IMG/VR virus record: IMGVR_UViG_3300010883_000097
Span: 1 to 41,341 of that record
Length of the DNA: 41,341 nt
DNA from: a virus
Strand: one strand, 5' to 3'
Within the stretch, counting starts at the first letter, position 1. The number at the start of each line of letters is the position of its first letter. A model generated the notes under the pieces. It did no database searches, was not told where the DNA came from, and saw only the letters and a program-made list of their open reading frames with translations. A program made the position numbers and the translations under genes. Shown here one piece after another: positions 1 to 41,341 of this stretch.

Positions 1-1
1 A

Positions 2-223
2 AAATATGACCTATCCGATCCGGAGGAAAGACAAGACTTTATGAGAGCTACCAAAGCATTGGATATGGCATCATGCCTCTTTGCTATTCAGAGCCTAATG
101 AGAAGCTACCGAAAGAGAGAAGATCTTTCGGACGAAGGGCATACCGAGATTGAGAAGCTTTCCGAAGAGTTATATGATCTTTACAATGATTACAATATTG
201 ACCTCGATAACCTAATATCATGA
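2..223 (+). CDS. Hypothetical phage protein, 5' end outside window
   Basis: The frame is open to the left edge of the window and reads KYDLSDPEERQDF immediately before the first in-window Met (position 41). That upstream stretch looks like real protein, so the gene probably starts outside the window, and the apparent ribosome site GGAGG before position 41 is coding sequence (GAT CCG GAG GAA). The visible part is small, helical and acidic at the C-terminus, with no recognised domain. The phrase 'LSDPEERQDF...A' recalls a common small-protein family in phages, but this is memory of a pattern, not a search. Its TGA overlaps the ATG of the next gene (ATGA), so the two are probably translationally coupled. 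Confidence 0.6.
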   Translation, partial: KYDLSDPEERQDFMRATKALDMASCLFAIQSLMRSYRKREDLSDEGHTEIEKLSEELYDLYNDYNIDLDNLIS

Positions 224-579
224 ATCATGTAACGGTCAAGAAAGAAGGTGAAGTGTATCAGGTGCATGGCGGTGTGATACATCCTTTCACTATGGAGCTT
301 CTCGGAGCAAGATATATCATGCCTGGGTGGCACAAGCTAAGCGATCCGGAAGCTACTCCTGATCTGAAGGACATTGAGTTCCACCCCTATCAAGCTAATG
401 TGTCACACACACCTTCCAAGGCCATGGGCCATGAGGTGCACAAGGTGAAGAGCTCTACAGGTGATACCTTTTATGAGGTGAACATGAGCCCCTCCGGTTC
501 GCTGCAATGCACATGCATGGGGTATGGTTATAGGAGGAGATGTCGACACACGGCTCTAGTGGAGAGTAGGATCAAGTAG
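220..579 (+). CDS. SWIM-type zinc-finger small protein
   Basis: A 119-residue protein. The C-terminal end carries C97-T-C99 ... C108-R-H110, the CxC-x8-CxH spacing of the SWIM zinc finger, which in other proteins binds DNA or protein partners. The chain before it (residues 1-90) has no recognisable enzyme domain, so this appears to be a stand-alone finger protein. It starts inside the stop codon of the preceding gene. Its G+C is higher than the genes to the right (33 of 60 bases in 301-360 and 32 of 60 in 481-540, by my count). Function unknown; a role in transcription or host takeover is only a guess. Confidence 0.7.
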   Translation: MNHVTVKKEGEVYQVHGGVIHPFTMELLGARYIMPGWHKLSDPEATPDLKDIEFHPYQANVSHTPSKAMGHEVHKVKSSTGDTFYEVNMSPSGSLQCTCMGYGYRRRCRHTALVESRIK

Positions 580-646
580 GACGTGGTGTAGCATTCCTAT
601 AGCTCCGCAATTGAAAAATTTGGCGCATCGTTCGCTCCGCTCACCC

Positions 647-671
647 CGGGGCCGTCATTGTGAATGCCCCG
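647..671 (+). other. GC-rich hairpin in intergenic region
   Basis: CGGGGC (647-652) pairs with GCCCCG (666-671), and between them CATT pairs with AATG around a GTG loop, with CGT left as a bulge. No T-tract follows, so this is not a classical intrinsic terminator. It separates the G+C-richer left end from the promoter at 694. The rest of 580-693 holds no convincing gene. Confidence 0.4.
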
Positions 672-693
672 TGAAATAAACATTGTGGTTTAG

Positions 694-722
694 TTGCCTT
701 TCGATGCCTAAGTCCGTATATT
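694..722 (+). promoter_or_regulatory. Host-type promoter (TTG-N20-TATATT)
   Basis: TTG at 694-696 is followed after exactly 20 bases by TATATT at 717-722. The same arrangement occurs at four other places in the window. It resembles the Bacteroidota housekeeping promoter (TTG near -33, TAnnTTTG near -7). The start codon of the secreted protein at 728 follows only five bases later, so the transcript would be leaderless or nearly so. Confidence 0.6.
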
Positions 723-727
723 ATAGT

Positions 728-1099
728 ATGAAAAACATTTTAACAACCCTCCTATTATTATCCCTATTAACCACCGCTACACTAGCACAATGTAACCAAC
801 ATGTGTTTAGCTCAGTGGGTGCTACTGAATGGACAGACTTTCAGTACCAGGACTGTGATAGTACCATGCACAACTTCGTATTACCTACCGGTGGTTACAC
901 TACAATTTACTGTGCTGAGATAGGCACTGCGTTCGCTCTCAATGGCGATGGGTTTGTATATCCATTACTTACAGAACATCCTAACTATCCTTCTTGTATA
1001 CAGGCGGTGTGTCCCGGAGATTTAGATGGTGATGGTGTGGTAGCTGTCGAGGACTTATTAATACTATTATCAAGTTATGGAGTGCCATGCGTAGATTAA
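728..1099 (+). CDS. Secreted small protein with dockerin-like calcium-binding end
   Basis: I start at 728 rather than the in-frame ATG at 683, because 728 gives a clean Sec signal peptide (MKNILTTLLLLSLLTTATLAQ) and because the promoter at 694-722 lies inside the longer version. The mature part has several cysteines (C22, then pairs near the middle and end), fitting an oxidised extracytoplasmic protein. The C-terminus CPGDLDGDGVVAVEDLLILL has the DxDGDGxVxxxDLLxLL pattern of a dockerin/EF-hand calcium loop; only one copy is present, whereas true dockerins have two. The stop overlaps the next gene by 13 bases, so the two secreted proteins form an operon. Role unknown; surface modification or superinfection exclusion are possibilities, not shown. 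Confidence 0.7.
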   Translation: MKNILTTLLLLSLLTTATLAQCNQHVFSSVGATEWTDFQYQDCDSTMHNFVLPTGGYTTIYCAEIGTAFALNGDGFVYPLLTEHPNYPSCIQAVCPGDLDGDGVVAVEDLLILLSSYGVPCVD

Positions 1100-2292
1100 T
1101 TTACTTACTTGCCTTATGGGCACCAATCACATCGGCACAATGCGACGTAGCTATAAGTAGCTGGGACGCGACTACCGGTGATATTGTTATTGAAGCTATC
1201 AATAGCGAAAATTGCGGTTGTAATGAATTTACGTCTGAAGGCAATACTTGTGATAGTAGTGGTAGCCCTTATGTATCGAACAATACAACTGTTAGTCATA
1301 TAGTACTAGGGTTACATGTAGAAGGGTTAGACTATAATTGGGGATGTACAAGTGCATTTAACCACCCGGGTTGGACATTCAAAGCATTCACCCTTTTCGG
1401 TAATCAGGTACTAGAGAGTGGTGACACTTGGAGTGCTAATGTGTACGACACTTCTTTAGCAAGTGACTGTTGGGCTGAGATATTAGCTAATGACAGTCTA
1501 TGTACTGAGCTAGTTATATGGCAGATTAACTTGTCTCGAACGGCTTCTACAGAGGAAGGTGGATGGGCTGTTAATGGAGGAGGTGCATTACAGACTCAGA
1601 ACTACCCCGACGTGGACCTTGCTAATAACATAGCTGTGTACTGTGCTCCCGTTGCATGCGATACCGTGTATGTGGATGTAGAGGTGGTCGAATATATCAC
1701 AGATACTATTATAGAATATATTGATGTGCTTATCTACATCACAGATACTATTATAGAATATATTGAAGTATTAGTTTATATTACGGATACCACTTATATA
1801 GACGTAATAGACACCTTATGGTTAACTGAGTTTATTTATGACACTACATATGTAGAAACCATTGAGTATGTTTATATAACAGACACCGTAGAAGTTATAG
1901 TAGATAACAACATATACACAACGGATACAATAACTATTACAGAGTATATAACTCAATATATAGATTGTGAAACTGGTGAGCCTTGTGATGGAATCATAGG
2001 GTGTGAGGACAACTCTATCTTTGTACCAAATACCTTCACACCAAATAATGATGGCATCAATGATACCTTTTATGCAGTAACGGAAGCTGAATGTTGGTTA
2101 ACATGGAACTTACAAATCTTTAATCGTTGGGGAGGTATCGTATGGGAGACCAGTCTAGTAAATGATTTTTGGCAGGGCCAAAGCAGAAGTGGGCATTGGT
2201 TAGTACCTGATGGAGTTTATGTTTGGAAGATACGAGCTACTCAACCTGGAGGAGCAACCGAGATAACAGGAAAGGTAACTGTATTTAGGTGA
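1087..2292 (+). CDS. Secreted protein with T9SS type B (gliding motility-associated) C-terminal sorting domain
   Basis: A 401-residue protein in three parts. Residues 1-18 are a short Sec signal peptide (ending ITSAQ). Residues 19-190 form a cysteine-rich globular part without a recognised fold. Residues about 195-300 are a repetitive Thr/Ile/Tyr/Asp-rich stalk (units like YITDTIIEYIDV). Residues 313-401 match the gliding-motility-associated C-terminal domain: FTPNNDGINDTF, then QIFNRWGGIVW, then PDGVYVWKI. In Bacteroidota this domain directs proteins through the type IX secretion system. A phage gene using it would place its product on or outside the host surface. Translation is probably coupled to the upstream secreted protein (13-base overlap, GGAG before the ATG). 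What the N-terminal domain binds is unknown. Transfer from a host is likely but not shown. Confidence 0.85.
   Translation: MRRLIYLLALWAPITSAQCDVAISSWDATTGDIVIEAINSENCGCNEFTSEGNTCDSSGSPYVSNNTTVSHIVLGLHVEGLDYNWGCTSAFNHPGWTFKAFTLFGNQVLESGDTWSANVYDTSLASDCWAEILANDSLCTELVIWQINLSRTASTEEGGWAVNGGGALQTQNYPDVDLANNIAVYCAPVACDTVYVDVEVVEYITDTIIEYIDVLIYITDTIIEYIEVLVYITDTTYIDVIDTLWLTEFIYDTTYVETIEYVYITDTVEVIVDNNIYTTDTITITEYITQYIDCETGEPCDGIIGCEDNSIFVPNTFTPNNDGINDTFYAVTEAECWLTWNLQIFNRWGGIVWETSLVNDFWQGQSRSGHWLVPDGVYVWKIRATQPGGATEITGKVTVFR
1696..1766 (+). repeat. Tandem 42-bp coding repeat in stalk region
   Basis: A 29-base block (1696-1724) is repeated identically at 1738-1766, a period of 42 bases or 14 residues. 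More diverged copies of the same ITDT-EYI pattern continue to about 1960. The repeats keep frame and build the stalk between the N-terminal domain and the sorting domain. Confidence 0.8.
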
Positions 2293-2333
2293 ATCCTTGT
2301 GTGTAATTATTTTTAAAATACCCGGGTTGAAAG

Positions 2334-2362
2334 TTGGTTCCTTAAGGATTAGTCCTTATATT
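2334..2362 (+). promoter_or_regulatory. Host-type promoter (TTG-N20-TATATT)
   Basis: TTG at 2334-2336 and TATATT at 2357-2362 with a 20-base spacer; the -7 side continues GTAGTATAA. It precedes the gene at 2415 with a leader of roughly 45 bases that lacks a close Shine-Dalgarno sequence. The spacer and hexamer match the sites at 694, 3697, 5421 and 23007. Confidence 0.6.
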
Positions 2363-2414
2363 GTAGTATAAGTTTAGAAGGAAGAAATAATAACAATTAA
2401 ATAATTAACACACA

Positions 2415-2966
2415 ATGGCAAGAGCTAAAAAAACCCCACAGTACAAGTACGGAATCGAAATTACTAAACCTCACTCGAAGGAGATGTACGCTCACAATGA
2501 AGCGATATCAGACGAGATGAAATCAAATATCGCAGAGGTATGGAAGTGGTCATATGCAAAAGCAGAAGAGCAGTTTATTAATAAATCCAGTTGTGCCTTT
2601 GACCTAGATGATGATCAGGTCGGAATGGATTTCATGGATCATGAGTATGATCAAGATGATATAGATCATCAAGATTTGGCTCAGTTGTCAAGAGCAGTAA
2701 GCGTAATAGGGTATGGTAGTGGGTTCACTATTAGAGATGTTCAGGGTCACTTTGAAAGAGATCTAGAGAATGCTGTGAACTGGAGAATGCATGAGATCTA
2801 TGAAGAGCTTTGCGATCTTGGTCTAGGGCTTGTACCAGTACTTGAGCAGGGCATGGTAGGGTTTGGCACTCCTGATTATAAATACTGGCACCAAGATGCT
2901 AAGTACATTAATCGTCACGAGCACGCTACTGTTAATAAGCTGTTTAGCGAATCTACATCTAAGTAA
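2415..2966 (+). CDS. Hypothetical protein
   Basis: A 183-residue soluble acidic protein with a basic start (MARAKKTPQYKYGIEITKPH) and a very Asp-rich central stretch around residues 56-80 (for example DLDDDQ and DQDDIDHQD). I recognise no domain or catalytic motif. It is the first gene after the promoter at 2334 and is followed closely by small genes in the same direction, so it is probably expressed early with them. No strong Shine-Dalgarno sequence precedes the ATG; the A-rich AACACACA lies there instead. The acidic stretch could contact a basic partner or mimic DNA charge, which is speculative. Confidence 0.75.
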   Translation: MARAKKTPQYKYGIEITKPHSKEMYAHNEAISDEMKSNIAEVWKWSYAKAEEQFINKSSCAFDLDDDQVGMDFMDHEYDQDDIDHQDLAQLSRAVSVIGYGSGFTIRDVQGHFERDLENAVNWRMHEIYEELCDLGLGLVPVLEQGMVGFGTPDYKYWHQDAKYINRHEHATVNKLFSESTSK

Positions 2967-2967
2967 T

Positions 2968-3072
2968 ATGAAGTATTATAACAGCGATACTGTATACGGT
3001 ACAGAGGGTTGCAGCACTGTATCCCCTGTTGTCCGCGATGATCAGGCAGTAGGCAATATAACTGCTAAGTAA
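2968..3072 (+). CDS. Possible 34-residue small protein
   Basis: An ATG one base after the preceding stop opens a 34-codon frame (MKYYNSDTVYGTEGCSTV...). The spacing of one base before it and seven bases after it fits the compact gene packing here, and otherwise this would be a gap of more than 100 bases. There is no ribosome site and no recognisable domain, so it may be only spacer sequence. Confidence 0.35.
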   Translation: MKYYNSDTVYGTEGCSTVSPVVRDDQAVGNITAK

Positions 3073-3079
3073 TCACACT

Positions 3080-3313
3080 ATGTACATTAACGGTCGTAAG
3101 ATAACGCTAGAAGATTTAGAGCAGTTAACGGAAAACTTAATTAGCTCACTTATAGATGATCTGTATATAAACATCCTGAGGGATGGTATAGAGGATCATG
3201 TACCAGGTGTTAAAAAGAAGCAGCGTTCTATCCTTAACAAAATGATAGAGCACTACGTGGAACGAGAGGAGTATGAGAAGTGTGCTACTCTCCGTGATAT
3301 GATTAATTTTTAA
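3080..3313 (+). CDS. Small protein with UVR-like helical motif
   Basis: A 77-residue protein. Residues about 51-76 (LNKMIEHYVEREEYEKCATL) have the pattern of the UVR motif, L..M..YveREeYEkCa.LRDmI, known from UvrB, UvrC and Clp proteins as a helical-hairpin interaction module. The N-terminal half is acidic and helical. No nuclease or ATPase part is present, so if the match is real this would be a free-standing adaptor. It sits in a run of small unknown genes and has no clear ribosome site. Confidence 0.65.
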   Translation: MYINGRKITLEDLEQLTENLISSLIDDLYINILRDGIEDHVPGVKKKQRSILNKMIEHYVEREEYEKCATLRDMINF

Positions 3314-3357
3314 AAACACTTATAACTAATAGCTTGCAGCTTAACTGCTAAATTCAA

Positions 3358-3690
3358 ATGGCTTACAATAGGAAGCAAAAGTACTCCTTTAGACCGGAGA
3401 TTAAAAAAACAATTCATAACCAGCACAAGCCGTTCAACCCGGGTCGTCATGGTAAGGTATGGGGCTCAATTAGGTTTGAGCATGATTGGGGGAGGCGCCC
3501 AGATGGGGATGCCACGTCACCAGTAATAGGTAAAATCTTTATCGGTGACAAGTATCACGAACTAACCTTTTCAGAAGCTAGTATGCTCAGGGATACCCTG
3601 AAGGATGCGCAGCATGCTCATAAGGTGGGAGTGAGGTTAGGTAGATCTAATCAACATGCGGGAATTAAAGATTCTGCAAAATACTTGTAA
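3358..3690 (+). CDS. Hypothetical protein
   Basis: A 110-residue basic protein. The N-terminal 35 residues are rich in Lys, Arg and His. A central part follows (GSIRFEHDWGRRPDGD), then a segment reading KIFIGDKYHELTFSEASMLRD, which looks like a short beta pair and helix. I do not recognise the family. It is preceded by a 44-base gap without an obvious promoter, so it is probably read from the promoter at 2334. A nucleic-acid contact is plausible from the charge but unsupported. Confidence 0.7.
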   Translation: MAYNRKQKYSFRPEIKKTIHNQHKPFNPGRHGKVWGSIRFEHDWGRRPDGDATSPVIGKIFIGDKYHELTFSEASMLRDTLKDAQHAHKVGVRLGRSNQHAGIKDSAKYL

Positions 3691-3696
3691 AGAAAG

Positions 3697-3725
3697 TTGC
3701 CTTTTCGCATAATCTATATTATATT
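3697..3725 (+). promoter_or_regulatory. Host-type promoter with long AT-rich leader
   Basis: TTG at 3697-3699, a 20-base spacer, then TATATT at 3720-3725. The next start codon is at 3824, leaving about 95 bases of almost pure A/T. That leader contains an inverted repeat (TTATTA 3779-3784 with TAATAA 3790-3795). I see no gene in 3691-3823. Confidence 0.55.
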
Positions 3726-3823
3726 ATAGATATTATAGAATATTAGTATTAATTTAATAAAAATAAATATAAAGAGAATTATTAATTAGTAATAAATAAT
3801 ATAGTAGATTATTTAGGGATACT

Positions 3824-4216
3824 ATGGATAAAGACAAACATAAATATATGTCAGATAAATTATTAAAACAGCAAGAGCAAGCTGAAGCATTACGTGAACT
3901 TGGTGAACGTAATCCAGATGCTGCAAGTGCTATAGATAACATACTCGCTGCATTTGCACCAGTAGACAATCTAGATAAGATACATGGATATATACAGAAG
4001 TTTGAATCTGTAGTATCCCTTATAAAGGGAAACATTATCAACAGTAAAGAGTATAACAACTTTTCAGAGGCTGAGTATACAACTGATAAGAAGACGATAT
4101 TTAACATTAAGCATAAAGTACTCTTACTTAATCAGATCGATACCCATGATATGAACCGCGTGAATAAGATTTACAAGAAACATGTTAATATTCAGAGGAT
4201 TTTAAAGGGTACATAG
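3824..4216 (+). CDS. Hypothetical protein
   Basis: A 130-residue, mostly helical, highly charged protein (MDKDKHKYMSDKLLKQQEQ start; Lys-rich C-terminus). No cysteine, membrane segment or known motif is visible. It is the first gene after the AT-rich leader that follows the promoter at 3697. Predicted helices with heptad-like Leu/Ile spacing in residues 10-60 suggest an oligomerising or adaptor protein, but function cannot be assigned. Confidence 0.7.
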   Translation: MDKDKHKYMSDKLLKQQEQAEALRELGERNPDAASAIDNILAAFAPVDNLDKIHGYIQKFESVVSLIKGNIINSKEYNNFSEAEYTTDKKTIFNIKHKVLLLNQIDTHDMNRVNKIYKKHVNIQRILKGT

Positions 4217-4225
4217 ATATTTATA
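4217..4225 (+). promoter_or_regulatory. ATATTTATA motif (putative phage-specific promoter)
   Basis: ATATTTATA lies between the stop of the preceding gene and the ATG at 4252 (26 bases downstream). This copy is followed by AAT, so the overlapping TATAAATG also comes within one base of the T4 late consensus on the + strand. It is one of eight intergenic sites of this type in the window. Confidence 0.4.
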
Positions 4226-4251
4226 AATGACTATCAATACATAAGCATAAC

Positions 4252-4902
4252 ATGGAGCATAAAGTGAAGGATGATAAGGACATATATAAGCTAGGAGTTG
4301 ATGACATACTCTCCGGTGATTCAAACATTAAATTGTTTGTATATACAGAAGAAGAGTATAGAGATTTTAGTAATGGGTTCGACGCGTCGTCCGTAAAGAG
4401 CATGTTAGATAGTGTATCTATGGCTCTCAAGATTCAACAACCAGAACAGTCTACTGTTGACTTTCTAACAAATTATATTAACACATTAAGCAGTAGTGAA
4501 TTACAGCGATTTGACGACATGGTTAAGACGTTTACAGATACTGATCCTAATATGTTATGGGATATGTTACACCTGGAAGATAAGGAGATGTATGGAACTC
4601 CTACTAAGTTCTACGAATGGCTATCCACATTATCAGATGACATTATAGACATGTATATATATAAAGCAGCTGACGGACGTAGGTTACATCCATCTAGCAT
4701 GTACAAGAACGAGCCAGCTACAACAGTAGAGATATTGGATGGATACATAGCGATCAGCTCTTCTAATCTACAGGCGCTAAATAAGTTTAAAGATAGGGTG
4801 CTTATGTCAAACAAGTGTTCTTATGAGCATCGTATTAAAACACATGATGGAATAGAGATACACAGCTACGTATTTAATATGAACGGCAATGGTACCAGTT
4901 AG
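4252..4902 (+). CDS. Hypothetical protein
   Basis: A 216-residue acidic protein without cysteine clusters or membrane segments. Segments such as DFLTNYINTLSSSELQRFDDM (near residues 80-100) look helical, and the last 50 residues look like a small beta-rich domain. I recognise no family. No Shine-Dalgarno sequence is seen before the ATG. It lies between two ATATTTATA motifs. Confidence 0.7.
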   Translation: MEHKVKDDKDIYKLGVDDILSGDSNIKLFVYTEEEYRDFSNGFDASSVKSMLDSVSMALKIQQPEQSTVDFLTNYINTLSSSELQRFDDMVKTFTDTDPNMLWDMLHLEDKEMYGTPTKFYEWLSTLSDDIIDMYIYKAADGRRLHPSSMYKNEPATTVEILDGYIAISSSNLQALNKFKDRVLMSNKCSYEHRIKTHDGIEIHSYVFNMNGNGTS

Positions 4903-4935
4903 ATAAAACATAGGTATTTTATTTTTAATATATAT

Positions 4936-4944
4936 ATATTTATA
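4936..4944 (+). promoter_or_regulatory. ATATTTATA motif overlapping a start codon
   Basis: Within a TA-repeat, ATATTTATA ends on the A of the ATG at 4944. If it acts as a -10 element, transcription would start inside the next gene, so it may serve only as an AT-rich translation-start context, or the real start lies further in. It is the weakest member of the set. Confidence 0.25.
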
Positions 4945-5420
4945 TGAAAGCAAAGAAAGACAAGGTAAGTTATTACACTGAAGTTAAAAACGGTGAGTTA
5001 TATATGGAATGTAGAGAATGCGGATCGATGCAACCTATAGGCCCGGACGTGTATGCATGTACATGTCACATATGTGTATCAGAGCAATTCCAGCAAGAGT
5101 TTCCATTTGAAGCAAACACAGGATATAAACCTTCCGGTAAGCCTAGAGGTTGGGCATTTATGAAAGAGTATGTTGATAAGGACGGTAACGTATATCACAG
5201 AGGTAAAGAACAGCCCGGGTTGAAAGGTACTATGAAACCTTCTATTATTAAACCTAAGGTTAGTAAGCCGAAGTTATCAAAGCAGCAAAAGCAACAGATT
5301 AAAATGGATGCCTTCGCTGAGATTGGTAAGCTGAAAAAAAAGCTTAAGGCTGCTAGGTTTAAAAAAGACATCAAGCAAATCAACTCAGATATTAAGCGAC
5401 AGCAGAAACTCATTAAATAG
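4944..5420 (+). CDS. Zinc-ribbon-like protein with basic tail
   Basis: A 158-residue protein. C23-x2-C26 and C41-x2-C44 (with C39 beside them) form a likely zinc ribbon near the N-terminus. Next comes the stretch KPRGWAFMKEYVDKDGNVYH, which resembles a conserved segment I associate with hypothetical proteins of marine T4-like phages. The last 60 residues are extremely Lys-rich and probably helical. The layout suggests a nucleic-acid-binding protein. No catalytic motif is visible and the exact role is unknown. The ATG is preceded only by a TA-rich tract without a ribosome site. Confidence 0.7.
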   Translation: MKAKKDKVSYYTEVKNGELYMECRECGSMQPIGPDVYACTCHICVSEQFQQEFPFEANTGYKPSGKPRGWAFMKEYVDKDGNVYHRGKEQPGLKGTMKPSIIKPKVSKPKLSKQQKQQIKMDAFAEIGKLKKKLKAARFKKDIKQINSDIKRQQKLIK

Positions 5421-5449
5421 TTGGATTATCATTTTTATGTTCTTATATT
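5421..5449 (+). promoter_or_regulatory. Host-type promoter (TTG-N20-TATATT)
   Basis: TTG at 5421-5423 directly follows the stop of the upstream gene; TATATT is at 5444-5449 after a 20-base spacer and is followed by GTATTATAAC. The leader to the ATG at 5479 is short and carries AGGA eight bases before the start. It probably drives the HD hydrolase and late sigma gene downstream. Confidence 0.6.
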
Positions 5450-5478
5450 GTATTATAACAAGCAGTAGGATACAATAG

Positions 5479-5727
5479 ATGACCCATAAAGAGAGATTAT
5501 TTAAAGCACTTAAAAGTGAGTGTGAAGCAGAAATTAACGAAGCACTATTAACAATGGATATGTGTTTTACAAAAGCAACAGCAATCGGTGAACATACAGC
5601 TGGACACTTCTTACAGGAAGCTATGAAAGCATTAGAGAAGTTAACCGACGGTAGAGATAAATTAGATACACTTGAACAATACTATGCCGCGTCATCAATA
5701 TTTAACAAGAAACAAATACTCGGATAA
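5479..5727 (+). CDS. Small helical phage protein, unknown
   Basis: An 82-residue all-helical acidic protein (for example EINEALLTMDMCFTKATAIGEHT). The pattern recalls a small conserved family of T4-like marine phages with a TMDmCF...aigeHt core, but I cannot name a function. It is first in the operon 5479-7548 ending with the late sigma gene, with AGGA as ribosome site. Confidence 0.7.
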   Translation: MTHKERLFKALKSECEAEINEALLTMDMCFTKATAIGEHTAGHFLQEAMKALEKLTDGRDKLDTLEQYYAASSIFNKKQILG

Positions 5728-5739
5728 AAGAGATAGCAT

Positions 5740-6504
5740 ATGCATTTAGATGAACAACAAGTAGCTGCCAATTGGCAAGCATTAATTAATATTATCGATA
5801 CAGAATTCGATGGTGAGCGTAAAGCCAAACTAACAGAACTATACACCTTCTTCCAGGATAGGATGATGGTAATGCCTGCATCCAGTTTCGAACATTATCA
5901 CAACTGCTTCGCAGGAGGGTATGTTGATCACATACTACGTGTTGTTAATATAGCGAGCGCGAATTACGAGATGTGGAAGACAATGGGATCAGAGTGTACA
6001 GGGTACAGCAAAGAAGAGTTAATATTCGCTGCACTTAACCACGACTTAGGTAAGGTTGGTACACGTGAGTTTGAAATGTACAAACCTAACCCGTCAGAGT
6101 GGCACAGAAAGAATCAAGGTAAGATATATGAGATTAATCCTGACATACCATTTATGTCTGTACCGGATAGATCTTTATTACTACTTCAAGAGTTTGGTGT
6201 CACTTACACTCAGAATGAAATGATGGGTATTAAACTACATGACGGATTATATGACGAATCAAACAAGCCGTACTTTATAGCGTTTAGACCGGAGTCTAGA
6301 ATGAGAGTTAATCTACCTATTGTTTTGCACCACGCTGACCACATGGCATCTCAAATAGAGTACGAGCAATGGAAAGGTAGTTCAAGTACATCCATCGCGG
6401 AATCTAAAAAGGTTGCTCGTAAGGCTTACAATAGTAAGACCATAAGTGGTGCAAACGACTCTGCAAAGGATTTATTTAAAGACCTGTTCGGGGATAAAAA
6501 ATAA
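5740..6504 (+). CDS. HD-domain metal-dependent phosphohydrolase
   Basis: A 254-residue protein with the HD-domain metal ligands in order: H64 (GGYVDH), H101-D102 (LNHDLGK), H167 (KLHDG), and H198 with D200 (LHHADH). Such domains hydrolyse phosphate esters, often nucleotides or signalling nucleotides; the substrate cannot be read from the sequence. HD proteins of this kind are common near sigma and replication genes in T4-like phages, where nucleotide metabolism is a reasonable but unproven role. The C-terminal 45 residues are basic and probably disordered. The stop overlaps the next start (TAATG). Confidence 0.85.
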   Translation: MHLDEQQVAANWQALINIIDTEFDGERKAKLTELYTFFQDRMMVMPASSFEHYHNCFAGGYVDHILRVVNIASANYEMWKTMGSECTGYSKEELIFAALNHDLGKVGTREFEMYKPNPSEWHRKNQGKIYEINPDIPFMSVPDRSLLLLQEFGVTYTQNEMMGIKLHDGLYDESNKPYFIAFRPESRMRVNLPIVLHHADHMASQIEYEQWKGSSSTSIAESKKVARKAYNSKTISGANDSAKDLFKDLFGDKK

Positions 6505-6791
6505 TGGAGTGGGTGTTGGGAGTAGTTACAGTCGCTTTAATTGTATGCATATATGCCTCTGTTAATCTGTTGCGTAAGATCGAGCGAGTAGATGAAGAAC
6601 TAACAGACGTATCATTAACGTTAGCAGATGTGTTAGTCAGTATAGAGCAAGCATATGTAAATATGCAAACCATAGATAGCAGAGGGCTATTCGAATCAGA
6701 AGATGAAACGGGTGCAGTGTTTAAAGATTTAAAACAAGAAATAGATATGCTACGCAGTAAGTATATAAAAGAGTCACCAGATGCAAAGTAG
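6504..6791 (+). CDS. Single-pass membrane protein of the late-sigma operon
   Basis: A 95-residue protein. Residues 4-23 form one hydrophobic helix (VLGVVTVALIVCIYASVNLL), followed by an acidic coiled region (residues 25-90). The stretch IDSRGLFESEDETGAVF resembles a conserved segment of small membrane proteins next to gp55 in marine T4-like phages, from memory only. It overlaps the HD gene by one base and the sigma gene by 11 bases, so it is translationally coupled to both. Function unknown. Confidence 0.75.
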   Translation: MEWVLGVVTVALIVCIYASVNLLRKIERVDEELTDVSLTLADVLVSIEQAYVNMQTIDSRGLFESEDETGAVFKDLKQEIDMLRSKYIKESPDAK

Positions 6792-7548
6792 CCCGGTTCA
6801 TTTATTTTACAAGCAGGTTGAGATAGAAAAAATTCAAGCTGAGCTCAGCGCAAGTCTAGACACACGCCCGAAACGTGGCCGACCTAGAAAGAACAAGCTA
6901 TACTTCACTCAGGATACAGAGAACGCTATTATAGCATACAACTCAGAGCTCGATCGTGCATTGCGCAATAAAGTGTATAACGAGTATATACATAAACCGC
7001 TGTTTAAGATGGCAGAGAGTTTAATACATAGGTATAAGTTCTATCACTTCGACGCTGCAACAAAAGATGTGCAACATGAGGTGATTGCTTTTCTATTAGA
7101 GAAGCTACCAAAGTATACACAAGAGAAAGGTAAAGCTTTTTCATACTTTAGTATAGTAGCTAAAAACTACCTAATTCAAAATAATTATAAGCACTACAAT
7201 CGCAAGAAAGGTAAAGCACCTGTCATCGCGATTGATTCACAGCGCAATATAGTAAATGAAGTAATACGTGAATCAGATCGCTCTGAGGTACAGGATTTCT
7301 ATCACTTATTTATAGAGCATATAGAAAACAATATCGATACTGTAATACGGTACAAGCGAGATATACCTATTGCATATGCAGTACTTGAGATATTTAAGAA
7401 TTGTGAGAATATAGAAACATATAATAAAAAAGCACTTTACATTATGGTCCGTGAAATGGTCAATGTAAAAACACAGTATATTACACGTGTGGTAAATATA
7501 CTAAAGGAAGAATACAAAAGATTATGGATTATATATAGATCTACATAG
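6781..7548 (+). CDS. 55: RNA polymerase sigma factor for late transcription (gp55-like)
   Basis: A 255-residue protein. Residues about 40-155 match the gp55 / sigma region 2 type: FTQDTENAIIAYNSE, then LRNKVYNEYI, then AESLIHRYKFY, then KLPKYTQEKGKAFSYFSIVAKN and a basic YNRKKGKAP end. No sigma region 4 (-35 recognition) is evident, as in T4 gp55, which reads only a -10-like element. Residues 30-39 (PKRGRPRKNK) form an AT-hook-like RGRP core, a minor-groove binder of AT-rich DNA. The partner would be host RNA polymerase core. The eight ATATTTATA sites are the obvious candidate targets. The gene ends an operon started by the host-type promoter at 5421. Confidence 0.88.
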   Translation: MQSSPVHLFYKQVEIEKIQAELSASLDTRPKRGRPRKNKLYFTQDTENAIIAYNSELDRALRNKVYNEYIHKPLFKMAESLIHRYKFYHFDAATKDVQHEVIAFLLEKLPKYTQEKGKAFSYFSIVAKNYLIQNNYKHYNRKKGKAPVIAIDSQRNIVNEVIRESDRSEVQDFYHLFIEHIENNIDTVIRYKRDIPIAYAVLEIFKNCENIETYNKKALYIMVREMVNVKTQYITRVVNILKEEYKRLWIIYRST

Positions 7549-7613
7549 TATGATGTATATATATATTACAATAATAAAGGTTATAAACAATAAAGGTAAA
7601 GGTTACATTTATA

Positions 7614-7673
7614 ATGAGAGATAAGAGCACGCTCGATGCTCTCACGGCAATATTGCCACAACAAAGTAAATAA
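7614..7673 (+). CDS. Possible 19-residue micropeptide
   Basis: A short frame MRDKSTLDALTAILPQQSK preceded by AAAGG and by CATTTATA, close to the late motif. It ends 12 bases before the next gene. Its DNA also contains two inverted repeats, so it may be structure rather than coding. It fills the otherwise empty stretch 7549-7685. Confidence 0.3.
   Translation: MRDKSTLDALTAILPQQSK
7624..7657 (+). other. Two adjacent inverted repeats
   Basis: AGAGCA (7624-7629) pairs with TGCTCT (7637-7642) around a seven-base loop, and GGCAATATTGCC (7646-7657) is a perfect 12-base palindrome. They lie just upstream of the membrane-protein gene at 7686 and could be an RNA structure or a protein-binding site. 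Confidence 0.45.
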
Positions 7674-7685
7674 AGAGGAAAACAA

Positions 7686-7910
7686 ATGGATTCAATTATT
7701 AAGTACGTGACAGGATTTTTCGGTGGACTGCTATCAATTATGATGGCTGTCTTACCAGTATCAATCTTATGGACAGTCTTAACAGGCGGTACAGTATTTG
7801 GAATGGACGTAGTAGCTAACTTATCAGCACTTGTAAATGCACTAGGAAATGGTGGATTTGTAGGGTTGGTTGTATTAGTTATTGTAGCTTCGTTTTTTGT
7901 GAAGAAATAG
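7686..7910 (+). CDS. Two-helix small membrane protein (holin-like size)
   Basis: A 74-residue protein with two hydrophobic helices at about residues 12-34 and 56-71, a short Gly/Asn loop between them and a KK end. The ribosome site AAAGAGGAAAACAA is strong. It is isolated by the structured leader on the left and by a perfect intrinsic terminator on the right, so it probably has its own abundant transcript. The size and topology fit a class II-type holin, but no lysin lies next to it, and small two-helix virion or membrane proteins also occur in T4-like phages. The membrane call is solid; the lysis role is a guess. Confidence 0.75.
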   Translation: MDSIIKYVTGFFGGLLSIMMAVLPVSILWTVLTGGTVFGMDVVANLSALVNALGNGGFVGLVVLVIVASFFVKK

Positions 7911-7930
7911 TTAACTAATTATACATAAAG

Positions 7931-7961
7931 AAAAGCGCCTGCTAATACCAGGCGCTTTTTT
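7931..7961 (+). terminator. Rho-independent terminator
   Basis: AAAAGCGCCTG (7931-7941) pairs perfectly with CAGGCGCTTTT (7949-7959) around the loop CTAATAC and runs into a T-tract. It is the only strong intrinsic terminator I see in the window and separates the small membrane protein from the tail cluster. Confidence 0.93.
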
Positions 7962-7969
7962 GTTTCTGT

Positions 7970-7978
7970 ATATTTATA
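7970..7978 (+). promoter_or_regulatory. Late promoter candidate (ATATTTATA)
   Basis: ATATTTATA follows directly after the terminator and precedes the GGAG ribosome site and the ATG at 7994. There is no TTG 20 bases upstream. Its position right after a terminator makes an independent promoter here very likely; it would start the baseplate cluster. Confidence 0.6.
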
Positions 7979-7993
7979 TATACGGAGAATATC

Positions 7994-8335
7994 ATGAGTG
8001 AAGAAAAACAAGAAGAAATATTTGAGGGAAAAACATTTGAAAGTCTGTTGAGAGATATATACACAAATTCTACACGTAAAGAGACACAAATTCAAATTCT
8101 TATAACAGAGCTAAAACCTATGATTAAAAATATAGGTGATGCTGTAATAATAGTACCCCTTATTAAAGACTATATGGAAATAGCTGTAAAGAATGACGAA
8201 GCGCTAATTAAGATGGCAGCTATAGTACAGAAAGCTTATTTACGTCCCGGTGGAAGTGATGGAGGCATAATATTAACAGACGCTGAGAAGGAACAGTTGA
8301 TTGCTGAAGTAGGTCGCGTTGGAGTGTCAAAGTAA
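7994..8335 (+). CDS. Conserved T4-like phage protein of baseplate cluster
   Basis: A 113-residue helical protein. The core FESLLRDIYTNSTRKETQIQ followed by LITELKPMIKNIGDAVIIVPLIKDY and VKNDEALIKMAAIVQ is familiar to me from hypothetical proteins just upstream of baseplate genes in marine T4-like phages. No enzyme motif is visible. GGAG lies eight bases before the ATG, and the stop overlaps the next start (TAATG). A virion-assembly role is inferred from position only. Confidence 0.75.
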   Translation: MSEEKQEEIFEGKTFESLLRDIYTNSTRKETQIQILITELKPMIKNIGDAVIIVPLIKDYMEIAVKNDEALIKMAAIVQKAYLRPGGSDGGIILTDAEKEQLIAEVGRVGVSK

Positions 8336-9381
8336 TGTCAAAATATTCTGACAGCCCTGAGTTACTCAACCTTAGCGTAGGTAGCATTAGATCTGCAAAT
8401 CGACAGACATCGTTTACTAATATGGAGCACGCCATAGCTAGTGTAGTGAAGGTGCTCGCCGGTAATGCAGCTGACTTTAGAGGAGTTGGTGATGTATATA
8501 TAACAATAAAGACAGATCAAGGTAGAATGCTGGGGACAACTGCTTCACCTATGAATCCTCACATGTTTACAATACCATTACCTAATGAGAAGATACATTG
8601 TATTAAAGATAGTGTAACAGGTGATTGGTTCTACACAGGTATTGCATCAGATCGTGGAATGGTAAATCACCTGCTTAATGCAAACAATATTACATATGTA
8701 AAAGGGACGGCCGTTCCATACACTGGTGCAACTTTTGTACCTCTTCCACGATCAGTAAGATCACTAGATCTATATGAAGGGGATGTCGTAACACAAGGTC
8801 GCTTTGGACAGAGCTTGAGATTTACAGCATCAAATCCTACCACAAAGACTCCGTGGATTAGTTCAACAAACTCCGCGTCACCTATAACAATATTACGTAA
8901 CGGGTATTTACCTCAGGAAGATTTTAACACAGACGCAGCTGGAATATGGCTGACTTCAGATCAACATTTACAGATACCATTACAAGCTGATATGCCAGCA
9001 GCACTACAAACTACACGAGACAAATTCGGATCAGGACAAGTGATAATATACAGTGATAGGGTTGTTATAGGATCTCGATCAGCTGATATTATATTATCAT
9101 CTAAAAAAACAATAGCACTATGTACACAAGCCTGGGCACATGATGTCGATACTGTATTAGATACATTAGCAGATCTAGTAGAGCAAGTAAAGTCTTTAGC
9201 AGGTGAGGTAAAGTCACAGGCAATAGCTAGTGCACAACAAACATTCCCCGTACCTGGGGTAGGATCAACATTACTAAGTGTTCAAGCAGGCAGCTTTGCA
9301 TCGTCCTTTCAAAACGCCATGACTATAGAGTCATCGTTGATGAATATTAAAACAAAGTTGGATGCATTAAAGCAAAAATAA
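8335..9381 (+). CDS. Putative baseplate hub / spike structural protein
   Basis: A 348-residue protein. The middle segment LDLYEGDVVTQGRFGQSLRF and then ITILRNGYLPQ (about residues 140-205) resembles proteins annotated as gp5-like hub proteins in marine T4-like phages; a second beta-rich part follows (QVIIYSDRVVIGSRSADIIL). The C-terminal 80 residues are helical (DTVLDTLADLVEQVKSL). No lysozyme domain as in T4 gp5 is visible. The position immediately before gp25 and gp6 fits a hub or central-spike component. The start overlaps the previous stop. Confidence 0.6.
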   Translation: MSKYSDSPELLNLSVGSIRSANRQTSFTNMEHAIASVVKVLAGNAADFRGVGDVYITIKTDQGRMLGTTASPMNPHMFTIPLPNEKIHCIKDSVTGDWFYTGIASDRGMVNHLLNANNITYVKGTAVPYTGATFVPLPRSVRSLDLYEGDVVTQGRFGQSLRFTASNPTTKTPWISSTNSASPITILRNGYLPQEDFNTDAAGIWLTSDQHLQIPLQADMPAALQTTRDKFGSGQVIIYSDRVVIGSRSADIILSSKKTIALCTQAWAHDVDTVLDTLADLVEQVKSLAGEVKSQAIASAQQTFPVPGVGSTLLSVQAGSFASSFQNAMTIESSLMNIKTKLDALKQK

Positions 9382-9390
9382 CATAACTGT

Positions 9391-9399
9391 ATATTTATT
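9391..9399 (+). promoter_or_regulatory. Late promoter candidate (ATATTTATT variant)
   Basis: ATATTTATT, one mismatch from the repeated motif, lies in the only gap of the baseplate cluster, 30 bases before the ATG at 9430. There is no -35 TTG at the host-type distance. Confidence 0.45.
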
Positions 9400-9429
9400 A
9401 TATATACCATAGGTGTGGAGATTAACAAC

Positions 9430-9774
9430 ATGAAAACAAGTAAATTAGCAGCTGTAATTAGAAAAATTGTACGAGAAGAAGTGCAGCGAGAAGTAAAAAA
9501 TCTACTAACAGAGCAACAAACAACAAGTACCGGTAAGTTAACATTAACAGAAGCGTTATCACAAACAGAGACGGAAGCGTATCCAACCATGCGGGAATTC
9601 GACGCAACAAGTGCACGTGCAGGATTTGCATCGATGAATGCAGGTGGAATAAACACTCCTGGAGCATTTCAAGGGCATAGTGGTAAGGTTGTCTCTGCAG
9701 AGCAGTTGGACCCTTCAGTATCAAAAGCATTAACGCGTGACTATAGTGATTTAGTTAAACGGTTTAAAAAGTAA
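9430..9774 (+). CDS. Small structural protein with N-terminal REEV helix
   Basis: I place the start at 9430 rather than at the in-frame GTG at 9415, because GGAG (9417-9420) then sits nine bases before the ATG. The 114-residue product begins with an amphipathic helix KLAAVIRKIVREEVQREVKN, then a Thr/Ser-rich linker and a Gly/Ala-rich part (ARAGFASMNAGGINTPGAF), ending in a basic helix. No known domain is visible. The same kind of N-terminal helix occurs in the protein at 38152, which may point to a shared docking partner. It lies directly before gp25. Confidence 0.65.
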   Translation: MKTSKLAAVIRKIVREEVQREVKNLLTEQQTTSTGKLTLTEALSQTETEAYPTMREFDATSARAGFASMNAGGINTPGAFQGHSGKVVSAEQLDPSVSKALTRDYSDLVKRFKK

Positions 9775-9776
9775 CG

Positions 9777-10187
9777 ATGGCAAGATTAGTACCTAAAATA
9801 TATCCAAATGATATTAATCCTAATACTGTAATAGGTGTAGGGTTTCCATTACATGTGGGGATGTGGAATAAAAATTATAACACGTCTGCACAAGTTAAGG
9901 ATAATTTACGGAACCTAATATTAACTATGAAAGGTGAGCGTGTAATGCAACCTGAGTTTGGATGTGACCTTTACCAACTGCTGTTTGAGCAAATGTATAA
10001 TACTGACCTTGCAATTACAGCACGCGCGGCTATCAAGAGTGCTTTAAAAAGGTGGATACCGTATGTAACGCTTGGTAATGTTTCCACAACATCTGTACCT
10101 GATAGAAACCAAATATTAATAAAAGTAACATACTCAGTTCAAGGCTGGCCAGCGGATGATACTTTAAATTTAGCGGTGAATGTATAA
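9777..10187 (+). CDS. 25: Baseplate wedge subunit gp25
   Basis: A 136-residue protein, matching the short gp25 / W family of contractile tails and injection machines. It has the conserved core: VKDNLRNLILTMKGERVMQP followed by EFGCDLYQLLFEQ (residues about 41-73), then a beta pair at the C-terminus (ILIKVTYSVQ). Proteins of this family start sheath assembly and join the wedge to the hub. The stop overlaps the gp6 start (TAATG), the usual gp25-gp6 pairing. Confidence 0.92.
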   Translation: MARLVPKIYPNDINPNTVIGVGFPLHVGMWNKNYNTSAQVKDNLRNLILTMKGERVMQPEFGCDLYQLLFEQMYNTDLAITARAAIKSALKRWIPYVTLGNVSTTSVPDRNQILIKVTYSVQGWPADDTLNLAVNV

Positions 10188-12064
10188 TGGCATATAATGA
10201 TTCAAATAACGTACGAGATGTGAGATACACACACAAGGATTTCTCTGGAATAAAGAATAACCTAATAGAGTACGCAAAAAATTACTTTCCATCAACAGTA
10301 AAAGACTTTACAGAAGCTTCACCATCAACAATGTTTATAGAGATGGCATCATATGTAGGAGACGTCCTGTCCTACTATACAGATTATGCAATGAAAGAAA
10401 CTATGCTGTTAAGAGCAACAGAGAAAAAGAATATATACTCTATAGCTCAAGCATTTGGGTATAAGCCAAAATTAGCATCACCTGCAACAGCAAAGATACA
10501 AGTGCATTGCTTAATACCTGCTACAGGCACTGGAGCAGATATTAGACCGGACTTTGACTATGCCCCTAGATTAGAGACAGGTATGTCACTATCAACCACA
10601 ACTGGTACAAAATTTAAAACAGTAAAAGAGGTTAACTTTAATTTTTCAAGTTCTGTTGATCCAACAGACATAGCCGTGTACAACTCAAACGCTACAACAG
10701 GAAGACCAGAATATTACTTATTTACAAAGAGTGTAAATGCACTAAGCGGTAATCAGAAAATAACAACAATCAGTGTAGGAAGTGCAAAAGAGTATCCAAC
10801 ATTTGTTGTTAATGACAAAAATATTCAAAGTATTGATTCAATGACTGATAGTGATGGTATGCCTTGGACAGAAGTTCCATTTTTAGCACAATCAACAGTA
10901 TTTGATGAATCTATAAATGATGTAGCAAACGATCCGATCAGGGTAGTTGGAGCTAAGGATTCACCATATATATTAAGATTAAGGACAACAAAGCGCCGGT
11001 TCATAACTAGAATCACTCCCGATGATAAGATAGAGCTCCGCTTTGGATCTGGTATTACAGGTGAAGAGGACGAAGTAATAATTCCTAACCCTGAGAACAT
11101 CGGATCAACACTTCCGGGAGGTATATCTAATTTAGATAAATCCTTTGACCCATCTAATTTTCTCTACTCAGATACTTATGGACAATCTCCATCTAATACA
11201 ACATTAACTATAAACTATACTGTAGGTTATGGATTAGCTGCTAATGTGAGTAACAATAGTATAAAAAATATACTGAGTAAGACAGTTGTGTTTGATCGCA
11301 CTAAAACATTAGTGAAAGGTTTACGTAATATTGTAGAAAGCTCTATCGCCGTGCTCAACCCCGAAGCTGCAACAGGTGGCATGGGAGCAGAGGCTCTCGA
11401 GAATGTGCGACAGAACGCTCTAGGGTATTATGCTACACAAAATAGAATGGTGACTCGTGAAGATTATATAGTCCGTGCTCTAAGTATGCCATCTAAGTTT
11501 GGAACGGTAGCAAAAGCATATGTAGCATCAGATGAACAGATGCTTGCAGAACAAATCTCAGTAGCTAATCCATTGGCAGTAAATATGTATGTATTAACGT
11601 ATAATGCTAACAAGCAATTAACTACACTACCTACCGCAGCAAAAGAAAACTTAAGAACATACCTGTCTCAGTATAGGATGTTAACTGATGCAATAAATAT
11701 AAAGGATGGTTATATTGTTAACATAGGTATTGACTTCGCGATAACTGTACTACCTGGCAATAATTCCAACGCCGTTTTGTTTAGATGTATAAAAGCATTA
11801 CAAGTAAAATATGCTGTTGATAATTTAAGTTTTTCAAGTGCACTGTATAAGACAGACATATATTTATGTTTAGCAAACATCACAGGTGTACAATCAGTTA
11901 CAGATGTAAAGGTGAGCAATTTATTTACTAGTGAGTATTCTGCACATAGGTACAATCTAGATGAAGCAACTTACCAGGATGTTATATACCCATCACTTGA
12001 TCCATCGGTATTTGAAATTAAATACCCTGCAAAGGATATTAAAGGTAAGGTAGTAACATACTAA
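10187..12064 (+). CDS. 6: Baseplate wedge subunit gp6 (J-like)
   Basis: A 625-residue protein, close to the length of T4 gp6. Near the N-terminus FTEASPSTMFIEMASYVGDV then LSYYTDYAMKETML and later IAQAFGYKP are typical of gp6 / phage P2 gpJ proteins, and the central part GMGAEALENVRQNALGYYAT then RMVTREDY is the conserved baseplate-J core. The protein builds the hexagonal baseplate ring together with gp25. Nothing looks truncated. Confidence 0.92.
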   Translation: MAYNDSNNVRDVRYTHKDFSGIKNNLIEYAKNYFPSTVKDFTEASPSTMFIEMASYVGDVLSYYTDYAMKETMLLRATEKKNIYSIAQAFGYKPKLASPATAKIQVHCLIPATGTGADIRPDFDYAPRLETGMSLSTTTGTKFKTVKEVNFNFSSSVDPTDIAVYNSNATTGRPEYYLFTKSVNALSGNQKITTISVGSAKEYPTFVVNDKNIQSIDSMTDSDGMPWTEVPFLAQSTVFDESINDVANDPIRVVGAKDSPYILRLRTTKRRFITRITPDDKIELRFGSGITGEEDEVIIPNPENIGSTLPGGISNLDKSFDPSNFLYSDTYGQSPSNTTLTINYTVGYGLAANVSNNSIKNILSKTVVFDRTKTLVKGLRNIVESSIAVLNPEAATGGMGAEALENVRQNALGYYATQNRMVTREDYIVRALSMPSKFGTVAKAYVASDEQMLAEQISVANPLAVNMYVLTYNANKQLTTLPTAAKENLRTYLSQYRMLTDAINIKDGYIVNIGIDFAITVLPGNNSNAVLFRCIKALQVKYAVDNLSFSSALYKTDIYLCLANITGVQSVTDVKVSNLFTSEYSAHRYNLDEATYQDVIYPSLDPSVFEIKYPAKDIKGKVVTY

Positions 12065-12072
12065 AGGTAGAT

Positions 12073-13164
12073 ATGATAAAAACACTATATCCATTTAAAG
12101 ACGCAACACTATACCAATCATCCGAAAGTATTAACACTGGAAAGGATGCAATACTTGAGGTTAACAAATATGTATCAAGCTCTTTTGGTCCATTAACAGT
12201 AACAAGACCTATACTGCAATTTAACACATCCACCCTATCTGCATCACTAGCTGCACAAAGTATAACTACAGCAGCAGCAGGTGGTGGGTTGAAATGGTAT
12301 CTTAAATTATTTATATCCCAAGAAGAGGATGTACAGTTAGAGTACACATTAGTAACCCATCCGTTGCGCAGCGCTTGGTCAAATGGTGTAGGTAAATCTA
12401 CACATAACCCAATTACAACAGCTGGTGCAAGCTGGAAGTACTCAGATAGTAAAACTACAGGTACACAATGGACAGACGCTGGAGGGTATTTTTATTCAGG
12501 ATCACATGCTTCTGAATCTGCTATACAAACATTTGTGGATGTACGAGGTGACATCGAGATTGATATAACAGATATTGTTCAGAGCTGGCACACTGCTTTC
12601 CATACAAATTATGGTATTCTACTGAAGAGAAGCGGGTCACAAGAAACAGACAGTTCTATTCAAGGTAACCTATACTATTATTCAAGAAATACCAACACAA
12701 TATACTCCCCTAGGCTTGAAGCGAGATATGATAATGCAACACATGCATTTACAACAACAACAGGAACAGAGATCATCATATCAGACGAGGTAGATGTTCA
12801 GCCTAGACTTCGACCACAATATAAACAAAATTCACAAGAACGGATCTTTATTGATACAACAATTAAAGGTGGGGCAAGAACCCAGGCCGGATCTATAGGG
12901 GCTATTAGTAGACATTACTTGCCACAATCATCATCTTATGCTATTATAGATAATGCAACAGGTGAGTATGTTTATAAGCACGATACGGATGCAACGTATG
13001 TTGGTAGAACAGGTAACACACAAAACTATATTGATATAGATATGTACGGCCTGTTTCCTGAGAGATATTATGCTCTAGAGTTTAGAGTAAATCTCTACGA
13101 CGGTACAAATGAAATAGCATCAAGATATTATAAATCGAACACACTTTTCAAGGTGGTGAAGTAA
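12073..13164 (+). CDS. Baseplate/tail protein with DNRLRE-like beta domain
   Basis: A 363-residue protein. The opening LYPFKDATLYQSSESINTGK with later DIEIDITDIVQSW, NYGILLKRSGSQETDSS and SPRLEARYD (residues about 160-222) follows the DNRLRE beta-sandwich pattern (paired 'VTD.VqsW', 'NYGilLk', 'PrL.v.Y'), found in surface and carbohydrate-associated proteins. The C-terminal 130 residues form a second, Tyr-rich beta domain. It sits after gp6, so a peripheral baseplate role, perhaps glycan contact, is plausible. A short AGG ribosome site precedes the ATG. Confidence 0.65.
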   Translation: MIKTLYPFKDATLYQSSESINTGKDAILEVNKYVSSSFGPLTVTRPILQFNTSTLSASLAAQSITTAAAGGGLKWYLKLFISQEEDVQLEYTLVTHPLRSAWSNGVGKSTHNPITTAGASWKYSDSKTTGTQWTDAGGYFYSGSHASESAIQTFVDVRGDIEIDITDIVQSWHTAFHTNYGILLKRSGSQETDSSIQGNLYYYSRNTNTIYSPRLEARYDNATHAFTTTTGTEIIISDEVDVQPRLRPQYKQNSQERIFIDTTIKGGARTQAGSIGAISRHYLPQSSSYAIIDNATGEYVYKHDTDATYVGRTGNTQNYIDIDMYGLFPERYYALEFRVNLYDGTNEIASRYYKSNTLFKVVK

Positions 13165-13165
13165 T

Positions 13166-14611
13166 ATGGCTATAAACACAACTAATACACCACCCCCAGG
13201 CCCACTAGCAGAGTCTGAAAACAGACAGGGAGGATATGAGATCTCATGGACACCAGAGAATCCCCCTCCTGCAGATCTACCTCCAAATTTGCTAAGCAAT
13301 ATGGTTATTCCACAAAATGGGTATCTTGTGAATCACCTGACACCCACAGATAACATTATTATTAGGAACGTACCAAATCCGATATTTGATTTAAGTGATG
13401 TTATAGAATTAGGAAGTAATATAATTTATGAACTACTTCCCAAGGCGCCTGTATACCCTCAAAGACCTCCAGTCAACCTCGAAGCGTACGTTGCAAACTG
13501 GTCCCGTGTATATAATTATGGAGGTATAACCGACACAGCTAAAGATCCTAGGTTAACGTCAGTAAGTGATTGGACAATAGGAAATTGGGCGAAAGTCCAC
13601 AAATGGCCTGAAGTATCTACCCTTGATCCAACATATATATTCTTTACTCAAGATCCAGCACTATTCTACACCCAGCGAGTTATAAGTCACTATGAACCAG
13701 ATAGTGACGATAATATGATACCTGTAATGGTACCGGATGATAGCATTGTATGGAAGTTAAATGGTAAGGAAGTGCACCGAGGTTGGTATATGGATCTAAG
13801 CGCACTGTCACGTACAGTAGAGATACGTGGTGGAGAAGCTGCAATTGCACCAAACATAATAACAATTGAAGCAGAAAATGATGCTGGTGTTACACGTAAA
13901 GAGATTAAATACGCAGTAATCGACTCTGAACATGCAGGACTTGTTGATGGTGCTAATGAGGTAGATAATTTTACATCAACATTCACAGGTCAGTTTATTG
14001 CCGACGAAGACGCATCTAGCGAAAACTACCGCTCTGCAGTCTTCTGGCCAGATCCTAGGTACGGTCCTAGAGATGTGTATGTTAGATTCAAATTCAGTAG
14101 CTTTGCTGAGGGAAAATCTAAAAGAAGAAAATTCCGTAATAACAACGCGAAATTTACGATCGACGGTCAAACAATTTTTGATATATCCGGCACTCAGGTG
14201 TATGATCGCTGGCAGAACAAGGACACGGAGGCCTTGCGGCACCAAGACGCGCTCGCTGCATTTCCAGAAATGTTTGACGATGTAGGTAGGATAAAAGAAG
14301 CTCTGCGAAATACTGGTGGTAGTGGGCTTTCATCCTACAATGTAACAGATTGGACCGATGGTCGTCCATCTGCACTGTTTTGTGACGAACCATCTTTCGG
14401 GTTTTCTAGATTAATTAAATTCCAAAAGAAGCCAGGACCGTTCACATTGGAAATGTACCTCGACTTTCGAATTAGAATACGAAAGCAGGGAAAAAAAACG
14501 CGGTACTGGGACAAGAAGATGATGTACACAAACGACCAGTTACATTTAGACATACCACTACAGCCAATTGACCTAGGGGTAGTGGAAATTCAATATGACC
14601 ACAAGGATTAA
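13166..14611 (+). CDS. Tail/baseplate structural protein, unknown
   Basis: A 481-residue protein. The first 110 residues are very Pro/Asn-rich and extended. Residues about 190-253 look like an Ig-like beta fold (SIVWKLNGKEVHRGWYMDLS then IITIEAENDAGVT). The C-terminal part is rich in aromatic and basic residues (TLEMYLDFRIRIRKQGKKTR) and ends in a beta strand. I do not recognise the family. One base separates it from the previous gene and two from the next, so it is part of the tail operon. Confidence 0.65.
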   Translation: MAINTTNTPPPGPLAESENRQGGYEISWTPENPPPADLPPNLLSNMVIPQNGYLVNHLTPTDNIIIRNVPNPIFDLSDVIELGSNIIYELLPKAPVYPQRPPVNLEAYVANWSRVYNYGGITDTAKDPRLTSVSDWTIGNWAKVHKWPEVSTLDPTYIFFTQDPALFYTQRVISHYEPDSDDNMIPVMVPDDSIVWKLNGKEVHRGWYMDLSALSRTVEIRGGEAAIAPNIITIEAENDAGVTRKEIKYAVIDSEHAGLVDGANEVDNFTSTFTGQFIADEDASSENYRSAVFWPDPRYGPRDVYVRFKFSSFAEGKSKRRKFRNNNAKFTIDGQTIFDISGTQVYDRWQNKDTEALRHQDALAAFPEMFDDVGRIKEALRNTGGSGLSSYNVTDWTDGRPSALFCDEPSFGFSRLIKFQKKPGPFTLEMYLDFRIRIRKQGKKTRYWDKKMMYTNDQLHLDIPLQPIDLGVVEIQYDHKD

Positions 14612-14613
14612 CT

Positions 14614-17600
14614 ATGAGCGGTAACCCAACCAACGACCCATCGTACACACCCACACCTGTAAATGCTGATAATGCTGGTAGAGCTGGTATGCCTGTACCA
14701 CCTATATTAACACCTGTGAACGATACATCACTGCAATTAGATAACTACTCATTACCAGCGTTTGACCCTAACCTGTTAGCGCAGATAGAAGTATCCAAAG
14801 GTTACAACTACCTCGATGCCCCATCTAATTTAGATAGACTTCAAATCGATTTAGTTGATGAGTTTGGTACAAACATCACCTCAATTACAGAGCATATATC
14901 TGACATACCTGGCATTGCATATGTAGGAGGTAGGTTACAGGTCGATACGTTCTCTATATTAACACAAATGTTTGAAGAAACATCTGGCAGGTACTCTATT
15001 ATAATACGTGGATATAGAAATTATATCTATACAGATTTAGAGCCTGATGAAAATACCCCACTCGAACCTACACCAGCTGATGTATCCCCCTACGCGATTC
15101 AATTCGAAGGGTTGGAAGTTGTTGAGTTCTCACGATCTCGTACGGAGGTTAGAGTTAGATCCACAAACACATCATATAACGCCTTCAGTGACTTTTATGA
15201 AACACAGTCACCAAAAACAATCCCAGTTAGAGGTAGATATTGGAAATACCCCAACAGCTCTACAATTTACTTTTCACCATCTGGTGTTTACAGTGTTATA
15301 GCTAGTATACTGTTCAGCACTATGGAGGAGTATGATGAACATAGGCAAGAGTTAGGGCTTCCGTTCGGTAATGATAGTGAACAACAGTTTGATGGTATTA
15401 GAATAATAGATTCGCAAACCAGCACACAGGTAGGGTGGCGTAATGATACACCCACAGGAGAGCTCCTTGAATCGACAAAAGACATTTGGCCTGTTCAACT
15501 AAGAGCACTCAAGTCAAATGGCGAACCTATTGATCTAATATCAATTAACTGGATGCATCATGAATACACACCACGACAAGTTGAAGGTGAAGCAACCGTT
15601 AATTCATTTGATACTGTCATATTTAAATTAGCATCACCTGCACCAAAAGCATTACGCTCTGGAATAAAGCTACAGGTACAGCGTCCACTGTTTGTACCTT
15701 ACACTATACCGGTAGAGATTGATATACCTACCACAATTGATATAGCATTTGCAGAGTTACGAGGTCCAAATTTAAGAATCGATGTTTCAAAAAATACAAG
15801 CAAAGGTACCACCATTAAGAATGAGACAGATCTAATTGGTACCGTGGATGGAATAAAAACTAGGTTAGAGAAGAAAATAATAACAGACGGTGGGTTAATC
15901 CGAACAAACATTGACCATAGACAGTTTAAAAACTTTGTACACTTCAGCTCTGCAGAGGAGAGGTTGCGTAACTTTAATTATAAGCTGTCACGTATAGAGC
16001 ACTATAGTTCAAAATCATTTGCTGTATCAACAGGGTTTGCAGGAAGTGACCCATCAGTTACCGGCTCTGCAACTCTACTTGCAAACAAAATTCAATATGA
16101 TAAACTGCACAACGGAATAATAAATAGTTTTAATCCATACGAAGAATATTTGTATTATACATCTCACTCTGCAGAAACTATATATACCTCAGATGGTGTA
16201 GAATTAATACAACCAGCCACTTGGCCGAAATCTACAAGTACAAAAACAGGAATAGGATACAATTTATACTCTGTAACTTCTTCACAAGGTGAAACATGGT
16301 ACAACAGTCAGTTAATATCTGCATCTATATGGGACCAACAAAACCAATCTGCATTACGTAATGTAATACCAACATTTATAAGAGTTGATCCTGAGCAATC
16401 AAGCTATCAATTATTTTTCGATATGATTGGTGAACACTTCGATGAAGTATATTTACATATTAAAGGGCTAGAAGACTCATACAATCGCAATGAATCAATC
16501 AATGTAGGCCTCTCAAAAGATTTACTATTCGATGTTGCAAAATCATTTGGATGGAACTTACACCAAGGGCACAGTACAGCTGAATTGTGGGAGTATGCAC
16601 TAGGTACAGACAGTGCAGGGACATATCAAGCATCTGGCTCTGGTGAAACATTAACACATGTGGTTAAAGAGTCACATTCATCTGAAGATATAGAAAAGCA
16701 AACATGGAAACGTTTATTAAATAATTTACCACTCCTACTAAAAACCAAAGGTACATCTAGAGGAATCCGTGCACTACTATCTGCATATGGAATTCCATTA
16801 ACAATATTAAACATAGATGAGTACGGAGGAGCTCCAGCTTCACGTACAGAAGACACCCGCGCAATAGAAAAGTTTAACTATGCTATAAACATGGATGGTG
16901 CAGATGATTTCTTACATACTCCTCATGCCGTGTTCCGACAGGGTTATGGTAGCTCAACCGTGAACTCACTTACAACGCCGGGAACAGCTGATAGAGCACT
17001 ATCAATGTATGAGGTCCGCGTTGATACAGGTGAGCAACGTAATCAACAGATAGCGCGATCGGCCAAACACCCCGGTCAAGGTCCGAACTGGGAAGTCAGG
17101 ATGGAGCACTCAGCATCTGCAGCTAACTGGGACACAGCAGCAGCTATTACAGCAGGATCTGCTTCTGCATACGCACAGTACGGGAGATTTGTATTCGAGA
17201 TATCAGCATCCGATGGACAGCCTGCAATATCGTCTTCAACCGCGTACCTACCTATTTATGACAATGATTGGTGGAATGTATCATTCGGCGTCACAGAACA
17301 CCCTTACGCCGGAGCCACAACTGCACCTGAATCACAGAGTTTTGTAATTAGATGTGCAAAGGCATCTGAGTTTAGTGGTGGTAAGATAACACACCAATCA
17401 TCGGGCACAGTTACAGGTAACAGCGAATCTTATTCCCTTGTTTGGAGCGAAAGTGACATAGCCCTATGGGGCTCTCTATATACAGATGCTACACCTAATT
17501 TTTTATATTATTCTGGATCTATGCAAGAAATTAGAGGGTGGGCTGAGTACCTAAGTGATAATGCATTTCATCAACATACACTTGCACCAATATCTGTGGT

Positions 17601-18975
17601 TGGTGACACTGTGGAAATGGCTTACAACGATTTACTGGTTAGACACCCACTCGGTACAGACGGTAAAACATATGATCACAGCTCAACGACAACTGTTACA
17701 AGTGTGTTGCCCAATACACAAAACTTAACGTGGACTAGCATCGGTGGTGGTAGTACCATCACCACCCAGGGGTTCACTGGCAATTCCTACACACCTAAAT
17801 CAGAAACCTACTATGTAAAGGTACCGCACACCGCCGGCCCATCTAAACATTCAAACAAGATTAGAATAGAAGATAACACATTACGTAATAATCAACTTGG
17901 AAGAGATGTTTCATTCGAAGTATCGTCATTTGATTCTAATCCAATAGATTCGGAAGATGTATCTGTTGTATTATCACCAGCTGACCAAATTGATACAGAT
18001 ATAGCAATGCAGTTCGGAGGATTTGATTTAGATGACTATATAGGTGATCCTCGTGACGCTTATAAGCAAGAATATACATCATTACGTAATACAAAAAATC
18101 TTTACTTCAAAAAATATAGCGAAGGTAACAGCGTAATGGCTTTTGTATCTTACCTGCGTTCGTTTAACAAAGGATTGTTTAAACAGATCGAAGATATGAT
18201 TCCTGCTAGGGCAGACGCTATTGTTGGAATAGAAATTCGACCAAACATACTTGAACGACATAAATTAAATCAACCAATGTCGGCCTCACAAGACACAAGT
18301 TACTACACATCAAGTATAACTGAACGTCCCGGTAACATGTTTGCTGGAAGTAATGTTCCAAGTACACAGGTGTTTAATAGTTCTGATTACGGAACGCTCA
18401 CAACAACAATGGGAGTAGGAGCTGCACCCTCACGTCAACGAAATGGTTCAAACGACCATTACAATTTATATGAAGGTAGCACATACTTACGTGATGTGTT
18501 TGGAGAAGTAACTGAATCTGCATTACAAACATATGTATCAAGTTCGGCTATATGGTCTGGTGGAGAAGATTTTAAATTTGTACCAACATATAATATATAT
18601 CGTAGGCCAGTTACACATGAAGTACCAACAAGTATAACTGGTGTAACAGGATCTGCAGCCCAAGCTGTATCAACTCTATACCCAAAAGCTATTGACATAC
18701 TACCTAACTATATTTCTAGCCCCGCGCAACGAAGATTAATAATAGATGGTACCAAAATGACATCACCGGACTGGAACGTAGGTAGTCCACAAACCATCGA
18801 TGGCGGGCCGGTAGCAGAGTATCAGTTAGTTAATCCAAACATAATGAAAGTAACATCTACACCTACAAATCAACCACCTTCAATTATGAACTTAGGTAGA
18901 GTAATAACTAGCCCGGTAGGTAGCGGACCAAACGCCCCACAGCAAGTTCAAAACGCAAACATTAACGTAAGATAG
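14614..18975 (+). CDS. Large tail/baseplate wedge protein (gp7-position, P2 gpI-like segment)
   Basis: A 1453-residue protein. A Pro-rich start is followed by about 550 residues of beta-rich sequence. Residues about 600-740 carry FDMIGEHFDEVYLHIKGLED, GLSKDLLFDVAKSFG and LPLLLKTKGTSRGIRALLSA then YGIPLTILNIDEYGG, a pattern like the tail-protein-I segment of P2-type baseplates. Residues about 754-1000 look like a concanavalin/LamG-like sandwich inserted into it (INMDGADDFLHTPH; WWNVSFGV). The last 400 residues return to a helical and beta wedge-like region. Position after gp6 and size suggest the role of T4 gp7, but homology to gp7 is not shown. AAGGA precedes the ATG. Confidence 0.65.
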   Translation: MSGNPTNDPSYTPTPVNADNAGRAGMPVPPILTPVNDTSLQLDNYSLPAFDPNLLAQIEVSKGYNYLDAPSNLDRLQIDLVDEFGTNITSITEHISDIPGIAYVGGRLQVDTFSILTQMFEETSGRYSIIIRGYRNYIYTDLEPDENTPLEPTPADVSPYAIQFEGLEVVEFSRSRTEVRVRSTNTSYNAFSDFYETQSPKTIPVRGRYWKYPNSSTIYFSPSGVYSVIASILFSTMEEYDEHRQELGLPFGNDSEQQFDGIRIIDSQTSTQVGWRNDTPTGELLESTKDIWPVQLRALKSNGEPIDLISINWMHHEYTPRQVEGEATVNSFDTVIFKLASPAPKALRSGIKLQVQRPLFVPYTIPVEIDIPTTIDIAFAELRGPNLRIDVSKNTSKGTTIKNETDLIGTVDGIKTRLEKKIITDGGLIRTNIDHRQFKNFVHFSSAEERLRNFNYKLSRIEHYSSKSFAVSTGFAGSDPSVTGSATLLANKIQYDKLHNGIINSFNPYEEYLYYTSHSAETIYTSDGVELIQPATWPKSTSTKTGIGYNLYSVTSSQGETWYNSQLISASIWDQQNQSALRNVIPTFIRVDPEQSSYQLFFDMIGEHFDEVYLHIKGLEDSYNRNESINVGLSKDLLFDVAKSFGWNLHQGHSTAELWEYALGTDSAGTYQASGSGETLTHVVKESHSSEDIEKQTWKRLLNNLPLLLKTKGTSRGIRALLSAYGIPLTILNIDEYGGAPASRTEDTRAIEKFNYAINMDGADDFLHTPHAVFRQGYGSSTVNSLTTPGTADRALSMYEVRVDTGEQRNQQIARSAKHPGQGPNWEVRMEHSASAANWDTAAAITAGSASAYAQYGRFVFEISASDGQPAISSSTAYLPIYDNDWWNVSFGVTEHPYAGATTAPESQSFVIRCAKASEFSGGKITHQSSGTVTGNSESYSLVWSESDIALWGSLYTDATPNFLYYSGSMQEIRGWAEYLSDNAFHQHTLAPISVVGDTVEMAYNDLLVRHPLGTDGKTYDHSSTTTVTSVLPNTQNLTWTSIGGGSTITTQGFTGNSYTPKSETYYVKVPHTAGPSKHSNKIRIEDNTLRNNQLGRDVSFEVSSFDSNPIDSEDVSVVLSPADQIDTDIAMQFGGFDLDDYIGDPRDAYKQEYTSLRNTKNLYFKKYSEGNSVMAFVSYLRSFNKGLFKQIEDMIPARADAIVGIEIRPNILERHKLNQPMSASQDTSYYTSSITERPGNMFAGSNVPSTQVFNSSDYGTLTTTMGVGAAPSRQRNGSNDHYNLYEGSTYLRDVFGEVTESALQTYVSSSAIWSGGEDFKFVPTYNIYRRPVTHEVPTSITGVTGSAAQAVSTLYPKAIDILPNYISSPAQRRLIIDGTKMTSPDWNVGSPQTIDGGPVAEYQLVNPNIMKVTSTPTNQPPSIMNLGRVITSPVGSGPNAPQQVQNANINVR

Positions 18976-18995
18976 GGTGAAAATAAAAAAACTAT

Positions 18996-19004
18996 ATATT
19001 TATA
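18996..19004 (+). promoter_or_regulatory. Late promoter candidate (ATATTTATA)
   Basis: ATATTTATA sits in the 53-base gap before the gene at 19029, followed by AGGAGAG as ribosome site. No TTG stands 20 bases upstream of the TATATT part. Confidence 0.55.
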
Positions 19005-19028
19005 ATATATAACAATAGGAGAGTACAC

Positions 19029-19733
19029 ATGGGATATTTAGACAATACATCGGTCACAGTCGACGCCGTTTTAACCAAAATTGGAAGGCAGCGTCTAGCA
19101 GAAGGTCGATTAAACATTACAAAATTCGCGTTAGGCGATGATGAAATTAACTACGCACTGTACGACCCAGGCCACAATCTAGGTACAGCGTATTATGGAG
19201 AAGCGATCGAGCGAATGCCAATACTAGAAGCATTCACTAGCGATACACAAGCTCTTACAAACAAGCTTGTTACACTACCAAAGAACACGCAAATCCTTCC
19301 CGTTGTTACAGTAGCACAGTCCACTGTGAACTTAAAAAGCCCAGGGCAAACAATTTTAATCTCTCCTCAAACACTAAACATTGTAGGTGCTAATACAGCT
19401 GGGTATACGTTCACACTTGGTAATTCAGATATTGTTATGATGGCACTAGAAGTCGCGGCAGAAGTTCCAGCTGGAGCAACATCCGCATTCGAAATGGAGG
19501 GCGGAGGAGGTTCTGCAGGTTCTGCTTATGCTACAAGTAATCCTACAACAGCCCTAGCATCAACACAAGCAACAGGAAATATGTTATCAGCGACTGTAAC
19601 AGGTACAACTATTAAGTTAACAGCATACTCAATAACACAAACACAAACGACAACGTTGACAATCACCGGTGTCAGTACAGGTGGAACAGTGACAGTACCG
19701 GTAACAATCGATCGTGACACATCACTAGACTAG
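19029..19733 (+). CDS. Conserved tail structural protein
   Basis: A 234-residue protein. The N-terminal part MGYLDNTSVTVDAVLTKIGR, then GRLNITKFALGDDEINYALY and YYGEAIERMPILEAF, matches a pattern I know from structural proteins of diverged T4-like phages (function not established). The middle is beta-rich. A Gly/Ser/Ala linker (GGGGSAGSAYATS, near residue 158) leads to a Thr-rich beta domain at the end that looks like an Ig-like decoration. Strong ribosome site AGGAG. Confidence 0.7.
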   Translation: MGYLDNTSVTVDAVLTKIGRQRLAEGRLNITKFALGDDEINYALYDPGHNLGTAYYGEAIERMPILEAFTSDTQALTNKLVTLPKNTQILPVVTVAQSTVNLKSPGQTILISPQTLNIVGANTAGYTFTLGNSDIVMMALEVAAEVPAGATSAFEMEGGGGSAGSAYATSNPTTALASTQATGNMLSATVTGTTIKLTAYSITQTQTTTLTITGVSTGGTVTVPVTIDRDTSLD

Positions 19734-19743
19734 GAAATAAAAA

Positions 19744-20811
19744 ATGGCATATACAAACTTTAATAACGACGATATAATTTTAGGTAATGTAGCTCAAGGC
19801 GTTACATCAACAGCATTCACCGGTAATGTAGGAAGCTTAACAGCTGTACATACTTCGTCTGCACAAACATCGTCTGCAGCTGGAGTGTATCAATGGGAAC
19901 TATATAATGCAAACCCAGCTTCTGACACAACTGCAGAAGTGCAGTTTAGTATTGCATACGGACAATTTCAAGGGTCAGGCTCAGTAAAGCAGACAGGTGC
20001 ATCAGATACATTCACACCCACCAAAGCAGTATACTCACAATTCAGAAATATATTATTAGACAACCCAACAAACACGACTTTATTTGCAGATGGTGAGAGC
20101 CTCAGCCAAAGTAGAATGTATTTTGTGACCATGAACAGGGCGAGATATAAACAAGGATTAAATGCTGGCAATTGGTTTATGCACCTTTCATCTTCATACG
20201 GTCATTATACAACAAGTATACTAGAGGTAATGGATGATAGTTCTGTGTCAAACGGTAACGTTGTAAACGGACATCTAGTTTATAATATAGTGAGTGGTTC
20301 AGAAGCTGATGGTGTGTATACAGATTCATCAGCTAACACACATAAATGGGGACTATTTTACCCTGAACTAGGCATCTTGGCTTATTCAGGAGATAAGCTA
20401 GTAACAGCCTCAGGACCTCATAGCACAGGAGGGCTAAAGCTCTCAAACGGTGTAGCAGATGGAGTAAATACATACGATCAAATGAATAAAAAACTCTATG
20501 ACGCTATTAATAGAGGTAAATACTTTGCTGTTAGAGCAGAGGAAGATGTAACATCAACACACTATTTTGTTAGAGCAAAAAATCAACAGTATAATTATTC
20601 CACAAATCACTCATATCAACGAACAGGGTCAAGTGGACAATTAAATGGACAATTATTACATACTTCATTTATCCAAAATCCACAAACATTTATAACAACA
20701 GTTGGACTATATAACAGTAATAGCGAACTCCTTGCTATCGCAAAGTTAAGTAAACCATTACTCAAAAATTTCGAGAGAGAAACTACTTTACGTGTAAAAC
20801 TTGACCATTAA
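19744..20811 (+). CDS. Tail protein sharing a C-terminal module with the next gene
   Basis: A 355-residue protein. Conserved-looking parts are VQFSIAYGQFQGSGS, TPTKAVYSQFRNILL and MYFVTMNRARYKQGL then NAGNWFMHLSSS, which I associate with tail proteins of diverged T4-like phages. The last 40 residues (TTVGLYNSNSELLAIAKLSK) match the end of the next protein (ASIGLYNDANELLAVSKLAS). That suggests a common attachment or oligomerisation module in two tail proteins. Function beyond tail structure is unknown. Confidence 0.68.
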   Translation: MAYTNFNNDDIILGNVAQGVTSTAFTGNVGSLTAVHTSSAQTSSAAGVYQWELYNANPASDTTAEVQFSIAYGQFQGSGSVKQTGASDTFTPTKAVYSQFRNILLDNPTNTTLFADGESLSQSRMYFVTMNRARYKQGLNAGNWFMHLSSSYGHYTTSILEVMDDSSVSNGNVVNGHLVYNIVSGSEADGVYTDSSANTHKWGLFYPELGILAYSGDKLVTASGPHSTGGLKLSNGVADGVNTYDQMNKKLYDAINRGKYFAVRAEEDVTSTHYFVRAKNQQYNYSTNHSYQRTGSSGQLNGQLLHTSFIQNPQTFITTVGLYNSNSELLAIAKLSKPLLKNFERETTLRVKLDH

Positions 20812-20822
20812 GGGGTGTGTAG

Positions 20823-22574
20823 ATGTTTGTATATAAATCAGTTAAAACAACTGCATTAAATAAGAACCATGTCGCTCACAAGTCTTGGACTATAACAGAT
20901 GAGACTGCTGGTATATACGGTGTTGTAAGCTACAGCGGACATTATTCCCGCGGTGAGTGGGCTATTAGTGACACTTCATGTGCTAATGTAGCCCTTGAAG
21001 CACAAACTACAAATGGTTATTACAAACGAGAAATTTTTGATTCAATACATCACTTATACTACACAGATGTAGAGAATATTACAAAATCAGGAGACCCAGA
21101 ATACCTATTACAGCAGACTAGGGATTTGAATAGCCGCATACACGTGGTGAGTATTCCGTCAAACATTTTCGGTAAGCGATTAAAAGAACACTCATTTACT
21201 ATGAGTAGTGCAAAAGCTATATTGTATGATGATGGTGTTGGTAACTTGCGAGACAGTAAAATATCAGCACTGACATCACCATCGTTTAAAAATTTTACAA
21301 AGAGTGACTATATACTTAAGTGTGATTTTAACGACGGCTGGAAGTTTCAAACAACCAATCCGAGTGTAGGGTATACATATGGAACACGTAATAGTAGGTT
21401 AATTGACATCTCTGATGGGCCTTTGGAACCTATAGGTACAAACATAACATTTAATAGGTTTACTAGTGGTGAGTGGGGAACAAATAATCAAACATACCTT
21501 TCATTGCACGGCTCACAAAGTATTGAAGCTAAATCTAACAGTGTAGTCAGAATAGAAAACTCTTTGATTTTAGGTGCTAATCAACGGAGGTGGGATTCTG
21601 ATTTTGCTTTATCACTTTGGGTAAAGGCTCCACTATCACAATCTGTTACCTCGAGCTTTCAAGGAGGGTGGAGACCAACCACACCTCGATTCGGTGGAAC
21701 AGTTAATCGAGTCCTGGTAGATCACACACATAATGTAATAACAACATCTAGGCAAAAGAATTACATTTGCCCATGGGAACTGCAAATATATAACAGCTCA
21801 GACGCTGTCAATAAAGGTAAGTTAAGATTCTTGCGTGGCAGAGGAGGATCATTCTCAGCTATAACATCATCTGCTATTAACGATGCTTTGTGGCACCATG
21901 TTGTACTGCAAGTTGCAACCGGATCACTTCAACTGTGGATGGATGGTACGTTACAAGAATCACAAAAGGTGGACCCTTCTGCAAACGAAGCTATATATGA
22001 TAACACATCAGACATATATATAGGTGCAAGAAAGTACTCAGGACTGGAATTTAAAACACAGGTGAAGGACAGCCCTGGATTTGTAAAACAAGTCGAAAAT
22101 TTTGTGTACCCATTTAAAGGTGATATTAATCAATATAGATTATTTAATAAAGCTCTGACGCCGGATGAGATACTATCCCTTAAAACATATCATCGTGATT
22201 CTGATATTGTTGGTAACGTGTTTTATAATCATGGTATAGCGGTTATAACAGATTCATCTGGTTCTTATGATGCACTCATAGATGATTACACGGTACAATT
22301 CAAAGGCACAACAGAACACACGATACATAACTACCAGTGTGTTGTCGAAGATGAGGAATACAACGTAACACTCAACCCTTCTGCCCGTACCAATGAGGAC
22401 AAGAACAATCCTAAATTAAAAGGGTTTGCTACAGCTTCTACATTTGCACCCTACATCGCATCTATTGGATTATATAATGATGCAAACGAGCTACTGGCAG
22501 TTAGCAAGCTAGCTAGCCCTGTACAGAGTCCAAAAGATATAGATATAGTTTTCAACGTTCAATTTGATACATAA
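20823..22574 (+). CDS. Tail protein with LamG-like lectin domain
   Basis: A 583-residue protein. Residues about 261-455 have the LamG / concanavalin-like layout: FALSLWVKAPLSQS, then ALWHHVVLQVATGSLQLWMD, then IYIGARKY and INQYRLFNKALTPDEILSLK. Such domains often bind sugars, so host-surface recognition is plausible. The N-terminal 200 residues look like a tail-docking part, and the C-terminus shares the GLYN-x3-ELLA module with the preceding gene. AAGGGG precedes the ATG, and the stop overlaps the nuclease start. Confidence 0.72.
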   Translation: MFVYKSVKTTALNKNHVAHKSWTITDETAGIYGVVSYSGHYSRGEWAISDTSCANVALEAQTTNGYYKREIFDSIHHLYYTDVENITKSGDPEYLLQQTRDLNSRIHVVSIPSNIFGKRLKEHSFTMSSAKAILYDDGVGNLRDSKISALTSPSFKNFTKSDYILKCDFNDGWKFQTTNPSVGYTYGTRNSRLIDISDGPLEPIGTNITFNRFTSGEWGTNNQTYLSLHGSQSIEAKSNSVVRIENSLILGANQRRWDSDFALSLWVKAPLSQSVTSSFQGGWRPTTPRFGGTVNRVLVDHTHNVITTSRQKNYICPWELQIYNSSDAVNKGKLRFLRGRGGSFSAITSSAINDALWHHVVLQVATGSLQLWMDGTLQESQKVDPSANEAIYDNTSDIYIGARKYSGLEFKTQVKDSPGFVKQVENFVYPFKGDINQYRLFNKALTPDEILSLKTYHRDSDIVGNVFYNHGIAVITDSSGSYDALIDDYTVQFKGTTEHTIHNYQCVVEDEEYNVTLNPSARTNEDKNNPKLKGFATASTFAPYIASIGLYNDANELLAVSKLASPVQSPKDIDIVFNVQFDT

Positions 22575-23014
22575 TGAGTCATTGGTTACATAAGGGTAAA
22601 ATACTAGAAGAAGCTCCTGAAGGATATTTTGGGTTCGTGTATGCAATCACAAACATTAAATCAGGTAAAAAGTATATAGGTCGAAAATATTTCGGAACAA
22701 CGCGTCGCACAAAGGTGGTAGGTAAAAAGCGCCGCAAGGTTACGCGTAAAGATTCTAACTGGAGAGAGTATACCGGGTCTTCTGTTGAGCTCAACAAGGA
22801 CATAAATAAGCTAGGAAAGTTGCATTTTCGATTTGAAATTCTTATATTAGGTAGTACAAAAGGTCAAGTCAACTATCTAGAAGAAAATATACATCACCGG
22901 TACCATGTAGCGTCAAACGACGCCTATTACAACGATTGTATAGGTCCACGGCGCTTTGGTAACGTGAAGGTCGATATTGCTATTAAGAAAATACTAACAG
23001 AAATCGTTGGTTAA
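22574..23014 (+). CDS. GIY-YIG family endonuclease
   Basis: A 146-residue protein. F21-V-Y23 and Y34-I-G36 with R37 correspond to the GIY, YIG and catalytic Arg positions, and E103 or E104 (YLEENIHH) to the metal-binding Glu. A Lys/Arg-rich loop lies between (residues 46-59). No DNA-binding domain of a classical homing enzyme is added, so it could be a solo mobile nuclease or a phage recombination/repair nuclease. It begins on the stop of a tail gene and its end overlaps the promoter of the primase gene. Confidence 0.75.
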   Translation: MSHWLHKGKILEEAPEGYFGFVYAITNIKSGKKYIGRKYFGTTRRTKVVGKKRRKVTRKDSNWREYTGSSVELNKDINKLGKLHFRFEILILGSTKGQVNYLEENIHHRYHVASNDAYYNDCIGPRRFGNVKVDIAIKKILTEIVG

Positions 23015-23035
23015 TTGAAGTAGTTTTCGTATATT
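23007..23035 (+). promoter_or_regulatory. Host-type promoter (TTG-N20-TATATT) inside tail cluster
   Basis: TTG at 23007-23009, a 20-base spacer, TATATT at 23030-23035, then the ATG at 23041. It has the same geometry as the four sites at the left end. It would let primase and the recombination protein be expressed early although they lie among late tail genes. A start at 23041 would be leaderless; the next Met (23104) is an alternative start. Confidence 0.6.
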
Positions 23036-23040
23036 AACAT

Positions 23041-23952
23041 ATGAGTTTGTTAAGTTTACTTGAAACAGTACTAGGTCGATCTAAGAAGACATCTGGTAAT
23101 AACATGGCATTCAAGTGCCCTTTATGTAATCATTATAAGCATAAATTGGAAGTTGACTTGAATACGCAGTATTGGCATTGCTGGGTGTGTAATGCTAAAG
23201 GACGAAAGCTATACACACTGTTTAAAAAAGCTAGTGCATCAATTACACAGTTAAAAGATTTAGCCACTCAAACAGATTCCTATGTACCTATTAATGCGAC
23301 AGCTATACAACATGTAGCACTACCATCTGAATTCCAATTAATACTCAACGGTAATAAAACTAACCCAGAATTTCGTAATGCACTAATGTACCTAAAAAAT
23401 AGAGGTATCACGCGTGAAGATATTGTACGTTACGGTATAGGGTATTGTGATTCAGGGCCGTATGATAAGATGATAATAATTCCTAGCTATGATAAGGATG
23501 GTAAATTAAACTTCTTTACAGGTAGAAGTTATTACAAAGACTCAACATTCAAGCATAAGAACCCAAAAGTGTCAAAAGATATTATAGGTTTCGAACTATT
23601 TATAAATTGGGATGAGCCAATAACAATAGTGGAAGGTGCCTTCGATGCAATAGCTGTAAAGCGTAATGCTATACCACTATTCGGTAAAATAATATTAGAT
23701 AATCTTAAGAAAGAAGTTATCGAGCGCAAAGTAAAAGAAATATATATAGCACTAGATTCAGATGCAAGGGAGAAAGCATTGGATATATGTCAATACTTTA
23801 TTGGTAATGGTATCAATGTGTATTTGATAGAAATGGGTGCTAAAGACCCTTCAGATCTAGGGTACTGTGGTATGCTAAACAAGCAACGAGTAACTGGATC
23901 TATTACAGGTAGTGGGTTGATGATAAAAAAGATAGGGAGTATGTTTGGATGA
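23041..23952 (+). CDS. 61: DNA primase (gp61-like; zinc finger plus Toprim)
   Basis: A 303-residue protein. C26-x2-C29 and C47-x2-C50 (KCPLC ... WHCWVC) form the N-terminal zinc finger. The Toprim core follows: E198 (ITIVEGAFDAIA), D239 and D241 (IALDSDA), and K268-D-P (AKDPSDLG). It makes RNA primers for lagging-strand synthesis with a replicative helicase, which is not in this window. The length is close to that of T4 gp61. If translation starts at Met22, the zinc finger is still complete. The stop overlaps the next start (ATGA). Confidence 0.87.
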   Translation: MSLLSLLETVLGRSKKTSGNNMAFKCPLCNHYKHKLEVDLNTQYWHCWVCNAKGRKLYTLFKKASASITQLKDLATQTDSYVPINATAIQHVALPSEFQLILNGNKTNPEFRNALMYLKNRGITREDIVRYGIGYCDSGPYDKMIIIPSYDKDGKLNFFTGRSYYKDSTFKHKNPKVSKDIIGFELFINWDEPITIVEGAFDAIAVKRNAIPLFGKIILDNLKKEVIERKVKEIYIALDSDAREKALDICQYFIGNGINVYLIEMGAKDPSDLGYCGMLNKQRVTGSITGSGLMIKKIGSMFG

Positions 23953-26900
23953 TACAGACAATTGACGTAGGTTTTGAAAAAATAGATAAAATATTACATG
24001 TTGCAGATATACATATTAGGAATTATCAGAGACATAAAGAATATAGAGAAGTATTTAAGCACTTATACAAAGCAGCTAAAGAGCTACCTACAAATAGTTT
24101 AATTTATGTAGCAGGGGATGTTGTTCATAATAAAACAGATATATCACCTGAGCTAATATCTATAACATCTGAGTTCCTTAAGAAGTTAGCAGACATAAGG
24201 CCAACAATAGTAATTACCGGTAACCATGATACTAACTTAAATAATGTAAGTAGGTTGGATGCATTAACACCAATGATTGACAACCTGAATCATAAAGATT
24301 TATATTACTTAAAAGATTCCGGTGTTTACAAATTCGGGGATACACATATCACGGTGTTTAGTATATTTGACCACCCATCACAGTTTATTAAAGCTAACAC
24401 GTTTGAAGCAGAGACAAAAATAGCACTATTTCACGGACCTGTAAAATCATCCAAGACAGACATTGGATACGAAGTAACAGGGGATGAGTATACTGCTGAC
24501 TTGTTTGATGGGTACGATTTATCCCTTCTAGGTGACATTCACAAGCGTCAGTATGTTGATAAAGCAAAAACCATATGCTATCCCGGATCACTCATCCAGC
24601 AAAATTTTGGTGAAGCTTTTGAGCACCATGGATTTGCTGTGTGGGATGTTAAGACGCGTAAGCCAAAATATACAGACATACCTAACAGTTATGGATTTTA
24701 TACCATTGATATAAAGGACGGTATCTTGCCTCCCATCGACGATATACCAAAGTATCCTAGAGTGCGATTACGCACACAGAATACCACGGAGGCTGAGGTT
24801 AAAAACATATTAAAGGTTATAAAAAAGAAGTGCAAAGCAAATGATGTTGTTATTATTAAGCAAGATAAAATAAAAGGTCATGCAACAACAAGTAGAGCAC
24901 TTACCCGAGACGTCCGGGATATAAATTATCAGAATAAATTACTACAAGAGTATATAGATAAAAATCACGATGTGGATGACGTAATGATGCGTCAAATTAG
25001 AGCTATAAATAAAACATTAAACGACCTTCTACAGAATGAAGATATAACCCGATCTGTAACATGGAAGCTAAAGACATTTGAATTTTCAAATATGTTTAGT
25101 TACGGTGATGGTAATTCTATTAATTTTACTAAAGCTAAAGATGTGGTAGGAATATTTGCTCCGAACCATGCAGGTAAGTCAGCTATATTAGACTCACTCG
25201 CGTTCTGTATATTTGATAGATGTAGTAGAGGTAAGCTAGCTACAGACATAATGAACAATAAGAAAAATAATTTCCATTGTAAATTGAATTTCGAGATCGA
25301 TGGTACAGATTATTTTATTGAACGTACAGCAAAGCGTATTTCAAAGGGCTGGATGAAGGGGAAGGTTCGTGTTGATGTAGATTTCTGGTATCTCGATGAA
25401 GATGGAAATAACGTGTCTCTCAATGGAGAGCAACGCAGAGAGACGGATAAAAACATTCAAGGGTATCTAGGTCAGTATGATGACTTTGTATTAACTGCAC
25501 TTTCTGTTCAAAACAATAACACAGGGTTTATTGATAAGTCACAATTCGAGAAAAAGGACCTATTATCACAGTTCTTAGATATAGCTGTGTTTGAAGAGTT
25601 GTATAGTTTAGCTAATGATGAGATACGAGATGTTCAAGCTCTGCTAAAAGATTTTGGTAGCACAGATTACTCGCAGCAACTTGTCGATACAGAAGAGAAG
25701 TTAGAGATCGATGTTAAGAGACATGTGGAGTACGAAGCTGAGAAGTCTATAACTGAAGCAGAAATCTCTGCAGTGCAGAAAGATATATTAACAAAAACAA
25801 AAACATTACATAAACGAGTACCCCTCGATGATGTAAACTTGCTAGAGCTTGAGCTTATAGGATTACAAAATCAAATAGCCACAATTAACACACGGTTAGA
25901 TATAGATGAAAAAATATCGGATGCTAATAAAGAGAAGATCAGTAAAGCTAACAAAATATTAGCAGCATATGATATTGAGGATGTTAATGAAAGGTATGCT
26001 CTATATAATGAGACCGTATCAAAAACGACTGCACTTGAACAAACCCGAGACCACCTTAAGTTAGAAGTCAAGCATAAAATAGATAAGTTAGAAACACATA
26101 GTGATTTTGATCCTACGTGTGACTTCTGTGTGAAGAGGGAGAGTGAATACATACAAATGTCACAAGGTATAAAAGTTGCATTAGAGCAAGACCGAATACA
26201 AGTTAACCATGTATTAGCAGAGCTGAAGACATACACAGAGCATATTGAAAATAATAGCACTGCGGTAGATGATTATAATAAAATTCAACAAATTGGTAAC
26301 CTATTAGTTACTATTGATCGAGAGCGTAGCGCAGGGAGGATAGCCTACTACCAAGCTAAAGACAAGCGCACAGGTATGGAGCATACTGTAAGTAGTATAA
26401 ATAAAAAAATAAAGGCATACCATAGCAACATCCAGGCAATTGAAGAAAATAGAAAAATAAATAAACTTATAGAAGGATTAGCAAGTGTTGAAAATACACT
26501 TAATCATAAGTTGAATTCTATTAATAGTAAGTGCCAACTATGCTACAGTGATGTAAAAGTTCTTAGATCTCACATTAAAGGCATAAACACACAGATTAAA
26601 AAAGCACATACACTTGAGACTAAACTAAAAGCATATGAATATTATCTAGATGCAATTCAGAGAGACGGTATACCGTATGAAATAATATCTGATACATTAC
26701 CCTACCTAGAAGAGGAAATAAATAATATATTATCTCAAATTGTTGACTTCAAATTAATATTTGATGTGGATGGTAAGAACATATTAACATACATTAAGTA
26801 CGGTGATGATAATCAATGGCCTTTAGAGATGACGTCTGGAATGGAAAAGTTTGTATCATCTTTAGCAATTAGGGTAGCATTAAATAATATATCAAGTCTA

Positions 26901-27104
26901 CCACGTCCAACGTTTTTAGCAATTGATGAAGGTTTTGGTAATCTAGATACTAGTAATATTAATTCTATTGCTATGCTATTCGATTATCTAAAACTTCAAT
27001 TTGATTTTATACTAATTATATCACATATCGATATAATGCGTGATATGGTAGACACTACTATAGAAATCAACAGAACAGGTAGCATAAGTAACGTTATTTA
27101 TTAA
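23949..27104 (+). CDS. 47-46: Fused Mre11-type nuclease and Rad50-type ATPase (gp47-gp46)
   Basis: A 1051-residue single chain. Residues 1-290 are a calcineurin-like phosphoesterase with D20-x-H22, D57, N92-H93-D94, H162 and D196-x-H198, the ligands of Mre11/SbcD/gp47. Residues about 371-1051 are Rad50/SbcC/gp46-like: Walker A GIFAPNHAGKS (401-411), a Q-loop near Q521, long coiled coil, signature TSGMEKF (962-968), Walker B FLAIDEGFG (989-997), D-loop LDTSN and H1026. Two CxxC motifs (C724/C727 and C862/C865) occur in the coil, instead of the usual single zinc hook. In T4 these are two genes. The fused protein would process DNA ends for recombination-dependent replication. Confidence 0.9.
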   Translation: MIQTIDVGFEKIDKILHVADIHIRNYQRHKEYREVFKHLYKAAKELPTNSLIYVAGDVVHNKTDISPELISITSEFLKKLADIRPTIVITGNHDTNLNNVSRLDALTPMIDNLNHKDLYYLKDSGVYKFGDTHITVFSIFDHPSQFIKANTFEAETKIALFHGPVKSSKTDIGYEVTGDEYTADLFDGYDLSLLGDIHKRQYVDKAKTICYPGSLIQQNFGEAFEHHGFAVWDVKTRKPKYTDIPNSYGFYTIDIKDGILPPIDDIPKYPRVRLRTQNTTEAEVKNILKVIKKKCKANDVVIIKQDKIKGHATTSRALTRDVRDINYQNKLLQEYIDKNHDVDDVMMRQIRAINKTLNDLLQNEDITRSVTWKLKTFEFSNMFSYGDGNSINFTKAKDVVGIFAPNHAGKSAILDSLAFCIFDRCSRGKLATDIMNNKKNNFHCKLNFEIDGTDYFIERTAKRISKGWMKGKVRVDVDFWYLDEDGNNVSLNGEQRRETDKNIQGYLGQYDDFVLTALSVQNNNTGFIDKSQFEKKDLLSQFLDIAVFEELYSLANDEIRDVQALLKDFGSTDYSQQLVDTEEKLEIDVKRHVEYEAEKSITEAEISAVQKDILTKTKTLHKRVPLDDVNLLELELIGLQNQIATINTRLDIDEKISDANKEKISKANKILAAYDIEDVNERYALYNETVSKTTALEQTRDHLKLEVKHKIDKLETHSDFDPTCDFCVKRESEYIQMSQGIKVALEQDRIQVNHVLAELKTYTEHIENNSTAVDDYNKIQQIGNLLVTIDRERSAGRIAYYQAKDKRTGMEHTVSSINKKIKAYHSNIQAIEENRKINKLIEGLASVENTLNHKLNSINSKCQLCYSDVKVLRSHIKGINTQIKKAHTLETKLKAYEYYLDAIQRDGIPYEIISDTLPYLEEEINNILSQIVDFKLIFDVDGKNILTYIKYGDDNQWPLEMTSGMEKFVSSLAIRVALNNISSLPRPTFLAIDEGFGNLDTSNINSIAMLFDYLKLQFDFILIISHIDIMRDMVDTTIEINRTGSISNVIY

Positions 27105-27111
27105 CCGTTAG

Positions 27112-27120
27112 ATATTTATA
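27112..27120 (+). promoter_or_regulatory. Late promoter candidate (ATATTTATA)
   Basis: ATATTTATA lies just after the recombination gene and 42 bases before the tail gene at 27163, which has GGAGAG as ribosome site. It marks the return from early-type to late-type genes. Confidence 0.55.
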
Positions 27121-27162
27121 TGTGATACCTGCATAAAGTAGGTAGATATACTGGAGAGCCCG

Positions 27163-29205
27163 ATGCTACAACGCCGCGTAGGTAAATTACGACCTGAGTT
27201 TAATGCCACTGTATTGATTAATCAATCGCAGTTTGACTCATCATATTTTAGATTAGATGATGTACCCGATGTATTAACAGCTGGTAAGAACATGTTTAAA
27301 ATATACGGTAATAATGAGCTACTCCAAGCCGGTACAGATATTTCAATTCAAGTCACTGACATCAACGACCAAGCTGTGTACCACCATGTAAACAACTTTG
27401 TCGATACATCAGGTAGGTTAGTAATAGGTATTTGGATATATCCAGAGACACCTCCAGGCCTAGGTAAGATAGAGATCCTAGGAACTGCAATGCAGCGACC
27501 CGATGGCAGAGCTATACCAGTTAACTGGCGCAATCGACCTAATGTCAAGTGGTCTCGTGAGATGGTAATCCAGCCCACAGCTGTTAACAAAACACCCATA
27601 ATATTTCAAACAATACCAGGTATAAAAATATTTGAATACGAGAGAGAGTACTTAACACAAACATACACATCAGGACAATCAATAGCTACACAAACTGTTG
27701 GTGATGTATCGTATACATACAGTGGGTACGGTGATGCATATATGACAATCACAGGAGCTAATTTTTCTGCATCAATGGCAGGAGGGTTGCTAAAAATACC
27801 TGACCCTGGATTCTCACTACCCACCAACTACGAGCTCCAAACTGGTGCTACCACCGAGTACACAAGTTATATTACACAGGTTGTTAATAGCACAACACTT
27901 AAGGTTGATCCCTATGTATTAGCTGTGCAATCAAGTACACCACTAGCTGTGCCTGGGATGGGATTTATACCACCTGCTATATCAACAGTCAACTCTGCAT
28001 ACCCTGTATCAAACTTCGGTCCAGTTTCTAATTACACTATAGAATGGCAACAGGAAGCTACGTATGCTGGAGGGTCTTTAAACTCACAATCATTTGCAAG
28101 TGTAACGTTAAAGAATATTGATCCAATTGTTGGAAAGGTACACTCAATAAAAACATATATGAAAAGTCACGGGTATGCTGATTTTCAGGTAGTAAGTGAA
28201 GAGATATTACAAGAACGCGATTTATTAATAAATGTGTCATCTGCACTAGCATATGATCCTATGGGTGATTTCAAGAGCCAAACGATTGTAGATAATTTCT
28301 GGGCATCATCTTCTGTAAATCAACCTAGCCATACCCCCTACTGCAAACATGACGATTCACAGATGGTATCATCTATGCTTATATCAGGCAGCACCGGGCT
28401 AGCAGGCTCTACAAATTACCCATCTGCACCATTAGCAACAGATCCATTTATTAAGGTGGTAACAAAGACGGGTGTCGACATTTACAAAAACAATGAGTAT
28501 CAAGTTAAGTTTAAAGTTGTAGCAGAGTCAGATACACCAACACAGGTGTCATCATCATTGGTAGATATTTATATATCTGGCAGTAATATAGGATCAACAG
28601 ATGAGCGTAATCTAGGACATAAACTCATAACATTGGAGACTGAGAATACAGCACCTAATCTGGTTACAAACGTATCACAATTTCTTAATATTTCAAGTCT
28701 TGTGTTGTCCTCTGCACCAGTTAATGCTCCTGCAATGTTCGGACTTGCTGGATTTACACCAGGAGTAAACTCATCTATACAAATACCAGCTGGATTTTCA
28801 TCTAACACAGCTCAAACAGTTAACCCTAACATAACATCTGGCATTGACGAGCGGTTATTAGAACTAGTATACACACCGCAATTAGATACCACCGCACATA
28901 TAGTGTTTGCAGTAACGAGAGGTAAGTGGCATTTTTCAAACGTAGAGCTCGAAGGAGCAAATGATTATGGATTTACACCTAATCACACATTTCTAGAGTT
29001 TCCAATACAAACACCTCAAGCAGATGATGTATTAGATTTTAAGTTTGAATTTTATAACACCGCCGGAGAAATAGCTAATATCACGCTAACAACACAGTCA
29101 CTAGATTTTGTAGGAAGTAATTTATTTATTGATGGTAACAGCAATATACTCACAGGAACGGTTATTATCGGAGACGGTATAATAATGCAAGGGGTAATGG
29201 ACTAA
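27163..29205 (+). CDS. Tail/baseplate structural protein, unknown
   Basis: A 680-residue protein. The N-terminus (LRPEFNATVLINQSQFDSSY, then LTAGKNMFKIYG, VYHHVNNFVD, GIWIYPETPPGLGKIEILG, VKWSRE) matches a pattern seen in structural proteins of diverged T4-like phages that precede tail fibres. The central 300 residues are Ser/Thr-rich beta repeats, and the end (NLFIDGNSNILTGTVIIGDG) resembles the collar repeats of fibre proteins. A fibre-connecting baseplate protein (gp10-like position) is plausible. Strong GGAG ribosome site. One exact ATATTTATA copy lies inside the gene (28565-28573), probably by chance. Confidence 0.65.
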   Translation: MLQRRVGKLRPEFNATVLINQSQFDSSYFRLDDVPDVLTAGKNMFKIYGNNELLQAGTDISIQVTDINDQAVYHHVNNFVDTSGRLVIGIWIYPETPPGLGKIEILGTAMQRPDGRAIPVNWRNRPNVKWSREMVIQPTAVNKTPIIFQTIPGIKIFEYEREYLTQTYTSGQSIATQTVGDVSYTYSGYGDAYMTITGANFSASMAGGLLKIPDPGFSLPTNYELQTGATTEYTSYITQVVNSTTLKVDPYVLAVQSSTPLAVPGMGFIPPAISTVNSAYPVSNFGPVSNYTIEWQQEATYAGGSLNSQSFASVTLKNIDPIVGKVHSIKTYMKSHGYADFQVVSEEILQERDLLINVSSALAYDPMGDFKSQTIVDNFWASSSVNQPSHTPYCKHDDSQMVSSMLISGSTGLAGSTNYPSAPLATDPFIKVVTKTGVDIYKNNEYQVKFKVVAESDTPTQVSSSLVDIYISGSNIGSTDERNLGHKLITLETENTAPNLVTNVSQFLNISSLVLSSAPVNAPAMFGLAGFTPGVNSSIQIPAGFSSNTAQTVNPNITSGIDERLLELVYTPQLDTTAHIVFAVTRGKWHFSNVELEGANDYGFTPNHTFLEFPIQTPQADDVLDFKFEFYNTAGEIANITLTTQSLDFVGSNLFIDGNSNILTGTVIIGDGIIMQGVMD

Positions 29206-29208
29206 CAT

Positions 29209-32200
29209 ATGGCTAATATACGGACAAAAGATTACGGTGGATGGAACCACGCAACAGGAAGTGCAGCGACAGGATCTGGATTTATAATATGGTCTGGATC
29301 AATGCAACTATCAAAATCAGATGCATATGTATCTCAGAAAACACAATATTATGGAGTAGGTATAGAAGCTATTGCACATAGTGGAAGCTACTTAAGATTC
29401 CAAACAGACACGGATGGTAATCAAAATCCAGCTCTAGATATAAAAACAAACAAATTTTTCCTAGGATCAGACGCTGCATTTATATCTGGGTCAGGTGATG
29501 GTACAATAGCAATTTCATCTTCTAACTTTGAGTTGAATGAAGGTGGTAGTGTTATAATGCAAGGGCAAATTACAGCTACAGCAGGTGGTACAATTGGCGG
29601 GTTTACAATTGGTTCGGATAATTTAACAGCTACCAATTTTATTCTTAATACAACAGACAAAAAGATATCATTAGGTAATAGTAATGCCATTTTCGTCGCT
29701 GATGCAGATGAAGGAATATGGTTAGGAAATACAGCTCTTGCATCAGCACCATTCAGTGTTACAACCGCCGGCGCACTAACAGCAACATCCGGAGAGATTG
29801 GCGGATTTAGTATAGATGCATCAACATTATCATCATCTAATAATAATCTGATATTGAGAGACACAGGTCAGATAACAGGCTCAGATGTATTATTCACAGG
29901 TGGAAAGATAGCCGGGTGGACTATAAACACCGGAGAATTATCTACAACTGGAGTAACGGTGAGTGCTAGTTACGGAGTAAAGGTAACCAATGGTACAGAT
30001 GATAATAATAATTTTGTAGAATTAAAGTACAAAGCTGCAGACAATTTTGGAATAAAAGGAGTCACTGGCGGTAACACAGTATTCCAATTAGGATCAACAA
30101 ATGATATTGCCGGATGGGTGTTTGATAATGAAAAACTAACCGGTGGTAATTTAACTATACACAAAGAGGGATCAATTAAGTCTAACAACTATGTTTCAAA
30201 CTTTTCGGGATTCGCTTTAACGGCAGCATCGGGAGGATTTCTAGAAGTAGAAAATGCAAAGATACGTGGAACACTATCTACCGCTGTTTTTGAAAAGGAA
30301 ACAGTTAACGCGGTAGGTGGACAATTATATGTGGCAAATTCAACGGCACTCACAGGATCTGTAATTGCAGGGCAAGATAACGACGGAGGGTTATATGCTG
30401 CAACAGACACAACAATGTCGGTGGTTAATGTGTCGGGATTTGCAGCTGGTGAAATCCTATCTATGAAGCGAATCAACGCCACAGGATTTCAGACCGAGTA
30501 TGTGAAAGTAGTTTCATCATCACGCCAAGACTTAAGCAGTGATATTAACTTTGCAGGTAACTTGATGGTTACGAGAGCTTACGGAAATGGTGTTACTGCA
30601 ACAGCTGTTTCACAGTCATTAGGTAATATACCGGGTGGAGCACAACCATACTCCGGATCACAGGTAGTTGTATCCACGGGTAAAATTGGCACTGGATTTA
30701 TCAGATTGAATGCTAACCCAAATGACCAAACAACACCATACATCGATATTGTAGAACGCACAGGTTCAGGTATATATGACCTATCACTCAAGACAAGGTT
30801 AGGTGACTTATCTGGAATCAATGATCCTTCCTTTTCCGACAATGTAACTGGATTTGGAATATACACAGAGAATGGGTACTTCAAAGGAAAGATAGAAGTT
30901 ACTAATCCAGATGGTGATAGTATGAATCAGAACTTCGGTGGACCATCTGGCTCAATAATTCCTGTAACGAAATTAGTACCTGACGGTGAACGAACAGGTT
31001 CGCAGTGGTATCAATCTGCTACTATGAGACATCGGGTAGAGAATGGTAGACTATTAGTCAGTGGATCAGCAACCGCGTGGACCCATGAACTTCGGAGCAA
31101 ACAGAAGTTTAACAGATCAGGTGATCACTCCTTCATAACAGATTTCACGGTTCTGTATGATGGCAACAAAGCTATATTCCTCGGCTTAGGTGCTGCAGCA
31201 AAGTATACATGGGAAGGTGTTAACGAAGCAGCATCTTATGTAAATCTAGATCATGCTGTGTACATCAACAACGCCGACGGGATTGTATATGAGCACGGGG
31301 CTCCTGCTGGTACCACCAACACAGGGCTGAGCAGTGCTTTTGCTGCCGGCACTAAACATAGGATGAAAATAACACCAAACTTGGATGGTGGTGCAAGGTA
31401 TCAATTTTGGTTACATCCTAATCTATCTGCTTCATATTACGACCAAACATCCGATGCGGACACGATCACAGGGGATGTGTTAGATTGGGGGATGACTCCA
31501 AATTCAAGTACAGTGAAGCTTGAAATAGAAAACATACAGGTAACAGCTCCCGGTCAAATGTCAACCGTTATCGAAGGTGATAAAATTACAACCGGTAGAA
31601 TTATATCCACAAACTGGGGTGAATCAGCTGGGTCTGAATTGGACTTAGATGCAGGTACAATTAAATTGGGAGGGTATAGTTCACCACTATTCGAAGTCGA
31701 TACATCAGGGCATGTCTCTGCAAGTGCAGGTAGCATAGGAGGATTTACATTAGGACCAACCTCATTCGCAGCTGGAACATCATTTCAATTATCATCATCA
31801 ACAAACGCGTCTGATCCCGTTTCATTTATATCTTCATCTAATTTTAAAGTATCTGCAGATGGTAGAGTAACGGCTTCCGGGGCAAACATAACAGGTAATA
31901 TAACAGTAACAAATACAGGTGACTTTGCAGGACCATCACTATATGAAAACTTCCAATCCACCCTAGACAACACGAAGTGGATGACCGGAAGTCTAGAACA
32001 ACTACTTAAAGGTGGTACAGATGATTTGGCCGAGTACTCTGGAAGCAAGTTCAGTAACGCAGGATCTACCGCTTATACCGCCGGGTTTGCATCCAACCAA
32101 ATATTCCAACGAGCAAATGCACCCACCCTCGAGTGTGATTTTGTAACAAATGAATACGTAAATACAACATTCATCGGATTTGCATCTGGGGATATGACTT

Positions 32201-33591
32201 TGTCGCAACTCACAACAGCTCCTAACTATAACTTTATCGAAGAGGGAATTCGGATCTCAGGTGGGGATTTAGAGGTTTGGTCTGACACAGATAATAATGA
32301 TACTAGCGCAGAAGCTGGAACCAACGCGTTAGGTGAAAATGTGTATGCTACTCAACATTCAGAAGAGGAGGATGCATTCTGGAAGCTTAGAATAAGTCTC
32401 AAACCGGAGGGTGGAGCAAGATATGAAATGTATAAAAATGGAGACTTAACATCTCCATTCAGTAGTCATGAGACAACTGGAAATACAAGGACAGATGTAA
32501 AAGCCGCTGTATTCGTCAAACAGACCGAACCTGCATACTCTATAATCATAGGTCAATTAGGTATATCCGTACCAATTCAGACAACTAGAATATCCGGTAA
32601 CTCTATATCAACCGGTAAGATACAATCTAATGTTGTGACAGCTACAGCTGGATCTGAAATAGATCTAGATGCGGGAAAAATCTCATTGGGAGGTTCAATT
32701 GCTGCTAATAGTGCAAGTCTAGAATTTAAGAATGAAACATTAAAAATCAGATCTGGGTCACATGTAACATTCGACTCTAACACCGCGACGTTCGATGGTT
32801 CTAATATGGGTAAGATGTTGATGTCAGCTGCCAATATACCTCCTCAACAGTGTGCAGGATATCCATCTACAACCAATTTGGTCAACGATAGTGGAGATGA
32901 TAATCTTGCCGGGGACTTTATATTCAATCCAACAGACGACTATTTGGTCATAATATATTCTGCACACTCATCTAATGCTTCGTTAGCCGCATCTGGTCGC
33001 CATATGCTAAGATTCTATCTACGTATATATGACCCTGAGTTAGCCAATGAGCACGAAGGAGGTTCGTCTGCTGCCGTAGGCGACTACGTACGAAGTTTTT
33101 CTCTATCTGAAGCTATTGGTATGTATAATGCAATTGGAAGTAGTCCGTATGACGGCCCAATCTGGAACGATTCTTCTCAAGCTTACACAGGAGGTTTTAC
33201 AAATGGAGAGATTAATTTCAGGACTCATGTACCTGGGATGGTAGTGATTAAACATAATAATGCTGATAATGGTGAGGATGCTACCCCACTTCAAGGGATG
33301 ATGATTAGGCCCTCTTTAAAAGGCCAATTTTGTGGGGACAACGGCGATACAGGTGTAGGTGTCCCTGGTTCGTCCAACGGTCACAATCTGGTTGTAAGCG
33401 GCGTTGCATATTATGGATGTAATAAACTTCAATTAGAACGAATGACCACTGCAATGGGCCCACAGGTGATTAAGACATACTACACAAGCTCTGTTCCCGG
33501 CACAAATGAAGGTGACAACCCACAGTGGTGGGGAGTGTCGTATAATAATAGTAACAATTGGTATTACAATAAAGGTGGCTTCGGAGGATAA
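29209..33591 (+). CDS. Giant tail-fibre protein with duplicated lectin-like modules
   Basis: A 1460-residue protein. The first third contains fibre repeats of the type GTIGGFTIGSDNL, GEIGGFSIDASTL, KIAGWTINTGEL and DIAGWVFDNEKL (near residues 127, 197, 233 and 299), with another GSIGGFTLG near 842. Two larger beta-sandwich-like modules follow (about 585-790 and 910-1130), each ending in a near-identical stretch: SAGSELDLDAGTIKLGG (near 806) and TAGSEIDLDAGKISLGG (near 1146). The C-terminal 250 residues are Asn/Gly/Tyr-rich, as in receptor-binding tips. The chain probably trimerises into a long host-binding fibre. The duplication suggests growth by module copying. Confidence 0.75.
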   Translation: MANIRTKDYGGWNHATGSAATGSGFIIWSGSMQLSKSDAYVSQKTQYYGVGIEAIAHSGSYLRFQTDTDGNQNPALDIKTNKFFLGSDAAFISGSGDGTIAISSSNFELNEGGSVIMQGQITATAGGTIGGFTIGSDNLTATNFILNTTDKKISLGNSNAIFVADADEGIWLGNTALASAPFSVTTAGALTATSGEIGGFSIDASTLSSSNNNLILRDTGQITGSDVLFTGGKIAGWTINTGELSTTGVTVSASYGVKVTNGTDDNNNFVELKYKAADNFGIKGVTGGNTVFQLGSTNDIAGWVFDNEKLTGGNLTIHKEGSIKSNNYVSNFSGFALTAASGGFLEVENAKIRGTLSTAVFEKETVNAVGGQLYVANSTALTGSVIAGQDNDGGLYAATDTTMSVVNVSGFAAGEILSMKRINATGFQTEYVKVVSSSRQDLSSDINFAGNLMVTRAYGNGVTATAVSQSLGNIPGGAQPYSGSQVVVSTGKIGTGFIRLNANPNDQTTPYIDIVERTGSGIYDLSLKTRLGDLSGINDPSFSDNVTGFGIYTENGYFKGKIEVTNPDGDSMNQNFGGPSGSIIPVTKLVPDGERTGSQWYQSATMRHRVENGRLLVSGSATAWTHELRSKQKFNRSGDHSFITDFTVLYDGNKAIFLGLGAAAKYTWEGVNEAASYVNLDHAVYINNADGIVYEHGAPAGTTNTGLSSAFAAGTKHRMKITPNLDGGARYQFWLHPNLSASYYDQTSDADTITGDVLDWGMTPNSSTVKLEIENIQVTAPGQMSTVIEGDKITTGRIISTNWGESAGSELDLDAGTIKLGGYSSPLFEVDTSGHVSASAGSIGGFTLGPTSFAAGTSFQLSSSTNASDPVSFISSSNFKVSADGRVTASGANITGNITVTNTGDFAGPSLYENFQSTLDNTKWMTGSLEQLLKGGTDDLAEYSGSKFSNAGSTAYTAGFASNQIFQRANAPTLECDFVTNEYVNTTFIGFASGDMTLSQLTTAPNYNFIEEGIRISGGDLEVWSDTDNNDTSAEAGTNALGENVYATQHSEEEDAFWKLRISLKPEGGARYEMYKNGDLTSPFSSHETTGNTRTDVKAAVFVKQTEPAYSIIIGQLGISVPIQTTRISGNSISTGKIQSNVVTATAGSEIDLDAGKISLGGSIAANSASLEFKNETLKIRSGSHVTFDSNTATFDGSNMGKMLMSAANIPPQQCAGYPSTTNLVNDSGDDNLAGDFIFNPTDDYLVIIYSAHSSNASLAASGRHMLRFYLRIYDPELANEHEGGSSAAVGDYVRSFSLSEAIGMYNAIGSSPYDGPIWNDSSQAYTGGFTNGEINFRTHVPGMVVIKHNNADNGEDATPLQGMMIRPSLKGQFCGDNGDTGVGVPGSSNGHNLVVSGVAYYGCNKLQLERMTTAMGPQVIKTYYTSSVPGTNEGDNPQWWGVSYNNSNNWYYNKGGFGG
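31624..32694 (+). repeat. Diverged internal duplication in fibre gene
   Basis: The coding block around 31624-31674 (SAGSELDLDAGTIKLGG) recurs around 32644-32694 (TAGSEIDLDAGKISLGG), about 1020 bases apart, each preceded by a STGRI/STGKI segment and a beta-sandwich-like module containing GGARY. The DNA has diverged, so the duplication is old. Confidence 0.65.
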
Positions 33592-33594
33592 CAG

Positions 33595-35091
33595 ATGAAA
33601 TTAGGTAGAGACTATATACAAATGCGTGATGGTGAAATTCAAATATATCCATCTGGATCTGTCACAGCCAGTGACGCTATATCTGCGACAGGAGATCCAC
33701 ATAGGTGGACAATAACAACCCATACTCCCTCAGCAACAGATGGATTCTTAGCAACCCCTACCACTACGGGGTCTTGGTTAACATTAATGACTCCTTATGG
33801 AGGGAGATTTAACATTGCTTTTGCTTCATCATCTATAACTTCGGGAGATTTTCCATTAAGCAGACAATCTACAGGTCATGTCTGGCACACAGCAAGCCTG
33901 GCCTCCGGTAGCTTAACTGCAAATAATATAGCTTCGGCAATACATACCGCTATTTCTACCACAACTATCGCTAGAGCCGCCGCCGGTGGTGTAATGAAGT
34001 TTAGTTCGTCTTTGGCTTCAAATGTAGTCACGGTAGATGTTCCTATAACAGGATCCTCCCGATTCGTCCAAGACCCCGTACTATCAAGTTCATATGGTGT
34101 GGTGATAGCTACAACAGTTCAAGGTACTGGAGACCCAGATGGGGTAGGTACCCCAGGAACACCTGATACAGATCAAGCTCCACCATTCACTTTTAAAGTC
34201 GATCCAGACGATCCCACCTCTTTCATGATATCCGGATCCGGTGGCTCAATGCTATACATGTCAGGTTCAGGTAAGATAGGTATAGGTACAAAAAATCCAA
34301 CTAGTGATTTCGAAGTAGCAGGTACTGAAAAGGCGGTATTCACTAAACTTAAGATAACCGGTGCTACACAAACCGTAGGAGATATAACATCATCCGGTAA
34401 TATAAGTTCAAGTGGTAATGTTTACGCAGCAGACTATTTTGACAATGGTGCAAATATAAACACACTATACGCTCCTGTTCTTGGTAGCGATGACAATTAT
34501 GTAACCGACGCAGAAAAAACTGTTATAGGAAATACATCGAATACAAACTCTGGGAATGAAACCACAGCTACTGTAAACGCTTTAAATATTACCGAAGTAG
34601 GTGCTTTAGACGACGGAACAATAGCTGCTGGCTTCGGTACCATAAACACAGGAGAAATTACAGCTACTAGTATAAAGCATTCTATTAGTGGTAATAACGC
34701 CGGAGACTATGGCCCTGGGGCCGAAATACTATATGGCATTAGTTCCGAGACAACAACAGTAGGTGCCATATATACTTTAAGGGCTGGAGTTTGGACCTTA
34801 ATTGATGCAAATACTGATAACCGTGTTGATCGCCTATGTGCAGTAGCAGTAGGAACCAACTCTAGCACCCACGGTATGCTAATCAGGGGATGTGTTACTT
34901 TAGCATCCGCGTTCACAGCCGGTACTGATGTAGAAGGTGTCCAAGTTTATGCCTCTGAAACAGCCGGTCAAGCTACTATAACAGCACCATCTGATTCCGG
35001 CGACTTAGTTAGAATTTTAGGATATTCTTTAAACGTCAGCTCTAAAAAAATGTTTTTTAATCCTGATAGCACATTCTTAGAGATTGCATAA
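33595..35091 (+). CDS. Tail-fibre / receptor-binding protein
   Basis: A 498-residue protein. The N-terminal 170 residues look like a fibre-docking beta domain. A Gly/Asp/Pro linker (PDGVGTPGTPDTDQAPP) follows, then the fibre motif GKIGIGTKNPTSDFEVAGT, Ser/Gly repeats (ITSSGNISSSGNVYA), and a C-terminal domain (about 370-498) with LCAVAVGTNSSTHGMLIRGC, EGVQVYASETAGQAT and VRILGYSL...FFNPDSTFLEI. That ending is typical of a widespread phage tip domain. GGAGG precedes the ATG and only three bases separate it from the giant fibre gene, so both are probably co-expressed parts of the fibre. Confidence 0.75.
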   Translation: MKLGRDYIQMRDGEIQIYPSGSVTASDAISATGDPHRWTITTHTPSATDGFLATPTTTGSWLTLMTPYGGRFNIAFASSSITSGDFPLSRQSTGHVWHTASLASGSLTANNIASAIHTAISTTTIARAAAGGVMKFSSSLASNVVTVDVPITGSSRFVQDPVLSSSYGVVIATTVQGTGDPDGVGTPGTPDTDQAPPFTFKVDPDDPTSFMISGSGGSMLYMSGSGKIGIGTKNPTSDFEVAGTEKAVFTKLKITGATQTVGDITSSGNISSSGNVYAADYFDNGANINTLYAPVLGSDDNYVTDAEKTVIGNTSNTNSGNETTATVNALNITEVGALDDGTIAAGFGTINTGEITATSIKHSISGNNAGDYGPGAEILYGISSETTTVGAIYTLRAGVWTLIDANTDNRVDRLCAVAVGTNSSTHGMLIRGCVTLASAFTAGTDVEGVQVYASETAGQATITAPSDSGDLVRILGYSLNVSSKKMFFNPDSTFLEIA

Positions 35092-35133
35092 TAACATAAG
35101 AGTAGTATAACTAGATAAAAACATAATAGGAAG

Positions 35134-35142
35134 ATATTTATA
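35134..35142 (+). promoter_or_regulatory. Late promoter candidate (ATATTTATA)
   Basis: ATATTTATA in the gap after the fibre genes, 16 bases before the ATG at 35159, with GGAG between them. It would start the unit from 35159 to 39258. Confidence 0.55.
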
Positions 35143-35158
35143 ATATATGGAGACAACG

Positions 35159-37585
35159 ATGAATTTAGGTACTTGGTTAGCAGATCAAATAATAACCGAA
35201 GATGTAACAAATATAACAACGATTGTTGCTATATACCCAGGCAGATTTCAACCCATGGGTAAACACCACGCACAAACATACAAATGGTTAAAATCTAAAT
35301 TTAAAGATGCTCATGTAGTAACATCTGATAAAGTTGATTTACCAAAATCACCATTTTCTTTCAATGAAAAGAAAAAGATAATAAATTCATACGGTATACG
35401 AAATGTAGTAAAAGTAAAGAGTCCTTATAAAGCCGAAGAATTACTTAAAAAGTATGACCCAAAAACAACAGCTGCTGTATTCATGGTTGGTGCAAAAGAT
35501 GCAGGCAGACTTAAAGGAAAATTCTTTAAAGATTGGAACGGTAAAGCTGAAGTTGGTTATAAAGACGGAGCATATTTATTAATTGCACCACATGTGTCAA
35601 TGAAAGTTCCCGGGTATGGTGAGATGTCTGGTACAGCTATAAGAGCTGCTCTAGGAGCAAAAGCTATTACAGATAAAGATAGAGCGCAACTTTTCAAGCA
35701 CATATTTGGTCATATGAAAAATTATGATTTAATAACTAAGAAATTGGGCGTAAATGAATCTATACTAGATTTTATCGCTTCCGGTAGAGTACAGGAAATA
35801 CTGTTAGAGAATAATAAAACAGGCACTGCATCATTAGGTGATGTAGATGATGGACCTCAAGGATGGTATCAGTCACAAGCTCACTACAAGAACTCTACAA
35901 CTGGAGTAGCTAAGCAATTAGGTATGACTATTATCAACTACCTATCCGGTGATGAAGAATTAAAGTTTGGAGCGAGCAGGTATCAAGGCAAAACAATGTC
36001 CCCATCATCCTTCCCAGCTGGAGTTGCAGGAAAGAAAACTTCAACAAATCAAGATGACCTACCATCCGCACGAGCATACTCAACATGGAAATCACATGTG
36101 GATGGTATAGCTGCACAGGTAGGTATGGAGCTGTTAGATTATTTAGGAGCAGATATATCTAAAAAAATTAAAGAGCCAAACAAAGTTGATAAAACATCCA
36201 ACACACTCGACGAGACGATATCGTTACCAGTAGAGATAGGTGACACAGTTTTAATGGGAAAGTTTAAAAATAAGAAAGTTGTTGTAAAAACAATTAGCTT
36301 TAATGAAAAAGGTGATCTACTAATAAATGGTAGATCAGCTATGAAAATGAGATTAGTTAAAAAGAAAGAAGCTGTTACAGAAGGGTTATTAACTGAAGGT
36401 GGCGCTTATGGACACATGTCACATCCATTTGATGACAGGGGATTGACGTTTGGCGATTTTAAAGAAATAATTGATATATCATTACAAGGTAAGTTAGATC
36501 TAAATACTGCAGCAACAGAAAAAACAGACGGCCAAAATTTATTTATAACCTGGAACGGTGAGTTACGAGCAGCTAGAAACAACGGTGATATAAAGCGAGG
36601 TGGAATGGATGCTAAGTCGTTTGCAGCTAAATGGAAAGGTAGAGGTAATATAGAGAAGGCTTTTACATATGCATTTAAAGATCTCTCAAAAGCAATAGGG
36701 AAGATATCAGAAAAGCAGCGTGAAAAAATATTCGGTGATGGTAACAATTGGATGAATATGGAGATCATGTACCCCGACTCTGCAAATGTGATTGTATACG
36801 ATGCACCACATTTACAATTCCATGGAGTGTTAAAGTATGAGAAAGGTGTGCCGGTTGGTACAGTAAAGGATGGTGCTAGAATACTTGCAGGAATGATTAA
36901 ACAAGTAGACTCTAACATACAGAAGAATTATAGTATAATTGGACCACATGTACTTAAAATGTCCCCACATCAAGACTTCGCGGCAAAGGTCCCATACTTT
37001 AAAGCTAAGTTACAAAAACTAATGTCACCGTATAGCATGAAAGATTCAAGCACATTCGCAGAGTATCACCAAGCATGGTGGGAAGCATACATTGATAAAA
37101 ACTTTAAGAATCTTGAGACAAGGGTAAAGATGGGATTGGTCAAACGATGGGCCTTTTTTGATAAGTCATTTAGATTAACCAAGAAGACAATAGAAGATGA
37201 AACACTACTAGCTACAATAATTGCCTTTGATAAACAGAAGCATAAAGGTACAGCACAAGATACTATGAAGCCATTTGAAGTACTGTTCTTTGAGCTTGGT
37301 GTGGAAGTATTAAAGAATGTAGAAGGCTTCCTAACCGCCAGTCCAGACAAAGCAATAAAGCATATTAAACAGCAAGTATCGAAAGCTATAAGTGATGTAC
37401 GCAAAGGTGGTGATATTAAAAAATTAAATAGAATGGGTCAACAATTAAGTAAATTAAATGCAATCGGTGGATGGAAAGCAGTGATACCATCTGAAGGTCT
37501 TGTATTTATTTACAAAGGTAGTACATATAAGTTAACAGGTGCATTTGGTCCAATAAATCAAATAGCAGGTCTGATGACGTTTTAA
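35159..37585 (+). CDS. Fusion of NMNAT-like adenylyltransferase and ligase-like nucleotidyltransferase
   Basis: I start at 35159, not at the in-frame ATG at 35147, because GGAG (35149-35152) is then the ribosome site. Residues about 22-200 are a nucleotidylyltransferase of the NadM/cytidylyltransferase type: GRFQPMGKHH (28-37, a variant of the HxGH motif) and SGTAIR (157-162, the ISSTxxR equivalent). A middle region of unknown fold follows, then a small SH3/KOW-like piece (about 358-395, EIGDTVLMGKFKNKKVVVK). Residues about 418-600 contain K455-T-D-G458, R470, R473 and E535 (MNMEIMYP), arranged like motif I and later motifs of covalent RNA/DNA ligases. Activity of either half is unproven; NAD metabolism or RNA end repair are possible roles. 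Confidence 0.72.
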   Translation: MNLGTWLADQIITEDVTNITTIVAIYPGRFQPMGKHHAQTYKWLKSKFKDAHVVTSDKVDLPKSPFSFNEKKKIINSYGIRNVVKVKSPYKAEELLKKYDPKTTAAVFMVGAKDAGRLKGKFFKDWNGKAEVGYKDGAYLLIAPHVSMKVPGYGEMSGTAIRAALGAKAITDKDRAQLFKHIFGHMKNYDLITKKLGVNESILDFIASGRVQEILLENNKTGTASLGDVDDGPQGWYQSQAHYKNSTTGVAKQLGMTIINYLSGDEELKFGASRYQGKTMSPSSFPAGVAGKKTSTNQDDLPSARAYSTWKSHVDGIAAQVGMELLDYLGADISKKIKEPNKVDKTSNTLDETISLPVEIGDTVLMGKFKNKKVVVKTISFNEKGDLLINGRSAMKMRLVKKKEAVTEGLLTEGGAYGHMSHPFDDRGLTFGDFKEIIDISLQGKLDLNTAATEKTDGQNLFITWNGELRAARNNGDIKRGGMDAKSFAAKWKGRGNIEKAFTYAFKDLSKAIGKISEKQREKIFGDGNNWMNMEIMYPDSANVIVYDAPHLQFHGVLKYEKGVPVGTVKDGARILAGMIKQVDSNIQKNYSIIGPHVLKMSPHQDFAAKVPYFKAKLQKLMSPYSMKDSSTFAEYHQAWWEAYIDKNFKNLETRVKMGLVKRWAFFDKSFRLTKKTIEDETLLATIIAFDKQKHKGTAQDTMKPFEVLFFELGVEVLKNVEGFLTASPDKAIKHIKQQVSKAISDVRKGGDIKKLNRMGQQLSKLNAIGGWKAVIPSEGLVFIYKGSTYKLTGAFGPINQIAGLMTF

Positions 37586-37595
37586 AGGTAAGGTT

Positions 37596-38171
37596 ATGAA
37601 GAAAGGAATTACACAAGATAGAGTACAGAGGATGAGAAATTTAATCTCTGGTAATCACAATGACAAAAGTTTAATACGTAGTGGCTATACTAAGAATATT
37701 ACTGAGCGTAAAGAAGGCCAAGTTTGGATTGAGCGAGGTAAAACATGGACTATTAAGAATGGTATAAAGCGGACTGTTGATAAATTAGATTTTGCTAGAA
37801 AAATTAATAGAGTACCATTCGCTTGCCCGAAATGTACAAAATCATTAAAACACTCTGCCCATAAAAAAATGTATAAGCGCTGGGGAATGTGCTTAACGTG
37901 TGTAGTTAAGTGGGAAGCAGAGATGAAAGCTAATGGTACATACGATGAGTGGTTCATGCAATTTGATGAGACAAACTTCAATGCATTCATATCAGATATT
38001 CAAGGAGAGTATGATGATTGGTTACAATCCAGAAATGCACAACACTTTGTTACAGAAGCTGGACAACTAGAGGATTGGGGCGGTGGTACACAGAGCGATG
38101 AATTATCAAAAGAGTTTAATAAATCAGTAGCTAAAGCTAAGGAGCAACATAATGCAAAGTACAAAGATTAA
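37596..38171 (+). CDS. Zinc-ribbon protein, conserved in T4-like phages, unknown role
   Basis: A 191-residue protein. The N-terminal basic part RVQRMRNLISGNHNDKSLIR then ERKEGQVWIERGKTWTIKNG is a pattern I recall from hypothetical proteins of marine T4-like phages. C77-x2-C80 and C99-x2-C102 (FACPKC ... MCLTC), with several His and Lys between them, make a likely zinc ribbon. The C-terminal 70 residues are acidic and helical. AAGG precedes the ATG. The 3' end overlaps the next gene by 20 bases. A nucleic-acid-binding role is suggested only by the ribbon and charge. Confidence 0.7.
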   Translation: MKKGITQDRVQRMRNLISGNHNDKSLIRSGYTKNITERKEGQVWIERGKTWTIKNGIKRTVDKLDFARKINRVPFACPKCTKSLKHSAHKKMYKRWGMCLTCVVKWEAEMKANGTYDEWFMQFDETNFNAFISDIQGEYDDWLQSRNAQHFVTEAGQLEDWGGGTQSDELSKEFNKSVAKAKEQHNAKYKD

Positions 38172-38577
38172 GAATATTATAAAGGAAGAGGTGCACAAAT
38201 TACTAGAAGCATCGATTACTAAAGGATTCAGAAAAGCTGTTGAGGCTCTTCAGAAGGCGCAGTTAGATCAACAAACTCTAAGGAAAGCTTTCGTTGCGGA
38301 AAAGGACCCAAAGAAGAAAGAGAAGCTAAAGCAATCGTTAATTAAAATGCACAAAGTCGTACAGAAGGTTGAAGTAGAGTTTAACGATGTGTTACGAAAT
38401 GAGCCAGCCGGTGAGTTAGAAGAGGTAGATGTACGCAAGGTGCACGGAGATGAAAAGATAGATAATCCTGACACTGGCAATACAATTAAACTCAGCACAG
38501 CATTAAAATCTAAAAAAAGCTCTGCAGTGTATCGCACAGCTAAAGCAAAGTACAATCAATATAAAGATAAGGAATAG
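38152..38577 (+). CDS. Small helical protein with N-terminal KEEV helix
   Basis: A 141-residue, Lys/Glu-rich helical protein. It begins with KIKNIIKEEVHKLLEA, which resembles the amphipathic helix that starts the protein at 9430 (LAAVIRKIVREEVQREV). The middle (residues 30-85) is probably coiled coil, and the tail is basic. It is translated from inside the 3' end of the zinc-ribbon gene, so coupling is likely. No enzyme motif. A structural, scaffold or packaged internal protein is possible. Confidence 0.65.
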   Translation: MQSTKIKNIIKEEVHKLLEASITKGFRKAVEALQKAQLDQQTLRKAFVAEKDPKKKEKLKQSLIKMHKVVQKVEVEFNDVLRNEPAGELEEVDVRKVHGDEKIDNPDTGNTIKLSTALKSKKSSAVYRTAKAKYNQYKDKE

Positions 38578-38581
38578 TTAT

Positions 38582-38881
38582 ATGAAAAATTTATGGAAAT
38601 GGGTATTAGCGACAGCAGCGTTTGTTGTTGGTGTTGTTGCTCTTGTTACCTCACAAAGCAAAGGTAAGAAAGTTTACGACAAAAAAGTTAACGATAATAA
38701 TGATGAAGTCAAAAAAGTTAAGATTAAGACCAAAGAAGCAACAACAAAGAAAGCAGTCACGAAAGCAGCACTATCTAAAGCGAAGACAAAAACAGCTAGT
38801 ACAAAGTCTAAAGTAAAGCAAACAAGCAGTGCTACAAAGACCACACAAGATTTTAAGAAAAAGTATAGAAGTAAGTCGTGA
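38582..38881 (+). CDS. Membrane-anchored lysine-rich protein
   Basis: A 99-residue protein. Residues about 5-24 form one hydrophobic helix (WKWVLATAAFVVGVVALVTS). The remaining 75 residues are almost only Lys, Thr, Ala and Ser with some Val, like a histone-tail or a peptidoglycan- or DNA-binding arm. AAGGA precedes the ATG. Its TGA overlaps the GTG start of the next gene, so the two are translated together. The topology with a short N-terminal anchor resembles an inner-membrane spanin subunit in outline, but spanins are usually coiled coils, so this is only one option. Confidence 0.65.
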   Translation: MKNLWKWVLATAAFVVGVVALVTSQSKGKKVYDKKVNDNNDEVKKVKIKTKEATTKKAVTKAALSKAKTKTASTKSKVKQTSSATKTTQDFKKKYRSKS

Positions 38882-39258
38882 AGCAGATATTAACCACACT
38901 CTTATTGTGTGTATCTAGTGTTTGTATCTCTCAAGACACTATCCAAATACCAGCTGACGAACTCCAAGAGTTTATATTAGCTGTAGATACTCTAGAATCA
39001 CAAGATTCAATTAAAACACTATTAATTAACCAACTTGAACATGAAATTAAACTCCATGTGTCAATAGCTGAACTAGACAGTCTAATTATCTTGTATAAAG
39101 ATCAAGAGATATTACTATTAAATGAGCAGATAGAGTTACATATAGATCGATTAGCTCAAGTAGACAAGTGGTATAATAAACCATGGGTAGGTGCTGTAGG
39201 AGGGGTTCTGAGCACGGTGCTGCTAATCCATGTAATAGATTACACTCTACCACAGTAA
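38878..39258 (+). CDS. Exported coiled-coil protein with C-terminal membrane helix (spanin candidate)
   Basis: A 126-residue protein starting at GTG, coupled to the upstream gene by a GTGA overlap. Residues 1-19 are a Sec signal peptide of flavobacterial type (LLLCVSSVCISQ). Residues about 25-95 are a long acidic amphipathic helix rich in Leu, Glu and Ile, and residues about 103-120 a membrane helix. No canonical lipobox is present. An exported periplasmic coil tethered to a membrane, next to a second membrane protein, is the layout expected of a spanin-like lysis pair or unimolecular spanin. This is a layout argument only. Confidence 0.7.
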   Translation: MKQILTTLLLCVSSVCISQDTIQIPADELQEFILAVDTLESQDSIKTLLINQLEHEIKLHVSIAELDSLIILYKDQEILLLNEQIELHIDRLAQVDKWYNKPWVGAVGGVLSTVLLIHVIDYTLPQ

Positions 39259-39273
39259 TAATTTACACTCTAT

Positions 39274-39282
39274 ATATTTATA
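39274..39282 (+). promoter_or_regulatory. Late promoter candidate (ATATTTATA)
   Basis: ATATTTATA within TATATATTTATATATA, only four bases before the terminase ATG at 39287. There is no Shine-Dalgarno sequence, so a transcript from here would be leaderless or the gene is mainly read through from upstream. Confidence 0.5.
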
Positions 39283-39286
39283 TATA

Positions 39287-40870
39287 ATGGCGAAGGACTT
39301 AAAACAGATAATTGCAGACGAGTATGTGAGATGCGCTAAAGATCCAGTGCACTTTATGAGAAAGTATTGTAAGATCCAACATCCGACGAGAGGTAAGATT
39401 AACTTTGATCTCTACCCCTTTCAAGAAAAATCCCTATTGCAATTTGCTGCACATGATTATAGTGTAATACTTAAATCGAGGCAACTAGGTATATCAACCT
39501 TAACAGCAGGGTACACATTATGGTCGATGGTATTTAACCAAGATTTTAATGCTCTAGTAATTGCAATAAAGCAAGACACAGCAAAAAATCTAGTAACTAA
39601 GATTCGTGTAATGCATGAATTTCTACCTAGCTGGCTAAAAGGTAACATACTTGAGGATAATAAGCTTTCGCTAAGGTTAGCTAATGGCTCACAAGTAAAA
39701 GCAATATCAAGTTCACCAGACGCTGGTAGATCAGAAGCACTATCGTTGCTCGTAATAGACGAAGCAGCATTTATTGATAGTATAGATACTATATGGACCT
39801 CAGCTCAACAAACACTAGCTACCGGAGGTAAGTGTATTGCACTATCTACACCAAATGGTGTTGGTAATTGGTTTCATAAAACATGGGTGAAAGCAGAAGC
39901 TGGAGAAAACAAATTTAATACTATCCGACTACACTGGTCAGTACACCCTGAGAGAAGTCAAGAGTGGAGAGATGATCAAGATATTTTATTAGGTGTTGAT
40001 CAAGCAGCACAGGAGTGTGATTGCGACTTTATAAGTTCCGGAAAGTCTGTAGTACCCGGTCCACTTTTAGAATGGTACCGCGACAATATGGTGCAAGAGC
40101 CTGTTGAAAAGCGAGGGCATGATAATTCGTATTGGGTGTGGGAATATCCTAACTATACAAAGAACTATATTGTTGTAGCCGATGTAGCGAGAGGGGATGG
40201 AGGTGACTACTCAACATTCCATGTTATCGATATAGAGACAGTCACACAAGTTGCAGAGTATAAAGCTCACATTGGTGTTAAAGAATTTGGAAATATGTTA
40301 GTAAACATAGCTACAGAATATAACGAAGCTTTACTGGTAATTGAGAATGCAAATATAGGATGGGCAGCCATTCAGCCAGCTATAGACAGAGGGTATAAGA
40401 ATTTATATTATACATACAAGCACGAAGGTGTTATTGATCCTGATGTACAATTACGTAAAGGTTATGATATTAAAGACAAGGGTCAAATGGTACCAGGCTT
40501 TACAACTTCAGCTCGCACAAGACCACTTTTGATATCAAAACTAGATATTTATTTTAGAGAAAAGGCCTGCATTGTGCGTTCGAGTAGACTTATAGATGAA
40601 TTATTTGTATTTGTCTGGAAGGGATCGAGACCGGAAGCACAGACTGGGTATAACGACGATTTAGTTATGGCGTTCTCAATAGCAATGTATATCCGTGATA
40701 CAGCGCTAAAGTTAAGGAATGAAGGATTAGAGTTAAATAAGCGAGCAATTAACATGATGGGCACAAGTACAACATTTAATGGGGCGTATAGTACTAATTC
40801 AGATCCAACTGATTCATGGAATATGGACGTTGGACACAACAATAGTGAAGACTTAACATGGTTATTATAG
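39287..40870 (+). CDS. 17: Terminase large subunit (gp17)
   Basis: A 527-residue protein with both expected domains. The ATPase has the Walker A-type LKSRQLGIST (62-71), Walker B LLVIDEAAF (154-162, D158 and E159) and coupling motif LSTPNG (186-191). The nuclease has D299 (VVADVARGDGGDYS), E353 (LLVIENANIGW) and D457/D458 (YNDDLVMAFS), the RNase H-type metal ligands. It cuts concatemeric DNA and pumps it into the prohead through the portal encoded next. The usual Walker A Lys before S/T is Ile here (T4: SRQLGKTT), with K63 earlier in the loop, a variant common in terminases. Confidence 0.95.
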   Translation: MAKDLKQIIADEYVRCAKDPVHFMRKYCKIQHPTRGKINFDLYPFQEKSLLQFAAHDYSVILKSRQLGISTLTAGYTLWSMVFNQDFNALVIAIKQDTAKNLVTKIRVMHEFLPSWLKGNILEDNKLSLRLANGSQVKAISSSPDAGRSEALSLLVIDEAAFIDSIDTIWTSAQQTLATGGKCIALSTPNGVGNWFHKTWVKAEAGENKFNTIRLHWSVHPERSQEWRDDQDILLGVDQAAQECDCDFISSGKSVVPGPLLEWYRDNMVQEPVEKRGHDNSYWVWEYPNYTKNYIVVADVARGDGGDYSTFHVIDIETVTQVAEYKAHIGVKEFGNMLVNIATEYNEALLVIENANIGWAAIQPAIDRGYKNLYYTYKHEGVIDPDVQLRKGYDIKDKGQMVPGFTTSARTRPLLISKLDIYFREKACIVRSSRLIDELFVFVWKGSRPEAQTGYNDDLVMAFSIAMYIRDTALKLRNEGLELNKRAINMMGTSTTFNGAYSTNSDPTDSWNMDVGHNNSEDLTWLL

Positions 40871-40882
40871 GAGTAAATAAAA

Positions 40883-41341
40883 ATGGCAGATAAATCATTT
40901 TTCGGAAGATTAGAAACACTTTTTTCAACAAACGCAATTGTGCGAAGAGTTGGGACAAACAAGTTAAAAGTTATTGATGTCAATAAGGCACAATCTAACA
41001 ATGGCTTAGCTACAAACAAGTTAGTTGATAGGTATACAAAATTACATGCATCATCCACACAGATGACATATAATCAATATCAAACTTTTCAACAGCAGAG
41101 AATCACATTATTCACAGATTATGAAACTATGGATGAAGATTCGATCATATCATCAGCATTAGATATCTATGCAGATGAATCAACTATTAAGAATGAATTT
41201 GATCAAGTACTATCGATCAATTGCCGCGATGAGGATGTAAGTAAAATATTGCATAACCTCTTCTACGATATATTAAATATAGAATTCAATTTATGGCCAT
41301 GGGTACGTAATCTATGTAAGTATGGTGATTTTTACTTGAAG
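40883..41341 (+). CDS. 20: Portal vertex protein (gp20), 3' end outside window
   Basis: The frame runs from the ATG at 40883 to the right edge (153 codons). It contains LFTDYETMDEDSIISSALDI, YADESTIKNEFDQVL and later FYDILNIEFNLWPWVRNLCK, strongly typical of the T4-like gp20 portal. AGGAG lies before the start, 12 bases after the terminase stop, and gp17-gp20 neighbours are expected in T4-like phages. The dodecameric portal is the DNA gate of the head and the docking site of the terminase. The remaining part of the gene lies outside the window. Confidence 0.93.
   Translation, partial: MADKSFFGRLETLFSTNAIVRRVGTNKLKVIDVNKAQSNNGLATNKLVDRYTKLHASSTQMTYNQYQTFQQQRITLFTDYETMDEDSIISSALDIYADESTIKNEFDQVLSINCRDEDVSKILHNLFYDILNIEFNLWPWVRNLCKYGDFYLK

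Follow-up and report, generated by a model that had tools for sequence, protein, structure and literature searches.

A mobile phage gene cassette predicted to send a virus-specific protein through the type IX secretion system of Bacteroidota hosts

The cassette and its genomic setting

The stretch of viral DNA analysed here, hereafter the window, comprises 41,341 nucleotides (IMG/VR record IMGVR_UViG_3300010883_000097) and carries near its start two plus-strand genes, DOC (positions 728..1099, 123 amino acids) and T9B (1087..2292, 401 amino acids), DOC lying directly upstream of T9B and overlapping it by 13 nt. The T9B product, for which a single scan of IMG/VR returned homologues at at least 80 viral loci, has the makings of a phage-encoded cargo protein of the type IX secretion system (T9SS), type B. 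Its Sec signal peptide (1087..1137, +; MRRLIYLLALWAPITSA followed by QC) has a predicted cleavage site between SA and Q in keeping with the Bacteroidetes Q-rule; there follow a conserved, Cys-rich N-terminal domain, the putative effector domain or head (residues 19–187; 1141..1647, +), supported by alignment A3, dN/dS and an AlphaFold2 model, then a stalk of TDTxxEY repeats that is variable in length and ends in YIDCETGEPC (1648..1986, +), which in alignment A1 has numerous indels and is less identical between members than the N-domain, and, at the very C-terminus, a T9SS type B sorting domain (CHU_C or gliding motility-associated CTD; 2020..2283, +). The last assignment exceeds the curated cut-offs of two independent models, namely PF13585 (residues 312–391; 62.6 bits, cut-off 27, E=4e-17) and TIGR04131 (residues 313–399 of 401; 38 bits, cut-off 35, E=1.4e-9), and in a nucleotide-level search the sorting-domain model matched the window record at 2020-2271 (E=2.7e-19) and none of 14 control genomes. 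Some T9B relatives score below the TIGR04131 cut-off (30.3 and 27.1 bits), and of the type A sorting domain (PF18962/TIGR04183), PF18962 has no match within the window. The preliminary description of this DNA had proposed this same succession of Sec signal, Cys-rich domain, repeat stalk and sorting domain, all of which are present in the ORF, and had placed residues 313–401 in the type B class, subject to a profile search; the significant matches to both models bear this out.

DOC is likewise predicted to be exported, its signal peptide (MKNILTTLLLLSLLTTATLA) again being followed by QC, and is recognised as a partner of T9B by co-location, alignment A4 and dN/dS. Near its C-terminus, an EF-hand-like loop resembling half of a dockerin repeat can be read from the sequence (DLDGDGVVAVED; 1019..1054, +), and residues D98, D109, L110, L114, and G118 are invariant in alignment A4. 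No family in Pfam, NCBIfam or PHROG matched DOC above cut-off, and its AlphaFold2 model is poor (pLDDT 53). We rejected its identity as a true type I dockerin, as Dockerin_1 (PF00404) reached 11.9 bits against a cut-off of 22.9 and DOC has a single loop where two EF-hand repeats are required. A DOC homologue shares the locus with T9B at 56 of the 81 loci examined (three of these being versions with an M43 protease), so that the two-gene cassette suspected at the outset is real. It usually sits directly upstream of T9B with the same short overlap; in L048, L050-L057, and L062 it lies directly downstream, and in some podovirus loci (L012, L033, L031) an extra gene splits the pair. The gene inserted between DOC and T9B in L031 (7461-9950, 829 aa) and in L082 (6655-7944, 429 aa) carries repeats that look BspA/DUF285-like by eye, and in L082 a GroEL-like chaperonin ORF (3944-5560) lies just upstream of the cassette. 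In L029, the leaders of DOC (2100-2462; MKKLIYLLALWAPATYAQ) and T9B (2450-3523; MRKLIYLLALWAPITSAQ) are nearly alike, which suggests recombination between the signal-peptide segments of the two genes.

Genes for a baseplate wedge protein, an SbcC-like protein and a terminase of the T4 type identify the window as phage DNA. This terminase shares 57% identity with its counterpart in vB_FspM_immuto, a Flavobacterium phage of 160 kb, and terminase relatives of the cassette phages infect Flavobacterium and Cellulophaga; the T4-like nature of the phage, as originally put forward, is thereby upheld. In L001, a record from a different sample, the cassette is followed by genes 2415, 3080, 3358 and so forth to 10187, up to the baseplate gene, in the same order as in the window and mostly at 79-100% identity. 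The order common to both records, together with the comparison with immuto, marks the cassette as a genuine accessory phage locus and speaks against a segment of host DNA or an assembly chimera, a caveat attached to the preliminary description. In immuto, a phosphohydrolase gene 42.9% identical to that of the window precedes the baseplate region, as it does here; its genome gave no T9B match at E<=1e-5 and has no annotated counterpart of the cassette beside the phosphohydrolase/baseplate region. As this cultured relative keeps the neighbouring gene order without the cassette, the latter is not essential.

An exact match to a Bacteroidota-type, promoter-like motif (TTG-N20-TATATTRTA) stands directly upstream of the cassette (694..725, +), a second one after it and before gene 2415 (2334..2365, +), and further copies at 3697-3728 and 5421-5452. 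With up to one mismatch allowed, the window holds nine such motifs versus 2.1 expected, a count that 0 of 100 shuffles reached, the pattern having been derived in part from site 694-725 itself. An mRNA starting from this upstream motif would be almost leaderless. L001 lacks the motif at the corresponding place, and its sequence downstream of the cassette, around the 2334-2365 copy, is conserved. The two copies flanking the cassette have AGTCCKTATATTRTAGTAT in common, which could provide homology for cassette exchange.

Conservation and spread of the family

Alignment A3, made from 36 diverse non-redundant homologues, contains 32 invariant columns in the head domain, seven of which are Cys. With median dN/dS values of 0.12 (head) and 0.14 (DOC), both are under purifying selection, and mean pairwise identity falls from 65% in the head to 59% in the stalk and 57% in the CTD. 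By these measures, the head is the conserved and selected part of T9B, and its invariant Cys residues and purifying selection suit an oxidised, extracytoplasmic fold. Structure prediction of the N-domain, which had been suggested in the preliminary description, gave a mostly-beta AlphaFold2 model of moderate confidence (pLDDT 69, pTM 0.69) without a relative in the PDB, either by sequence profile or by fold at E<=0.001. The best viral structural match was A0A7S9STS8, a 406-aa protein of Virus NIOZ-UU157 (Foldseek E=1e-9, 36% identity). A kinship of the head with tail fibres found no support, the A3 HMM matching T9B proteins only among all ORFs of the examined loci, nor did a relation to the second, Ig/CARDB-like domain of longer family members.

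A scan of 84,980 species genomes with the exact peptide patterns ENCGCNE and WQINLS[QR]T, which distant cellular homologues could escape, located the head once only, on a 61.6 kb phage contig (L082). We rejected L082 as a cellular gene of the ‘Pseudomonadales’, since it is a misbinned phage contig syntenic with L031; the MAG assembly that holds it contains no CHU_C elsewhere. This distribution bears on the notion that T9B is a host gene recently captured by, or mis-assembled into, a phage contig and devoid of a phage role. The abundance of CHU_C in Bacteroidota, with more than 35,000 TIGR04131 proteins in UniProt (PMC11205867), would make such an origin conceivable, but the occurrence of the head at scores of viral loci versus one phage contig among the species genomes, the purifying selection and the recurrence of the gene order in an independent sample render it very improbable, and a host fragment or chimera as such was rejected on the grounds of the L001 gene order and the virus-only head domain.

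The preliminary description had called for a survey of other Bacteroidota phages, and the scan indeed uncovered the cassette in both T4-like phages and podoviruses. CHU_C was matched in 29 of 36 homologous records, at least some of the remainder cutting T9B at the record end, and complete records, including those of 160-199 kb, hold a single CHU_C domain each. Twelve family records carry the T4-type terminase phrog_2 and 26 gave strong matches to phrog_6681, which is typical of podoviruses of about 60 kb infecting Flavobacterium and Cellulophaga; none is strong in both classes. Over its full length, the window’s T9B is 65-68% identical to podovirus copies such as L002-L008, yet only about 39-42% identical to those of L044, L045, and L058, distant T4-like records with the downstream gene order in common. 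In a maximum-likelihood phylogeny built from the head domain, in which part of the T4-like labels are based on gene order rather than on terminase, the phage background switches at least five times, three of these switches being forced by well-supported branches. Judged from these comparisons, the cassette is one that has moved between unrelated phages, namely T4-like myoviruses and podoviruses of about 60 kb. At two large uncultured phage records of 635-642 kb, CHU_C-like domains with 36-42% identity to the window’s CTD were seen (LR756502.1:519118-519387, LR745206.1:27673-27903).

Exchange has taken place within T9B as well. Compared with L009, the window’s head is 83% and its CTD 40% identical, versus 80% and 90%, respectively, for L001, and most podovirus copies reach 75-83% identity to it in the N-domain but about 40-45% in the CTD. 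The identities of head and CTD are thus uncoupled, conserved heads sitting on exchangeable sorting domains, which might possibly reflect adaptation to different host barrels. Several records of 160-170 kb end inside T9B (L064:9989-10945; L074-L077:9989-10321; L079:9989-10225), the four loci L074-L077 stopping at the same residue; one reading is that the assembly broke off there because the site varies between strains.

In podoviruses, the cassette is often found just upstream of terminase/portal genes or adjoining tail-fibre-like genes, a position that would be in line with a role of T9B in the virion or in the attachment of released particles, with Sec and T9SS used for virion decoration. We regard this as improbable: tailed phages put their virion proteins together in the cytoplasm, from which the conserved Sec signal would take T9B away, and there is neither a structural gene bearing the head domain in the examined loci nor a match to a PHROG family.

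Predicted export route and possible function outside the cell

In all 97 distinct N-termini of T9B and DOC, with cleavage sites judged by eye, Gln occupies position +1 after a short-residue cleavage motif. Type B cargo of F. johnsoniae often needs a cognate PorP/SprF barrel, which is usually encoded nearby, although this is not universal. Such cargo is known to bind surface PorP/SprF-like barrels in a PorV-independent manner (PMC9143113). PF11751 (PorP/SprF) matched 0 of 27 phage records, a search in which no positive control matched and in which the records may be fragments; if the T9SS route is used, the barrel would thus have to come from the host. The Q-rule itself is peculiar to exported Bacteroidetes proteins and has been adopted by P. 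gingivalis phages too (PMC10653852). The signal peptide and sorting domain of T9B lend good support to a protein made for the Sec and T9SS routes of the host, and given established T9SS biology we consider its export through the T9SS highly probable. The infected cell would then probably display or release a virus-made, disulfide-rich protein.

According to our working model, Sec and signal peptidase I would move T9B to the periplasm and expose an N-terminal Gln for capping by the glutaminyl cyclase of the host. Guided by its type B CTD, the protein would pass through the host SprA/Sov translocon, and a PorP/SprF-like barrel of the host would hold it on the surface, with the Cys-rich beta head presented outside the cell on its repeat stalk. 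DOC, probably a calcium-binding partner, would be exported alongside. Late in infection T9B may then remodel the surface of the infected cell, the most plausible benefit being less adsorption of competing or sister phages, whether through superinfection exclusion or by keeping progeny off debris; the preliminary description had raised receptor masking, exclusion, aggregation and public goods as candidate purposes. Because the head has no structural relative and the DOC model is poor, this extracellular function is read from context alone. Surface remodelling against superinfection is favoured by the finding that mutations in T9SS and gliding genes of F. columnare lead to phage resistance (PMC9233685) and by the existence of envelope exclusion proteins elsewhere, such as Llp of phage T5 (PMC9586334). 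Taken as a whole, the reading of T9B as an effector that leaves the Bacteroidota cell via the host T9SS and remodels its surface has, in our estimate, a probability of roughly 0.6; an effect on the cell surface by itself we hold to be slightly better than an even bet, and superinfection exclusion in particular is put forward tentatively.

A different kind of action would be jamming of the T9SS, the CTD filling SprF/PorP-like barrels or the SprA channel such that fewer host adhesins (such as SprB) are displayed and the head plays a secondary role. This would agree with the dedication of PorP/SprF barrels to type B cargo (PMC9143113) and our failure to find any in the phage records, with the link of phage susceptibility to gld/spr-dependent adhesin display (PMC9233685), and with the exchange of CTDs while the rest of T9B is kept. 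Yet the most conserved part of the protein is the head and not the CTD, suggesting that it is the head that does the work, and we consider jamming quite unlikely, to a somewhat greater degree than the alternative discussed next.

This alternative arises from variants of the cassette and from other exported proteins of the same phages. L069, L071, and L072 encode fusions of the T9B head with an M43 metalloprotease of the cytophagalysin/pappalysin type, and in L039/L040 and L070 an M43 protease with DOC-like ends occupies the DOC slot. Several related records encode large, Cys-rich type A T9SS cargo (PF18962) with GCTDPxAxNY repeats, near which a predicted outer-membrane barrel is found in 11 of 42 records; searches of Pfam, NCBIfam, PHROG, and PDB returned no relative of this barrel. 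An exported thioredoxin-like protein occurs in related records as well. Together, type A cargo, barrel and thioredoxin-like protein make up a second exported module (L004:17142-20382; L027:3-3090, 3388-3771; L035:2150-6557; L070:2468-3499; L086:13332-20000), seen in podovirus and other backgrounds, including L073/G036 with a T9B fragment 86% identical to that of the window. A T4-like record of 199 kb further encodes an exported (Q-rule) DNA/RNA non-specific endonuclease (L057:1798-2445; PF01223, E=1.6e-24), a candidate degrader of incoming or debris DNA, and a similar-looking exported ORF of equal length is present at L062:1824-2471. With the protease, the type A cargo, the barrel, the thioredoxin-like protein, and the nuclease, secreted or envelope proteins form a recurring accessory theme of the cassette phages. 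T9B and DOC might accordingly be secreted, adhesive or enzyme-associated public goods, serving an exported protein-degrading system as its binding or cofactor subunits; by digestion of surface or extracellular protein this system would aid phage spread or host nutrition and would not act by blocking phages; the head-protease fusions, the proteases in the DOC slot, the large type A cargo and the one exported nuclease are all in line with this possibility. Still, the M43 domain was detected in only 5 of 44 records searched and is absent from the window and from most relatives, and we judge such a role unlikely. Behind surface remodelling by an exported T9B, the secreted proteolytic complex, jamming of the SprF barrel and a virion role follow in decreasing order of likelihood. 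The remodelling reading could be carried further, albeit as a doubtful extension: a mobile, virus-only effector family common to unrelated Bacteroidota phages, for which the T9SS is the delivery organ, with exchangeable CTDs fitted to host SprF/PorP barrels, would then join type A cargo, the phage-encoded outer-membrane barrel and thioredoxin-like protein in a programme that rebuilds the surface and excludes competitors.

Relation to known systems

Phage-encoded T9SS cargo is already known in kind. The 76 kb Cryophage, reported in 2020, encodes three type A cargo proteins, and its authors proposed hijacking of the host T9SS (PMC7468147). The preliminary description, in assuming the lack of any published phage counterpart, was too strong in view of this precedent and of the deposited NIOZ-UU157 homologue. 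Like T9B, the Cryophage proteins carry T9SS sorting domains and differ between phage variants; there, type A domains are attached to endoglucanase, GH39, and PA14 proteins, whereas T9B combines a type B domain with a virus-specific Cys-rich head and a paired small protein, and occurs in T4-like phages as well as podoviruses of about 60 kb. A0A7S9STS8 bears the same domain name as T9B (‘Gliding motility-associated C-terminal domain-containing protein [Virus NIOZ-UU157]’) and is very likely a member of the family that has already been deposited; it is represented by this database name, and no functional study of it was found in the open-access literature.

With host type B cargo, such as SprB of F. 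johnsoniae and PG1035 of P. gingivalis, T9B shares the Sec signal and the CHU_C/TIGR04131 CTD, and hence the predicted SprA/Sov route and PorP/SprF anchoring (PMC9143113). It differs from them in being a viral gene with a short stalk and a head not found in the bacterial chromosomes examined. Superinfection exclusion lipoproteins of the Llp (phage T5) and Cor type are proposed functional analogues, being envelope-targeted and blocking adsorption (PMC9586334); Llp is a small periplasmic lipoprotein that acts on FhuA, whereas T9B has no lipobox, carries Q at +1 followed by C or TC, and is predicted to reside outside the cell. No paper on a type B phage cargo was found in open-access PMC, the source covered by the search. 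Judged against the openly accessible literature, what is new here is the type B route, the virus-specific effector domain with its partner, the exchange of CTDs, and the spread over two phage lineages.

If the proposed reading holds true, lytic phages of a phylum dominant in marine and soil habitats would place proteins of their own outside the cell by way of the host T9SS, and this secretion system, to which the susceptibility of Flavobacterium to phages is tied (PMC9233685), would also be one that phages exploit. The head, DOC, and the swapped CTDs, along with close ties to cultured lineages (immuto, elemo), would then offer a testable system for phage action on the Bacteroidota surface.
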